From positions 186,001-250,000 of the forward strand of contig NZ_SISK01000001.1 in NCBI RefSeq assembly GCF_004310345.1: DNA of 64,000 nt. The letters run 5' to 3'. This document shows positions 1 through 64,000 of the stretch, in pieces (position 1 is the stretch's first letter; every line of letters starts with the position of its first letter). Below the pieces are notes generated by a model. It did no database searches and was not told the DNA's origin. It was given only the letters and a program-made list of their open reading frames with translations. A program made the translations under genes and the position numbers. Source of the DNA: Paracoccus subflavus (GTDB lineage: Bacteria; Pseudomonadota; Alphaproteobacteria; Rhodobacterales; Rhodobacteraceae).

Positions 1-49
1 CCTGATGCTACAGCAGTGCTCCAGAAGGCCGGCAACAAGGCAGCTCCGG

Positions 50-316
50 CTAGCCGTGGCGATGTTTGGAGATGAAAGTGAACCTCCCGCGCGAAAAAGT
101 GGCTGCCTTCCCGAGGATGTTACGCTCCGCACGAAGATGCACGGCCTCTTTCCTCAGCGCTGCGAGCTGGGCCAGATCGGCCCGCGTCTGCCAGTTCCCG
201 GGAAAGGCCGCAGGAGGGGTCGCGGTCAGTTCCCGCATTCAGCGGCGCGACCCGCTCTCCGCCACAAATCTTACGGCCTCGATCCCGAATTCGCGGCTGA
301 ACTTCCGTCTCGTCAT
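50..316 (-). pseudogene. IS3-family transposase OrfA remnant
   Basis: On the minus strand, an ATG at 316 opens a peptide starting MTRRKFSREFGIEAVR, typical of the N-terminus of IS3-type OrfA proteins with a helix-turn-helix. After 25 codons an in-frame TGA (241-239) is followed at once by MRELTATPPAAFPG and LRAERNILGKAA, the usual C-terminal half of the same protein. About 20 residues that normally join these two parts are missing, so this is an internally deleted, non-functional copy. No intact OrfB follows toward position 1. Transposase identity is from motif memory; the deletion is read directly. Confidence 0.75.
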
Positions 317-489
317 ATCCACTCTCTAGTCCCGTGGTCGGGATCCTGTCTTCATGCCCACAAAACGGGCAGCCGTTCATGCAGGAAAGCCAGATATCCG
401 CTGCACCACGGCGCGCCCCCTCCCCGCTGGCCTGATGATCAAGATATCGCTTAGCTGCCCCTTGCAGACCTGAATATTACATCCATATA

Positions 490-505
490 CCATCCATACG
501 GATGG
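490..505. promoter_or_regulatory. Perfect 16-bp palindrome, probable operator of the RHH regulator
   Basis: CCATCC-ATAC-GGATGG is a perfect inverted repeat (6-bp arms, 4-bp spacer). It ends 12 bases before the preferred start of the ribbon-helix-helix gene and overlaps an alternative ATG at 502. RHH proteins bind short palindromes as dimers of dimers, and many repress their own promoter, so autoregulation is a reasonable inference. Confidence 0.5.
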
Positions 506-516
506 AAAGGCAGAGG

Positions 517-936
517 ATGTCAGATAAAGTGGTGCCGTTGCGGCCTCCTGTTCCCGAAACCGAGAAGATCACCATCAATCTGGGCTACGTCGATCTTGGT
601 CGGATTGATCTGCTGGTCCAGGAAGGCTTCTTCTCGAACCGGACCGACTTCATCAGGACGGCGATCCGCAACCAGCTGGGCAGTCAGGCCACAGAGGTGT
701 CGCGTTCGATCGAGCGGCACAGGCTGGAGGTCGGCCTTCTGGAACTTGGGACGGTTGAACTGGAGGCCGCAAAGGCTGCCGGCGAAACCCTTCATGTCAG
801 GGTCGTGGGCCTTATCCGCATTGCCCCCGATGTCACACCGGAGCTTGCTCTGCAGACGATCGGCTCGCTGACGGTGCTCGGCGCACTGCAGGCAAGCCGC
901 GAGATCAAGGCCGCATTGGCCTCACGGATCAAATAG
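517..936 (+). CDS. CopG/ribbon-helix-helix family transcriptional regulator
   Basis: The 139-residue product has a short N-terminal beta strand (EKITINLGYVDLGRIDLLV) and then a two-helix segment with SNRTDFIRTAIRNQL, the pattern of a ribbon-helix-helix DNA-binding domain. The rest (about residues 60-139) is a probable dimerisation or sensing domain. I prefer the ATG at 517 because AAAGG at 506-510 lies 6 bases upstream; an ATG at 502 would sit inside the palindrome at 490-505. It is 29 bases upstream of a PHB-depolymerase-type esterase and probably co-transcribed with it, suggesting control of polyester or ester metabolism. Family call is firm, target is inferred. Confidence 0.75.
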   Translation: MSDKVVPLRPPVPETEKITINLGYVDLGRIDLLVQEGFFSNRTDFIRTAIRNQLGSQATEVSRSIERHRLEVGLLELGTVELEAAKAAGETLHVRVVGLIRIAPDVTPELALQTIGSLTVLGALQASREIKAALASRIK

Positions 937-965
937 CCGCGCGAGCGGCAGGAAAGGTAGACAAA

Positions 966-2186
966 ATGACCACTGATTACGTCGCGGAGATCCTCCGCGC
1001 GACCGGCACCCTGCGGTCCGGTGATCCGGCCGGCGTGACGGCAATCGTTCAAAACGCCTTGGCACTCGCAGGTCTGAAAGACCCAGGTGCCGGGATCGCT
1101 GCCGGTGCCTCGGCCAGGACCACGCCAATGCCGCAGCCGCTGTTGCCGGGCCCAGTGCATACTGACCATCACTCCTTCGGGGCCGGCCGGCTGCGCAAAC
1201 CCCTGGGCGAGGTCATCCGGGCCTTGCGAGAAGGCGGAAAGGGGCTGAAGCTTGAAGGATTGCCGGGAATGGGCCGTCCCGTGCAGGCTCCAGAACTGCC
1301 GTTGCCAGAGGGCGCAAGGTTCCTGGACGAGCGGTATTCCTGCGCGGCTGGCGCGCGCCGCTACCGGCTTTATGTTCCCTCACCTGCGAAAAAAGGCCTG
1401 CAGGGTATGATCGTGATGCTGCACGGCTGCACGCAGAACCCGGAAGACTTCGCTGCCGGCACCGGGATGAACGCCCTGGCCGAAGAGCACCGGCTGCTTA
1501 TCGTCTATCCCGCGCAAACCGGCGGCGACAATTCCATGTCCTGCTGGAACTGGTTCCGCCCCAGCGACCAGATGCGGGATGCGGGTGAGCCTGCGATCAT
1601 TGCCGGGCTGACCGAAGGTCTTCGCGACCAGTACGCCGTTCCCGCGGACCGGATCTTCGTGGCCGGTCTTTCCGCAGGTGGCGCGATGGCGGTGATCATG
1701 GGGGAAACCTACCCAGAGCTTTATGCTGCTGTGGGGGTTCACTCAGGCCTTGCCTACGGCTCTGCCAATGACGTCATGTCGGCCTTTGCGGTGATGCGGG
1801 GGCAGGCAAGCCTTGGCGCAGTGCCCTTGAGGAAACCCGGTGCGGGACTGGAGACGGGGCCGCGGATGATCGTGTTTCAGGGCAGCGCCGACACCACGGT
1901 CCATCCTTCCAATGCCGAACGGATCATTGCCGGCAAAGGCGCCGGTGCGGGGACGACCTCTCGGGTCGAACCCGGAGCCTCGGAGGGAACCCGCGGATAC
2001 ACGCGCCTTGTCGCCCGGCGCGAGGACGGCACGCATGGGGTCGAGAGCTGGATCATCGAGGGCGCGCAACACGCCTGGGCCGGCGGACACCCAAGCGGCT
2101 CCTATACCGATCCGCGCGGACCCGATGCCTCGGCGGCAATGGTGCGCTTCTTCCTTCATGGCGCATCCGAGCTATCCAACGCATGA
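966..2186 (+). CDS. PHB depolymerase family esterase (alpha/beta hydrolase)
   Basis: The 406-residue protein matches the esterase/PHB-depolymerase family. Catalytic features are visible: oxyanion-side motif HGCTQNP near His153, lipase box GLSAGG with nucleophile Ser236, Asp309 in GSADTTVHP and His369 in EGAQHAWAGG. The first ~120 residues are a variable extension often seen in Rhodobacteraceae members. No classical signal peptide is visible, so extracellular location is not supported. GGAAAGG precedes the ATG at a good distance. It likely hydrolyses short-chain polyhydroxyalkanoate or a related ester, but family members vary and the substrate is not provable from sequence. Confidence 0.8.
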   Translation: MTTDYVAEILRATGTLRSGDPAGVTAIVQNALALAGLKDPGAGIAAGASARTTPMPQPLLPGPVHTDHHSFGAGRLRKPLGEVIRALREGGKGLKLEGLPGMGRPVQAPELPLPEGARFLDERYSCAAGARRYRLYVPSPAKKGLQGMIVMLHGCTQNPEDFAAGTGMNALAEEHRLLIVYPAQTGGDNSMSCWNWFRPSDQMRDAGEPAIIAGLTEGLRDQYAVPADRIFVAGLSAGGAMAVIMGETYPELYAAVGVHSGLAYGSANDVMSAFAVMRGQASLGAVPLRKPGAGLETGPRMIVFQGSADTTVHPSNAERIIAGKGAGAGTTSRVEPGASEGTRGYTRLVARREDGTHGVESWIIEGAQHAWAGGHPSGSYTDPRGPDASAAMVRFFLHGASELSNA

Positions 2187-2201
2187 CAATCGCGGCGCCC
2201 G

Positions 2202-2227
2202 ACTCTCCAGGCAAATGCCTGGAGAGT
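2202..2227 (+). terminator. Perfect 12-bp hairpin after the esterase gene
   Basis: ACTCTCCAGGCA and TGCCTGGAGAGT form a perfect inverted repeat separated by AA, 16 bases after the esterase stop. There is no T-run, so it may be a weak or Rho-assisted terminator or an RNA-stabilising stem. It lies where the plus-strand operon meets the end of the minus-strand operon. Confidence 0.45.
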
Positions 2228-2353
2228 TGCGGCGTGGGCGGAAGCGTACTCTATATCCCGTTGAGCATTGCTTCCAACGAAGGGATGCTCGCTGGATCGG
2301 CTGGACTGCGGCTGAATGTTTGTCGCTACCAGGCGTCGCGCAGGCGGCAACAA

Positions 2354-3526
2354 TCAGACGTAATCCACCCAGATCCCACCGGCATCGGCGGACCGCACGC
2401 AGGTTTCCACCCAGCGAACCCCCTCGACTCCCGCCGCGATGCCGGGATAGCGCAGATCGGCCACGCGGGCGGGATCGCCGTCCTCATGCGCCTCGATGGC
2501 CAGGGCAAAACGGTAATGCAGGTTGGCCCAGGCCTCGAACAGTCCTTCGGGATGGCCTGCGCCGATGCGGTCGTCCGCCAAGGACTGCGGGTGCAGATAG
2601 GGCATCCCCCGGTCCAGCAGGCGCGCAGGTTCGCCCTGGATTTCCAGGCGCAACTGGTTCGGATGTTCGTCCCACCATTCGATCGATCCCCTGGATCCCA
2701 CGATCCGCACCTTTTGGCTGTGCATCGCGCCCGCGTTCACGGCCGAGGTCCAGCAGGTGCCCACCGCGCCGCTGTCGTATTCCATCAGCACGGTGGCGTT
2801 ATCCTCCAACGGCGCGCGCGATGCGACGAAGCTCTGCCGGCTGCACAGCAGCCGCCTGATCTTCAGATCAGGGCAGATCACCTGCGCGATATACAGCGGA
2901 TGGGTGGCCAGATCGCCCAGCACATAGCTGGGACCGGCGGATGCCGGATCGACGCGCCAGCGGGCGGCGGGGCTGTCCAGTTCCACCGCGGCGCTGTGAA
3001 AGCCGTGGGCGAATTGCAGGTTGACGATGCGGATCTCGCCCAGGGTGCCGTCTGCGACAAGCCGGGCGGCTTCCTCGATCATCTGGTGGCCGGAATAGCC
3101 ATAGGCAACGCCCACGACCAGGCCGCGTTCGGCAGCGATGGCTTGCAAGTCCAGGGCCTCGGCGGTGGTGAAGGTCAGGGGCTTTTCGCAGATAACATGG
3201 ATGCCCGCCTGCAACGCGGCCTTAGTAATTGGATAGTGCGTGTTGTTGGGCGTGGCGATGGTCACGCAGCGGATGCCGTCCGGGCGCGCGGCCTCGGTCG
3301 CGAACATCGCCGCGTAATCGGGATAGCAGCGGTCGGGGTCCAGCCCCAGTTCGACGCCGAAGGCGCGGCCTCGGCCGGGGTCCAGGTCGAATGCCCCCGC
3401 GATCAGGTCGAAGTATCCGTCGCGCATCGCGGCCGATCGGTGGACATAGCCGATCTGGCTGCCCTTGCCGCCGCCCGCCATGCCCCAACGGATCGCGGAT
3501 TTCGTCAGGCGGTTGCTGTCGATCAT
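2354..3526 (-). CDS. Gfo/Idh/MocA family NAD(P)-dependent oxidoreductase
   Basis: The 390-residue protein has a glycine-rich Rossmann motif (MAGGGKGSQ, about residues 16-24) and the family's EKP motif (CEKPLTF, 114-116), followed by the C-terminal substrate domain. Members oxidise cyclitols or sugars. Its start ATG overlaps the stop of the upstream TIM-barrel gene by 4 bases (3523-3526), so the two are translationally coupled. Facing a LacI gene and beside an inositol operon, it may act on a scyllo-inositol-type or other sugar substrate; Paracoccus LgdA, an L-glucose/scyllo-inositol dehydrogenase, is in the same superfamily. The exact substrate is unknown. Confidence 0.82.
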   Translation of the reverse strand: MIDSNRLTKSAIRWGMAGGGKGSQIGYVHRSAAMRDGYFDLIAGAFDLDPGRGRAFGVELGLDPDRCYPDYAAMFATEAARPDGIRCVTIATPNNTHYPITKAALQAGIHVICEKPLTFTTAEALDLQAIAAERGLVVGVAYGYSGHQMIEEAARLVADGTLGEIRIVNLQFAHGFHSAAVELDSPAARWRVDPASAGPSYVLGDLATHPLYIAQVICPDLKIRRLLCSRQSFVASRAPLEDNATVLMEYDSGAVGTCWTSAVNAGAMHSQKVRIVGSRGSIEWWDEHPNQLRLEIQGEPARLLDRGMPYLHPQSLADDRIGAGHPEGLFEAWANLHYRFALAIEAHEDGDPARVADLRYPGIAAGVEGVRWVETCVRSADAGGIWVDYV

Positions 3527-4473
3527 CCTATGGCCTCCAGGGCGGGGCGGGCAAAGCCCACGGTTTCCAGATAGCGGCGGGATTTCGTCACGTCGGCCAG
3601 CGAGCCGCCTGCGTTGCGCGGGTCGCGTTCCTGTTCGACGGTGATAAAGCCCGCATAGCCGCGCCGTTCCAGCAGGGCCAGGATCGCCCGATAATCGATG
3701 CAGCCGTCGCCGAGGGGGCACATCACGCCCATCGCGCAGGCATCGAAGAACCGGATCCGGCGGGTCATCACCTGGGCGAATTTGGCCGCGTCGATGTCCT
3801 TGAAGTGGATGTAGTCCAGCCGGTCCCAGTATCGGTCCAGCATGGTAACCGGATCCATTCCGGCATAGAGGGTATGGCCCGTGTCCAGGCACAACCCAGC
3901 CTCATCGGCAGGAATGCTGCGGGCGATGCGTTCGATCTCGTCGGCGAATTCGACATGGCCGCCGGCATGGGGGTGGATCACCGCGCGGACGCCCCATTCG
4001 TCGCGCGCGATGCGGGCGATGGCGCGGATGTTGGCGATCATCCCTGCCCAGGCGGCGTCGTCCAGCCGGGTCGCGCGGTTGGAATGGCCCGCCGCATAGT
4101 CGCGCGCGTCGTGGCCCCAGTCCATCACCGTCAGATAGGGCGCGGCGAACCGCTGGCCGGGGGCCATGGGGGGCTTGGGCAGGGCAGAGATCACCGCGCA
4201 GATCCGGCGGGCCTGGCATTCCAGGTTCTTGCGATTGGCCGGATCGACCAGATTGTCGAAGATGGTGCCAGCCACGACATACAGCCCGTTCTGTCGCAGT
4301 TCGGCGGATACCGCATCACCAACCAGCGGCATATAGCCGTACGGCCCCAGCTCCAGCCCGCCATAGCCTGCCGCCGCGGCCTCCCTCAGGACCAGCCGCC
4401 AATCGGGCAAGTGGGGATTGCGAATGTCGTCAACGCCCCAGCAGCAGGGCGCGGTCGTGATGGTGATGGTCAT
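3523..4473 (-). CDS. TIM-barrel sugar phosphate isomerase/epimerase (IolE-like)
   Basis: The 316-residue protein belongs to the xylose-isomerase-like TIM-barrel family (AP endonuclease 2 fold). Motifs include HPHAGGH, GLCLDTGHTLYAG, YIHFKDID and a C-terminal GFITVEQERD, which carry the metal-binding His, Asp and Glu residues of IolE/IolI-like enzymes. GGAGGA sits just before the ATG, a strong ribosome binding site. It is the first gene of a two-gene minus-strand operon with the oxidoreductase and diverges from a LacI regulator. It may dehydrate or isomerise the keto-cyclitol made by its partner; this is an inference from operon logic. Confidence 0.75.
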   Translation of the reverse strand: MTITITTAPCCWGVDDIRNPHLPDWRLVLREAAAAGYGGLELGPYGYMPLVGDAVSAELRQNGLYVVAGTIFDNLVDPANRKNLECQARRICAVISALPKPPMAPGQRFAAPYLTVMDWGHDARDYAAGHSNRATRLDDAAWAGMIANIRAIARIARDEWGVRAVIHPHAGGHVEFADEIERIARSIPADEAGLCLDTGHTLYAGMDPVTMLDRYWDRLDYIHFKDIDAAKFAQVMTRRIRFFDACAMGVMCPLGDGCIDYRAILALLERRGYAGFITVEQERDPRNAGGSLADVTKSRRYLETVGFARPALEAIG

Positions 4474-4539
4474 GGGGTTCCTCCGGCTCCATGCAGGATC
4501 GTTCGGCAGGCCGCACCACGCAAAGGAAGACTTGAGGGG

Positions 4540-4563
4540 AAACCATCAATCCGCCACTGTGGC
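4540..4563. promoter_or_regulatory. Operator-like motif in the divergent promoter region
   Basis: Between the minus-strand operon (start 4473) and the LacI gene (start 4582) lie AAACCATCAAT (4540-4550) and the odd palindrome GCCAC-T-GTGGC (4553-4563). AAACCATCA also occurs at 7101 and, inverted, at 7134, and as AAACCGTCA at 6017. The recurrence near two LacI genes suggests regulator binding sites, although the motif partner here is not clear. Confidence 0.4.
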
Positions 4564-4581
4564 ACAGAAAAAGAGGAACCG

Positions 4582-5592
4582 ATGGCCAAGGTGACGCTGG
4601 AGGATGTGGCCCAGGCGGCGGGCGTGTCGGTCGCGACCGTGGACCGGGTGGTGAACCGGCGCGGGGGCGTGTCTGCCGACAAGGAGGCCGCGATCCTGCA
4701 GGCCGCGCGCCGCCTGGGCCTGGACCGTACCCTGACCGTCAAGCCGACGCTGACCAAGCGCATCGCGATCCTGATCCAGCCGCCGTCCAATCCGTTTCAC
4801 GATCAGTTGCGGCGCGGCATCGACCAGGCCCGCGCCATCCACCGCGACCTGAACCTGCTGTTCCAGATTGAACAGATCGACCCGGCCCGGCCCGACCGCA
4901 TCGCCGCCCAGATCGCCCGCGCCGGGACATGGGCCGACGGGATGATCCTGACCGTCCCCGCATCCCCCCAGGTTGTAACAGCGATCGAGGCCCTGCCCCT
5001 GCGCATTCCGGTCGTGACCATGGCCGACGATGTACCCACAACGCGCCGGGCCGCCTTCGTCGGTCCCGACGACCGCCAGTCGGGCCGCGTCGCGGGCGAC
5101 CTGATGGGATACCTGATCGGTCAGGCGGGGGGCGAGGCCTTGGTCCTGATCGGCCGTTTCGACATGCCGGGCCACGGCGCGCGCAGCGGCGGATTCATCG
5201 ACGTGCTGGCCGAACGCCACCCCGCCATCCGCGTGACCGAGGTTCTGGAAACGCACGAGGACAAGGCCACCGCCGCCGCCATGGCCCTGCGCGCCGCGCG
5301 GACAAATCCGGATTTGCGCGGCATATACCTGTGCACCACCGGCTGTTCGGACCTGGTGACGGCGCTTGCATCCCTGCGCAAGTCGCGCCCCATTGCCATC
5401 GTTACCCACGAACTGACACCTGAACGCCGGATCATGCTGCGGGACCGCAAGGTTCAGGCGATCATCGACCAGAGACCCATGCTGGAGGCCCGGCTGGCCG
5501 TCGAAGCGGTGGCCCGCCTGGTCGGACGGCTGGAGGGCGAGGCCGGGTCCATCGCCACCGAGATCCAGATCGTCATGCCCGAAAGCGTCTGA
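4582..5592 (+). CDS. LacI family transcriptional regulator (cyclitol locus, first copy)
   Basis: The 336-residue protein has the N-terminal LacI helix-turn-helix (VTLEDVAQAAGVSVATVDRVVN, residues 4-25) and a periplasmic-binding-protein-like effector domain. The recognition segment reads ATVDRV rather than the common ATVSRV, a feature shared with the second LacI protein at 6062 (ATADRV). The ATG at 4582 has GAGGAA upstream. It diverges from the oxidoreductase/TIM-barrel operon and is likely its regulator, responding to a sugar or cyclitol. Effector and sign of regulation are not visible. Confidence 0.85.
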   Translation: MAKVTLEDVAQAAGVSVATVDRVVNRRGGVSADKEAAILQAARRLGLDRTLTVKPTLTKRIAILIQPPSNPFHDQLRRGIDQARAIHRDLNLLFQIEQIDPARPDRIAAQIARAGTWADGMILTVPASPQVVTAIEALPLRIPVVTMADDVPTTRRAAFVGPDDRQSGRVAGDLMGYLIGQAGGEALVLIGRFDMPGHGARSGGFIDVLAERHPAIRVTEVLETHEDKATAAAMALRAARTNPDLRGIYLCTTGCSDLVTALASLRKSRPIAIVTHELTPERRIMLRDRKVQAIIDQRPMLEARLAVEAVARLVGRLEGEAGSIATEIQIVMPESV

Positions 5593-5633
5593 GGGCGTCC
5601 CCCTGGCGTCGGGCAGGGGCAACGGGGACACAT

Positions 5634-6006
5634 GGCGGATATATCGGCTTGGGTGTCATCGGCGCGGGCTACATGGGCAAGGCCCATGCCATCGCCCTGT
5701 CGCAGGTCTCGCCCGTTCATGAATCGCCGCGGTGGAGGCGGTGCTGGCCTCTTGCGATGCCCAGGCCTGGGCCAGTGCGACCAAGCGATCCACGGTTCCG
5801 ACCGGGCGCGATATATGTGCGCCGAGGAGATCGCGTCCGTCTATGCCGTCGGCAATTGCCGGATCGACCCGGCCATCCGGGCGGCAGGCGACATCGACAC
5901 GCTGGTGGTGACGATGCTGACGGAATCCGGCCGGATGGTCCCGATGACCAACAACCGCCGCGGCCCCTGGGATACGACCAGCGGCTGGCGGCCTTGACGC
6001 GGCCCC
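5634..6006 (+). pseudogene. Decayed Gfo/Idh (IolG-like) dehydrogenase fragment
   Basis: Pieces of a Gfo/Idh/MocA dehydrogenase occur in three frames. GLGVIGAGYMGKAHAIALSQV (in 5640-5710) is the Rossmann start. VEAVLASCDAQAWASATKRS follows in another frame. A third frame then gives IASVYAVGNCRIDPAI and GDIDTLVVTML, a stretch normally about 150 residues further on, and YDQRLAAL appears after another shift. So the gene has frameshifts and a large internal deletion. It resembles myo-inositol or related dehydrogenases, in keeping with the locus, but makes no full enzyme. Confidence 0.7.
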
Positions 6007-6008
6007 GC

Positions 6009-6047
6009 ATGATGTGAAACCGTCACGATCCTGACGGATTACATCAT
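6009..6047. promoter_or_regulatory. Extended inverted repeat upstream of the second LacI gene
   Basis: Two nested perfect arm pairs are present: ATGATGT (6009-6015) with ACATCAT (6041-6047), and CCGTCA (6020-6025) with TGACGG (6032-6037). The inner part contains AAACCGTCA, a variant of the AAACCATCA motif found at 4540 and 7101. It lies 15 bases before the LacI start at 6062, fitting autoregulation. Confidence 0.55.
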
Positions 6048-6061
6048 GCACGGGGAAACCG

Positions 6062-7090
6062 ATGCGCCGCCCCACCATCGCCGACCTGGCAAAGGAAGCT
6101 GGCGTCAGCCTGGCCACCGCCGACCGCGTGCTGAACGGCCGCCTGAAGGTGCGCGAGGAAACCGCCCGCCGCGTTCAGGACGCCGCGCAGCGCATCGGAT
6201 ACCACGGCGCCAACGCAATCCGCGCACGGCTGATGGCGGACCTGCCCGAACGGCATTTCGCGCTGATCCTGCAAAAGGAACGCCACCCGTTCTATCAGGA
6301 CTTTGCCCGTGAATTCCAGGATCACGCCGCGCAGGTCGCGTCGCACCGGATCCGGGTGACGGTGCGTTTCGCCCAGTCCACCCTGCCGGGCGAACTGGAA
6401 CAGATGCTGATGTCCCTGGCGGGCAAGGTTGATGCCGTGGCGGCCACCGGGCTGGATCACCACAAGGTCACGGCGGCGGTCAGCGACCTGCGCGCGCGGG
6501 GCATCCCGACGTTTTCCCTCCTGTCCGATTTTGCCCAAGGCGTGCGCGAAAGCTATGTCGGAACCAACAACATCAAGGTCGGGCGGTCCGTCGGCTGGCT
6601 GATTTCCAAGATCGCGCTCCGCCCCGGCAAGGTCGCGGTGTTCATCGGCGGGCACCGGTTCCATGGGCACGAACTGCGCGAAACCGGCTTTCGTAGCTAT
6701 TTCCGCGAATACGCGCCGGAATTCGACCTGCTAAGCCCGCAGGTCAACCTGGAAACCCGGCAACTGACCTACGAGGCCGTGACCGAACTGCTGGAACGCC
6801 ATCCCGACATCGTGGGCATCTATTGCGCGGGTGGCGGGATGGAGGGGGCGATCGCCGCCTTGCGCGAATCGCGCAAGCCCGGCGACGTGACGCTGGTGGT
6901 CAACGAACTGACCCCCGACACGCGCGAGGCCTTGCAGGATCGCACCTTGGCCGTCGTCATCAGCACGCCGCTGCGCCAGGTCTGCCAGGAAACCGTTGCG
7001 CTGATGATCCAGGCCTGCGACCAGGGCATGACCGACAACCCCGGCCAGCGGTTCCTGCCGTTCCAGATCTGGACGCCGGAAAGCCTTTGA
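6062..7090 (+). CDS. LacI family transcriptional regulator (inositol operon, second copy)
   Basis: The 342-residue protein starts with a LacI-type helix-turn-helix (PTIADLAKEAGVSLATADRV, residues 4-23) and continues as a sugar-binding effector domain of the periplasmic-binding type. It shares the unusual DRV of the recognition helix with the regulator at 4582. GGGGAAACC precedes the ATG. The gene lies between two dyad-rich regions (6009-6047 and 7092-7144) and directly upstream of the transporter/inositol catabolic operon, so it is the best candidate regulator of that operon. Inducer is unknown; an inositol intermediate is plausible. Confidence 0.85.
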   Translation: MRRPTIADLAKEAGVSLATADRVLNGRLKVREETARRVQDAAQRIGYHGANAIRARLMADLPERHFALILQKERHPFYQDFAREFQDHAAQVASHRIRVTVRFAQSTLPGELEQMLMSLAGKVDAVAATGLDHHKVTAAVSDLRARGIPTFSLLSDFAQGVRESYVGTNNIKVGRSVGWLISKIALRPGKVAVFIGGHRFHGHELRETGFRSYFREYAPEFDLLSPQVNLETRQLTYEAVTELLERHPDIVGIYCAGGGMEGAIAALRESRKPGDVTLVVNELTPDTREALQDRTLAVVISTPLRQVCQETVALMIQACDQGMTDNPGQRFLPFQIWTPESL

Positions 7091-7091
7091 C

Positions 7092-7144
7092 CATGACGTA
7101 AAACCATCATTGAACGCATCATTTTGCGTCATGAATGATGGTTT
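7092..7144. promoter_or_regulatory. Interleaved inverted repeats between LacI and the transporter operon
   Basis: Two overlapping dyads occur. CATGACGTAAAA (7092-7103) pairs with TTTTGCGTCATG (7122-7133) with one mismatch. AAACCATCATT (7101-7111) pairs perfectly with AATGATGGTTT (7134-7144). They could end lacI transcription, act as operators for the operon starting at 7341, or both. The rest of 7145-7340 holds no gene that I can recognise and is presumably leader and promoter. Confidence 0.55.
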
Positions 7145-7340
7145 CGCAGGCGACGGGATGATTGACCGGATGGCGCGCATCGGTGATCTTGCCCCTGCGA
7201 CACGCTGAGGAGACGCGTCGCCGCCTGCCAAGACCGGACGTAACCGAAACCCTGCATTCGCCGGGGTCTCTGCGTGCACCCCGATGTCTGGCACAAGTCA
7301 AGGAACAAGGTGCCCACGCACCACCAGTGGAGGACTGACA

Positions 7341-8282
7341 ATGAAGCGACTGCTGACGGCGACCGCAATCTGCGCGGTGATGGGAACGGCGGCCCAGGCC
7401 GAAAACATCGGTGTCTCGATGGCGCTGTTTGACGACAACTTCCTGACCGTGCTGCGCAACGGGATGCAGGATCACGCCGCCAGCATGGAGGGCGTGACCT
7501 TGCAGATCGAGGATGCGCAGAACGATGTCGGCAAGCAACTGAACCAGATCCAGAACTTCGTGGCCTCGGGCGTGGACGCGATCATCGTCAATCCGGTCGA
7601 CACCGACGCCACCGTCGCCATGTCGCAGGCCGCCGCCGACGCCGGCATCCCGCTGGTCTACGTGAACCGCGAACCCGTGAACGTGGACACCCTGCCCGAA
7701 AAGCAGGCCTTCGTGGCTTCGGATGAAAGGGAATCCGGCACGCTGCAAACCCAGGAAATCTGCCGCCTGCTGAAGGACGCCGGCAAGACCGAGGCCAAGG
7801 CCCTGGTGCTGATGGGCGAATTGTCGAACCAGGCCGCGCGGATGCGCACCCAGGACATCAAGGATGTGATCGCCACGCCGGAATGCAGCTTCATCACCAT
7901 CGTCGAGGAGCAGACCGCCAACTGGTCGCGCACCCAGGCCGCCGACCTGATGACCAACTGGATCACCTCGGGGCTGGAATTCGACGCGGTGATCTCCAAC
8001 AACGATGAAATGGCCATCGGCGCGATCCAGGCGCTGAAATCGGCGGGCATGTCGATGGACGACCTGATCATCGGCGGCATCGACGCGACGCAGGACGCGC
8101 TTGCGGCGATGGAAGCGGGCGATCTGGACGTGTCGGTGTTCCAGAACGCGGCGGGCCAGGGTCAGGGCGCGGTGGACGCGGCGCTCAGCCTGGCGCGGGG
8201 CGAAACCGTGGACACCAAGGTCTACGTGCCCTTCGAACTGGTGACACCCGCGAACCTGGCCGACTATCAGGCCAAGAACTGA
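7341..8282 (+). CDS. Sugar/cyclitol ABC transporter substrate-binding protein
   Basis: The 313-residue protein has a clear Sec signal peptide (MKRLLTATAICAVMGTAAQA, cleavage after residue 20) and a Peripla_BP_4 fold like ribose- or inositol-binding proteins: VGKQLNQIQNFVASGVDAIIV, AFVASDERESG and AVISNNDEMAIGA are visible. GGAGG stands 7-8 bases before the ATG. It is the first gene of the plus-strand inositol operon and is followed by a strong hairpin, the ATPase and the permease. Myo-inositol or a related cyclitol is the inferred ligand from context; the sequence alone does not fix it. Confidence 0.85.
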   Translation: MKRLLTATAICAVMGTAAQAENIGVSMALFDDNFLTVLRNGMQDHAASMEGVTLQIEDAQNDVGKQLNQIQNFVASGVDAIIVNPVDTDATVAMSQAAADAGIPLVYVNREPVNVDTLPEKQAFVASDERESGTLQTQEICRLLKDAGKTEAKALVLMGELSNQAARMRTQDIKDVIATPECSFITIVEEQTANWSRTQAADLMTNWITSGLEFDAVISNNDEMAIGAIQALKSAGMSMDDLIIGGIDATQDALAAMEAGDLDVSVFQNAAGQGQGAVDAALSLARGETVDTKVYVPFELVTPANLADYQAKN

Positions 8283-8291
8283 TGCCCTCGC

Positions 8292-8312
8292 GCCGGGGCG
8301 GCCTGCCCCGGC
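8292..8312 (+). other. Intercistronic hairpin after the binding-protein gene
   Basis: GCCGGGGC-GGCCT-GCCCCGGC is a perfect 8-bp stem with a 5-base loop, 10 bases after the binding-protein stop. Such stems after solute-binding-protein genes often protect the upstream message or partly terminate transcription, giving more binding protein than membrane components. That role is inferred. Confidence 0.55.
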
Positions 8313-8339
8313 ACCCTTTCCCCGACCGGAGGACAAGCG

Positions 8340-9878
8340 ATGGTCAGTGCCAGGACGGCCGCGGCGATCGACCGCGTGAAGGCCATAATCGACCGCGAAG
8401 GCGTTCTGTCGATCAGCGGCATCCGCAAGGAATTCCCCGGCGTGCTGGCGCTTGACGACGTGCAACTGCGCATTCGCCCCGGCACGGTCCACGCCCTGAT
8501 GGGCGAGAACGGCGCAGGCAAGTCCACGCTGATGAAGATCATCGCCGGGGTCTATCAGCCCGACGCGGGCGAAATCCGGCTGCGGGGCCAGGTCGTCGCC
8601 CTGAGATCGCCGCTGGACGCGCTGGAGCAGGGGATCTCGATGATCCACCAGGAACTGGCGCTGATGAACTGGATGACGGTGGCGGAAAACATCTGGATTC
8701 GCCGCGAACCCAAGAACCGCCTGGGCCTGATCGACCACGCGAAGATGGCGCAGATGACCGCCGACCTGTTCGCCCGGTTGAACATCGGGCTCGACCCGAC
8801 CGTACAGGTCAGCGAACTGACCGTCGCGCAAAAGCAGATGGTCGAGATCGCCAAGGCGGTGAGCCACAATTCCGACGTGCTGATCATGGACGAGCCGACA
8901 AGCGCCCTGACCGAACGAGAGGTCGACCACCTGTTCGCCATCATCCGCGACCTGCGCGAACGCGGCATCGGCATCGTCTACATCACCCACAAGATGAACG
9001 AACTGTTCGAGATCGCCGACGAATTCACCGTCTTCCGCGACGGCAAGTACGTGGGCACCCACAACGCATCCGACGTGACCCGCGACGACATCATCCGCAT
9101 GATGGTCGGGCGCGAGATCACCAACATGTTTCCAAAGGTCGATTGCCCCATCGGCGACACGATTCTGGAGGTGCGGAACCTGACCCTGCCCGGCGTCTAC
9201 CACGACGTGTCCTTTTCCCTGCGGCGGGGCGAGATTTTGGGCCTGGCGGGTCTGGTCGGGTCCAAGCGGTCTAACGTGGCCGAGGCGCTGTTCGGCGTCC
9301 ATCCTGCGGAAAGCGGAGAGATCCTGATCGACGGCAAGCCCGTCACCGTCGCCAATCCTGCGCAGGCGATGGCGCATGGCATGGCGTTCCTGACCGAGGA
9401 CCGCAAGGAAACCGGCTGCTTCCTGACGCTGGACTGCCTTGAAAATATCCAGTCTGCGCTGATCACCCGCAGCCATGTCAGGAACGGCTTCGTCCAGCAG
9501 GCCGAGGTCAACCGCCTGGCCGAGGACATGGCCCGCACCCTGCGCATCAAGACCCCGAACCTTCAGGAGACCGTGGAAAACCTGTCGGGCGGCAACCAGC
9601 AGAAGCTGCTGATCGCCCGCTGGCTGCTGACCAAGCCGCGGATCCTGATCCTGGACGAACCCACGCGCGGCATCGACGTGGGCGCGAAATCCGAAATCCA
9701 CCGCCTGATCACCGAACTGGCCGCGCAGGGCGTGGCGGTCCTGATGATCTCCTCGGAACTGCCCGAGGTGCTGGGCATGTCCGACCGCATCATGGTCATG
9801 CACGAGGGCCATGTGTCGGGCTTTCTGAACCGCGATGAGGCGGATCAGGTCAAGATCATGTCGCTTGCGGCGAAGTAA
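8340..9878 (+). CDS. Sugar ABC transporter ATP-binding protein (two-domain, RbsA-like)
   Basis: The 512-residue protein carries two ABC domains. The first has Walker [10 protein letters not shown], signature region [10 protein letters not shown] and Walker [12 protein letters not shown]. The second has a degenerate Walker A (GLVGSKRSN), signature [10 protein letters not shown] and Walker [15 protein letters not shown]. This arrangement is that of carbohydrate uptake transporters of the CUT2 type (RbsA, MglA). GGAGGA precedes the ATG. Its N-terminus is about 15-20 residues longer than usual. It powers the permease at 9892 and works with the binding protein at 7341. Confidence 0.92.
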
Positions 9879-9891
9879 GGGAACCATTCGC

Positions 9892-10908
9892 ATGAGCAGC
9901 CAAGACATCACCGCCCGCGCCCCGCGCACGCAGCGCAAGCTGCCTTCGGAAGTGAACATCCTTCTGGTCCTGATCGGCATCGCCGTCGTGTTCGAGATCC
10001 TGGGCTGGATCTTCCAGGGACAGTCCTTCCTGTTTTCCTGGAACCGCCTCAAGATCATGATCCTGCAGGTCTCGGTCATCGGCATCATCGCCGTGGGGGT
10101 GACGCAGGTCATCATCTCGGGCGGGATCGACCTGTCCTCGGGGTCCGTCGTGGGCGCGGTGGCGATGGTCGCCATGTCGTTCGCCCAGGTTTCCACCTAT
10201 GCCCGCGCGGTCTATCCGGGGCTGACCGACCTGCCGATGATCGTGCCGCTGCTGATCGGGCTTGGCTGCGGGGCCATCGTGGGGCTGATCAACGGCTGGC
10301 TGATCGCCTATACCAAGATCCCGCCCTTCATCGCCACGCTGGGCACGATGGTCACGGTGCGCGGGTTCGCCAAGTGGTACACCAAGGGCCAGCCGGTCAG
10401 CTTTCCGACCGAAGGCTTCGCCTGGATCGGCAGCGGGATGATGCCGGTCGTCATCTTCATCCTGGTCGCCGCGATCTTCCACGTCGCGATGAAATACACC
10501 CGCTATGGCAAGTTCACCTATGCCATCGGCGCCAACGCCCAGGCCGCCCGCGTGTCGGGCATCGACGTGGAACGCCATCTGGTCAAGGTCTATGTGATCG
10601 CCGCGATGCTGGCCGCCCTGGCCGGGATGGTGGTCGCCGCCCGCGGCCAGACCGCACAGGCAGGCATGGGCCTGGCCTACGAACTGGACGCCATCGCCAT
10701 GGCGGTGATCGGGGGCGTGTCGCTGAACGGCGGGCGCGGATCGATCCTGGGTACAGCCATCGGGATGGTCATCTTCGGGGTCATCATCTCGGGTTTCACG
10801 TTCCTGCGGCTCGACGCCTATTACCAGGAAATGATCAAGGGCGCGATCGTCGTTGCCGCCGTGGTGGCCGATGTCCATCGTCAGAACAAGCGCCGCAAGA
10901 CAAGCTGA
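9892..10908 (+). CDS. Sugar ABC transporter permease (CUT2 type)
   Basis: The 338-residue protein is a branched-chain/ribose-type permease (BPD_transp_2). Hydrophobic segments alternate across the length; typical motifs are VTQVIISGGIDLSSGSVVG, PPFIATLGTM and IAMAVIGGVSLNGGRGSILG. The start is 13 bases after the ATPase stop. It forms the membrane channel for the ATPase at 8340. The C-terminus ends in a basic cytoplasmic tail (RQNKRRKTS). Confidence 0.92.
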   Translation: MSSQDITARAPRTQRKLPSEVNILLVLIGIAVVFEILGWIFQGQSFLFSWNRLKIMILQVSVIGIIAVGVTQVIISGGIDLSSGSVVGAVAMVAMSFAQVSTYARAVYPGLTDLPMIVPLLIGLGCGAIVGLINGWLIAYTKIPPFIATLGTMVTVRGFAKWYTKGQPVSFPTEGFAWIGSGMMPVVIFILVAAIFHVAMKYTRYGKFTYAIGANAQAARVSGIDVERHLVKVYVIAAMLAALAGMVVAARGQTAQAGMGLAYELDAIAMAVIGGVSLNGGRGSILGTAIGMVIFGVIISGFTFLRLDAYYQEMIKGAIVVAAVVADVHRQNKRRKTS

Positions 10909-10917
10909 TCCATCGGC

Positions 10918-10938
10918 GCGGCCCCTGCTGCGGGCCGC
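10918..10938 (+). other. Intercistronic hairpin after the permease gene
   Basis: GCGGCCC (10918-10924) and GGGCCGC (10932-10938) form a perfect 7-bp stem with a 7-base loop, just after the permease stop. No T-run follows. It probably affects message stability rather than ending the operon. Confidence 0.4.
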
Positions 10939-10969
10939 CCCCTTCCCCCTGTCCGACAAGGAAACCGCG

Positions 10970-11410
10970 ATGATCCGACTGACCGCCACCACCGCCCTGT
11001 GCCTGTCGCTGGCCGTCCCGGCCCTGGCCGACACGCAGATCGGCGTCACCATGACCTCGTTCGACAGCCCGTTCCTGACGATCCTGCTGGACGGCATCCG
11101 GTCCGAAGCCGGAAAAACCCAAGGCGTCACCCTGTCGGTCGAGGATGCCTTTGCCCAGCCGGACTGCCCGATCCAGATCATCGAAAAGCAGGTCGCCAAC
11201 TGGAACCGCGTGCAGGCGCAGGATCGGGTCACGTCCTGGATGACGGCGGGCCTGGAATTCGACGCCATCGTCGCCAACAACGACGAAATGACCATCGGCG
11301 CCGCGCAGGCCCTGGCCGCCACCACCGGCCAAGGCAGACAGGTCGAGGCCGAACACGGGATCCCGTTCGAGCCGGTCACGCCCGCCAGCATGGCCGATTA
11401 CCAGATGTAA
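10970..11410 (+). pseudogene. Internally deleted paralogue of the binding protein
   Basis: The open frame encodes 146 residues. It begins with a signal peptide (cleavage near ALADTQ) and matches residues 1-57 of the binding protein at 7341 (IGVTMTSFDSPFLTILLDG). It then jumps to the part equivalent to residues ~178-231 (IIEKQVANWNRVQAQDR, FDAIVANNDEMTIGA) and finally to the C-terminal PFEPVTPASMADYQM. Two in-frame deletions removed about half of the protein, including most of one lobe. A normal binding function is unlikely. Reading frame, signal peptide and stop are intact, so a small secreted product could still be made. Confidence 0.75.
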
Positions 11411-11419
11411 CCGGCCTTT

Positions 11420-11457
11420 GCCGGGCGGGGCGTCTTCTCCTCCCCACCCCGCCCGGC
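11420..11457 (+). terminator. Long GC-rich hairpin after the deleted binding-protein copy
   Basis: GCCGGGCGGGG (11420-11430) and CCCCGCCCGGC (11447-11457) form a perfect 11-bp stem around a 16-base pyrimidine-rich loop. There is no T-run after it, so it may attenuate rather than fully end transcription before the catabolic genes. Confidence 0.45.
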
Positions 11458-11484
11458 CCCTGCCCCCCTTCCCAGAGACGCCCG

Positions 11485-12381
11485 ATGAAACACACCCTCG
11501 ACCCGCACATGATCCGCCACCTGTCGCTGGAGGATACCGTCCGCAAGGTGGCCGAGCTTGGCTATGACCATGTGGAAATGTCGCCCCGCCCGGACTTCTT
11601 TTCCTGGTGGACGCGGCCGAAGCTTTACCCGGAACGGATCAAGTCCTTCAAGCAGGCGCTGCGCGACAACAAGGTGGGCCTGGCCTCGATCCAGCCGATG
11701 TATCGCTGGGCCAGCCCCTATCCCGACGAATGGGAGGTGGCGATCGACAACTGGAAGCGCGCCATCGAGTTCGCGGTGGAACTGGAATGCCCGCTGTTCG
11801 TCAGCGAGTTCGGCCGCGGCGGCAGCCCCGACCGCAGCCTGAACGACCGATCCGGCCTCCACCGCCCTGAAACCTGCGAGGGCGCGTTCTTCCGGTCCAT
11901 GGACGTGCTGGTGCCGATCCTGGAACGCGAGGGCATCACCCTGTCGCTGGAAGCCCACCCCGAGGACTGGCTGGAGGAGATCGCCCCCGCCGTCGACATC
12001 ATCCGCACCATCAACTCGCCCAGGGTGCGCGCATCCTTCATCGCGCCGCATACGTTCTTTTACGGGCCGGACATGGTGGCGAACCTGCGTGCGACCGAAG
12101 GGTATCTGGAACACGTCCGGCTGGCCGACACCTATGACCACACCAAGTCGTCGCAACTGCGCTACATCGTCAACCCGCCGGGTTCCAAGGTGCGCGTCCA
12201 CCAGCACACCGACTTTGGCCAGGGCGAGATCGACTGGGACAGCTTCTTCGCCACCCTGGCCGACATGAAGTTCGACGGCGTGCTGTCGAACTGCGTCTTT
12301 GCCTGGGAAGACCGGGCCGAGGACAGCGCCCGCTTCATGCTGTCGGAAACCAAACGATACGTCGAAAAATACTGGAAGTGA
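11485..12381 (+). CDS. TIM-barrel sugar phosphate isomerase/epimerase
   Basis: The 298-residue protein is of the xylose-isomerase-like TIM-barrel family. Visible motifs include KVAELGYDHVEMS at the N-terminus, LSLEAHPEDW in the middle, APHTFFYG, VRLADTYDH and VHQHTDFGQGEIDW in the metal-site region. It is 103 bases before iolG-coupled genes of the inositol operon (iolG starts 9 bases after its stop). It is distinct from IolE and IolI, both encoded downstream, so it probably isomerises or epimerises a related cyclitol ketone. Substrate is not determined. Confidence 0.75.
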   Translation: MKHTLDPHMIRHLSLEDTVRKVAELGYDHVEMSPRPDFFSWWTRPKLYPERIKSFKQALRDNKVGLASIQPMYRWASPYPDEWEVAIDNWKRAIEFAVELECPLFVSEFGRGGSPDRSLNDRSGLHRPETCEGAFFRSMDVLVPILEREGITLSLEAHPEDWLEEIAPAVDIIRTINSPRVRASFIAPHTFFYGPDMVANLRATEGYLEHVRLADTYDHTKSSQLRYIVNPPGSKVRVHQHTDFGQGEIDWDSFFATLADMKFDGVLSNCVFAWEDRAEDSARFMLSETKRYVEKYWK

Positions 12382-12390
12382 GATCCTGAA

Positions 12391-13404
12391 ATGACCGTCA
12401 GAATTGGTGTCATCGGCACCGGAGCCATCGGCCGCGACCACGCGCGGCGCATCCAGCAGGTGCTGTCCGGCGGCACCATCACCGCGCTGTCCGACGTGAA
12501 CCGCGCATCCGCCGAGGCCGTCCGCGCCGACATCGCCCCCGAGGCCACGGTGTTCGACACGGGCGAAGACCTGATCGCCAGCACCGATGTGGACGCCGTC
12601 CTGGTCACGTCCTGGGGCGCCACGCATGAACAATACGTCCTGGCCGCCATCGCCGCCGGCAAGCCCTGCTTCTGTGAAAAGCCGCTGGCCACGACCGCCG
12701 AAGGCGCCAAGCGCATCGTCGATGCCGAGGTGGCGCACGGCAGGCGCCTGGTGCAGGTCGGCTTCATGCGCCGCTATGACGAAGGCTATGTCGCGCTGAA
12801 GGCGGCGCTATCCCAGACCGGCGCCCCGATCATGGTCCATGCCGCGCATCGCAACCCCACCGTGCCGGAAGCATACACCACGCCGATGGCGATCCACGAC
12901 ACGCTGATCCACGAGATCGACGTGTTCCGCTGGCTGCTGGAGGACGACTATGTGTCGGCCCGCGTGACCTTTCCCCGGTCCTGCGCCCGCACACATGCGA
13001 AACTGCGCGACCCGCAGATCGTCACGCTGACGACCGCCAAGGGCGTGGTCATCAACACGGAAATTTTCGTGAACTGCCATTATGGCTACGACATCCAGTG
13101 TCAGGTCGTGGGCGAGGATGGCGTGGCGTCCCTGCCCGAACCCATGGCGATCCGGATGCGGCTGAATGCCAGCCTGCAAAATCCGATCCTGACCGACTGG
13201 AAGGACCGCTTCGTCGCCTCCTACGATGTGGAATTGCAGGATTTCCTGAAGGCTGCCGCGCAGGGCACCGCATCCGGCCCGACCGCCTGGGACGGCTACA
13301 TGGCGGCCGTCGCGTCCGACGCCTGCGTCCGGGCGCAGGAAGCCGAGGGCGAGGCCATCGCCATCACCTATCCCGACCGTCCCGACCTTTACACTCAAGG
13401 CTGA
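12391..13404 (+). CDS. iolG: Inositol 2-dehydrogenase (IolG)
   Basis: The 337-residue protein oxidises myo-inositol to scyllo-inosose with NAD. It has the Rossmann motif GTGAIG (9-14), the EKP motif with catalytic Lys97 and the HDTLIHEID segment with Asp170 and His174, which correspond to the Asp172/His176 pair of Bacillus subtilis IolG. Long stretches such as [16 protein letters not shown] and [13 protein letters not shown] match that enzyme family closely. It lies in the operon just after a TIM-barrel gene and 4 bases before the next start. D-chiro-inositol may also be a substrate, as for other IolG enzymes. Confidence 0.93.
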
Positions 13405-13408
13405 CCCC

Positions 13409-14194
13409 ATGCGCTTTGCCCTGAACCACATCGCCGCGCCCACCCTGTCGCTGCCCGACTTCTTCGCCGCGGCCCGCGACCTGGGCGTGACCGAGGTCGA
13501 GATCCGCAACGACCTGCCCGACGTGCTGTCCGCGTGGCGCCCCGAGGACGTGAAGGCCGAGGCCGAGAAGGCAGGCGTCACCATCGCGTCGATCAACGCG
13601 CTGTATCCCTTCAACGTCTGGGAGGGCGCCCTGCCCGCGCGGGCCGAGGCGATGGCCGATTACGCCGCCGCCTGCGGGGCCAAGGCCCTGGTCATGTGCC
13701 CGCTGAACGACGGCACGCCGGTCGCCTTCGACAGCCTGGTCGGCGCGCTGACGGCCATGAAGACGATCCTGGACACGCGCGGGCTGATCGGTCTGGTCGA
13801 ACCGCTGGGCTTCCCGATCTCGTCCCTGCGAACCAAGCCCGAGGCGATCCGCGCCATCGAGGCGGCGGGGGCCACCGGCACCTACAAGCTGATGCACGAC
13901 ACCTTCCATCATCATCTGGCGGGCGAGACCGAGTTCTTCCCGGACTGGACCGGGCTTGTCCACATTTCGGGCGTGACCGACCCGGACGTGGCGGTGGCGG
14001 ACATGCTGGACGCGCACCGGGTGCTGGTGGACGGTGCGGACCGGCTGGAAAACCTGCCGCAGATCCGGGCGCTGCTGGACGCGGGCTATGACGGCCCGTT
14101 CAGCTTCGAACCCTTCGCCCCCGAGGTGCATGAGGCCGCCGATCCCAAGGGCGCGCTGAAGACCAGCATGGCCTTTGTTTCCGCGCAGCTTTGA
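13409..14194 (+). CDS. IolI-like inosose isomerase (TIM barrel)
   Basis: The 261-residue protein begins RFALNHIAAPTLS and has VEIRNDLPDVL, LVMCPLNDG, LVEPLGFP, KLMHDTFHHHL and GPFSFEPFAPEV. These fit the IolI type of TIM-barrel proteins, which interconvert 2-keto-myo-inositol isomers using a metal held by Glu, Asp, His and Glu. Only 4 bases separate it from iolG, so translation is probably coupled. The isomerase role lets other inositol stereoisomers enter the pathway. Specific activity is inferred from family and operon. Confidence 0.75.
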   Translation: MRFALNHIAAPTLSLPDFFAAARDLGVTEVEIRNDLPDVLSAWRPEDVKAEAEKAGVTIASINALYPFNVWEGALPARAEAMADYAAACGAKALVMCPLNDGTPVAFDSLVGALTAMKTILDTRGLIGLVEPLGFPISSLRTKPEAIRAIEAAGATGTYKLMHDTFHHHLAGETEFFPDWTGLVHISGVTDPDVAVADMLDAHRVLVDGADRLENLPQIRALLDAGYDGPFSFEPFAPEVHEAADPKGALKTSMAFVSAQL

Positions 14195-14217
14195 TCCCAA
14201 AGACAAGGACCGATCCG

Positions 14218-16140
14218 ATGACCAAATCCCTTGACCTGATCACCATCGGCCGTTCCAGCATCGATCTTTACGGCGCGCAGGTTGGCGGACGGCTGGAAGA
14301 CATGGGGTCGTTCCGCAAGTATATCGGCGGAAGCCCGACCAACATCGCCTGCGGGACGGCGCGGCTGGGGCTGCGCTCGGGGCTGATCACGCGCGTCGGC
14401 GACGAGCACATGGGCCGCTTCATCCGCGAACAACTGGCGCGCGAAGGCGTGGACGTGCGGGGTGTCAAGACCGATCCAGACCGGCTGACCGCCCTGGTGA
14501 TCCTGGGGATCCGCGATCAGGAACAGTTCCCGCTGATCTTCTATCGCAGCGACTGCGCCGACATGGCGCTGTGCGAGGACGACATCGACGAAGCCCTGAT
14601 CGCCGATGCCCGCGCGGTCCTGGCCACCGGCACGCATCTGTCCCATCCCCGCACCGAGGCCGCCGTCATCAAGGCGCTTGATCTGGCCCGCAAGCACGGG
14701 GCGCGGACGGCGCTGGACATCGACTATCGCCCGAACCTGTGGGGTCTGGCGGGACATGGCGCGGGCGAAAGCCGCTTTGTCGAAAGCGCGGCCGTGACGG
14801 CCAAGCTGCAAGGGACGCTGCATTTCTTCGACCTGATCGTGGGAACCGAGGAGGAATTCCACATTGCCGGCGGGTCGACCGACACGGTCGCCGCCCTGCG
14901 CGTGGTGCGGGGGGTGACGGATGCCACGCTGGTCTGCAAGCGCGGTGCTGCGGGCGCGGTGGCCTTTACCGGCGCCATCCCCGACATGCTTGACGAAGGA
15001 GAGGCGGGACCAGGCTTTCCCATCGAGGTCTTCAACGTGCTGGGGGCGGGCGACGGTTTCTTTTCCGGGCTGATGAAGGGCTGGCTGGACGACGAGCCAT
15101 GGCCCAAGACGCTCGAATACGCCAATGCCTGCGGTGCCCTGGCGGTTTCCCGCCACGGCTGCACGCCCGCCTATCCCAGCCTCGCGGAACTGGAATTCTT
15201 CCTGAAACGCGGCGTGGTGCGGCCCGATCTGCGCAACGACCCCGAACTGGAGCAGGTCCACTGGGCCACCAACCGCCACCGGCGCACCGGCGGCGACTGG
15301 TCGACGATGCGGGTCTTCGCCTTCGATCACCGGATGCAGCTCGAGGACATGGCGGGATACACCCCCGAACGGGGCGGAGCCTTCAAGAACCTGTGCCTGA
15401 AGGCCGCCTTGCAGGTCCAGGCGGGCCAGCCCGGCCATGGCATCCTGTGCGACAACCGGATCGGGCGCGACGCGCTGCACGCGGCATCCGGCACCGGCCT
15501 GTGGATTGGCCGGCCCGCGGAATGGCCCGGATCGCGGCCCCTGGAATTGGAACCGGAACTGGGCGACGATTGCGGGGGCCTGGAAGGATGGGCGCGCGAG
15601 AACGTCGTGAAGGTCTTGTGCTTCTGCCACCCCGCCGACGACGCAGCTATGCGGGCGGGGCAGGAGGAGACGGTCAAGCGCCTGTTCCAGGCCGCACGCC
15701 GCAACGACCTGGAGTTCCTGCTGGAGATCATCCCCTCCAAGGTCGGACCCGTCGACAACGAGACCACCGCCACCCTGATCCGGCAGTTCTATGCGGCAGG
15801 GATTTATCCCGACTGGTGGAAGCTGGAGCCGATGGTCTCGCCGGTGGCCTGGCGCAAGGCCATCGCCGCCATCGAGGAGAATGACCCTCATACCCGCGGC
15901 ATCGTGGTGCTGGGCCTGGATGCGCCCGAGGCGGAACTGAAGGACAGCTTCGCCGTCGCGGCGGGCTTTCCGCTGGTCAAGGGTTTCGCGGTGGGGCGCA
16001 CGATCTTCGGCGCGGTGGCGCGGGCCTGGCTGGACGGCGATCTGACCGACGACGAGGCGGTGGCCGAGATGGCCCGGCGATACGGCCGGTTGTGCGGCCT
16101 GTGGGACAAGGCGCGGGCCGGGGCACGGGTGGCGGCATGA
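14218..16140 (+). CDS. iolC: Bifunctional 5-dehydro-2-deoxygluconokinase / DUF2090 aldolase-like protein
   Basis: The 640-residue protein fuses two modules. Residues ~1-330 are a PfkB-family sugar kinase with GGSPTNIA and the GAGD motif (catalytic Asp279), matching IolC, which phosphorylates 5-keto-2-deoxygluconate. Residues ~345-640 are the DUF2090 domain (FAFDHRMQ, ILCDNRIGRDAL, FLLEIIPSK, WWKLEPM, KGFAVGRTIF), a TIM-barrel aldolase-like module thought to replace IolJ. An upstream in-frame TTG at 14191 exists, but the ATG at 14218 has AAGGAC at good spacing. Such fusions are common in Proteobacteria. Confidence 0.92.
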   Translation: MTKSLDLITIGRSSIDLYGAQVGGRLEDMGSFRKYIGGSPTNIACGTARLGLRSGLITRVGDEHMGRFIREQLAREGVDVRGVKTDPDRLTALVILGIRDQEQFPLIFYRSDCADMALCEDDIDEALIADARAVLATGTHLSHPRTEAAVIKALDLARKHGARTALDIDYRPNLWGLAGHGAGESRFVESAAVTAKLQGTLHFFDLIVGTEEEFHIAGGSTDTVAALRVVRGVTDATLVCKRGAAGAVAFTGAIPDMLDEGEAGPGFPIEVFNVLGAGDGFFSGLMKGWLDDEPWPKTLEYANACGALAVSRHGCTPAYPSLAELEFFLKRGVVRPDLRNDPELEQVHWATNRHRRTGGDWSTMRVFAFDHRMQLEDMAGYTPERGGAFKNLCLKAALQVQAGQPGHGILCDNRIGRDALHAASGTGLWIGRPAEWPGSRPLELEPELGDDCGGLEGWARENVVKVLCFCHPADDAAMRAGQEETVKRLFQAARRNDLEFLLEIIPSKVGPVDNETTATLIRQFYAAGIYPDWWKLEPMVSPVAWRKAIAAIEENDPHTRGIVVLGLDAPEAELKDSFAVAAGFPLVKGFAVGRTIFGAVARAWLDGDLTDDEAVAEMARRYGRLCGLWDKARAGARVAA

Positions 16141-16201
16141 ACCGTCCCCTGGGCATGGGCGACGGGCGTTGCATCTGGCAGATCACACAAGAGGAACAAA
16201 G

Positions 16202-18040
16202 ATGAGCGCAACGATCCGATTGACGGCCGCGCAGGCCATGATCCGCTGGCTGTCGGTCCAGATGACCGAGGACGGCGAACGCTTTATCGAGGGCTGCTGG
16301 GCCATCTTCGGCCACGGCAACGTCGCGGGCATCGGCGAGGCGCTGCACGGCATCGGCAACGCCTTCCCGACCTGGCGGGGCCAGAACGAACAGACCATGG
16401 CACATGCGGCGATTGCCTATGCCAAGGCAAGCGCGCGCCGCCGCGCCCATGCCGTGACCGCCTCAATCGGGCCGGGATCGACCAACATGGTGACGGCCGC
16501 CGCGCTTGCCCATGTGAACCGCTTGCCGGTCCTGTTCATCGCGGGCGATGTCTTTGCCAGCCGCCGCCCGGACCCGGTCTTGCAGCAGGTCGAGGATTTC
16601 GACGACGGCACGGTTTCGGCCAACGACTGCTTCCGTCCGGTGGTACGCTATTTCGACCGCATCCAGCGGCCCGAGCAATTGCTGACCGCCCTGCCCCGCG
16701 CGCTGCGGGTGATGACCGATCCGGCCAACTGCGGCCCGGTCTGCCTGGCCTTCTGCCAGGACACCCAGGCGGAAGCCTGGGACTGGCCCGAGGCCTTCTT
16801 CAAACCCCGCGTCTGGCGCATCCGCCGCCCTGAACCCGACGCGCAGGAACTGGCCCAGGTGGCGGGCATGATGCGCGCCGCGAAACGGCCCGCCATCATC
16901 GCGGGCGGGGGCGTGATCTATTCAGGCGCCGAAGCCGCGCTGTCCGCCTTTGCCGCACGCCACGGCATCCCGGTGGCCGAGACGCAGGCGGGCAAGTCGG
17001 CGCTGGCGCAGTCCGACCCGATGAACTTTGGCGCATCCGGCGTGGATGGGTCGGCGGCAGCCAATGCGGTGCTGCGGGACGCGGATCTGGTGATCGGCGT
17101 CGGCACGCGCTTGCAGGACTTTACCACCGGGTCGCGGACGATGTTCGCGCCCAATGCGAAGCTGGTGGCGATCAACGTGCAGCCCTATGACGCGGCCAAG
17201 CATGGTGGGGTATCGCTGGTGGCCGATGCGCGCGTGGCGCTTGAGAAGCTGACGACCTTGCTGGGCGATCACAAGGCGGCCTTCGACCCCGCACCGCGCG
17301 CCGACTGGCTGGATGCCGTCGATGCCCATTGCGCCGCGCCCGCGCCGGGGAATGACCTGCCCAGCGACGCGCAGGTGATCGGCGCCGTGCAGCGCGCCGC
17401 CCCCGACGCCATCGCCATGTGCGCCGCAGGCACCATGCCCGGTGCGCTGAAGCTGTTGTGGCAGCCCGCCCAAGGCGGATATCACATGGAATACGGCTAT
17501 TCCTGCATGGGCTACGAGGTCGCGGGCGCCATGGGCATCAAGCTGGCCACCCCCGACCGCGAGGTGATCTGCTTTGTGGGCGACGGCAGCTACATGATGG
17601 CCAACAGCGAACTGGCGACGGCGGTGATGCGGCGCATCCCCTTCACGGTCGTGCTGACCGACAACCGGGGCTATGGCTGCATCAACCGCCTTCAGCAGGT
17701 ATCGGGCGGCGTTCCGTTCAACAACATGTATGTGGACTGCAACGTCGCCGACCAGCCCCGCATCGACTATGTGGCCCATGCGGGGTCCATGGGCGCACAC
17801 GCGGTCAAGGCGGGCAGCATCGCCGAGCTGGAGGGGCAGATCGCCGCCGCGCGGGGGCGCGACATCCCCACGGTGATCGTGATCGACACCACCGCCAAGG
17901 ACGGACCGGCCCACGGGCTGACACATGAGGCCGGGCACTGGTGGGACGTGGCCGTCCCCGAAGTGGGCGACACCCCCCGCCTGCGCGAGGCCTACACGAC
18001 CTATCTGGAAAACGCCGCCCGTGCGCGGCTGGTGAACTGA
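16202..18040 (+). CDS. iolD: 3D-(3,5/4)-trihydroxycyclohexane-1,2-dione hydrolase (IolD)
   Basis: The 612-residue protein is a thiamine-diphosphate-dependent ring hydrolase that opens the diketo intermediate to 5-deoxyglucuronate. N-terminal MIRWLSVQM and [14 protein letters not shown], central [13 protein letters not shown] and the C-terminal ThDP site ([16 protein letters not shown] and [11 protein letters not shown]) are visible. AGAGGAAC stands just upstream of the ATG. Length and order of domains match IolD. It is followed 11 bases later by iolE, which supplies its substrate. Confidence 0.95.
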
Positions 18041-18051
18041 GGAAAGCACCC

Positions 18052-18963
18052 ATGATCCGCTATGGCACCAACCCCATCGCCTGGGCCAATGACGACGACC
18101 AGACGATCGGCGCCCATATTCCGACCGAACAGATCCTGCGCGAGGCGGGCGAGGTGATCGGTTTCGACGGCATCGAGAACGGCCACCGCTGGCCCGACGA
18201 CCCCCAGGCATTGAAAGACCTGCTCGGCCGCTATGGCCTCCAGTACATCTCGGGCTGGTATTCGACGAACCTGCTGGCCGGATCGGTCGAGGACGAGATC
18301 GCGGCGGTCCAGCCGCATCTGGCCAAGCTGAAAGCAAACGACTGCACCGTCTGCATCGCCTGCGAGTGTTCCAATACCGTGCATGGCAGCCCCGACGTGG
18401 CCGTGAACGACCGCCCCCGCCTGACGCCCGCCGAGATGGCCGGGTTCGGCGCCAAAGTCGAGGAATTCGCGGCCTACATGGCGTCCCAAGGCATCACATT
18501 GGCCTATCATCACCACATGGGCACGGTGGTCGAATCGCCCGAGGAGATCGACGCCTTCATGGCGGCGACCGGACCTGCCACGCATCTTTTGTTCGACGCG
18601 GGCCACTGCACCTTTGGCGGCGGCGACCCCGAGGCCGTGCTGCGCCGGCACGCGGGACGTGTAGCGCATTTCCACGCCAAGAATATTCGGCGCGCGGTAA
18701 CGCAGCGGGTGCGGGCCGAGAACCTGTCCTTCCTGCAGGGCGTCCTCGCCGGCGCCTTTACCGTGCCGGGCGACCCGGAGGGCGCCATCGACTTCGTGCC
18801 CCTGTTGCGCATCCTGGCCGAGGCCGGATACGACGGCTGGCTTGTGATCGAAGCCGAACAGGATCCCGACTTGCGCAACCCGCTGGAATACCAGGCCCTG
18901 GGGCTGAAGTCGCTGAAGGCTGCGGCAGCCGAGGCGGGGCTGGACCGCGCAGCGGCGGCCTGA
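18052..18963 (+). CDS. iolE: Myo-inosose-2 dehydratase (IolE)
   Basis: The 303-residue TIM-barrel protein starts [14 protein letters not shown], a segment characteristic of IolE, and carries [41 protein letters not shown] and a C-terminal [11 protein letters not shown]. It removes water from scyllo-inosose to give the trihydroxycyclohexanedione used by IolD. GAGGAAAG precedes the ATG. A hairpin at 18976-18992 follows, then iolB. Confidence 0.93.
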
Positions 18964-18975
18964 CGGCGGCGAAGG

Positions 18976-18992
18976 CCGGGGCGCTGCCCCGG
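18976..18992 (+). other. Intercistronic hairpin between iolE and iolB
   Basis: CCGGGGC-GCT-GCCCCGG is a perfect 7-bp stem with a 3-base loop, 12 bases after iolE. It resembles the stem at 8292-8312 in sequence (shared CCGGGGC and GCCCCGG arms), suggesting a repeated stabilising or attenuating element in this operon. Confidence 0.45.
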
Positions 18993-19036
18993 ACCCCGCG
19001 ATATCTAACCTAACGTCCAAAGCAGGAGCAGGCCCG

Positions 19037-19846
19037 ATGAGCCATCTTCTTCGCAAGCCCTTCGGCACCCATGGCGAGGTGCATCGGATCACGCCGCAAT
19101 CGGCGGGGTGGCGTTATGTGGGCTTCTCGCTCTATCGCCTGCGGCCGGGCGAAACGGCGGCCGAGGCCACGGGCGACAACGAGGCGATCCTGGTGATGGT
19201 CGAGGGCCGCGCGCGCATCCACGCTGCCGACCGGGACTGGGGCGAATTGGGCGACCGCATGGACGTCTTCGAAAAGACCCCGCCGCATTGCCTTTATGTC
19301 CCCGACGGCCAGGACTGGCGGGCCGAGGCCACGACCGACTGCACCCTCGCCGTCTGCACCGCGCCCGGACGGGGCGGGCATGGCGCGCGGCGGATCGGAC
19401 CCGACGGCATCGCCCTGATGCAAAGGGGCACAGGGTCGAACACCCGCTGGATCAACAACATCGCCATGGAGGCCGAGGACTGGTGCGACAGCCTGCTGGT
19501 GACCGAGGTCTTCACGCCTGCGGGCAACTGGTCCAGTTACCCAAGCCACCGCCATGACGAGGACGACTTTCCTCGCATCACCTATCTGGAGGAAACCTAT
19601 TACCACCGCCTGAACCCTCCGAACGGATGGGGCGTCCAGAGGGTCTATACCGACGACGGGTCGCTGGACGAGGTGATCGTCGTCAGGGATGGCGAGGTGG
19701 TGCTGGTCCCGCGCGGCCACCACCCCTGCGCCGCGCCCCACGGCTTTGAATTGTACTATCTCAACGTCATGGCCGGTCCGCGAAGGGCCTGGAGGTTCGT
19801 CGTTGCGCCAGAAATGGAAAGCGTCATCGCCAAGGAGGCGGGCTGA
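19037..19846 (+). CDS. iolB: 5-deoxy-glucuronate isomerase (IolB)
   Basis: The 269-residue bicupin converts 5-deoxyglucuronate to 5-keto-2-deoxygluconate, the substrate of the IolC kinase. Motifs are WRYVGFSLYRL near the N-terminus, WSSYPSHRHDEDD with metal-binding histidines, LEETYYHRLNP and a C-terminal GHHPCAAPHGFELYYLNVMAG. CAGGAGCAGG lies before the ATG. It is the last intact gene of the inositol operon before insertion-sequence debris. Confidence 0.94.
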   Translation: MSHLLRKPFGTHGEVHRITPQSAGWRYVGFSLYRLRPGETAAEATGDNEAILVMVEGRARIHAADRDWGELGDRMDVFEKTPPHCLYVPDGQDWRAEATTDCTLAVCTAPGRGGHGARRIGPDGIALMQRGTGSNTRWINNIAMEAEDWCDSLLVTEVFTPAGNWSSYPSHRHDEDDFPRITYLEETYYHRLNPPNGWGVQRVYTDDGSLDEVIVVRDGEVVLVPRGHHPCAAPHGFELYYLNVMAGPRRAWRFVVAPEMESVIAKEAG

Positions 19847-19869
19847 GGCAAGACTCAAGGAGAGGTGAA

Positions 19870-20022
19870 ATGCTGTCGCCGACGCTTCAGCAAGTTCGCT
19901 GCCTGGCCTATGCAGGGACGGTTTTCCAGCGTCGCGACCCTGAGCAAGCTTCCTGGGTTTCGGAGGGCTCGCAAGGGGCCTGCCCTATGTTACATACCCA
20001 TAGACGGGCTTCCCAATCGAAA
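19870..20022 (+). pseudogene. Possible truncated gene start after iolB
   Basis: Only 23 bases after iolB, AAGGAGAGGTGAA precedes an ATG at 19870, a very good ribosome binding site. The frame reads MLSPTLQQVRCLAYAGTVFQ and then runs without recognisable homology into the IS5-type remnant at about 20023. It may be the 5' end of a further operon gene cut off by the insertion. The family is not recognisable from this fragment, and the right limit is approximate. Confidence 0.3.
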
Positions 20023-20660
20023 CCTATTGTGATTCCTTCCCTGCAGTCGGCAGGAGGCGATCATGGCGCGTTTCGATCTGACGGATTTCGAGTGGTCTGT
20101 GATCCAGCCGCGGCTTCCCACGAAGGTGCGCGGGGTGCCGCGCGCGATGACCGAAAGGTCCCGAACGGCATCTTCTGGGGCTTTGAACGGGTGCGCCATG
20201 GGCCGACAGTCCGGCGCGCTACGGTCCGCACACGACCTGCGTAAACCGCTTCAACCGGTGGCGCAGGGCTGGCCACTGGGTGCGCATTCTCGAAGCGGTA
20301 TCAGCCGCTTGCGACGGCGACGTGCAGATGATCGACCCGTCCTCGATCGGGGTTCACCAGCACGCCGCCAACGGCCAAAAAAAGACCAGCGATCCTGTTG
20401 CATGGGTCGCTCGCGCGCCGGCCTGACCACCAAGATTCCTGCGCGTGTCGATGCCGAGGGCCGTCCGATCCGGCTGAAACTGACCGAGGGCCAGCCGACG
20501 CCGCCAGGGTCTACAACGACGGGACAATCGGCCTGCGACGATTGGTCGCGCGAATGCGGTGATCTGGCGTCAGACCCGTCGGGAACCATCGCCCAGACCA
20601 GACATTCACCTCATGTTCCGACCGGCATCGACGACAGACGTCCGTCGGCGGTTCCTTCGT
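20023..20660 (+). mobile_element. IS5-family insertion sequence remnant with broken transposase
   Basis: From ATG 20063 the frame reads ARFDLTDFEWSVIQPRLPTKVRG, the usual N-terminus of IS5-type transposases. A frameshift follows near 20150. Other frames then carry continuing pieces (YGPHTTCVNRFNRW, RILEAVSAACDGDVQMID, then KKDQRSCCMGRSRAGLTTKI and VDAEGRPIRLKLTEGQ). After about 20510 the expected DRGYDA and C-terminal catalytic parts are absent. The copy is therefore frameshifted and 3' truncated. Element ends are estimates; I could not identify both terminal inverted repeats. Confidence 0.7.
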
Positions 20661-20674
20661 GAAAAGGAAACCTC

Positions 20675-21436
20675 ATGCATTTTACCCATCTGGCTGCAGC
20701 GATCGCATCGCTTGCCCTGGCGGCAACAGGCGCCTCGGCCGACGATCTTGTCAAACTCTATGGACCCGGCGGTCCCGCCCCTGCGATGACCGCTGCGGCC
20801 AAAGCCTATTCCGAGGCCAACGGCATCAAGGTCGAAGTTGTGGCCGGTCCCACCGGCAAGTGGGCCGAGGATGCCGCAAAGGATGCCGACATCATCTTCA
20901 GCGGTGCAGAAAACATGCTGCCGGGCTATGCCACGGCCATGCCGGGCCTTTTCGACATGGCCGAGGCCCGACCGATCTATCTGCGTCCTTCGGCCATTCT
21001 TGTGCGCAAGGGCAATCCCGAGGGCATTACCGGGTTTGCCGATCTGCTGAAGCCGGACATGAAAGTGATGACGGTGGGCGGCGCCGGCCAGACCGGCTTG
21101 TGGGAAGACATCGCGGGACGGGCGGGACGCATCGCTGACGTGCAGGCGCTGCGCACGAACCTGATCTTTCCCGAACCCCCGAACAGCGCCGCAGCAAAGG
21201 ACGTTTGGGCCAGCGACCAGAGTATCGACGCGTGGCTGATCTGGAACATCTGGCAGATCGCCAACCCCGATGTTGCCGACCTTGTCGAGATCGAACCCGA
21301 ATATCGCATCTACCGTCCGGTTTCCGTGGTCACGACGATCCATTCGGACGACGATGCCGACGCCTTCATCGCCTTTCTGACATCGACCGAGGGACAGCGA
21401 ATCTTTTCGCAATACGGTTGGGAAACGGGGCAATAG
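20675..21436 (+). CDS. AcfC-like extracellular solute-binding protein
   Basis: The 253-residue protein has a Sec signal peptide (cleavage near ATGASA-DD, residue ~22). It then reads VKLYGPGGPAPAM, DADIIFSGAENM, PIYLRPSAILVRKGN, AGQTGLWEDIAG, SIDAWLIWNIWQ and FLTSTEGQRIFSQYGW. This is the accessory-colonisation-factor AcfC branch of the molybdate/sulfate-type binding-protein superfamily. AAAAGGAAA precedes the ATG. No permease or ATPase is adjacent, so it stands alone between IS debris and fumC. Ligand is unknown; an oxyanion or organic anion would fit the superfamily. Confidence 0.8.
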   Translation: MHFTHLAAAIASLALAATGASADDLVKLYGPGGPAPAMTAAAKAYSEANGIKVEVVAGPTGKWAEDAAKDADIIFSGAENMLPGYATAMPGLFDMAEARPIYLRPSAILVRKGNPEGITGFADLLKPDMKVMTVGGAGQTGLWEDIAGRAGRIADVQALRTNLIFPEPPNSAAAKDVWASDQSIDAWLIWNIWQIANPDVADLVEIEPEYRIYRPVSVVTTIHSDDDADAFIAFLTSTEGQRIFSQYGWETGQ

Positions 21437-21538
21437 ACCTGTCCACTTGCGGGTCATGGTCAGAATACCGTCGCATACCGATTGCACGCGAGCCGCATGG
21501 TGGCTAGAACCCCCGCACGACCGTGAGGGAGCCATTCC

Positions 21539-22933
21539 ATGACCAAGACCCGCACCGAAACCGACAGCTTCGGCCCGCTGGAGGTTGATGCCCTCAAGTA
21601 TTGGGGGGCGCAGACGCAGCGGTCGATCCGGAACTTTCCCATCGGCTGGGAACGCCAGCCGGTGGCGATCATCCGCGCGCTTGGCGCGATCAAGCTGGCA
21701 GCGGCGCGGGTGAACCAGATCAACGGCGATCTGGACCCCGCCATCGGCAAGGCCATGGAACAGGCCGCGACCGAAGTGTTCGAGGGCAGGCTTGACGACC
21801 ATTTTCCCCTTGTCGTCTGGCAGACGGGCTCCGGCACGCAGTCGAACATGAACGCCAACGAGGTCATCTCGAACCGCGCGATCGAGATCTTGGGCGGCGA
21901 ACTGGGCAGCAAGAAGCCTGTCCATCCAAACGACCATGTGAACATGGGCCAATCGTCGAACGATACCTTTCCCACCGCGATGCATGTCGCGATCGGCATG
22001 ATGGCGCGCGACACGCTGATCCCCGGACTGGAAAAGCTGCATGCGGCCCTGGACGCCAAGGCCCAGGAATTCAAGAACATCATCAAGATCGGCCGCACCC
22101 ACACGCAGGACGCGACGCCGCTGACGCTGGGTCAGGAATTCGGCGGCTATGCCCATCAGGTCGCCAAGGGAATCGAACGGGTCAAGGCCTGCCTGGGCGA
22201 CATCTACGAACTGGCGCAGGGCGGCACCGCGGTCGGCACCGGGCTGAACACGAAAAAGGGCTGGGACACCGCCATCGCGGCCGAGATCGCCGAGATTACC
22301 GGCCTGCCTTTCGTGACAGCACCCAACAAGTTCGAGGCCCTGGCCGCGCATGATGCGATGGTCATGTTCTCGGGTGCCTTGAAGACCGTCGCGGCCTCGC
22401 TGTTCAAGATCGCCAACGACATGCGCCTGCTGGGATCGGGGCCGCGTTCGGGCCTGGGCGAACTGATCCTGCCGGAAAACGAGCCGGGATCGTCGATCAT
22501 GCCGGGCAAGGTCAACCCCACGCAGGCCGAGGCGCTGACCATGGTCTGCGCGCATGTGATGGGCAACGACGCGGCAGTCGGCTTTGCCGGGTCGCAGGGC
22601 CATTTCGAACTGAACGTCTATAACCCGATGATGTCCTATAACGTCCTGCAATCCATGCAGCTTCTGGGCGACGCGGCGGGATCGTTCACGGACAACATGG
22701 TTGTGGGCACCCAGGCGAACGTCGCCCGGATCGACAGGCTGATGAAGGAATCGCTGATGCTGGTGACGGCCCTGGCGCCGACCATCGGTTACGACAATGC
22801 GACCAAGGTGGCCAAGACGGCCCACAAGAACGGCACCACCCTGCGCGAGGAGGCGATCAACCTTGGCCTTGTCGATGCCGAAACCTTTGATCGTGTCGTG
22901 CGCCCCGAGGACATGATCGGTCCCAGGGATTGA
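21539..22933 (+). CDS. fumC: Fumarate hydratase, class II (FumC)
   Basis: The 464-residue cytosolic enzyme of the citric acid cycle hydrates fumarate to malate. Visible are [37 protein letters not shown] and the superfamily signature [15 protein letters not shown]. Length is normal. GAGGGAG precedes the ATG. It appears monocistronic; the following DUF4169-like gene starts 66 bases later. Confidence 0.97.
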
Positions 22934-22999
22934 ACGTGGCTTGACCGGATCCGGCGGGCGCGCGGTATGATGAACGCGCCCTTCTTGTCCTGGACCCGC

Positions 23000-23191
23000 A
23001 TGACCAAGATCATAAACCTGCGACAAGCCCGCAAGCAACACCATCGCGATGCAAAACGCGCGGCGGGCGATGCCAATGCCGCGAAATTCGGCGAAGCGAA
23101 ACCCGCGCGCGACGCCCGCCAGGCCGAGGCCGACCGCGCCGCCCGTGCCCTGGATGCCCATCGCCGCGACGATCCTCCTGCCGATGATTGA
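23000..23191 (+). CDS. DUF4169 family small basic protein
   Basis: The 63-residue product starts MTKIINLRQARKQHHRDAKR and is rich in Arg, Ala and Asp, ending in HRRDDPPADD. This matches the DUF4169 family of short proteins in Rhodobacteraceae. An upstream ATG at 22967 is in frame, but the family start KIINLRQARK supports 23000. Its end overlaps the next gene's start by 8 bases, so the two are likely translationally coupled. Function unknown. Confidence 0.65.
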   Translation: MTKIINLRQARKQHHRDAKRAAGDANAAKFGEAKPARDARQAEADRAARALDAHRRDDPPADD

Positions 23192-23420
23192 CCTGCCGTC
23201 CATGACGCCGCCGATCAAGCGGTCGGTGATGATCGACGGGCACCGGACTTCGGTTTCGCTCGAGGATGCGTTCTGGCGCGGCATGGCAGAGGCGGCGCAG
23301 GCACGGGGCATCACACGGGCGCAATTGATCGGCCAGATCGACCATGCCCGCCCGCCTGAAGTCGGCCTGGCAACGGCCCTGCGCCTGTTCGTGATTGCCG
23401 AGCTGCGGCAACAGGAGTGA
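23184..23420 (+). CDS. Ribbon-helix-helix domain protein
   Basis: The 78-residue protein includes KRSVMIDGHRTSVSLEDAFW and RGITRAQLIGQID, resembling the RHH_4 type of ribbon-helix-helix domain. ATG 23184 overlaps the DUF4169 stop (23189-23191); an alternative ATG at 23202 would give MTPPIKRSV. It is likely a small DNA-binding regulator. DUF4169 and this family are often neighbours, as I recall from related genomes, but the joint role is not known. Confidence 0.7.
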   Translation: MIDLPSMTPPIKRSVMIDGHRTSVSLEDAFWRGMAEAAQARGITRAQLIGQIDHARPPEVGLATALRLFVIAELRQQE

Positions 23421-23476
23421 CTCTGCGCCCGGCATGTCCGGGGTTTCGGCCGCCATCCGGGGGCGCCGAACGAAGA

Positions 23477-25864
23477 TCAGGCGCGCAGGGTGCCTCCGGT
23501 GGCCTTTCCGACCTTGTCGATGATCTTCTGACCGACCGCCTCGATTTCAGCATCCGTCAGGGTCTTGTCGCGCGGTTGCAGGCGCGCGGTGATGGCAATG
23601 GATTTTCGGCCGTCTTCAAGACCGGTGAACTCGTCAAAGACCGAAACCCTGTCGATCAGGGCCTTGTCGGCTACGGCCGCGGCGTTGACAAGGGTCAGCG
23701 CCTCGACATGGGCATCGACCACAAAGGCGAAATCACGCTCGACCGGCTGCAATTCGGATGCCCCGAGGGCGGGACGTGTTGTACTGCGGACCTTGGCAAG
23801 CGGAACGTTCGCAATCCTGACCGTAAAGGCCACGGCGGGCCCCTTTACATCGAATGCGCGCAGCACGCGGGGATGCAACTCGCCAAAGGTCGCAAGCGCG
23901 TTCGCACCCAGCGCGATGGTCCCTGCCCGCCCGGGATGCCACCACGGGTCCAGCCTGCGGGTGATCTGGGCCTTGGCCGGCGCGCCGATGGCGGCCAGGA
24001 TGCTTTCCGCATCGGCTTTGGCATCATAAAGATCGACCCTGCGACGGCTGCCAAAGGGATCGCGCGGGGCAGTATGCCCGACCATCAGGCCTGCGATCTG
24101 CGTTGCCTGATCGCCTGGCTCTCCGCCTGCGAAAACAGGGCCCAATTCGAACAACGCAAGGTCGGCAAAACCCCGTGCCTGATTGCGTGCAGCAGCCGAC
24201 AGAAGGCCGGGCAGCAGATCGGGACGAAGATGCGTCATCTCGCTGCTGATGGGATTTTCGATCAGAACCTTTTCGGAACCGCCGCCGAACAGGGCAGCCG
24301 ATGCGTGGTCGATAAAGCTGTAGGTGACGCATTCGTTATAGCCCAGGGCCGCGGCCTGGCGGCGCGCAGATCTTTCGCGGACCTGCACGGCAGTCAGCAC
24401 GGGCCGCGGCACGCCGGGCCTGGGCCGCGGCAGCGGCTGGCCCTGCAATCGGGACAGGCTGGCGATGCGGGCGATTTCCTCGACCAGATCGGCCTCGCCC
24501 AGGATATCGGGGCGCCAGGATGGCACATGGGCCATATCGCCATCCAGGCGAAACCCCAGATCGGTCAGGGTCTTGCGCTGGGTTTCCGCAGGAATGTCCA
24601 ACCCTACGAGACGCGCGGTGCGGGCGGTATCCAAGCGATAGGCTCGCGCGGTATCGGGCACAGCGCCCGCCTCGACGACATCCGAGGCCTCCCCCCCGCA
24701 GAGATCAAGGATCATCCGGGTCGCGTGTTCCAGTCCGGGTCGTGCAAAGGCCGGATCGACGCCTCGTTCAAAGCGATAGCGCGCATCGCTGTTGATCCTC
24801 AGCGCGCGGCCGGCGGACGCGATGGCGATGGGGTTCCAGAAAGCGCTTTCCAGGAAAACATCGGTGGTTGCGTCCGAGCAGCCGGAATGCTCGCCTCCCA
24901 TGATGCCGGCGATGCTTTCCGGGCCATGGTCGTCGGAGATCACCATCGTGCCTTCGGACAGGGAATGGGTCTTGCCGTCGAGCGCAAGAATTTCCTCGCC
25001 CGCGCGGGCGGGACGCACCTTAAGATCACCGGATACCTTTGCCATGTCAAAGACATGCAGCGGCCTGTTCAAGTCATGGGTGAACAGGTTGGTGATATCG
25101 ACAAGCGTGTTGATCGGGCGAAGGCCGATGGACCTGAGGCGCGACCTCAGCCAGTCGGGCGACGGACCGTTCACGACGCCCCGGATGACCCGGCCGGCGA
25201 AATACGGTGCCTTGTCCGCGATGGCCGGGTCGATCGATACTGCCAGGGGACAGGCAAACTGTCCGGGCACCACGACATCCTCCAGCGGCCTCAGCGTGCC
25301 GAGCCCACGAGCCGCAAGGTCGCGGGCAATGCCCCGAACCCCCAGGGCATCAGGGCGGTTGGGGGTGATCTTGATGTGGATCATCGGATCGACCTTGGCG
25401 GGGTCATTGGCAGCCAGCCAGTCCACGAACCGCTCGCCCACCTCGCCCGAGGGCAGTTCGATGATGCCGTCATGCTCCTCGGACAGGTCCAGTTCCCGTT
25501 CGGACGCCATCATGCCGTGGCTTTCGACACCGCGGATCCTGCCGATGCCCAGGGTCACGTCGATGCCTGGGACGTAATCTCCGGGCTTGGCCAGCACCAC
25601 GGTGATACCCGCCCGCGCGTTGGGCGCCCCACAGACGATCTGCTTTTCGCCCTCGTCCGTCAGGACACGGCATACGCGCAGGCGGTCGGCATCGGGATGC
25701 TGTTCGGCTGACATCACGCGGGCCAGGGTAAAGGCGCCCAATCCGGCTGCGGGATCGCGAACCTCCTCGACCTCGAGGCCGATATCCGTCAGCGCCTCGG
25801 CAATCTGGTCCACGGTAGCAGAGGTTTCGAGATGCTCTTTGAGCCAGGACAGGGTGAATTTCAT
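23477..25864 (-). CDS. pheT: Phenylalanine-tRNA ligase beta subunit (PheT)
   Basis: The 795-residue subunit charges tRNA-Phe together with PheS. It has the N-terminal tRNA-binding domain (LSWLKEHLETSA, about residues 1-150), B3/B4 and B5 domains (RPDALGVRGIARDLA, DSDARYRFERGVD-like segment), and a C-terminal ferredoxin-fold anticodon-binding domain (VERDFAFVVD, SIAITARLQPRDKTLTD). The gene is separate from pheS, which lies 30.8 kb away on the same strand. The ATG at 25864 is the family start (KFTLSWL). Confidence 0.96.
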   Translation of the reverse strand: MKFTLSWLKEHLETSATVDQIAEALTDIGLEVEEVRDPAAGLGAFTLARVMSAEQHPDADRLRVCRVLTDEGEKQIVCGAPNARAGITVVLAKPGDYVPGIDVTLGIGRIRGVESHGMMASERELDLSEEHDGIIELPSGEVGERFVDWLAANDPAKVDPMIHIKITPNRPDALGVRGIARDLAARGLGTLRPLEDVVVPGQFACPLAVSIDPAIADKAPYFAGRVIRGVVNGPSPDWLRSRLRSIGLRPINTLVDITNLFTHDLNRPLHVFDMAKVSGDLKVRPARAGEEILALDGKTHSLSEGTMVISDDHGPESIAGIMGGEHSGCSDATTDVFLESAFWNPIAIASAGRALRINSDARYRFERGVDPAFARPGLEHATRMILDLCGGEASDVVEAGAVPDTARAYRLDTARTARLVGLDIPAETQRKTLTDLGFRLDGDMAHVPSWRPDILGEADLVEEIARIASLSRLQGQPLPRPRPGVPRPVLTAVQVRERSARRQAAALGYNECVTYSFIDHASAALFGGGSEKVLIENPISSEMTHLRPDLLPGLLSAAARNQARGFADLALFELGPVFAGGEPGDQATQIAGLMVGHTAPRDPFGSRRRVDLYDAKADAESILAAIGAPAKAQITRRLDPWWHPGRAGTIALGANALATFGELHPRVLRAFDVKGPAVAFTVRIANVPLAKVRSTTRPALGASELQPVERDFAFVVDAHVEALTLVNAAAVADKALIDRVSVFDEFTGLEDGRKSIAITARLQPRDKTLTDAEIEAVGQKIIDKVGKATGGTLRA

Positions 25865-26026
25865 GGCGCGGTGTTTCCGTATCGCATCGGGGCGGTTTCC
25901 GCCTTGAACCGATCCCCGGGGGAATGGTCAAGCGCCAAGAAGGACCGATACCCTTGTTCCGGGCCTCGGCGATCCTATCTATCGTCGCGACGGCGCGATG
26001 ATCCGTCAAACGCGAAGGAGATGTTC

Positions 26027-26344
26027 TTGTCCGACCGAGTCCAGCAGCAACTGCTGATCGAACAGCGGATCGCAAACGAATCGAAGTCCCAGATTGTTGC
26101 CTATCTGCTGGCGATCCTGCTTTGGGGCTTTGGCGTGCATCGCATGTATCTGGGTCGCTGGATGAGCGGGCTGCTGATGCTGGCGATGTGGGGGATGGGC
26201 TGGCTGACGGCGCCGATCCTGATCGGCTGGGTGCCTATTGCCGCCGTTTGCCTGTGGGCATTTGTCGACCTGTTCCTGATTCCCGGAATGATTCGAAACG
26301 ATCAGGCCGTGATCCGTCAGCGACTGATGGCAGGACGCCTGTAG
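26027..26344 (+). CDS. TM2 domain membrane protein
   Basis: The 105-residue product contains a TM2 domain: VAYLLAILLWGFGVHRMYLG followed by a second hydrophobic stretch and VFDLFLIPGM-like end (FVDLFLIPGMIRND). I prefer the TTG at 26027 because GAAGGAG ends 6 bases upstream; the ATG at 26021 directly abuts that ribosome binding site. Two or three membrane segments are expected. Function of TM2 proteins in bacteria is poorly known. It converges with infC across a shared terminator. Confidence 0.75.
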   Translation: MSDRVQQQLLIEQRIANESKSQIVAYLLAILLWGFGVHRMYLGRWMSGLLMLAMWGMGWLTAPILIGWVPIAAVCLWAFVDLFLIPGMIRNDQAVIRQRLMAGRL

Positions 26345-26349
26345 GATAA

Positions 26350-26380
26350 AAGACCGCGCGGCCCCTGCCGACGCGGTCTT
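26350..26380. terminator. Probable bidirectional terminator between the TM2 gene and infC
   Basis: AAGACCGCG (26350-26358) pairs with CGCGGTCTT (26372-26380), and inner CGGC can pair with GCCG with one bulged A. T-rich sequence flanks the right side (TTCTT) and an A-run the left (ATAAAA), so it can serve both converging genes. Confidence 0.7.
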
Positions 26381-26393
26381 CTTGCAAAAGCCC

Positions 26394-26933
26394 CTATCTG
26401 GGGGCAATCATCATGACCATCTGCCGGCCTTCCAGCTTGGGCATGGCTTCGATCTTGCCGGCCTCGCCCACGTCGTCCCTGACCCGGTTCAACAGCTCAA
26501 GCCCCAGATCCTGATGGGCCATCTCGCGCCCGCGAAACCGCAGCGTGACCTTGACCTTGTCGCCTTCGCCCAGAAACTTCATCACCGAGCGCATCTTGAC
26601 ATCGTAATCGTGGGTGTCGGTTCCGGGACGGAACTTGATCTCCTTGATCTCGATGATCTTCTGTTTCTTGCGCGCTTCGGCTTCGCGTTTCTGCTGTTCG
26701 TATTTGAACTTGCCCAGATCCATGACCTTGCAGACGGGCGGAGCGGCGTTCGGGGAAATCTCCACCAGATCCAACCCGGCGTCCTGCGCCATCTGCAGCC
26801 CGACCGACGGCGGCACGACGCCGACATTTTCGCCATCAGGGCCGATCAGACGGATTTCCGACACACGGATGCGTTCGTTGACGCGGGGGCCGGTGTCGCG
26901 GGTGGGCGGTGCGTTATGGGGTCGACGGGCTAT
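26394..26933 (-). CDS. infC: Translation initiation factor IF-3, apparent AUA start
   Basis: IF-3 binds the 30S subunit, prevents premature 50S joining and rejects non-canonical start codons. The protein (179 residues) reads [61 protein letters not shown] and ends [15 protein letters not shown]. There is no ATG or GTG at the expected N-terminus. AAGGAG (26946-26941) lies 7 bases before an in-frame ATA (26933-26931), which gives exactly the family N-terminus (M)ARRPHN. An ATC at 26939 is too close to the ribosome binding site. E. coli infC uses AUU, so a rare start is expected biology. Confidence 0.93.
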
Positions 26934-26946
26934 GGCGATGCTCCTT
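26931..26946 (-). promoter_or_regulatory. infC ribosome binding site and rare start codon
   Basis: On the minus strand AAGGAG is followed after CATCGCC (7 bases) by ATA, then GCC CGT CGA coding A-R-R. The spacing fits initiation at ATA. In enterobacteria the AUU start of infC is the target of IF-3 autorepression; the same logic is inferred here. Confidence 0.65.
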
Positions 26947-27114
26947 GATGGCCAAATCGGAATGGACGGAAAATAAGCCTCAAGACGGCGTGATTCAACC
27001 GGATTTGCAGCAGCGTGCCCCGGAAACGCATGGTTGACCTGCCTGATGGCTGACTTTTCCACGTGTCCGAGCTGTGTCATACCGTCCTGAGCGATCTGAA
27101 AGGATAATCCCGCC

Positions 27115-27714
27115 ATGCGCATTCTCTTGGCTTTTGTTGCGATCCTTGCCGTGGGCCTTGGCGTCTGGTGGATCGGGCAACGCCAGCCCGCCGGGCCGAT
27201 TCCGGAACAGCCCCCAGCCGAAACCGCGCAGGCCAACGCGGTCGCGACCGAGGCCGCCGCCGACGCTGCCGCCGATGCGGCGGCGATTGCGGCCGATGTG
27301 GCGGCCGAGGCTGCACAGGCGTCGCAAGAGGCCAGCGTCGCCCCCGCCAGCGATGCCGCCGCCGAGGCCGAAGCCGCTGCCGAGGCCGCCCTGCAAGCCG
27401 CCGATCGCGCCGCCGAGGCCGCCGCAGCCGCAGAGACCGGAACGACCGATGCGGCGGCACGGGACGCGGCCTCGGCTGCCCAGGATGCCGCGGCAGCCAC
27501 GACCGAGGCCGCCGGCGCGGCCATCGCGGCGACGCAGATCCAGGCCCTTTTGACGCCCGAAGGATTCGACGCCGACAGGGTCGGTCGCATCATCGACACC
27601 GCGGCCATCAGCGACCAGCAAAAGGCCACCCTGCGACGGCTGATCGAAACCGCTGGAAACGATCCCGACCTGCTACGTCAGGCCCTGGATCAGGTCAGGG
27701 CCGTGATGCCGTGA
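27115..27714 (+). CDS. Alanine-rich membrane-anchored protein of unknown function
   Basis: The 199-residue product has an N-terminal hydrophobic segment ([20 protein letters not shown], residues 2-21) acting as signal anchor. A region of roughly residues 37-140 is almost only Ala, Glu, Asp, Thr and Gln, with helical heptad-like spacing ([17 protein letters not shown]). The C-terminal ~55 residues are of normal composition: [45 protein letters not shown] precedes the ATG. It is probably a periplasmic helical stalk with a small C-terminal domain. Its stop overlaps the next gene's GTG start. Confidence 0.65.
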
Positions 27715-28580
27715 GGGCGTTTTTGCCTTTGCAAGACTTTCTGCGCAATCGTCCTGCCGTCCTGATGCGCGGTCCGATTGCGATCATCCTGATCGAGGAC
27801 GGGGCCGTCGTACCGGAAACCCTGCGCCACCATGTCCGGCTGGGGTTTCGCCATGTGCTGGCCCTGTCGGCCCAGCCGATGGAGATCCCCGGCGATCTGA
27901 CGGCGCATGTCACGAATGTGGCTTGGCACAGCCGCCAGCCGGGCGCCTGTCAGGACGGCGTCAACGCCATCATCCGGGCGGTGCCCGCAGGCACATGGCT
28001 GTATGTCTGCTTCAACGCGGAATTCCTGTTCTTCCCCTTTTCGGAAACCCGCAGTGTGGGCGAGCTGCTGGCCTTTCATGCCGAAGAGCGCCGGGATGCC
28101 ATGCTGTGCTATGCCATGGACCTCTATGCGCCCGATCTGACCATCGCGCCCGATGGCGTCAGCCTGTCCGATGCGATGTTCGACTGCACGGGATATTTCG
28201 CCCTGGGTCGCAAGGGCGATGACGGCATCCCGCTGGAACGGGAACTGGACTTCCACGGGGGCCTGCGTTGGCGTTTCGAGGAGCATGTCCCAGCGGCACG
28301 GCGCAGGATCAACCGCATCGCACTGTTCCGCGCCGCCCGCGGATTGCGGATGGATGCCGATCACCGCTTTTCCGTTCAGGAATACAACACCCATTCCTGC
28401 CCCTGGCATCACAACCTGACGGCGGCGATCGCGTCCTTTCGCGCGGCCAAGGCCTTGGCGACCAATCCCGGTTCGCGCGACGCCATCAGCAGCTTTCGCT
28501 GGGCCAATTCGCATCGCTTTGAATGGCGTTCCCAGCAACTGATGGATCTGGGCCTGATGGAACCGGGCCAATGGTTCTGA
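27711..28580 (+). CDS. Glycosyltransferase-like protein of unknown function
   Basis: The 289-residue product begins at GTG 27711, overlapping the previous stop (GTGA); earlier codons in this frame lie inside the Ala-rich gene. It reads AIILIEDGAVVPETLRHHVRLGFRHVL, GTWLYVCFNAEFLFFPF, AMLCYAMDLY and later HSCPWHHNL. Similar Rhodobacteraceae proteins are listed as family 2-like glycosyltransferases, and the alternating strand pattern with WLYVCFNAEF resembles a nucleotide-sugar domain. No clear DxD site is obvious, so activity is uncertain. It belongs to a plus-strand cluster reaching 30841. Confidence 0.6.
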   Translation: MRAFLPLQDFLRNRPAVLMRGPIAIILIEDGAVVPETLRHHVRLGFRHVLALSAQPMEIPGDLTAHVTNVAWHSRQPGACQDGVNAIIRAVPAGTWLYVCFNAEFLFFPFSETRSVGELLAFHAEERRDAMLCYAMDLYAPDLTIAPDGVSLSDAMFDCTGYFALGRKGDDGIPLERELDFHGGLRWRFEEHVPAARRRINRIALFRAARGLRMDADHRFSVQEYNTHSCPWHHNLTAAIASFRAAKALATNPGSRDAISSFRWANSHRFEWRSQQLMDLGLMEPGQWF

Positions 28581-28640
28581 CGGAACCGGAACCCTGACCC
28601 GTCCCTGCGGTTGGGTTGCCAGTCCCACAGGAGCATGGCC

Positions 28641-30041
28641 ATGACCGACACCCGCCCCGACCTGTCCTGCGATGTGGCCATCATCGGCGCGGGCACTGCC
28701 GGCCTTGCCGCCGAACGGGCCGCCCGGAAGGCCGGGGCACGGACCCTGCTGATCGACGACGGGTTCAAGGGAACCCTGTGCGCGACGACCGGCTGCATGC
28801 CGTCCAAGCTGCTGATCGCCGCCGCCCAGGCAGCCGCCGACATCGCCCGCGCAGGCGTGATGGGGATCGAAGCCGGGCCTGCGCGGATCGACGGCAGGCG
28901 CGTCATGGCGCGGGTCAGGGCAGAGCGCGACCGATTTGTCGCAGCGACCAAGGAAAGCTACACGGCCCTGCCCGGCGAGACCTGCATCGACGCCCGCGCG
29001 CGGTTCCTTGAACGAACCCGTCTGGAACTGGACGATGGCCGAACCGTCGGGGCACGATCCGTCGTGATCGCCACCGGCTCGATCCCGGTTGTTCCAAAGG
29101 CGTTCCGGGATCTCGGCCCCCGGGTGCTGACAAGCGATACCATTTTCGCCTTGGACGATCTGCCGGACCATCTTGCGGTCATCGGGTCAGGCCCGCTTGG
29201 CGCGGAACTGGCGCAGGCCATGGCGCGGCTGGGCGTCAGGGTGGCGCTGTTCGACAAGGGCGACCGGCTGGTCGGCATCCGCTGCGACAAGGTTCACGAC
29301 GCCTTCGGGCCGCTGTTCGCGGGCGACGTGACCCTGCATCTGGGATGTTCGCCCGAACCCTCGCCGCTACCTGACGGCATCCGCCTGACCTGGGACGGCG
29401 GGCAGGAGGATTTCAGCCATGTGCTGGTCGCCACCGGGCGCAGGCCCGCGCTGGACGACCTGAACCTTAGCGAAACCGGGCTGGATCTGAATGACAAGGG
29501 CGTTCCGCGCTTTGACCGGTCCACCATGCAATGCGGCGATTCCTGCATTTTCATTGCCGGTGATGCCGATGCTGACGCCCCCGTTCTGCACGAGGCATCG
29601 CTGGACGGCGCGACCGCAGGAACCAATGCCGCGACCTGGCCGGACCTGTCGCCCATCGACCGGCCCCCGATGTTCGCCATCGCCTTTACCGATCCGCCCG
29701 TGGCGACGGTGGGCGCATCCCCCCAGGACTGTGCGATCAATGCCTTTCGGGACTATTCGCGACAAGGGCGTGCCCAGGTCGAGGCGCGGGCCGGGGGCAT
29801 GGCGCGACTGGGCGCCGATGCCCGCGGACGCCTGATCGGCGCCGACCTGGCCGTTCCGGGCGCCGATCACCTGGGGCATCTGCTGGTTCTGGCCATCATG
29901 AACGGCGCCAGCGCGGCCGACCTGCTGAACATGCCTTTCTATCACCCCACGCTCGAGGAAGGGCTGAAACCCGCCTTGCGCGAGATTTGCAGGCAGGCAA
30001 GTCTGGCTATCCGGAACGACGGTAATCCGCCGGGGGCATGA
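28641..30041 (+). CDS. Dihydrolipoamide dehydrogenase-like flavoprotein (pyridine nucleotide-disulfide oxidoreductase)
   Basis: The 466-residue protein has the FAD motif IIGAGTAGLAAE (14-25), a redox pair C47-x4-C52 in TLCATTGCMPSK, a second Rossmann motif (VIGSGPLGAELA), the FAD-binding IAGDADAD and a C-terminal HPT-x-x-E dyad (FYHPTLEEGLKPAL). These are features of the Lpd/mercuric reductase group. I chose ATG 28641 because GGAG at 28630-28633 is 7 bases upstream; ATG 28635 is too close. No lipoyl-carrier enzymes are next to it, so its partner is unknown. Next gene overlaps its stop by 4 bases. Confidence 0.82.
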   Translation: MTDTRPDLSCDVAIIGAGTAGLAAERAARKAGARTLLIDDGFKGTLCATTGCMPSKLLIAAAQAAADIARAGVMGIEAGPARIDGRRVMARVRAERDRFVAATKESYTALPGETCIDARARFLERTRLELDDGRTVGARSVVIATGSIPVVPKAFRDLGPRVLTSDTIFALDDLPDHLAVIGSGPLGAELAQAMARLGVRVALFDKGDRLVGIRCDKVHDAFGPLFAGDVTLHLGCSPEPSPLPDGIRLTWDGGQEDFSHVLVATGRRPALDDLNLSETGLDLNDKGVPRFDRSTMQCGDSCIFIAGDADADAPVLHEASLDGATAGTNAATWPDLSPIDRPPMFAIAFTDPPVATVGASPQDCAINAFRDYSRQGRAQVEARAGGMARLGADARGRLIGADLAVPGADHLGHLLVLAIMNGASAADLLNMPFYHPTLEEGLKPALREICRQASLAIRNDGNPPGA

Positions 30042-30841
30042 TGACCGAACAGATGATCGACCTGGGCCACGGATTCTGGAACATTCGCGGCAACCTGCGC
30101 ATGGCAGGCGTCCTGAATGTCGGCACGCATTGTTCGCTGGTCCGGCTGGCAAACGGAGCCTTCGTGTTCCTCGATTCCTATGCCTTCGACGACCCCATCG
30201 CGCGGCAAGTCATGGCGCTGACAGACAATGGGCGGGCGGTCCAGGCAATTCTGAACCTGCACCCGTTCCACACCCTGTCCTGCCGATGGATGCACGACCG
30301 GTTTCCCGATGCGCTGCTGTTCGGGTCAGAACGCCACCGCCGCAAATGGCCCGACCTGCCGTGGCAGCCCGATCACGTCGAATCGGCTGCCGTGGCCCTG
30401 CGCTTTCCCGACCTGTCCTTCGCCTTGCCTGACGGCATCGACTATATCTGCCGGAACGAGCGGGTTCACGCGGGATCGCTGCTGGCCTATCACCCGGCCA
30501 GCGGCAGCCTGCATGTGGACGATACCCTGAATGTGCTGCCGATCCCCGGTTTTTTGCGCCGTCTGCTGCGCATGCCCCGGCTGACCTTTCATCCCATGCT
30601 GGGGCAGGCGTTGCAGGATCGTCCGGGTGCCGCGCGTGATTTCCGGGACTGGGCGCGCAGGACCGCACGCACCTGGCATGCTGTCCGCACCGTCTGCGCC
30701 GCGCATTCCGATATCCTGGACATCCCGCCGGGCAGCTTTCCCGGTTTGATGGAGGCAGCCCTGTCCCGTGCCGAACCGGCGCTGAGACGCGCCGAGATCC
30801 GGCAGGCACGAAAGTCAGCCCAGCCGCGCGATCAGCGATGA
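30038..30841 (+). CDS. Metallo-hydrolase-like protein of unknown function (DUF4336-like)
   Basis: The 267-residue protein begins DLGHGFWNIRGNLRMAGVLNVGTHCSLVRL and includes FLDSYAFDD, ILNLHPFHTLSC, GSERHRRKWP and LHVDDTLNVLPI. The order resembles metallo-beta-lactamase-fold proteins, in which LHPFHTLS would stand for the HxHxDH motif and HVDDTL for the later Asp; the canonical HxHxDH is not intact. ATG 30038 overlaps the upstream flavoprotein stop (ATGA). Its 3' end overlaps the converging dehydrogenase gene by 27 bases. Function uncertain. Confidence 0.6.
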   Translation: MMTEQMIDLGHGFWNIRGNLRMAGVLNVGTHCSLVRLANGAFVFLDSYAFDDPIARQVMALTDNGRAVQAILNLHPFHTLSCRWMHDRFPDALLFGSERHRRKWPDLPWQPDHVESAAVALRFPDLSFALPDGIDYICRNERVHAGSLLAYHPASGSLHVDDTLNVLPIPGFLRRLLRMPRLTFHPMLGQALQDRPGAARDFRDWARRTARTWHAVRTVCAAHSDILDIPPGSFPGLMEAALSRAEPALRRAEIRQARKSAQPRDQR

Positions 30842-31678
30842 CGTATCCCAGCGCCCGCCGCCCATCCGCTGCACGTCCTTGTAGAATTGGTCCACAAGAG
30901 CCGTGACCGGCAAGGATGCCCCCACCTCGTCTGCGGCCGCCAGACAGATGGCCAGATCCTTGCGCATCCAGTCCACCGCGAAACCATGGTCGAAATGGCC
31001 CTGCTTCATGGTCTTGTGGCGGTTGACCATCTGCCAGCTTGCCGCGGCGCCCTGACTGATGACCTCGACCACCTCCTCGATATCCAGGCCCGACTTGCGC
31101 GCAAAGGCCAGCGATTCGGAAAGACCCTGCACCAGGCCGGCAATGGCGATCTGGTTGCACATCTTGGTGATCTGGCCGGCCCCCGTATCGCCCATGCGGC
31201 GGCAGATCCGGGCATAGGCGGCGATGATGGGTGCGGCGCGATCGTAATCCCCGATGGGCCCGCCACACATCACGGACAACTGTCCGTTCTGGGCGCCCAC
31301 CTGCCCGCCCGACACCGGCGCGTCCACATAGCCCAATCCGGCGGACCGTGCCGACTCGGCCAGTTCACGCGTCACGGCGGCCGACACGGTGGTATGATCG
31401 ACCAAAATCGCACCCGGTTTCATTCCTGCAAAGGCGCCGTCGGCACCCAGGCAGACCTGGCGAAGATCGTCGTCATTGCCCACGCAGACCATCACGAAAT
31501 CCGCATCCTCGGCTGCCTTGCGCGGGGTATCGGCCCAGGAACCCCCATGCCTTTCAGACCAGGCCACGGCCTTTTCCACTGTGCGGTTGAACACGGTCAC
31601 CTTGTGACCGGCCGCGGCCAGATGGCCCGCCATCGGGGCACCCATGACGCCCATTCCCAGAAATGCCACCTTGGCCAT
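30815..31678 (-). CDS. NAD-binding 3-hydroxyisobutyrate dehydrogenase-family protein
   Basis: The 287-residue enzyme is a beta-hydroxyacid dehydrogenase. It has the N-terminal Rossmann motif FLGMGVMGAPMAGHL (5-19), the substrate motif DAPVSGGQVGA and the catalytic lysine helix in GAGQITKMCNQIA. The C-terminal KDLAICLAAADEVGASLPVTA is also typical. Family members reduce 2-hydroxy-3-oxopropionate or oxidise 3-hydroxyisobutyrate; the two cannot be separated here. The ATG at 31678 follows a weak GGGGTGACT ribosome binding site. Confidence 0.87.
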   Translation of the reverse strand: MAKVAFLGMGVMGAPMAGHLAAAGHKVTVFNRTVEKAVAWSERHGGSWADTPRKAAEDADFVMVCVGNDDDLRQVCLGADGAFAGMKPGAILVDHTTVSAAVTRELAESARSAGLGYVDAPVSGGQVGAQNGQLSVMCGGPIGDYDRAAPIIAAYARICRRMGDTGAGQITKMCNQIAIAGLVQGLSESLAFARKSGLDIEEVVEVISQGAAASWQMVNRHKTMKQGHFDHGFAVDWMRKDLAICLAAADEVGASLPVTALVDQFYKDVQRMGGGRWDTSSLIARLG

Positions 31679-31842
31679 AGTCACCCCCCTGCACTGTTCC
31701 CGTCCCGCATTGTGCGGCCTGCGTTGAACTGCCGGCGCGCCTGAATTATGCAGCACCCCAGCATCCCGGCGCACCATGGTCAAGCGCCCGTTCATCCCAG
31801 AAGCCCAAGGCCAGCGGACTTGTTCATGGAAAATCGCCCGAC

Positions 31843-34257
31843 ATGCTGATCCTGTTCCGCTGGCTGCTGCGGCTGACCATCGGGCTGATCCTGATGCTGG
31901 TGGCGGCCCTGATCCTGGCCTGGTATTTCGCGGTCCGGTCGCTGCCCGATTACAACGCCACACTGCGCGTGCCGGGCATCTCGGCGCCGGTGGAAATCGT
32001 CCGCAGCACCGAAAATGTCCCCCATGTGTTTGGCCAGACGGACGAAGACGTGTTTTTTGCCCTGGGCCTGGTCCACGCACAGGACCGGCTGTTCCAGATG
32101 ACGCTGCTGCGCCGTGCGGCGCAAGGCCGCCTGTCCGAGGTGTATGGCGCAGGTGCCCTGGCCGCCGACGATCTGGCCCGGCGGCTGGAACTGTACAGGA
32201 CCGCCGCCGCATCGGTCGAGGCACAGGACCAGGCGACCCAGGCGGCGCTGACCGCCTATGCCCGGGGGGTCAACGAATGGATCGGCCAGGTCAACGCCAG
32301 GGCCATGGGCCGCGGGGCGCCGGAATTCTTTGTCCTGCCCCAGGATATCGCTTATTGGCAGCCCGCCGATTCGCTGGCCATTCTCAAGCTGCTCGCGGCG
32401 TCCACCAGCAATGCGGTGGCGGACGAGGTGCTGCGCGCCCGCCTGTCGCTGACATGGCCCGAACGGGGGACCGACCTGCTGGCGGAAACGGCCCCCGCCG
32501 CTGCCCTGCCCCGCTATGCCGACCTGTTTCCCGGCGCGCGGTTTGCCCCTGTGGAAGCCCGCCTGGACCCAACGCCGGACCGCGACGTCACCCAGATGCT
32601 GCGCCCGAATGGCGGACTTGGCGGCAATGTCTTCGCTGCCGAGGCCGGCCGCACGGCGGCGGGCGGGGCCTTGCTTGCCAGCGACCCGCAGGCGCCGCTT
32701 GTGGCGCCCTCGCTTTACTATCTCGCCCGGCTGGAACTGACATCAGGCGGGGTGATCGGTGCCACCATTCCGGGGATGCCGGTGATCTTTTCGGGCCGCA
32801 ATCCGCAGTTGGCATGGGGGATCGCCCCGGCGCCGATGGATGATGCCGACATCGCCATCGAGGAGATCGAGCCGGGCCGGGTAGACCGGTATCGCGGCCC
32901 CGATGGCTGGACGGATTTCGCCACCCGGCGCGAAACCATCCGCATCCTGGACGAACCCGCCCGCACCGTGACCCTGCGCGGCAGCCGCAACGGTCCCATC
33001 GTGCCCTTGCTGGACCCAGGACTGGCCGACGCCACGCCCAGGGGACATGTGCCGGCGCTTCGCTGGACGGGCCTGTCCACCAGCGATACGACAATGTCGG
33101 CCCTGATCGGCATGATGCGGGCGGCCGATACGGGCAGCGCGGCGACCGCCCTTGGCCGCGTCGTTGCCCCGCCGATGGCGGTTGCCTTGGCCGATGAGGA
33201 CGGCATCCGGCAGATCACCGTGGGCGCGGCCCCTCAACGGGCATCCGATCATCCGACGGGCGGGGCCATGCCCGTTCCCGGCTGGCTGCCCCAAGGCGAA
33301 TGGAGCGGCCAGTTGTCGGCGGTCATCGACAATCCCACCCCCGACGGAATCGCGTTCGCCACCGAAGAGCGAAGCCCCCTGGGGTTGCGCCGCAGCCGCC
33401 TGGGCTGGCTGCTGGGCGACCGCGAGGTTCATTCCCGGGACAGCTTTGTCGCCGCGCAACTGGATATCGTCAGCCCTGCCGCGCGCAGTCTTTTGCCGCT
33501 TGTCGGGGCCGACCTGTGGTTCACGGGCGAACCCGCCGCCTCTGGCACGCCCGAACGCCAGCGCCAGGACGTGCTGAACCTGCTGGCCGAATGGGACGGC
33601 GCCATGAGCGAGCATCTGCCCGAGCCGCTGATCCATTCCGCCTGGATGGCGGCGCTTCAGGATCGGCTGATCCGCGACGAACTCGGCCCCTTGGCCGATG
33701 ACATCCGCACCCTCCAGCCCGGCTTTGTCGATGCGGTCTTTCGCAACCGGAACAGCGCGGGGGTCTGGTGCGACATCGTGCAAAGCGCCCCGGTCGAGGA
33801 TTGCACCACCATCGCCCGGCAGGCGCTGGACCGGGCCATCCTGGACCTGACGCAGCGATTTGGCGCCGATGTCGCCAGTTGGCGGTGGGGCGACGCCCAT
33901 CAGGCCTATCAGGTCCATCCGGGGCTGGGCCGGATGGCGGTGCTTGGCTGGATCGTGAACCTGTCGCAGCCCTTGTCTGGGGGGGCTTTCTCGGTTTCCC
34001 ACACGGGGATGATGGCGGCGGGGGCCGAACCCTTCCAGGCGCGGACCGGCCCCGGCTATCGCGGCGTCTATGATCTGGCCGATCCAGACAGTTCGGTCTT
34101 TATCCTGTCAACCGGACAGTCGGGACATCCGCTGTCGCGTCATTACGACGATCTGGCCGAATTGTGGCGCCGGGGCGAGTACATCGGCATGTCGCTGGAC
34201 CCGCAGCTTGCGCGCGCAGCGGCAACCGGGGTGACGGTTCTGCAACCCGTGGAATAA
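31843..34257 (+). CDS. Penicillin acylase family protein with Ser-to-Gly at the nucleophile position
   Basis: The 804-residue protein starts with a membrane or signal segment (FRWLLRLTIGLILMLVAALIL) and matches the penicillin acylase/Ntn-hydrolase family throughout: VFFALGLVHAQDRLFQM, RGVNEWI, GALLASDPQAPL and HTGMMAAGAEPFQ. In active members a serine at the start of the beta chain (usual SNxW/F) is nucleophile and self-cleavage site. Here the segment reads NGGLGGNVFAAEAGR, with Gly261 (GGC at 32623-32625) where Ser is expected. Self-processing and normal amidase activity are therefore doubtful. No frameshift or stop is present and length is normal. Confidence 0.85.
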   Translation: MLILFRWLLRLTIGLILMLVAALILAWYFAVRSLPDYNATLRVPGISAPVEIVRSTENVPHVFGQTDEDVFFALGLVHAQDRLFQMTLLRRAAQGRLSEVYGAGALAADDLARRLELYRTAAASVEAQDQATQAALTAYARGVNEWIGQVNARAMGRGAPEFFVLPQDIAYWQPADSLAILKLLAASTSNAVADEVLRARLSLTWPERGTDLLAETAPAAALPRYADLFPGARFAPVEARLDPTPDRDVTQMLRPNGGLGGNVFAAEAGRTAAGGALLASDPQAPLVAPSLYYLARLELTSGGVIGATIPGMPVIFSGRNPQLAWGIAPAPMDDADIAIEEIEPGRVDRYRGPDGWTDFATRRETIRILDEPARTVTLRGSRNGPIVPLLDPGLADATPRGHVPALRWTGLSTSDTTMSALIGMMRAADTGSAATALGRVVAPPMAVALADEDGIRQITVGAAPQRASDHPTGGAMPVPGWLPQGEWSGQLSAVIDNPTPDGIAFATEERSPLGLRRSRLGWLLGDREVHSRDSFVAAQLDIVSPAARSLLPLVGADLWFTGEPAASGTPERQRQDVLNLLAEWDGAMSEHLPEPLIHSAWMAALQDRLIRDELGPLADDIRTLQPGFVDAVFRNRNSAGVWCDIVQSAPVEDCTTIARQALDRAILDLTQRFGADVASWRWGDAHQAYQVHPGLGRMAVLGWIVNLSQPLSGGAFSVSHTGMMAAGAEPFQARTGPGYRGVYDLADPDSSVFILSTGQSGHPLSRHYDDLAELWRRGEYIGMSLDPQLARAAATGVTVLQPVE

Positions 34258-34261
34258 ACGT

Positions 34262-35275
34262 CTATGTCGCCGATAGCCTGCCCCAGCGGTGAAACAGGTC
34301 GGGGCCGACCCGGCGGGTTTCCAGCAGTCTGAAACGCGGCGCATCGGCCAGGCGGGGAAAGGACATCCCCCCGACCGAAGGCAGTCCGTCGGCGCCCAGC
34401 ACCACCCCCGCCGTATAGCCGATGACCTGATCCACAAGCCCGGCTTGCAGCAGCGATGCAGCCAGAACCCCGCCCCCTTCGCAAAAGACCCGCGTGATAC
34501 CCCGTTCCGCAAGCTGATCCATGGCCTCGGCCACAGGGGCATCGACGACCCACAACGGGCCATGCGACGGCCCCTCGGGCGGCAGGTCCGGCACGGGCCC
34601 CGAGGTGAGGATGATCCGCACCGGCTGGCGCGGCGTGGCGAACCCCCTGACGTTCAGCGAAGGCCGGTCGGCCCGCGCCGTCCGCCCCCCCACCATGACG
34701 GCATCATGGGCCAGACGCATGGCATGGACATGCAGACGTGCGGCGGGACCGGTGATCCACTGGCTTTCTCCCTGGGCGGTGGCGATCCGGCCATCGAAGC
34801 TGCCGGCCAGCTTCAGCGTCAGGAAGGGGCGCCCGCGCCGGATCCGCGACAGGAACCCGGCCTGCATCTGGCGCGCCTGATCCTGACCCACATCCTCAGT
34901 CACGGCGATCCCGGCATCGCGCAGGATTTGATGCCCTCGTCCGGCGACGCGGGGGTCCGGGTCGGTCATCGCGGACACGACCCTGGCAATACCGGCCTTT
35001 ACCAGAGCCTCGGCGCAAGGGGACGTGCGGCCGTGATGGGCGCAGGGCTCGAGCGTGACATAGGCCGTTGCCCCCCGGGCAAGCATCCCCGCCTGATCCA
35101 GGGCCATGCGTTCTGCATGGGGCCTGCCCCCGGGCTGGGTCCAGCCGCGCCCCACGATCCGCTCGTCCCGCAGGATCACGCAGCCTACGGCTGGATTGGG
35201 CCAGGCATTTCCCAGGCCCCGGCGCGCCAGACGCAGCGCGTGGTTCATGTGGCGCAGATCGTCGTCCTGGGTCAC
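34262..35275 (-). CDS. ribD: Riboflavin biosynthesis protein RibD (deaminase/reductase)
   Basis: The 337-residue bifunctional enzyme deaminates and reduces the pyrimidine intermediates of riboflavin synthesis. The N-terminal deaminase shows PNPAVGCVI, the zinc motif HAE and EPCAHHGRTSPC. The C-terminal reductase shows LTLKLAGSFDGRIA, DAVMVGGRTARADRPSLNVR and FCEGGGVLAASL. The start is taken as GTG 35275, one base after the nrdR stop, since no upstream ATG lies outside nrdR and the family N-terminus fits; an internal ATG at 35248 is less likely. nrdR-ribD order is common in Proteobacteria. Confidence 0.94.
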   Translation of the reverse strand: MTQDDDLRHMNHALRLARRGLGNAWPNPAVGCVILRDERIVGRGWTQPGGRPHAERMALDQAGMLARGATAYVTLEPCAHHGRTSPCAEALVKAGIARVVSAMTDPDPRVAGRGHQILRDAGIAVTEDVGQDQARQMQAGFLSRIRRGRPFLTLKLAGSFDGRIATAQGESQWITGPAARLHVHAMRLAHDAVMVGGRTARADRPSLNVRGFATPRQPVRIILTSGPVPDLPPEGPSHGPLWVVDAPVAEAMDQLAERGITRVFCEGGGVLAASLLQAGLVDQVIGYTAGVVLGADGLPSVGGMSFPRLADAPRFRLLETRRVGPDLFHRWGRLSAT

Positions 35276-35276
35276 G

Positions 35277-35741
35277 TCAGTCCGCGGTCGCACCGGGACG
35301 CAGCTCGGACACGAACTTGTCGAAATCGTTGGCGTCCTGAAAGTTCTTGTAAACGCTGGCAAAGCGGACATAGGCCACGTTGTCGATGCGCGACAGGGAT
35401 TCCATGACGATCTCGCCGATCATCTTGGACGGAATATCGGTTTCGCCCGTGCTTTCCAGGCGGCGCACGATGCCGCTGATCATCTGTTCGATCCGCTCGG
35501 GTTCGACCGGGCGTTTCTGCATGGCGATGCGGATCGAGCGGGCCAGCTTGTCGCGGTCGAAATCCTCGCGCCGGCCGCTGGACTTGACGACCACCAGGTC
35601 GCGCAGTTGCACCCGTTCATAGGTGGTAAATCGTCCCCCGCAAGCGGCACAGAACCGGCGGCGCCGAATGGCGACGTTATCCTCGGCTGGACGGGAATCC
35701 TTGACCTGCGTATCGATGTTTCCACAAAACGGGCAGCGCAT
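35277..35741 (-). CDS. nrdR: Transcriptional repressor NrdR
   Basis: The 154-residue protein represses ribonucleotide reductase genes in response to ATP/dATP. It has an N-terminal zinc ribbon (CPFCGN and CAACGGRF) and a following ATP-cone domain ([20 protein letters not shown]). Length is normal. Its stop is one base from the ribD GTG, so the genes are coupled. NrdR boxes are not seen here, as expected since its targets lie elsewhere. Confidence 0.96.
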
Positions 35742-35842
35742 CCGGTTGTCCCCTTTGTCCGCCGGGATACCGCAACTATAGGAAACCGGGCACGTCTTGG
35801 GTAGCGTAATCGTGAAGCCACAAGATGTTTGCGCGGGTCGGA

Positions 35843-36280
35843 TTATCCGGGTGTCTGCCAAACGGGCTGAAAGGCCAGGACCACCTGCCGGCTGTGCGGC
35901 GCGCGGCGATGTTCCACCAGAAAAATTCCTTGCCAGGTTCCCAGCATCATGCGTCCAGATGCCACCGGAACGTGCAGGCTTACCGGCAGGATCGCCGCCT
36001 TGAGATGCGCGGGCATGTCGTCCGGCCCTTCGTCACGATGGCGCAGCCAGGCCATCGCGGGGTCGTCTGCCGGCGGAGCGATACGGTCCAGCCAGCCCAG
36101 CAGATCGGTCTGCACATCGGGATCGGCATTTTCCTGAATCAGCAGCGAACACGAGGTATGGCGCACCATCAGTGTCACCACCCCATCGCCCGCGCCAACC
36201 TTGCGCAGCCAGTCGGCCACCCGCCCGGTGATGTCGTGGCAGGCGGGGCCATGGGTGTCGATCGTCAGGCTGGCAATCAT
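35843..36280 (-). CDS. YjbQ family protein (UPF0047)
   Basis: The 145-residue protein has the conserved [19 protein letters not shown] and [20 protein letters not shown] segments and ends in [17 protein letters not shown]. These mark the YjbQ/UPF0047 family, sometimes called secondary thiamine-phosphate synthase; the physiological role is uncertain. Its ATG overlaps the rmuC stop by 4 bases. Confidence 0.88.
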
Positions 36281-37872
36281 TCGGCAGGCTCGGCACTGTC
36301 CAGCAGGGGAAGGTCGTCCCCCCCGTCGTGATCGACGGACAGCCGTTTCTGGTTGCGCGCGCCAAGCTGGCGCAGCATCTCGGCCTGGCGGATCACGTTG
36401 CCCGGTCCCCGTTTCAGTCGGTCAAGGGCGGTCGCATGGCTTTGCTGCGCCTTGTCCAGAGCGAGGCCCACCTCGTCCATCGCAGCAACGAAGCCGTGCA
36501 GCTTGTCGTAAAGATGACCGGCGCGACTGGCGATGGCGGCGGCATTCGATTCCCGGCGCTCGACCGTCCAGATATGATCCACGGTGCGCAGGGTCAGCAT
36601 CAACGTGGTGGGCGTTGCAATGCCCACACGATTTTCGATGGCATGGCGGGTCAGGTCGGGATCGACCCGCAGCGCCTCGGAAAAGGCGCCCTCGACCGGG
36701 ATGAACATCAGGACGTAATCGACCGACCCTTCGTCCAGGATATGATAGCCCTTGCCGGCAAGCTGGGCGATATGGGTGCGGATCGACGCCACATGACGAC
36801 GCAGGGCCAGATCGCAGAGTGCCGGATCTTCGGCGCACACGGCCTCTTCGTAGGCGACCAGGGAAACCTTGCTGTCCACCACCAGCACCTTTTTCTGCGG
36901 CATCTTGATGATGACATCGGGTCGCCAGATCCTGCCTTCCTGGTCGCGATGGCTGGCCTGCGTGACGTAATGCGTCCCGGCCAGCAAACCCGAATCCTCG
37001 AGGATGCGTTCCAGGATCATCTCGCCCCAGGCGCCACGCTTCTGGCTGTCGCCCTTCAGGGCGCGGGTCAGGTTCACCGCTTCCCTGGAAATGGCCTCGG
37101 ACCGGCGGTAGAGCCCTTCGATCTGTTCGCGCAGGCGGGCGCGTTCCTCGTCGGTGGCCTTGTTGCGGGCCTGCAATTCGCTCTGAAACCGATGGACCTG
37201 ATCGCGAAAGGGGGTCAGCATGGCGTTCAACTGATCGCCATGCGCCCGCTGCATCTCGGCGCCCTGGGTCTTCAGCGTCTCATTGGCCAGCAATTTGAAC
37301 TGACCCGTCATCTCCTCGCGCAGTTCCTTGAGCATGGCAATGTCGCGCCGCGCGGATTCCAGATCCTTCTGCGCCGTCAGGCGGGTCTCAGCCAGGTCCC
37401 GTTCCAGGCCCGCGATGGTCTGTCGTTCGGCCTGCAGCGCCTCGTCCAGGGCCTGACGGTCGGCGGTCAGCCGGGACATCGCCTGATGCAGGTCGTCCTG
37501 CACCGCGTTCAGGCGGGCGATCTCGCGGCGCTCGGCTGCCAGATCCTTGTCGGCCGCCAGACGAGCCTGCGCCAGATCGCCTTCGATCCGCGCGGCATTC
37601 CGACGCTCGGCCTGCAAGGCATCCGACAGCGCGTCCCGCTCGTCCACCACCTCGGCCAACCGGGCCGAGAGGTGTTCCACCCGCGCATCAAGCCGGCCTG
37701 CGTTCAGGCGGTGAGTGTCAAGGGCCGCGGCCTGTTCCGCCAGCCTTTGTTCCAGTTCGGCCGTCCGGGCATTGTCACGCCCCGATCCTTCGCCCTTGCG
37801 CTGCATCAGAAGCAGCAGAACCAGGGCTGCCAGAAAAACGCAGGCGGCGATCAAGAGGATGTCGGCGGACAT
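36277..37872 (-). CDS. rmuC: DNA recombination protein RmuC
   Basis: The 531-residue protein has an N-terminal membrane segment (LLIAACVFLAALVLLLLM, residues ~6-23). A long coiled coil (about 35-240, many Glu, Arg, Ala, Leu) follows, then the RmuC nuclease-like core: RGAWGEMILERILEDSGL, WRPDVIIKMPQKKVLVVDSKVSL and EGAFSEAL. RmuC limits inversions at short repeats in E. coli. The start ATG is at 37872, preceded by AAAGGTG. It follows the rpoD terminator and is coupled to the YjbQ gene. Confidence 0.93.
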   Translation of the reverse strand: MSADILLIAACVFLAALVLLLLMQRKGEGSGRDNARTAELEQRLAEQAAALDTHRLNAGRLDARVEHLSARLAEVVDERDALSDALQAERRNAARIEGDLAQARLAADKDLAAERREIARLNAVQDDLHQAMSRLTADRQALDEALQAERQTIAGLERDLAETRLTAQKDLESARRDIAMLKELREEMTGQFKLLANETLKTQGAEMQRAHGDQLNAMLTPFRDQVHRFQSELQARNKATDEERARLREQIEGLYRRSEAISREAVNLTRALKGDSQKRGAWGEMILERILEDSGLLAGTHYVTQASHRDQEGRIWRPDVIIKMPQKKVLVVDSKVSLVAYEEAVCAEDPALCDLALRRHVASIRTHIAQLAGKGYHILDEGSVDYVLMFIPVEGAFSEALRVDPDLTRHAIENRVGIATPTTLMLTLRTVDHIWTVERRESNAAAIASRAGHLYDKLHGFVAAMDEVGLALDKAQQSHATALDRLKRGPGNVIRQAEMLRQLGARNQKRLSVDHDGGDDLPLLDSAEPAE

Positions 37873-37958
37873 GAAGGCACCTTTGGCGATACACGTCCAG
37901 CGTTCACGATTTACCCCTGGATTGCAAGACGCAACGACACCGGGCCGCCCCCGCAACG

Positions 37959-37982
37959 AAAAGGCCGCCCCCTGGCGGCCCC
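37959..37982 (-). terminator. rpoD terminator
   Basis: Read on the minus strand after the rpoD stop, GGCCGCC-AGGG-GGCGGCC is a perfect 7-bp stem followed by TTTT. It is a standard intrinsic terminator. Confidence 0.8.
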
Positions 37983-37986
37983 TTCA

Positions 37987-39960
<1,974 letters not shown>

Positions 39961-40102
39961 CCAGGGCTTCCTTTATTCAACGGTGATTCGCGGGCACGGC
40001 CGAATCAGTGAATGGAACTTCAGCTTTATCGCGCCGATCGCGCGAATCAAAGAGGAGGCGGGGCGACCGATTCGCTTTGTCGTGAAATCGGGTCCCAAAA
40101 CC

Positions 40103-41998
40103 TCAGCGTCGCGGCGGCTTGCGCCAGATATGGTTGGAAAGGAACTCGGACAACTGTCGGGACAATTCGGTCTGATCCTCTCCGAGATCCTTGGTGTCGT
40201 TGTCGTCGAAACGCTCGATCCGATGACGCGCCTGGCCAAGCTGACGGAACCGCCAGGTCAATCCTTCGTCCGCCTCGCCGTCCAGATCCGTCTCGGCGCG
40301 GGGAACCTCGCGGTCGAAGATTCTTTTGGCTTCCAGGCGATCCAGCACCTCGCGCAGATACGCCCCCGCCTCTCCGACCGTTTTTTGTTCCACCTGCATC
40401 GGGACCAGATTGGGATCGGCGCGCAAGGTTTCAAGACCGCGTCGGCCTGCCGCGCTGTCGCGATTGGTCAACAGATCGAACAACAGGGCTGCGCGGTCGG
40501 GGTCACGGGGGCCAAGGCGTTCCAGCCTGGTCTCGGCCTCGGACACCAGGGCGGGATGAAGGGCGCAGATCAGCAGGATCGCCCCTTCCAGGAGCGAATC
40601 GGCAGCCTGTGCATTTGCCGGAACCGGGGCCACCGGGGGCGCCAGCCGACGTTCACGGACCGTCCTGGTGCGGCCGCCTCCCATCCGTCCTTGGCGCAGA
40701 TCGCGTCCCGATGATCCGCCGAACAGATCCTGCCGCTTGCGGCGCAGTTCCTGGGCATAATGGGCACGGGTCGATTCGTCGGGAATGCGGCCAATGGCAT
40801 CGCGAAGACGCTTGTCCAAGGCCGCACGGCGTTCGGGACTGTCAAAAACATGCCCTTCGGTTTCCCGCAGCCAGAGCAGATCGACCAAGGGGCGCGCCGC
40901 GTCCAGAAGGGCACGCATGGCCCCGGGTCCGGCCGCCCGTATCAGATCGTCGGGATCCTGCCCGGCTGGCAGCATGACGAAACGCAGGGCCTGCACCGGA
41001 CCCGTCATGGGCAGCGCCAGATCGATCAAACGCTGCGCCGCGCGCTGTCCGGCCGCATCGCCATCCAGGGCGATCACCGGCTCGGGCGAGACGCGCCACA
41101 TCAGCCCCAACTGCTCGGGCGTGATTGCCGTGCCCAGCGGGGCCACCGCGCCGGTGAAGCCCGCGCGATCGAGGGCGATCACATCCATGTATCCCTCGGC
41201 CACGATCAGCGGCTGACCCCTGGCCACCGCCGCCCGCGCCGGCCCGAGGTTGTAGAGATTCCGGCCCTTGTCGAACAGCGGCGTTTCCGGGCTGTTGAGG
41301 TATTTGGCCCGCGCATCGGGGTCCATCGCCCGGCCGCCGAAGCCGATGCAGCGGCCCTGCCCGTCCCGGATCGGGAACATGATGCGCCCCCGGAACCGGT
41401 CATAGGGCGTCCCGCCGCCATCGGGCCGCGCCGCCATCCCCGATTCGACGATCAGCGCATCGTCGAAACCCTTGTCGCGCAATGCCTGCATCAGCGCGGT
41501 GCGGCTGTCGGGCGCAAAGCCCAGTTCGAACCGATCCTCGGCCTCGCGGTCCAGACCGCGCCGTTTCAGGTAATCGCGGGCCTCGGCGGCAGGCGCGGTC
41601 TGCAACTGCAAGCGAAACCAGCGGCAGGCCGCCTCGGTCACCTCCAGCAGCCGGGTGCGCCGGTCGGTCCGTTCCCTGACCCGAGGGTCCGGTTCGGGCA
41701 TCTGAAGCCCGGCCTCGGCCGCCAGCAGCTTGACCGCGTCGATGAATTCCATCCCCTCGGCCTCGCGCAGAAAGCCGATGGCGTCGCCCTTGGCGTGGCA
41801 GCCGAAACAGTAATAGAATCCCTTCTGGTCGTCGCAGTGAAAGCTGGCCGATTTTTCCTGATGAAACGGGCATGGCGCCCACCAGTCGCCCCGCGCCTGG
41901 TTCGACTTGCGCAGATCCCATACGACCTTGCGCCCGATCACGCGGCTGATCGGGACACGGTTGCGAATCTCGTCAAGAAAGCCGGGGGGAAGACTCAT
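40103..41998 (-). CDS. dnaG: DNA primase (DnaG)
   Basis: The 631-residue enzyme makes RNA primers for replication. The N-terminal zinc domain shows CPFHQEKSASFHC and YYCFGCHAKGDAIGFL. The TOPRIM core shows LIVAEGYMDVIAL and VIALDGDAAGQRAA. The C-terminal region (about 430 on) is the DnaB-interacting part, with a Gly/Arg-rich linker (GRDLRQGRMGGGRTRT). ATG 41998 gives the family start SLPPGFLDEIRNRVPIS. Confidence 0.96.
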   Translation of the reverse strand: MSLPPGFLDEIRNRVPISRVIGRKVVWDLRKSNQARGDWWAPCPFHQEKSASFHCDDQKGFYYCFGCHAKGDAIGFLREAEGMEFIDAVKLLAAEAGLQMPEPDPRVRERTDRRTRLLEVTEAACRWFRLQLQTAPAAEARDYLKRRGLDREAEDRFELGFAPDSRTALMQALRDKGFDDALIVESGMAARPDGGGTPYDRFRGRIMFPIRDGQGRCIGFGGRAMDPDARAKYLNSPETPLFDKGRNLYNLGPARAAVARGQPLIVAEGYMDVIALDRAGFTGAVAPLGTAITPEQLGLMWRVSPEPVIALDGDAAGQRAAQRLIDLALPMTGPVQALRFVMLPAGQDPDDLIRAAGPGAMRALLDAARPLVDLLWLRETEGHVFDSPERRAALDKRLRDAIGRIPDESTRAHYAQELRRKRQDLFGGSSGRDLRQGRMGGGRTRTVRERRLAPPVAPVPANAQAADSLLEGAILLICALHPALVSEAETRLERLGPRDPDRAALLFDLLTNRDSAAGRRGLETLRADPNLVPMQVEQKTVGEAGAYLREVLDRLEAKRIFDREVPRAETDLDGEADEGLTWRFRQLGQARHRIERFDDNDTKDLGEDQTELSRQLSEFLSNHIWRKPPRR

Positions 41999-42042
41999 GG
42001 CGGGGATTATCGGGGCTGGGCCATCCGGCGGCAAGCGATCCG

Positions 42043-42627
42043 TCACACGGCCCTGACGGCGCCCCGCACCAGACCCCAGTAGATCTCGCCGATCCGGCGC
42101 CGGTCCAGCCGCCCGCCCTCTCGATACCAGTTGGTCACGCCGGTCAGCATCGCGATCAGCGCCAGGGTGGTCAGCTTGACGTCGTCGATCTGCATCATGC
42201 CCGCCGCCACCCCATCCCGCAGGATCGCCGACAGCCTGGCCTCATAGCGGTTGCGCAGGTCGGCGATGCGGGCGAAATTCTCGGGCGTCAGGTTGCGCAG
42301 CTCCATATAGGACAGGAACACCGCATCCGGATGGTCCAGGCTGGTGTCGATGTGAAAGCGCACGAAACGTTCCAGCCGCGCCAGCGGGTCGCCGGGGATG
42401 TCCTTCCACGCCGCCAGCAGTTCCTGCATGTGGCTTTCCAGCAGATCCAGCAGCAGGGCCTGCTTGTCAGGCGTATAGGCATAAAGCGCGCCCGCCTGCA
42501 CCCCCACGGCCGAAGCGATCTGTCGCATGGACACGGCGGCATAGCCCTGGCGCGCAAACAGCCGCAGGGCTTCGTCGCGGATCAGGGGGCCGGTGATGTC
42601 GGCGCGGGAACCTTGGGTGCGGGCCAT
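42043..42627 (-). CDS. TetR family transcriptional regulator
   Basis: The 194-residue protein has a TetR-type helix-turn-helix at residues ~12-55 (ALRLFARQGYAAVSMRQIASAVGVQAGALYAY in the window 20-52) and a C-terminal ligand domain with WYREGGRLDRRRIGEIYW, which resembles the TetR_C group linked to fatty-acid or CoA-ester metabolism. It starts 45 bases upstream of dnaG on the same strand and diverges from a small lipoprotein gene. Target unknown. Confidence 0.85.
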   Translation of the reverse strand: MARTQGSRADITGPLIRDEALRLFARQGYAAVSMRQIASAVGVQAGALYAYTPDKQALLLDLLESHMQELLAAWKDIPGDPLARLERFVRFHIDTSLDHPDAVFLSYMELRNLTPENFARIADLRNRYEARLSAILRDGVAAGMMQIDDVKLTTLALIAMLTGVTNWYREGGRLDRRRIGEIYWGLVRGAVRAV

Positions 42628-42702
42628 GCGGCCTTCTTACTGCGCCGGCCGGTTCCCGGAAAGCCCGTTGCCTCGGGCCATGCACGTCCCTAGTGTCGGC
42701 CC

Positions 42703-42957
42703 ATGAAACCCGGTCCGATCCTGATCCTTTGCCTTCTGGTGCCGCCCGGTTGCCAGTCCGAGGGGGACGATTATCCGCGATTGCTGCCGACCGACGTGAT
42801 CCTGGCAGAGCCTGTTCTTCCCGATCACGCGCCGGCCGCCACCGCGCCGGGTGCCGTCAGGGCGGATACCGCCGCGCGTGCCGATGCGTTGCGGCAAAGG
42901 GCCGACGCCCTCCGCGGTCCCGTGATCGAACCCGAAACCCTGGCCCGGATGCAGTGA
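42703..42957 (+). CDS. Small lipoprotein of unknown function
   Basis: The 84-residue product has an N-terminal signal ending in LLVPPGC, a plausible lipobox (Cys17), and a Pro/Ala-rich body with RADALRQRADALRGP near the end. After lipidation it would sit on an inner or outer membrane surface. I recognise no family. No strong Shine-Dalgarno site is seen; it is divergent from the TetR gene. Confidence 0.5.
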   Translation: MKPGPILILCLLVPPGCQSEGDDYPRLLPTDVILAEPVLPDHAPAATAPGAVRADTAARADALRQRADALRGPVIEPETLARMQ

Positions 42958-43021
42958 CGGAACAGATTGCCCCGGCCAGCCAATCTTGGTAAAAAATTTT
43001 GACCAACCCGCAGTGAGTCCC

Positions 43022-44230
43022 ATGCCCGTCATTACCTCCATCGACGATCTCAAGCGGATGCACCGCGCCCGCACGCCAAGAATGTTCTATGATTATGCCG
43101 AGTCGGGCAGCTATACCGAACAGACCTTTCGCGAGAACACCACCGACTTCGCCCGGCTGAAGCTGCGGCAAAAGGTGGCGGTGGACATGTCAAACCGCAG
43201 CCTTGCTTCGGACATGGTGGGACTGCCCACAGCCATGCCCGTGGCCCTTGCGCCGGTCGGTCTGACGGGGATGCAGCACGCCGACGGGGAAATCCATGCC
43301 GCCCGCGCCGCCGAGAAATTCGGCGTCCCGTTCTGTCTGTCCACCATGTCGATATGTTCGATCGAAGATGTGGCCCAGCATGTGACCAAACCCTTCATGT
43401 TTCAGCTTTATGTGATGAAGGATCAGGATTTCCTGGCCGCCATCATCGAGCGGGCGAAAAAGGCCCGATGCAGCGCCTTGGTGCTGACGCTGGATCTGCA
43501 AATTCTGGGCCAGAGGCACAAGGATCTGAAGAACGGCCTGTCGGCTCCGCCCAAGATGACGCTGCCGACCATGCTGGATCTGGCGACCCGCTGGCGGTGG
43601 GGCATGGGGATGCTGCGGACCAAGCGGCGTTTCTTTGGCAACATCGTCGGCCATGCCAAGGGTGTCGGAGACACATCGTCGCTGATGAGCTGGACGGCCG
43701 AGCAGTTCGACGAACGGCTGGACTGGGACAAGATCGCCCGCATTCGGGACATGTGGGGCGGTAAGCTGATCCTCAAGGGAATCCTGGATCCCGACGACGC
43801 GCGGATCGCGGCGGATTTTGGCGCCGATGCAATCATCGTGTCGAACCACGGCGGACGGCAGCTTGACGGCGCGCTGTCGTCGATCCGCATGTTGCCGCAT
43901 ATCGTCAAGGCCATCGGCGACAGGGTCGAGGTTCACATGGACGGCGGCATCCGGTCGGGTCAGGACGTTCTGAAGGCTCTGGCGCTTGGCGCCCATTCGA
44001 CCTGGATCGGACGCGCGTGGCTTCACGGTCTGGGCGCCATGGGCGAGGCTGGCGTGACCAAGGCATTGGAGATTATCCGCAAGGAGCTGGACATCAGCAT
44101 GGCATTGTGCGGCGAACGCGACATCAAGGCCATCGGCCCGCAGAACGTGATGATCCCGCGCGGCTTTCTGGATGAATACGAGATAGCGGCCCCGATGGGG
44201 GCTTCACAAGCCGCGCCTGTTGCCGTATAG
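43022..44230 (+). CDS. lldD: FMN-dependent alpha-hydroxy-acid dehydrogenase (L-lactate dehydrogenase type)
   Basis: The 402-residue protein oxidises an L-2-hydroxy acid, most likely L-lactate, to the keto acid. The FMN-domain motifs are present: [68 protein letters not shown], and the active-site [11 protein letters not shown] with the catalytic His. [18 protein letters not shown] binds the FMN phosphate. An in-frame TTG lies at 42986, but ATG 43022 starts the conserved region. Glycolate or mandelate cannot be excluded as substrates. Confidence 0.88.
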
Positions 44231-44294
44231 GCCGCGACCTGTCGCCATGCACCCTTGGAGGATGGCGAAATCAACAAGGTTAGGAAAACATATC

Positions 44295-44915
44295 ATGGCC
44301 AAAGAGATCCCTGATCTGGTGGCCGAGCCGCGCGCGGGGTCAGGCAAGGGGGCCGCCCGCCAAGCTCGCCGCGACGGCAAGGTGCCGGGTGTCGTTTACG
44401 GAGACCACAAGGATCCGGTGAACGTCCAGTTCGACTTCAACAAGCTGCTGACCCAATTGCGCGCTGGCCGGTTCATGTCCACGCTGTTCAACCTCAAGGT
44501 CGAAGGACAGGAAGACGTGCGCGTCATCTGTCGCGGCGTGCAAAAGGACGTGGTCAAGGATCTGCCGATCCACATCGACTTCATGCGCCTGCGCCGCACG
44601 TCCAAGGTGAACCTGTTCATCCACGTGGACTTCATCAACCACGAGCAGTGTCCCGGCCTCAAGCGCGGCGGCACGCTGGTGACGGTGCGCCCCGAGGTCG
44701 AGTTGATGGTGACGGCGGGTGACATTCCCGATCACATCACCGTCGATCTGGAAGGTCTGAACGTGGGCGATACGATCCACATCAACGATGTCGTGCTGCC
44801 CGAAGGCGCCAAGCCGACCATCGACCGGAACTTCGTGATCGCCAACATCGCCGCGCCGTCCGCCCTGCGTTCGGGTGGGGACGATGAACCTGCCGAGGCC
44901 GCAGCCGAGGAGTGA
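44295..44915 (+). CDS. rplY: 50S ribosomal protein L25/general stress protein Ctc
   Basis: The 206-residue protein has the N-terminal L25 domain ([28 protein letters not shown] within 9-36), which binds 5S rRNA. The C-terminal TL5-like beta domain follows ([33 protein letters not shown]). The tail is Glu/Ala-rich. This long Ctc type is usual in alphaproteobacteria. It ends in an intrinsic terminator at 44953. Confidence 0.95.
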
Positions 44916-44952
44916 TCCGACGGATCTGGCCTGAACACTCTGGCCTGAACAC

Positions 44953-44979
44953 GGGCGGTGCCGCTGGCGCCGCCCTTTT
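44953..44979 (+). terminator. rplY intrinsic terminator
   Basis: GGGCGGTGCC-GCT-GGCGCCGCCC forms a 10-bp stem with one T-G wobble, followed by TTTTC. Just before it, the 12-base unit TGGCCTGAACAC occurs twice in near tandem. Confidence 0.85.
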
Positions 44980-45020
44980 CATTTCCTGGCCGCTTTGCTA
45001 GCCCCGTTGCAGGAGGTCCC

Positions 45021-46358
45021 ATGGAACCAGTCCATATCGTCGGCGCAGGCCTTGCCGGGTCCGAGGCCGCATGGCAGATCGCCCGCGCAGGGGTCCCGGT
45101 GGTGCTGCACGAGATGCGGCCGGCCAAGGGCACCTTTGCCCACAAGACTGGCGACTGCGCGGAAATGGTCTGTTCCAACAGCTTCCGGTCTGACGACGAC
45201 GTGATGAACGCCGTGGGCCAACTGCATTGGGAAATGCGCGCCGCCAGCGGTCTGATCATGGCCATGGCCGACCGTCACAAGCTGCCCGCCGGCGGGGCCC
45301 TGGCGGTGGACCGCGATGCCTTTTCCGCCGCTGTGACCCAGGCACTGCAGGCTGAACCCCTGATCCGGATCGTTCCGGAAGAGATCACCGAACTGCCCAC
45401 GACGGGGAATTGGATCATCGCGACCGGGCCGCTGACCTCGGACATGCTGGCCCAGGCAATCCGCAGGGTGACAGGAACCGAGGCGCTGGCCTTTTTCGAC
45501 GCCATAGCCCCCATCGTGCATGCAGAAACCATCGACATGTCGGTGGCCTGGGAACAAAGCCGCTATGACAAAGGCGAGACCGAGGCAGAACAGCGCGCCT
45601 ATATCAACTGCCCGATGAACCGCGCGCAATACGAGGCCTTCATCGACGCGCTTCTGGCTGCTGACAAGACCGAATTCCACGAGGGCGAGACAGCAGGCTA
45701 TTTCGACGGATGCCTGCCAATCGAAGTCATGGCGGAACGGGGGCGCGAAACGCTGCGCCATGGGCCGATGAAGCCGGTCGGGCTGACGAATGCCCACAAG
45801 CCCGATGAAAAATCCTATGCCGTGGTTCAACTGCGTCGTGATAACGCTTTGGGCACGCTGTACAATATCGTGGGCTTCCAGACCAAGATGAAATACGGCG
45901 CCCAGACCCAGGTGTTTCGCACGATACCCGGCCTTGAAAACGCCAGTTTCGCGCGTCTTGGGGGCATCCACAGGAATTCATTCCTGAATTCTCCCACGCT
46001 GCTGGACAACCGGATGCGGCTGCGCCAGCGTCCAAATCTGCGCTTTGCGGGCCAGGTCACGGGGGTCGAAGGCTATGTCGAAAGCGCCGCGATGGGCCTT
46101 CTGGCGGGCCGGATGGCGGCGGCCCAGGCAAAGGGCGCCGATGTGCCGTCCCCGCCGCCTACAACGGCCATGGGCGCGCTGGTCAACCACATCACCGGCG
46201 GGGCCGAGGCCAGGACCTTTCAGCCGATGAACGTGAACTTTGGCCTGTTCCCCCCGCTGGACGAGGCACGCGGAGGGCGCAAGGGCCGCAAGGACCGCTA
46301 TCCTGCCTATACGCAGCGCGCCAAGGACGACTTTTCCGCATGGCTGGCTGCGCAATAA
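45021..46358 (+). CDS. trmFO: tRNA uracil-54 methyltransferase, folate/FAD-dependent (TrmFO)
   Basis: The 445-residue protein methylates U54 of tRNA using methylene-tetrahydrofolate and FAD. It has the FAD motif [13 protein letters not shown] (6-18), VLHEMRP, the CSNSFRSDD segment with the catalytic Cys region, [12 protein letters not shown] and [11 protein letters not shown] near the end. GGAGG stands before the ATG. The start of gluQ lies inside its last 19 bases. Confidence 0.95.
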
Positions 46359-47191
46359 CCCGGACCCGCTTTGCGCCCTCGCCCACGGGATTGCTGCATC
46401 TGGGCCATGCCTATTCCGCCATTCTGGCGCACGATCTTGCCAGCCCCGGGCAATTCCTGTTGCGGATCGAGGATATCGACCGCGACCGCTGCCGCACCGA
46501 ATACGAAGAGGCCATTCAGGAAGACCTGGCCTGGCTGGGGCTGGACTGGCAGCGACCGATCCTGCGGCAATCCGGGCGCATGGCGGCCTATCGCGCGGCC
46601 TTGGCCCGGCTGGCGCCCCTGACCTATCCCTGCCGCTGCCGGCGCGGCGATATCCGGGCCGCGCTGTCGGCCCCGCAAGAGGGCGCCCTGCCCGCCGGAC
46701 CCGACGGGCTGATCTATCCCGGCACCTGCCGGGGCCGCCCCCTGTCGGATGCGGGCGCCGATGACGTGATTCGGCTGGACGTGGCCGGGGCGTTCGATGC
46801 GCTTGGCATCGATCAGGTGGCGTTTCGCGATGCTGCCATCCTTCCCGGCCATGATCATGTCCTGACGCGGGACCAGTTCCTGGCGGGCATTGGCGATGTG
46901 ATCCTGTCGCGGCGCGGCATGGGAACGTCCTATCATCTGGCGGTGGTGGTGGACGACGCGGCCCAAGGCGTGACGCTGGTCAGCCGGGGAAAGGACCTGT
47001 TCGATTCGACCCCTATCCACGTTCTGCTCCAGAAACTTCTGAACCTGCCCACCCCCCTTTATCACCATCACCGCCTGATCCGCGACACCGCCGGGATGCG
47101 CCTGGCCAAGCGGGACAATGCCCGCGCGCTCCGTCATTACCGCGAAACAGGCGCCGGCCCGCAGGACATCCGGGCGATGGTCGGACTTTAA
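46340..47191 (+). CDS. gluQ: Glutamyl-Q tRNA(Asp) synthetase
   Basis: The 283-residue protein is a truncated GluRS-like enzyme that glutamylates queuosine in tRNA-Asp. It has the HIGH-like motif LLHLGHA, zinc ligands in CRCRRGDIR and YPGTCRG, the LRIEDID segment and a degenerate KMSKS (LAKRDNA). It lacks the C-terminal anticodon-binding domain of true GluRS, as expected. It overlaps trmFO by 19 bases, so both are likely co-expressed as a tRNA modification pair. Confidence 0.92.
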
Positions 47192-47544
47192 AGGGCCGGG
47201 GCCATGATCTCGGTTTCGGTTCCGTCGCGCACCGCCGTATAGAAACAGCTTCGCCGATTGGTGTGACAGGCCGGCCCGGTCTGGCGCACCAGCAGCAACA
47301 GACAGTCGCGGTCGCAATCCAGACGCAACTCCACCAGCTCCTGCACATGGCCCGAACTTTCGCCCTTGGTCCAGAACGCCTGGCGGGATCGGGACCAATA
47401 GGTCGCACGGCCACTGCGCAGGGTTCGGACGATGCTTTCCTCATTCATCCAGGCCAGCATCAGAACCTCGCCGTTGTCGGCATCCTGCGCAATGGCAGGT
47501 ATCAGGCCGTGGCCGTCGAAACGCAGACTGGCGGGATCGAACAT
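47188..47544 (-). CDS. hisI: Phosphoribosyl-AMP cyclohydrolase (HisI)
   Basis: The 118-residue enzyme catalyses the third step of histidine synthesis. It contains [30 protein letters not shown], the metal-binding [11 protein letters not shown] and [10 protein letters not shown]. No HisE domain is fused. Its 3' end overlaps gluQ by 4 bases in convergent orientation. Confidence 0.95.
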
Positions 47545-47605
47545 CGGGTTTCCTTTCCGTGATGGCCTTCCTATCTAGAGGCAGGAACCAATGCGGGAAA
47601 GAGCG

Positions 47606-48043
47606 ATGGCCGACAGCGATCTGATGCAGCTTTATTCCCGCAGGATATTGGGCCTGACCACCACGATCCCCCATCTGGGCAGCCTGCCGGTCCATGATGG
47701 CAAGGCCATGCGCCGTTCGCCGCAATGCGGATCGTCGATCACGGCCTATGTCGTGATGAAAGAGGGCAAGGTGGCCGATTTCGGGCAAGAGGTGCGGGCC
47801 TGCGCCCTGGGCCAGGCGTCGGCCTCGGTTCTCGGGCAAGCGGTCATCGGACGCACGGGGGACGAGATTGCCAGTGCACGGCAGGCCCTGTACGCCATGC
47901 TGACCCAGGCGGGCGACCCGCCGCCCGCACCCTTTGCCGAACTCGAGGCGCTGCTGCCCGCGCGCGATTATCCCAATCGCCATGCGTCGATCATGCTGGC
48001 CTGGGATGCCACGCTGGAGGCGATCAGGAACGCCGCCGCATGA
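47606..48043 (+). CDS. Iron-sulfur cluster assembly scaffold-like protein (NifU/IscU-type)
   Basis: The 145-residue protein has SPQCGSSI and VRACALGQASASVL, the two cysteine segments typical of this IscU/NifU-related group in alphaproteobacteria. I take ATG 47606 as start because GGGAAAGAG lies 2-10 bases upstream; ATG 47591 is possible. The gene probably supplies or carries Fe-S clusters, but it lacks the third cysteine pattern of classical IscU, so the role is less certain. Confidence 0.72.
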   Translation: MADSDLMQLYSRRILGLTTTIPHLGSLPVHDGKAMRRSPQCGSSITAYVVMKEGKVADFGQEVRACALGQASASVLGQAVIGRTGDEIASARQALYAMLTQAGDPPPAPFAELEALLPARDYPNRHASIMLAWDATLEAIRNAAA

Positions 48044-48068
48044 AAAAGGCCGGCCCAGACGGGCCGGC
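48043..48068 (-). terminator. Terminator of the small minus-strand gene
   Basis: On the minus strand GCCGGCCC-GTCT-GGGCCGGC is a perfect 8-bp stem followed by CTTTTT. It overlaps the stop of the plus-strand scaffold gene. The T-run lies on the minus side, so it belongs to the ORF at 48135-48230. Confidence 0.75.
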
Positions 48069-48134
48069 AGGTGCGCGTGCAGGGGGCAGACGGCGCACAG
48101 GCGGCAGCGCCGTCATCGCAACGCGGGGCAGAGG

Positions 48135-48230
48135 TCAGGCTTGCAGGATCGCAGGCAGCCACAACACGATCACCGTCGTGACCGCCAGGGAGGCAACACC
48201 CATCACATCGGCAAGAAATTCGCGGGTCAT
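48135..48230 (-). CDS. 31-residue putative membrane microprotein
   Basis: The minus strand encodes 31 residues: MTREFLADVMGVASLAVTTV followed by IVLWLPAILQA. Residues ~10-30 form one hydrophobic segment. AAAGGAG lies 6 bases before the ATG, and an intrinsic terminator follows 66 bases after the stop (48043-48068), so the unit has its own translation and termination signals. An AT-rich leader (48236-48300) is likely its promoter. I do not recognise a family; it resembles small single-pass membrane proteins seen in Rhodobacteraceae. Confidence 0.65.
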   Translation of the reverse strand: MTREFLADVMGVASLAVTTVIVLWLPAILQA

Positions 48231-48301
48231 CGGCAACTCCTTTATGTTGCCTCTTTGTTCTCATTTTTGAATCGATTCGTAAAGAACAAATTAAGAACCC
48301 C

Positions 48302-52674
<4,373 letters not shown>

Positions 52675-53382
52675 TCAGGCGCCGATAGCCAGCCGTTCGG
52701 CGTTCGGCGTTGGCTCGCGCAGGACATAGCCGCGCCCCCAGACGGTTTCGATGTGGCTGTCACCGCCGATCGCCTCGGACAGCTTTTTGCGCAACTTGCA
52801 GATGAAGACGTCGATAATCTTGAGTTCCGGCTCGTCCATGCCGCCGTAAAGATGGTTGAGGAACATTTCCTTGGTCAGCGTCGTGCCCTTGCGCAGGCTG
52901 AGCAGTTCAAGGATCTGGTATTCCTTGCCGGTAAGGTTGACGGCCTTGCCCTTGACCTCGACCGAGCGGGCGTCGAGGTTCACGACGATTTCGCCCGTCT
53001 TGATAATGGCTTGGCTATGGCCCTTGGAGCGGCGGATGATCGCCTGGATGCGGGCCTGCAATTCCTCGCGGTTGAAGGGTTTGGTCATGTAATCGTCGGC
53101 ACCGAAGCCGAAACCGCGCAGCTTGCTTTCGGTGTCGTCCGATCCGGTCAGAATCAGGATCGGGGTATCGACGCGCGCGAGACGCAGATGCCGCAGAACC
53201 TCCATCCCGTGCATGTCGGGCAGATCCAGATCCAGAAGGATCAGGTCATAGTCATAGAGCTTTGCAAGGTCGATCCCCTCTTCGCCCATGTCCGTCCGAA
53301 AGACGTTGTAGCTGGCGGCGGTCAGCATCAATTCGATGGCGCGCGCCGTGCTCGGATCGTCCTCAACCAACAGAATTCGCAT
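52675..53382 (-). CDS. ctrA: Cell cycle response regulator CtrA
   Basis: The 235-residue OmpR-type regulator has a receiver domain with acidic pocket Asp8/Asp9 and phospho-acceptor Asp51 in [13 protein letters not shown]. Its C-terminal winged helix is nearly identical to that of Caulobacter CtrA ([45 protein letters not shown]). In Rhodobacteraceae CtrA is usually non-essential and controls motility, gene transfer agents and related traits. A CtrA-like box lies 51 bases before its ATG, and sciP is directly upstream. Confidence 0.96.
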
Positions 53383-53432
53383 GAAAGTCAGCCCCGATTC
53401 GTATTTCCCTGACCCACCATCGGATCATAAGG

Positions 53433-53447
53433 TTAATATGTCGTTAC
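53433..53447. promoter_or_regulatory. CtrA-like binding site upstream of ctrA
   Basis: TTAA-N7-TTAC (TTAATATGTCGTTAC) differs by one base from the CtrA consensus TTAA-N7-TTAA. It lies in the 72-base gap between sciP and ctrA. Autoregulation of ctrA is known in Caulobacter; here it is inferred. Confidence 0.5.
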
Positions 53448-53454
53448 CTACAGG

Positions 53455-53751
53455 CTATGACCGGGGTTGCGCAACCTGTGGTTGTCTGAATCGCTGGATT
53501 GCCGTCACCTTAAGCGCGGCCCGCCCGTGTTTTTGCACGGCTTTTGTCCAACCTTCGAACTCTTCGTCAGACAGACCATAGCGGCGCAGGGCTTCCTCTC
53601 TGTGGATCAGGCCGTAAAGAACGGCATTGACCACGGTTTCCTTGCGGCTGGCGACCCATCGGGTGTTGTCCGGCGGCAGGTCGGCCACGGTCAGGACCCT
53701 GCCATCAGGCAGCATCGCGGTTCGCGGAGCATCGGTTTTCTTCAAGAACAT
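53455..53751 (-). CDS. sciP: CtrA inhibitor SciP (DUF1153)
   Basis: The 98-residue protein has the DUF1153 core: [52 protein letters not shown] and [16 protein letters not shown]. SciP binds CtrA and blocks activation of its targets in Caulobacter. The ATG at 53751 is the family start; a longer frame to 53790 lacks support. It lies directly upstream of ctrA on the same strand, so inhibitor and target are in one unit. Confidence 0.9.
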
Positions 53752-53839
53752 CCCACCCGTCCTATGTGGCACGGGACGACATTGCCCCAAAGCTTTTAAA
53801 GCCGGATTGAGGATGACGGGATTTCATGCCCTTTGCGGG

Positions 53840-53867
53840 TTGAGAATATCCAGCATTTGCCTATATT
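53840..53867 (+). promoter_or_regulatory. Possible sigma-70 promoter of mnmA
   Basis: TTGAGA (53840-53845) and TATATT (53862-53867) are spaced by 16 bases, close to the sigma-70 consensus, and end 29 bases before the mnmA ATG. The stretch is AT-richer than its surroundings. Confidence 0.45.
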
Positions 53868-53896
53868 TCGATGCAATCATCACCCGAGACCCTGCC

Positions 53897-55063
53897 ATGA
53901 CGCTGCATCACCGCACCCCGGTGCGCCCGACCCTGCTGAACAGTCTTGGCTTTGCCAAGCCGCCCGCGCAAACGCGTGTGGTGGTCGCCATGTCGGGAGG
54001 GGTGGACAGTTCCGTGGTTGCGGCAAAGCTGATGGCCGAGGGGTATGACGTCGTCGGGGTAACCCTGCAGCTTTACGATCACGGTGCAGCCCTGGCAAAG
54101 AAGGGTGCGTGTTGTGCCGGCCAGGACATTCAGGACGCCCGCCGCGTGGCAGAACGGATGGGGTTTCCCCATTATGTGCTGGATTACGAGAACAGGTTCC
54201 GGGAATCGGTCATCGAGGAATTCGCCGATGCCTATCTGGCCGGGGCGACGCCAGTGCCCTGCATCCGCTGCAATGAACGGGTCAAGTTCCGCGACCTGTT
54301 GCAGACCGCGCGCGATCTGGATGCCGACTGCATGGCGACGGGCCATTACATCCAGCGCAAGGAAGGTCCGCATCGGGCTGAACTGCACATGGCGGCCGAT
54401 CCCCATCGTGACCAGAGCTATTTCCTGTTCTCGACCACCCAGGAACAGCTCGACTTTCTGCGCTTCCCCCTTGGCCATCTGGCAAGCAAGTCGGAAACGC
54501 GCGCCCTGGCCGCCGAATACGGTCTGGCGGTGGCGGACAAGCCCGACAGCCAGGACATCTGCTTCGTCCCGGACAGCAACTATGCCGCGGTGATCGAGAA
54601 GCTGCGTCCCGGCGCGGCCGATCCGGGCGACATCGTGGACAGGGACGGAACCGTCCTGGGGCAGCATCGCGGCGTGATTCATTACACCATCGGCCAGCGT
54701 CGCGGGCTGGGAATCGGCGGTCTGGGCGATCCGTTGTATGTGGTGCGGCTGGACCCGGACCTTCGGCACGTGGTCGTGGGGCCGAAAGAGGCGCTTGCCA
54801 CCACCATCGTTCCGGTCAGCGAGGTGAACTGGCTGGGCGATGGACCGTTTGCGGGCGAAATTCCGGTCATGGTGCGTATCCGCTCTACCCGGCCGCCCCG
54901 CCCGGCGATCCTGCGCCCCCTCGACGCCACCCGCGCCGAGGTCGAACTGCTGGACCCCGAGGAAGGCGTCAGCCCCGGACAGGCCTGCGTGTTCTATGAA
55001 CCCGAAAGCACCCGCGTGCTGGGCGGCGGCTGGATCACGCTGCGTCGGCGGAAATCTGTCTGA
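53897..55063 (+). CDS. mnmA: tRNA-specific 2-thiouridylase MnmA
   Basis: The 388-residue enzyme adds sulfur to U34 of tRNAs for Lys, Glu and Gln. It has the PP-loop SGGVDSS (33-39), catalytic cysteine region [11 protein letters not shown], the second cysteine in [12 protein letters not shown], and C-terminal beta domains (TIGQRRGLG). Its 3' end overlaps sufE by 29 bases in convergent orientation. Confidence 0.95.
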
Positions 55064-55445
55064 TCCGCTGGATCATCGCCCTCAGCCCGTTCGACCGCTG
55101 CGACGACAGGTGTTCGTCCAGGCCCAGCCGTGCCAGTTCTGCCTGCGCGTCGATCTGGCCCACCTGCGCGACCGGCACCCCGGAATACAGCGCGTGCAGC
55201 ACCGCGATCAGCCCGCGCACGATCATCGCGTCGCTGTCGCCCTGAAAATCGAAGCGACCGTCCTGGATCATGGGCATGATCCAGACCTGGCTGGCGCAGC
55301 CCTCGACCTTGGTCGCGGGCACCTGCAGGGCCGGGTCCATGGGGGGCATGGCGCGGCCCAGTTCGATGACATGGCGATACCGCTCCTCCCAGTCATCCAG
55401 AAAGTCGAAGGTGTCGGCGATATCCTCGAAGGCTTGGGTGGCCAT
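55035..55445 (-). CDS. sufE: SufE family sulfur acceptor protein
   Basis: The 136-residue protein accepts sulfur from the SufS cysteine desulfurase. It has [17 protein letters not shown] at the N-terminus and the active Cys50 in [10 protein letters not shown]. Length fits the family. No suf operon is adjacent, so it is a stand-alone copy next to mnmA, another sulfur-using enzyme; a functional link is an inference. Confidence 0.9.
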
Positions 55446-55556
55446 GGCGCATTCCTTTTGATCCGTGGTTAACGCGCCGGGGCGGCAAGGTCAAAGTGCC
55501 TTTATCCGCGCGCCGATTTCGCCTAACAGGGGCCGAAACGCCGAAGGGATGGTGAC

Positions 55557-56048
55557 ATGAGCAAACTGACCGCGCCCCTGCTGATCGCCACCATCGCCCT
55601 TGTCGGCTGCGGGCGGCTGGGCGACAGCGGCTGGAACCCGCTGTCCTGGGGCGCCGCGCCCCCCCGGACGCTGGAACCCGAGGGGGGCTATGCCCAGGTG
55701 TCCGACACCCGCCCCCTGATCCCCCAAATCGCCGCCGCCCGGTGGGAGCCGCTGAACGAAGGCCGCCTGCTGGTGGTCGAGGGGTTTGCCCCGGTGCGCG
55801 GCTATTCCTCGGTCGCGCTGGTGACGGCCCAGCCCCAGCCCGGGGGCCGTCTTGCGCCGGATGCCGACGGCGTGCTGCGCCTGCGGCTGGTGGGCGTGCC
55901 CCCGGCGCCGGGCAGCCCCGCCGCCCTGCCCGCCCGCCCCGGCGCGGACGAGATCAGAACGGCGATGGCGATCTCGTCGGTCCAACTGGCGCGGATCGCG
56001 GCGGTGGAGATCATGAGTGCCGGGAATGTGGTGAGGTTGGGGCGGTAA
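55557..56048 (+). CDS. Putative lipoprotein of unknown function
   Basis: The 163-residue protein has an N-terminal signal with lipobox ALVGC (Cys18). The body includes WNPLSWG, VSDTRPLIPQIAAARWEPLNEGRLLVVEGF and SVQLARIAAVEIMSAGNVVRL. Similar lipoproteins occur across Rhodobacteraceae, but I know no function. The start codon follows GGGATGGTGAC. GC-rich codon use matches the neighbours, unlike the next gene. Confidence 0.65.
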   Translation: MSKLTAPLLIATIALVGCGRLGDSGWNPLSWGAAPPRTLEPEGGYAQVSDTRPLIPQIAAARWEPLNEGRLLVVEGFAPVRGYSSVALVTAQPQPGGRLAPDADGVLRLRLVGVPPAPGSPAALPARPGADEIRTAMAISSVQLARIAAVEIMSAGNVVRLGR

Positions 56049-56083
56049 GCCGGCGCAATTACGCAGACTACGGAAACGTAGGG

Positions 56084-56134
56084 TGCGTGATTTCACGCAT
56101 CTTTGTTGGCAGTGAAATGGTGCGTGCAAGCACC
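56084..56134. repeat. REP-like palindromes
   Basis: TGCGTGA-TT-TCACGCA (56084-56099) is preceded by GTAGGG, a form common in dispersed bacterial palindromes. A second short one, GGTGC-GTGCAA-GCACC (56119-56134), follows. They lie between a lipoprotein gene and the AT-richer gene. Confidence 0.5.
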
Positions 56135-56154
56135 TATCCTTTGAAGTGCTATAG

Positions 56155-56673
56155 TTATTTCATAAAAGGAGATGAAGACAGAAGCTGATCATTGGTCAGA
56201 TTTGTCTGGCCAAGATTTTCAAGTCTGATGGCTCGCATGGCTTTCAAGATTGCATTATTTACGCTCTCCTGGCGCTGTCCGGAAAAGTGGTCGCTCAGCT
56301 CTCCATATGCGGCAACAACTTGGTCGCTACCGACTACCGACAACTTCATTTTTGCTTGCACAAACGCCGCTTGAGCTTCTTTCTCGTCAAAATAACCCAT
56401 CTTCGCAGCGGCCAACTTCCCTATCGCGTCCATAGCCTCAACGTTTACAGCAAAGTGCTGTGCTATCCTTGACTCCTCGCGATCAACATTCTTCTGAGCA
56501 ACATAGGCTATAATGCCGAGAGAAGGTACGATGATAGCCGCCAGAATGGCCGCTAATGCTTCTGAAACACCGTTCAGAGCGGGTGAAGCAATAAATGAAA
56601 AGGCAATGCCAAATGCAAATGAAATAAGAGTAACTGCGCCTAATATTGCTTGGTTGCCATAGGTCAACTTCAC
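56155..56673 (-). CDS. AT-richer membrane protein of unknown function, overlapping pheS
   Basis: The 172-residue protein has two hydrophobic segments ([19 protein letters not shown] and [21 protein letters not shown], about residues 9-28 and 38-60). A soluble, mostly helical part follows ([23 protein letters not shown], then [19 protein letters not shown] within 121-145). It starts at GTG 56673, which overlaps the pheS stop (GTGA). Codon and base use are clearly AT-richer (roughly 45% GC by eye) than flanking genes, and REP-like repeats lie just downstream, so it may be acquired. I recognise no family. Confidence 0.6.
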
Positions 56674-57752
56674 CTACTCAACCCCCCGCTCACGCTCGGC
56701 ACATCCCCCGCCGCGAACCCATAGTGCCGCAGCCACCGCAGGTCGCTCTCGAAGAACGCCCGTAAATCCGGGATCCCGTATTTCAGCATCGCGATCCGGT
56801 CGATGCCCATGCCGAAGGCAAAGCCCTGCCACTGGTCGGGATCGATCCCGCCCGCGCGCAGGACGTTCGGATGCACCATCCCCGACCCCAGGATCTCCAG
56901 CCACGACTCACCCTCGCCGATCTTCAACTGGCCGCCGGACCAGTCGCAGCGGATATCGACCTCGGCCGACGGTTCGGTAAAGGGGAAATGGCTGGCGCGG
57001 AACCGCAGTTCGACCTGATCCACCTCGAAGAAGGCGCGGCAGAATTCCTCGAGCGTCCATTTCAGTTGCGCCATGGAAATGTCGCGGTCGATGGCCAGGC
57101 CCTCGACCTGGTGGAACATCGGCGTGTGGGTCTGGTCCATGTCCATGCGATAGACGCGGCCGGGGCAGATCACCCGGATCGGCGCGCCCTGGTCCTGCAT
57201 CGCGCGGATCTGGACCGGGCTGGTATGGGTGCGCAGCACATGCGGCGGGCGGGTGTCGCCCGGCGCGCGGTGCATGAAAAAGGTGTCGTGTTCCTGGCGC
57301 GCGGGGTGTTCGGGCGCGATGTTCAACGCATCGAAGTTGTACCAGTCCGATTCCACCTGCGGCCCTTCGGCGACCGCGAATCCCATATCGGCAAAGATCG
57401 CGGTCACTTCATCCGTCACCTGGCTGATCGGATGGATGGTGCCCTGCGGGCGCGGACGGCCGGGCAGCGTCACGTCCAGCCATTCGCCGGCCAGCCGGGA
57501 TTCCAGCGCGGCATCCTCAAGCGACAGCTTGCGGGCGCGCAGGGCGGCGTCCAGTTCGTCGCGCAGCTCGTTCAGGGCGCGGCCGGTGGTCTGGCGTTCC
57601 TCGGGAGACATGCGGCCCAGTTCGCGCATCTTCAGGCTGATCTCACCCTTCTTGCCAAGGGCGGCAAGGCGCACCTCCTCGATGGCCTGCGGGTCGGCGG
57701 CGGCGTTGATGCGGTCAAGCCATTGCTGGCGCAGGGGGTTCAGGTCGTCCAT
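56670..57752 (-). CDS. pheS: Phenylalanine-tRNA ligase alpha subunit (PheS)
   Basis: The 360-residue catalytic subunit carries class II motifs: [37 protein letters not shown] (motif 2 region within ~160-185), [21 protein letters not shown] and motif 3 in [18 protein letters not shown] 57752 is chosen because AAGG lies 7 bases upstream; an ATG at 57758 also fits. It ends SVSGGLSR as in relatives. pheT is 30.8 kb away. Confidence 0.95.
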
Positions 57753-57817
57753 CGTCATGCCTTCGGCCGTGCTTGTTGGGCCTTGCGTTAGCATTTGTGA
57801 CGGGCCGGGAAAAGCCT

Positions 57818-59170
57818 TCAGCGCGGCGTGACCCGCAGCCAGACCCCGCCATGGGGCCGCAGGGTCAGGATCATGCGCGGGTCCGGCCGACGGCCCGCAA
57901 TGGCCTGAAACCTGAACCGGGCCAGCAGCGTCGCCAGGATGATCACCGCCTCGTGCAGGGCGAAACTGGCGCCGATGCAGATGCGCGGCCCCGCCCCGAA
58001 GGGCAGAAAGGCATAGCGGTCGGGGGTGGTCAGGAAACGGTCGGGATCAAAGGCATCGGGCCGGTCCCACAGCAGGTGATGGCGATGCAGCGCATAGATC
58101 GGCAGCATGACCGTGTCGCCCGGCAGAACCTTGCGCCCGCACAGACGGTCCGCGACCTGTGCGGTGCGCGACAGGAACGCCGCGGGCGGATATAGGCGCA
58201 GCGTTTCGTTGACGATGCGCTGGATCAGGGGCAGCCGGGACATGTCACCGGCCGTCGCCGCACGATCACCCAGCACCCCCCGCGCCTCGGCTGCCGCGCG
58301 ATCCTGGATCGCAGGATCGAAGGCACACAGATACAGCGCCCAGGCCAGGGTCAGCGCGGTCGTTTCGTGCCCGGCCACGATAAAGGTCAGCAGGTTGTCG
58401 CGCAGTTCGTCACGCGTCATGGTGCGCCCGGTTTCGGAATCGGAAGCATCCAGCAACAAATCCAGAAGATCCGGAACGCCTCGGGACCGGGGCGAGGCCG
58501 CGCGGGCGTCGATGGCCCGGTCGGCGATCTGTTTCATCCGGTTCAATCCCGGGCGGGAAAACAGCCGTCCTGGCCGGGGCAGCCAGCCCGGCAAGCCCAT
58601 CACGTCCAGCAGCGATACCTTGGCCGTCTGCGCGATATAGCCGTCGATGGCATGATGCACCGCATCGCGGTCAAAGGTCCGGTCGCCCGACAGGGTCACG
58701 TCCGAGATCACCTCGAAGGTCGCGGCGACCGTTTCCGCGAACAGATCGACGGGGCCAAACGCCGCTTGCAGGCGGCGGCTGGATGCCTCGGCGGCGGCGG
58801 TCATGATGGGACCCAAGCCCTGGACATGGCGCAGGGCAAAGGCAGGGGCCACCGCATGTCGCTGCCATCGCCAGTTCGCGCCTTCGGCAACGAACAGGCT
58901 GTCCCCGATCGCCGGTTCCAGGATCAGCTTCGTGACATTGGATTTGGGATAATCGCCGACCCGATCCTTAAGGATGTGCCGCAATGTGGCCGGGTCCATG
59001 ACCATATGGAAACGGATGCCCGTCTTGCCGGAAACGATGGGCTGCCGGGTGGCGATTTCAGGAATCAGTTCCAGAAGATTGCGGCGTGCGGTCATAACCG
59101 TGCCAACCACGCCCAGCGGGCGACGGGCCAAGGCGACCTTCACAGGTTCGGAGGGAGGTGGACGCGACAT
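57818..59170 (-). CDS. Cytochrome P450
   Basis: The 450-residue monooxygenase has the I-helix [14 protein letters not shown], the ExxR motif ([14 protein letters not shown]) and the heme loop [10 protein letters not shown] with proximal Cys398. No membrane anchor is visible, so it is likely cytosolic and needs external redox partners, none of which is adjacent. It resembles CYP families that act on fatty acids or terpenoids, but the substrate cannot be told from sequence. It lies between pheS and the VPLPA-CTERM gene. Confidence 0.92.
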
Positions 59171-59234
59171 GAAAAAAGCCTACCCCCTGGCAACGACTGC
59201 TGCCAAGGGGCGGACCTGCGTCAGATCGTCTCGA

Positions 59235-59837
59235 TCAGGCTGCGGCCTTGCGGCGGCGCAACACGGCAAACCCGGCGATACCGCCAAGCAGCAGCAGGCC
59301 TGCGGCGGGGACCGGCACCGGTTGCGGGGTCAGAGTAATCGAATCGATGTCGTAACCGTCAAAGCTTGTGGTCGACGCGTATTCCCGCGAGGTGACATCG
59401 ACAAGCTTCAGGTATTCGAAGCTATGCGAGATGTTCACGGTTGCGGTCTTGCTGGTGTTGTAAACGGTTGTCACCAGCTTCATGACACCGCCCATGATGG
59501 AATACAGGTCCACAGCCTCGAAATGACGGCTGGAAAGGGGATCCTTGAACGTCACCTCTTCCAGCACCACGGTTGCGCCCCGCGTAAAGACCGCCATGTC
59601 GAAGCCGACCGTCAGTTCACCGCCCTTGCCAAGCGAGTAGAACGCCCCGTCGGTTGAGCCAAGCACGTTGGTGATGGTCCGACGGTCATCGGCTGCACAA
59701 CTCGCGGCAGAACTCGTGCAGACGCCATAGCTGGTCTCATCTTCGATGATCGAGCTTGCCGTATAGGTCGCGGCATGGGCGGTACCGCCAACCATCAACA
59801 TGGTGCACCCTGCCACGGCGCTTTTCAAAACATTCAT
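59235..59837 (-). CDS. VPLPA-CTERM sorting domain protein
   Basis: The 200-residue protein has a Sec signal peptide (cleavage near AHAATY, residue ~22) and a secreted beta-rich body with CTSSAASCAADDRR. The C-terminal sorting signal is VPVPAAGLLLLGGIAGFAVL followed by RRRKAAA. That tripartite end (proline motif, membrane segment, basic tail) is the VPLPA-CTERM type, handled by exosortase-like enzymes in Rhodobacteraceae. The protein is likely exported to the surface or matrix. No exosortase gene is in the window. Confidence 0.82.
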   Translation of the reverse strand: MNVLKSAVAGCTMLMVGGTAHAATYTASSIIEDETSYGVCTSSAASCAADDRRTITNVLGSTDGAFYSLGKGGELTVGFDMAVFTRGATVVLEEVTFKDPLSSRHFEAVDLYSIMGGVMKLVTTVYNTSKTATVNISHSFEYLKLVDVTSREYASTTSFDGYDIDSITLTPQPVPVPAAGLLLLGGIAGFAVLRRRKAAA

Positions 59838-60030
59838 TACAGCCCTACCTCTTAACTATGACCTGTCTAGTCGACAGCATAATGATCGAAAGGGGTTTTG
59901 GTTCATAACAAACCTGTGGGTAACCCCAAAAAAGACCCAAGCCGCGCAATTTTAGTTAACCCGATACAACCTTTGGATGTCTTTAGGAAACTGATGATCG
60001 TTACGCGGGCAATATGGTGACTTTAGATGC

Positions 60031-60057
60031 AAAAGGCCCGTCTCATGGACAGGCCTT
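60031..60057 (-). terminator. rplT terminator
   Basis: On the minus strand AAGGCCTGTC-CATGA-GACGGGCCTT forms a 10-bp stem with one T-G wobble, followed by TT and more Ts. It lies 20 bases after the rplT stop. The rest of 59838-60030 has no recognisable gene and probably holds the promoter of the VPLPA-CTERM gene. Confidence 0.8.
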
Positions 60058-60077
60058 CGATGCCGTGGACACAGCGA

Positions 60078-60437
60078 TCAGGCTGCGGCCTTGGCTTTCT
60101 CCACGATTGCGCCGAACGCTTCGGGCTCGTTCACGGCCAGATCGGCCAGAACCTTGCGGTCGACCTCGATCCCGGCCTTTGCCAGCAGATTGATGAAGCG
60201 CGAATAGGTCATCTCGGCATCAACCAGGCGAACGGCCGCGTTGATCCGCTGAATCCACAGCGCCCGGAAATTGCGTTTGCGAACCTTGCGGTCGCGGGTG
60301 GCGTACTGGTTCGCCTTGTCGACGGCCTGAGTGGCCGTGCGGAAGTTGCGCGAACGGTTGCCGTAATAGCCTTTCGCTGCCTCGAGAACCTTTTTGTGGC
60401 GGGCGTGGGTCACCTTGCCGGATTTAACTCGTGCCAT
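60078..60437 (-). CDS. rplT: 50S ribosomal protein L20
   Basis: The 119-residue protein starts [17 protein letters not shown] and has [33 protein letters not shown] and [21 protein letters not shown]. It binds 23S rRNA early in assembly. It lies 16 bases after rpmI, forming the usual L35-L20 pair. infC is not adjacent; it lies 33 kb away. Confidence 0.98.
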
Positions 60438-60453
60438 TGTTCAGTCCTCGCGA

Positions 60454-60654
60454 TCAGCGGTTGTAGGGCATGTATTTCTTGACGATCTTGGCATCCGCGT
60501 CCGAAAGGACCGTGGTGCCGCGCGCGTCGCGAATGAACTTGATCGTGCGCTTGATCATGCCGTGGCGCTTGCCGGCCTGGGCGGATTTCACCTTGCCCGA
60601 AGCCGTGAACGAGAACCGCTTCTTGGCGGCCGACTTGGTCTTCATCTTCGGCAT
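60454..60654 (-). CDS. rpmI: 50S ribosomal protein L35
   Basis: The 66-residue basic protein starts [20 protein letters not shown] and ends in [19 protein letters not shown] stands 6 bases before ATG 60654; the ATG at 60660 is adjacent to that site and not used. It is the first gene of the rpmI-rplT unit. Confidence 0.98.
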
Positions 60655-60762
60655 TTTCATCTCCTTGATGGACGTGAACGTGCGACTCGGCAATGCCATG
60701 GTGGCCGGCCGCACGGATAGGAAGGGCGCCGTATAGGCGTCCCGGGGGATTTTGGCAAGACG

Positions 60763-60990
60763 TCAGGGCGCGGTCGCAATACCGTCTGTCACCCGGTCCC
60801 AGGCCAACGGAAGCTGGTTCAGCGAAAAGGGCTGCGGGTTCAGGTATGCCCCGGCAAAGATCGCGGCAATCCCCAGAACCAGCAGGATCGCCCCCGCCCT
60901 CGGAGGCTGGGTCCGCAACAGTTGCACCACGGCGACGATGATCGACATCAGACACAGCAAGACGCCGCCAAGCAGCAAGAGATCAGACAT
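60763..60990 (-). CDS. Small membrane protein of unknown function
   Basis: The 75-residue protein has two hydrophobic segments (LLLLGGVLLCLMSIIVAVVQLL and AGAILLVLGIAAIFAGAYL, about residues 4-25 and 32-50). A short C-terminal tail follows. It starts at ATG 60990, 35 bases after pyk, so it may be co-transcribed with pyk. I recognise no family; similar proteins occur next to pyk in relatives, as I recall. Confidence 0.65.
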   Translation of the reverse strand: MSDLLLLGGVLLCLMSIIVAVVQLLRTQPPRAGAILLVLGIAAIFAGAYLNPQPFSLNQLPLAWDRVTDGIATAP

Positions 60991-61025
60991 GGTTGTTCCC
61001 GTGGTGATGTTATGCCGTTCCGCGC

Positions 61026-62471
61026 TTATTCCGGATCGGAGGCGAAGATCAAGCGCTCGTCGCAGGGCGCAATGCGCAGGATGTTGGTGCTGCCCGGTAC
61101 GTTGAAGGGCACCCCCGCGATCACCACGATCTGCCGGGACTCGTCGGCAAAATTGAACTCTCGCGCCGCACGGGTGGCATTGACGACCGCTTCCTTGAAG
61201 CGGGACAGTTGCGGGGTGATGACGCAATGGGTGCCCCAGGTCAGGCACATGCGGCGCAGCACCGATTCCACATGCGTCAAGGCGATGATCGGGACGCGCG
61301 GCCGTTCACGGGCAACCAGGCTGGCGGTCCGGCCCGACTGGCTGAAGGCGCAGATCGCGGCGATGTCGGTCGTTTCCGCGATCTCGCGCGCGGCGGTCAC
61401 GATGGCGTCTGCGACGGTGTGCAGCTTGTTCTGGCGCGAGGCCTCGATGATCGCGCGATAGTTGCTGTCGGCCTCGACCGAACGGGCGACGCTGTCCATC
61501 GTGCGCACGGCCTCGACCGGATAGGCGCCCGCCGCGCTTTCGGCAGACAGCATCACCGCGTCGGTGCCCTCGTAGATGGCATTGGCCACGTCGCTGACCT
61601 CGGCCCGTGTCGGCATGGGGCTTTCGATCATCGATTCCAGCATCTGCGTCGCCACGATCACCGGCTTGGCGGCCGACCGGCATTTGCGGACCAGGCGCTT
61701 CTGGATGGGGGGAACCGAGTAAACGGGCAGTTCCACGCCCAGATCGCCGCGTGCCACCATGATCCCGTCCGACACGGCCAGGATGTCGTCAAAGGCATCC
61801 ACCGCCGCCGGTTTCTCGATCTTGGACAGGATCGCCGCGCGGCCCCGGGCCAGGCTGCGCGCCTCCTCGACATCGGCGGCGCGCTGCACAAAGGACAGGG
61901 CCAGCCAATCCACACCCAATTGACAGGCGAATTCCAGATCGGCCCGGTCCTTGTCGGAAAGCGCCGCCAACGGCAGCACCACGTCGGGCACGTTGACGCC
62001 CTTGCGGTCGCTGATCGTGCCGGCGACCGTGACCACGCAGTTTGCAAAGTCTGGGCCGCATTCCTCGACCCGCAGGCGGATTTTCCCATCGTTCACCAAC
62101 AGGTCGCTGCCGGGAACAAGAGCCGCAAAGATTTCGGGATGGGGCAATTGCACGCGGCGGGAATCGCCCGATGCCGGGTCCAGATCGAACCGGAACCGGT
62201 CGCCCTCTTCCAGCTCGTGCGCCCCGGCGGTGAACTGTCCCACGCGCAGCTTCGGACCTTGCAGATCCGCCAGAATGGCGATGGGACGCCCCGTCTCGGC
62301 CTCGACGGCGCGGATGGCGTCATAGCGGGCCCGGTGATCGTCATGGCTGCCATGGCTCATGTTCAGGCGGAATACATCGGCACCGGCATCGAACAGCGCG
62401 CGGATCATCTGATGGGTCGATGAAGCAGGCCCAAGCGTTGCCACGATCTTGACATTGCGGTGTCGTCTCAT
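61026..62471 (-). CDS. pyk: Pyruvate kinase
   Basis: The 481-residue glycolytic enzyme converts phosphoenolpyruvate to pyruvate with ATP formation. It has IVATLGPAS (9-17), VFRLNMSHG, the catalytic ILSKIEKPAAV, MVARGDLGVELP, VIVATQMLESMIESPMPTRAE and the C-terminal allosteric domain (AICAFSQSGRTASLVARERP). Length is normal. Confidence 0.97.
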   Translation of the reverse strand: MRRHRNVKIVATLGPASSTHQMIRALFDAGADVFRLNMSHGSHDDHRARYDAIRAVEAETGRPIAILADLQGPKLRVGQFTAGAHELEEGDRFRFDLDPASGDSRRVQLPHPEIFAALVPGSDLLVNDGKIRLRVEECGPDFANCVVTVAGTISDRKGVNVPDVVLPLAALSDKDRADLEFACQLGVDWLALSFVQRAADVEEARSLARGRAAILSKIEKPAAVDAFDDILAVSDGIMVARGDLGVELPVYSVPPIQKRLVRKCRSAAKPVIVATQMLESMIESPMPTRAEVSDVANAIYEGTDAVMLSAESAAGAYPVEAVRTMDSVARSVEADSNYRAIIEASRQNKLHTVADAIVTAAREIAETTDIAAICAFSQSGRTASLVARERPRVPIIALTHVESVLRRMCLTWGTHCVITPQLSRFKEAVVNATRAAREFNFADESRQIVVIAGVPFNVPGSTNILRIAPCDERLIFASDPE

Positions 62472-62585
62472 CCTTGTCGCCCTTTTTCCGTTTGCGCTAA
62501 CTATGGGTCAGATCGGCGGCGGCCGCAACTGGCGTCCCTGGGCAGCTTGGCATAGACATCCTGCAAGATGAAGGATGACCGACCC

Positions 62586-63326
62586 ATGACAGAGCGTGCC
62601 TTCTGGATCGAGGGCGCCGACCGCCCGTCGCGCTGGCTGGTGACCTGCGACCACGCGACGAACCGGGTGCCGCGCTGGATCAACGGCGGCGATCTGGGCA
62701 TTGCCGCCGAGGACATGGCCCGCCACATCGCCTATGACGTCGGCGCGGCCGGTCTGGCATCGCGACTGGCAACGCTTCTGGATGCGCCTGCGGTTTTTTC
62801 GGATTTCTCGCGGCTGGTGATCGACCCGAACCGGGGCGAGGACGACCCGACGCTGCTGATGCGGCTTTATGACGGCACGGTGATTCCCGCGAACAAGAAT
62901 GCCGGTCCTCATGATCGCCAGCAACGGCTGGAACGGTTGCACAGACCCTATCACACCGCCTTGGCACGCCTGGCCGAGGCGCGTCCCGACCGCTGCCTTT
63001 GCGCGATCCACAGCTTTACCCCGCAATTGCGGGGCCGCCCGGCGCGGCCTTGGCAGGTCGGAATCCTGTATTCCTGGCAGGATGTCCGGCTGGGTCCGCC
63101 CCTGGTGCGCGCCTGCCGGGCGCATGGCTGGGTCACGGGCGAGAACCAGCCCTATGATGGCCATCTGGAAGGCGATTCCATCGACCGCCATGCCCTGAAA
63201 CATGGCCGTCCGAACGTCCTGATCGAGGTCCGCAACGACCTGATCGCCGACAAGGCGGGCCAGTCGGAATGGGCGGCGCGGCTGGCGCCGGTGATCGGCG
63301 CGGTGCTGGCCGAGACGGGCTTGTGA
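62586..63326 (+). CDS. N-formylglutamate amidohydrolase family protein
   Basis: The 246-residue protein has LVTCDHATNRVPRWI, SRLVIDPNRGEDDPTLL, CAIHSFTPQL, WQVGILYS, ENQPYDGHLEGDSIDRHA and LIEVRNDLIAD. These belong to the HutG/N-formylglutamate amidohydrolase family, which hydrolyses N-formylglutamate in histidine breakdown. Many relatives have other or unknown substrates, and no hut genes are nearby. I take ATG 62586 (AAGGA about 10 bases upstream); ATG 62568 is an alternative. Confidence 0.82.
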   Translation: MTERAFWIEGADRPSRWLVTCDHATNRVPRWINGGDLGIAAEDMARHIAYDVGAAGLASRLATLLDAPAVFSDFSRLVIDPNRGEDDPTLLMRLYDGTVIPANKNAGPHDRQQRLERLHRPYHTALARLAEARPDRCLCAIHSFTPQLRGRPARPWQVGILYSWQDVRLGPPLVRACRAHGWVTGENQPYDGHLEGDSIDRHALKHGRPNVLIEVRNDLIADKAGQSEWAARLAPVIGAVLAETGL

Positions 63327-63388
63327 AGCGGTCGGCCAGTCGGCGCCCAGAGAGATGACGCCGACGCCGCCGAAAGGATGATCGCCTG

Positions 63389-63868
63389 CTAGGCGGCGGG
63401 ATAACGGGTGAAAACCTCGGTCGTGCCATCCTTGCGGATCAGAACGACGTCATAAGCCTCGCGCTCGCTCTCGGGGCCCATGCCTGGCGAACCATAGGGC
63501 ATACCGGGCACGGCAAGACCGATGGCGTCGGGTCGTTCGTCCAGAAGCCGACGAATGTCAGCCACCGGGACATGGCCTTCCAGCATGTAGCCTTGGATGC
63601 GCGCCGTATGGCACGAGGCCATCTTCTGGGGAATACCATTCTCTGCCTTATAGCGCATCAGCGCGGTTCCCGCGCGGAGTTCAGTGGTCACCGCGAACCC
63701 GGCCGCTTCGACGATCTCGATCCAGGCAGAGCAGCACCCGCAGTCGGGGTCTTTCATGACATGGATCTGATCGGCGCTGCTGCGACCCCTTGCCGGGAAT
63801 GCGGACAGCGCGAACAGGCCCATGCCTGCGGCCAGGATCGTCCGGCGGGAAAGAATCTCTGTTGTCAT
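63389..63868 (-). CDS. DUF411 metal-binding protein with twin-arginine-like signal
   Basis: The 159-residue protein begins with SRRTILAAGMGLFALSAF, a twin-arginine-like signal peptide. The DUF411 domain has MKDPDCGCCSAW, SCHTARIQGYMLEGHVP and GLAVPGMPYGSPGMG. The DxCGCC and His/Met-rich motifs suggest binding of copper or a similar metal in the periplasm. It follows the end of a copper-type P-ATPase gene by 29 bases, which supports a copper-handling role. Confidence 0.85.
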   Translation of the reverse strand: MTTEILSRRTILAAGMGLFALSAFPARGRSSADQIHVMKDPDCGCCSAWIEIVEAAGFAVTTELRAGTALMRYKAENGIPQKMASCHTARIQGYMLEGHVPVADIRRLLDERPDAIGLAVPGMPYGSPGMGPESEREAYDVVLIRKDGTTEVFTRYPAA

Positions 63869-63897
63869 GACTTGTCCTTCCGAAGTTTGAAAAAGGC

Positions 63898-64000
63898 TCA
63901 AAGCGCCACCCGCCTGAGCCGGAGAGCATTCGCGATGACCGACACCGATGACAGGCTCATCGCAGCCGCCGCGATCATCGGCGACAGCAGCATCCCGGTC
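63898..64000 (-). CDS. copA: C-terminal end of a heavy-metal (copper) P-type ATPase, partial
   Basis: Only the last ~33 codons are inside the window: LLSPMIAAAAMSLSSVSVIA followed by NALRLRRVAL and a TGA at 63900-63898. This is the typical ending of CopA/CopZ-linked copper-exporting P1B-ATPases, with the conserved SPMIAAAAMSLSSVSV transmembrane segment. It is cut by the window edge. Downstream DUF411 is likely in the same operon. Confidence 0.8.
   Translation of the reverse strand, partial: TGMLLSPMIAAAAMSLSSVSVIANALRLRRVAL

Follow-up and report, generated by a model that had tools for sequence, protein, structure and literature searches.

Penicillin G acylase (PGA) is a soluble, self-cleaved and active enzyme. 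An account of its active-site network lists Ser1, Ala69, Asn241, Arg263 and Gln23 (PMC13414894). The oxyanion hole of MacQ has been described as a backbone NH together with an Asn side chain (PMC5566955), and the same pairing has been reported for a lysosomal Ntn hydrolase (PMC2739207). The MacQ S210A mutant is uncleaved, yet it was reported to be active on acyl-homoserine lactones (AHLs) (PMC5566955). In the genus Paracoccus, scaffold 1 of Paracoccus sp. JM45 was reported to encode a penicillin amidase with AHL-degradation potential (PMC6328668), and the KDSPL-02 paper names 156 Paracoccus 'penicillin acylases' in NCBI among potential penicillin G breakdown enzymes (PMC7036172).

Here we analyze a protein of this family from Paracoccus subflavus. 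Its gene lies in a stretch of 64,000 nucleotides from contig NZ_SISK01000001.1 (forward strand, positions 186,001 to 250,000), in the following called the window. Pseudoenzymes are already known as a kind; for the penicillin-acylase family, we found no description of one, or of such a loss in Paracoccus, in the freely licensed literature as judged by title. Papers on what the canonical gene does and whether it is essential, on PvdQ N269D and on Kluyvera precursor mutants gave no lead, nor did a review of S45 enzymes (PMC11241749).

Results

Gly261 occupies the nucleophile position of a penicillin-amidase family protein

The window protein has 804 residues, and its reading frame is free of internal stops (Table 1). 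The penicillin amidase profile PF01804 spans it almost end to end, with profile positions 1–671 of 675 covered at 548.6 bits (gathering cut-off 21.3 bits). On the PvdQ equivalog model NF051460 the protein scores 29 bits versus a cut-off of 950 and hence is not a PvdQ equivalog. Its closest named relatives are found in Paracoccus species at 80–82% identity. A search of the source genome (25 contigs, 99.98% complete) gave no second PF01804 match at E <= 0.001. A recent paralogue as the origin of the gene was rejected because of this sole match and the conserved neighbour described below. Residues 2–33 form a hydrophobic helix in the AlphaFold2 model, a putative uncleaved inner-membrane anchor, and F5, R6 and W7 at the start of this helix are invariant in all 61 rows of one family alignment.

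Table 1. Features of the locus, in window coordinates
Feature	Position	Strand	Basis
Neighbouring gene, divergent; beta-hydroxyacid dehydrogenase type, NAD-binding	30815..31678	-	PF03446 + PF14833
Probable pseudoenzyme of penicillin-amidase fold, 804 aa	31843..34257	+	PF01804 E 4.4e-164; AlphaFold2 pLDDT 87.0, pTM 0.88
N-terminal hydrophobic helix, residues 2-33; putative uncleaved inner-membrane anchor	31846..31941	+	Helix predicted by AlphaFold2
Former alpha/beta junction, without nucleophile	32611..32640	+	Sequence alignments
Gly261 (GGC) at PGA betaSer1 position	32623..32625	+	Ser in 0/115 genus members
Pro329 (CCG) at PGA betaAla69 position	32827..32829	+	Gapless block with 7rep
Glu508-Glu509 in place of oxyanion-hole Asn-Asn (PGA betaAsn241-Asn242)	33364..33369	+	Family alignment
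Shortened loop, 8 aa	33364..33387	+	Versus 21 aa in canonical rows

Codon 261 reads GGC and gives Gly in the local stretch N256-G-G-L-G-G261-N-V-F. In sequence, residue 261 aligns without gaps with the Ser that opens the solved beta chains, and in VIA-align superpositions the model residue 261 meets chain residue 1 of 4hsr, 1pnk, 1gm7 and others. Since sequence blocks without gaps and the structural superpositions concur here, an alignment slip at this residue was rejected. Where an active S45/Ntn-hydrolase starts its beta chain with Ser (or Thr or Cys), the window protein thus has Gly.

A first-pass annotation of this DNA had proposed that Gly261 replaces the nucleophile Ser, and both the codon and the alignments bear this out. 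The same holds for the genus as a whole. From the 123 genus genomes with a match, 8 with split or broken copies were set aside, which left 115 intact orthologues, one per species. In these the nucleophile column contains Ala 80 times and Gly 35 times, and Ser, Thr or Cys in none. The annotation had asked whether Gly might be fixed in a clade; what is fixed in the genus is Ala or Gly (115/115), with Ala the commoner of the two. A second set of 28 Paracoccus loci, many of them from species shared with the 115, shows Ala in 18 and Gly in 10. Ser is likewise absent from 8/8 fragments of broken or split genus copies that cover the site; seven of them stem from seven of the eight genomes concerned, and one is an additional partial copy in G097, whereas the G020 fragment covers the site too poorly.

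Outside the genus, 98/99 family rows have Ser. These 99 rows were sampled from 386 matching genomes of other genera and comprise the best 29, the next 40 and 30 selected among the weaker ones. Ser is also found in 52/52 loci of a second set; this set and the 28 Paracoccus loci overlap the main sets in species and are not independent of them. The one row without Ser, L265, is a long-branch row from a small genome in another genus (G502, about 2.3 Mb). It also carries Gly at the Asn241 position and seems to have undergone a separate loss.

Both oxyanion-hole positions and the neighbouring loop are changed

PGA numbering was transferred by aligning the window protein and the canonical orthologue L097 of Phaeovulum veldkampii to single-chain PGA (7rep). 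This alignment is gapless across the blocks for Ser1, Gln23 and Ala69 and, for L097, also across Asn241. PGA betaAsn241 corresponds to Asn511 of L097 and, with the family alignment as the last step, to Glu508 of the window protein, so that the oxyanion-hole Asn of an active S45/Ntn-hydrolase is here a Glu. None of the 115 genus members has Asn at this position, which is held by Gly (64), Glu (44), Asp (5) or Ala (2). Outside the genus it is Asn in 96/97 readable family rows and in 52/52 loci of the second set.

The backbone NH of PGA betaAla69 is the other oxyanion-hole donor. The window protein has Pro329 at this position, and Pro is found in 114/115 genus members; the remaining one, L205, carries Ser, and so does the broken genus copy L153. 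Outside the genus, Pro occurs here in 0/99 family rows and 0/52 loci of the second set. Because a proline nitrogen carries no hydrogen, Pro329 cannot serve as an oxyanion NH donor. Judged from the gapless sequence alignment, the backbone NH that an active S45/Ntn-hydrolase offers here would hence be missing. The first-pass annotation had considered the rest of the protein intact. For the active site this was wrong, as the Asn241-type Asn, the Ala69-type NH and the loop adjoining the Asn are changed as well.

This loop, counted from the Asn motif to the Arg263 position, measures 21 aa in 96/97 canonical rows and 13 aa in the remaining one, two truncated rows being omitted from the count. Across the genus it ranges from 7 to 134 aa, and 58 rows have a loop of 7 or 8 aa. 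Long loops of 57–134 aa are present in 12/115 members (L140-L148, L150-L152). Ala makes up 27% of these long loops, Pro 18% and Gly 13%, and the long-loop label needs three changes on the tree.

Other elements of the active site are retained. The Arg263 position is Arg in 113/115 genus members, although the alignment here follows a loop of altered length and structural equivalence is unsure. Asn2 is Asn in 90/115 members, and the Gln23 position is His or Gln in 107/115. These retained residues count against reading the protein as a pseudoenzyme.

The loss maps to the base of the genus and the gene is kept

The gene was matched in 123/125 genus genomes. The two genomes without a match are assemblies of 71% and 95% completeness, each in hundreds of contigs. 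In trees calculated with FastTree alone, a branch with support 100 separates the genus from all other rows (214 rows in total), and it does so again after removal of the active-site columns (211 rows). The Ser/non-Ser character needs two changes on the tree, at the genus base and at L265. The genus lost Ser a single time, at its base.

Conservation elsewhere was compared in 279 columns that are at least 95% conserved in 69 outgroup rows. The genus keeps 196 of them at 95% or more and has lost 20. Eight of the lost columns lie at the active site, namely L097 positions 259 and 260 at the junction and 509, 511, 512, 513, 519 and 527 in the oxyanion loop; the remaining 12 are scattered across the protein. 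The median pairwise dN/dS is 0.169 for 219 genus pairs versus 0.158 for 115 outside pairs. At dS < 0.9 the medians are 0.174 (211 genus pairs) and 0.168 (95 outside pairs). These are simple Nei-Gojobori estimates from overlapping pairs at 80–98.5% identity and dS 0.05–1.5, and they indicate similar constraint without a formal test.

At least 22 of the 123 genus genomes contain one or more additional PF01804 genes beside the orthologue. All eight accessory paralogues that were read (L312-L318, L320) keep the G-S-N-N-W motif, the Asn and a residue other than Pro at the Ala69 position. The residue loss is thus specific to the orthologue and not to the genus or the method. In the JM45 genome, the sole PF01804 match (E <= 0.001) lies on contig 1 and is the orthologue L077, which is without all three active-site elements.

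A divergent dehydrogenase gene is a conserved neighbour

The neighbouring dehydrogenase gene (Table 1) scores below every NCBIfam cut-off shown. It is adjacent and divergent in 123/130 genus loci and in 28/28 Paracoccus loci of the second set, and likewise in 27/29 and 49/52 loci from other genera. Of the seven genus loci that lack this arrangement, six are fragments missing the 5' end. In the remaining one, the broken copy L154, the piece that matches best is located farther away. From this conserved neighbour it follows that we are looking at the same locus throughout, in positional orthology, and not at a replacement.

The intergenic region of the pair occupies 31679-31842 of the window. 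The median spacing between the matches is 136 bases in the genus and 147 in the second Paracoccus set, and shorter in other genera, with medians of 88 and 85 bases. Beside the dehydrogenase gene, an ORF of 267 aa (30038-30841) matches nothing in Pfam or NCBIfam at E <= 0.001; the closest Paracoccus species have a counterpart at this position. Elsewhere in the window, a cytochrome P450 gene (57818-59170; PF00067, E 1.5e-69) adjoins a gene of phenylalanyl-tRNA synthetase alpha type (56670-57794).

The acylase fold is predicted to be kept

Foldseek placed D-succinylase, cephalosporin acylase precursors and spacer mutants as the best matches of the window model. In VIA-align it superposes on 7eby with Z 45.2 and rmsd 2.9 over 702 aligned residues. 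The model of the canonical control L097 (pLDDT 83.1, pTM 0.86) gave Z 43.6 and rmsd 2.7 with 7ea4 (719 aligned). Against 1pnk_B, we obtained Z 24.2 and rmsd 3.2 for the window model (488 aligned) and Z 27.4 and rmsd 3.1 for L097 (506 aligned). By comparison of each model with solved structures, the window protein is somewhat less close to true PGA than L097 is. The models predict that the Ntn-hydrolase acylase fold is kept.

Discussion

Our analyses point to a conserved pseudoenzyme of the penicillin-acylase family that is retained under selection in Paracoccus, probably with a role in ligand or partner binding. We put the probability of this reading at roughly 0.7. Ancestral loss of catalytic residues and retention of the gene are found together: the loss lies on one side of a single branch, the gene is present in 123/125 genomes and the median dN/dS is 0.17. 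The first-pass annotation had suggested a non-catalytic binding protein. This is also our best reading, although as an inference.

The gene probably is a vertically inherited orthologue of an acylase-fold protein that is present in nearly all searched genomes of the family. As the sequences show, the genus ancestor lost the residues that provide the nucleophile, the oxyanion-hole Asn side chain and the oxyanion-hole backbone NH, and the gene was then kept as a pseudoenzyme under purifying selection, a step supported by prevalence, synteny and dN/dS. With the nucleophile gone from the junction, self-cleavage by the known route would not be expected, as the annotation had already pointed out, and the uncleaved MacQ S210A mutant suggests the same. 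From the model, general knowledge of the family and mutants of its relatives, the precursor would hence not be cut at the alpha/beta junction and would remain one chain of about 85 kDa. On the same grounds, the N-terminal helix would anchor this chain in the inner membrane, and the acylase fold would lie in the periplasm. What used to be the substrate pocket would most likely bind an N-acylated compound or the acyl chain of one, or the domain might act as a platform for partner binding. The loop, presumably freed from catalysis, varies between 7 and 134 aa.

The change is of interest in that it maps to one branch, involves three distinct active-site elements and persists genus-wide. It also comes with controls, namely catalytic-looking orthologues in neighbouring genera and catalytic-looking paralogues inside the genus. 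The genus-wide Paracoccus copy should hence not be counted as AHL- or penicillin-degrading without an assay.

A possible, though doubtful, alternative is that the protein serves solely as a scaffold or assembly factor, with an empty pocket and a surface or the expanded loop holding a partner. The Ala-, Pro- and Gly-rich insertions of 12/115 members sit at the former catalytic loop and would suit such a function, as would the conserved divergent pairing with the dehydrogenase gene. However, a known partner is lacking, and most of the genus, the window protein included, is without a long loop. This alternative overlaps with the pseudoenzyme reading, so that the odds of the two are not additive.

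The conserved pseudoenzyme that we favour could be pictured more specifically, and here we can offer only a speculation that is somewhat less likely still. Throughout the genus, a near-universal acylase of the family may have become a periplasmic receptor or carrier that is anchored in the membrane and binds N-acyl ligands but no longer cuts them. Such a ligand could be a long-chain acyl-homoserine lactone or, as another example, a lipid of the N-acyl amino-acid type. In some species the freed loop might then have turned into a rapidly evolving segment, up to 134 aa long, that binds a partner.

It is unlikely, in our view, that the protein has residual or altered catalysis, i.e., that it hydrolyzes amides by means of another residue or water without cleaving itself. 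Activity of an uncleaved chain has a precedent in the report on MacQ S210A (PMC5566955), and the Arg263-type Arg is retained in 113/115 genus members. A nucleophile shifted to position −1 was considered as well: 53/115 members have Ser (47) or Thr (6) there. This candidate was rejected, since the window protein lacks a Ser at −1, the Ser/other character needs 14 changes on the tree and the oxyanion hole is changed. The first-pass annotation had also allowed for the use of another residue, but no Ser, Thr or Cys is conserved near the junction. Furthermore, both oxyanion-hole positions are altered in the Paracoccus protein, whereas MacQ keeps its oxyanion hole.

Decay of an unneeded enzyme that drifts toward loss seems quite improbable. 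Copies with frameshifts or in-frame stops do occur in the genus (L153, L154) as they do in other genera (L271 and L272, one stop each), and all four are either true pseudogenes or sequencing errors. Given the two broken genus copies and the two genomes without a match among the 125, a few strains may be able to do without the gene. Yet it is intact in 115 genomes, its dN/dS resembles that of the canonical orthologues, and the replaced sites are held to set residues (Ala/Gly in 115/115, Pro in 114/115) and do not drift. That codon 261 was misread or misassembled has a negligible chance, as Ser is absent from the 115 intact orthologues of 115 genomes, one per species.

How does the Paracoccus protein, in our reading a conserved pseudoenzyme, compare with known systems? 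Closest to hand is L097, a canonical Rhodobacteraceae orthologue with 56% identity to the window protein, the same F-R-W at the helix start, the divergent dehydrogenase neighbour and a similar predicted fold. In contrast to the window protein, it has the Ser, the Asn-Asn, a residue other than Pro at the Ala69 position and the 21-aa loop. Among solved structures, D-succinylase (7eby, 7ea4) is closest both by sequence and by fold; it differs in that Ser is present in a G-S-N-N-W motif.

The PGAs from E. coli, Kluyvera and others (1pnk, 7rep, 4pem) share the Ntn fold, with window residue 261 superposing on betaSer1, and their beta chains show 16–20% identity to the window model in structural alignments. 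According to its PDB title, 4pem is an S1G penicillin G acylase and as such a laboratory counterpart of the natural change from Ser to Gly. The uncleaved MacQ mutants (5c9i; S210A) offer the picture of an acylase fold in a single uncleaved chain, and 5c9i superposes on the window model with Z 33.3 and rmsd 3.9 (625 aligned). MacQ keeps its oxyanion hole, whereas the Paracoccus protein is naturally without all three elements. PvdQ N269 presumably is the oxyanion Asn of that enzyme. The inactive S1A/N269D PvdQ, complexed with a pyoverdine precursor (5ubk, PDB title), sets a precedent for a dead acylase that still binds. In PvdQ, however, the double loss was engineered, whereas the state seen in Paracoccus is natural and genus-wide.
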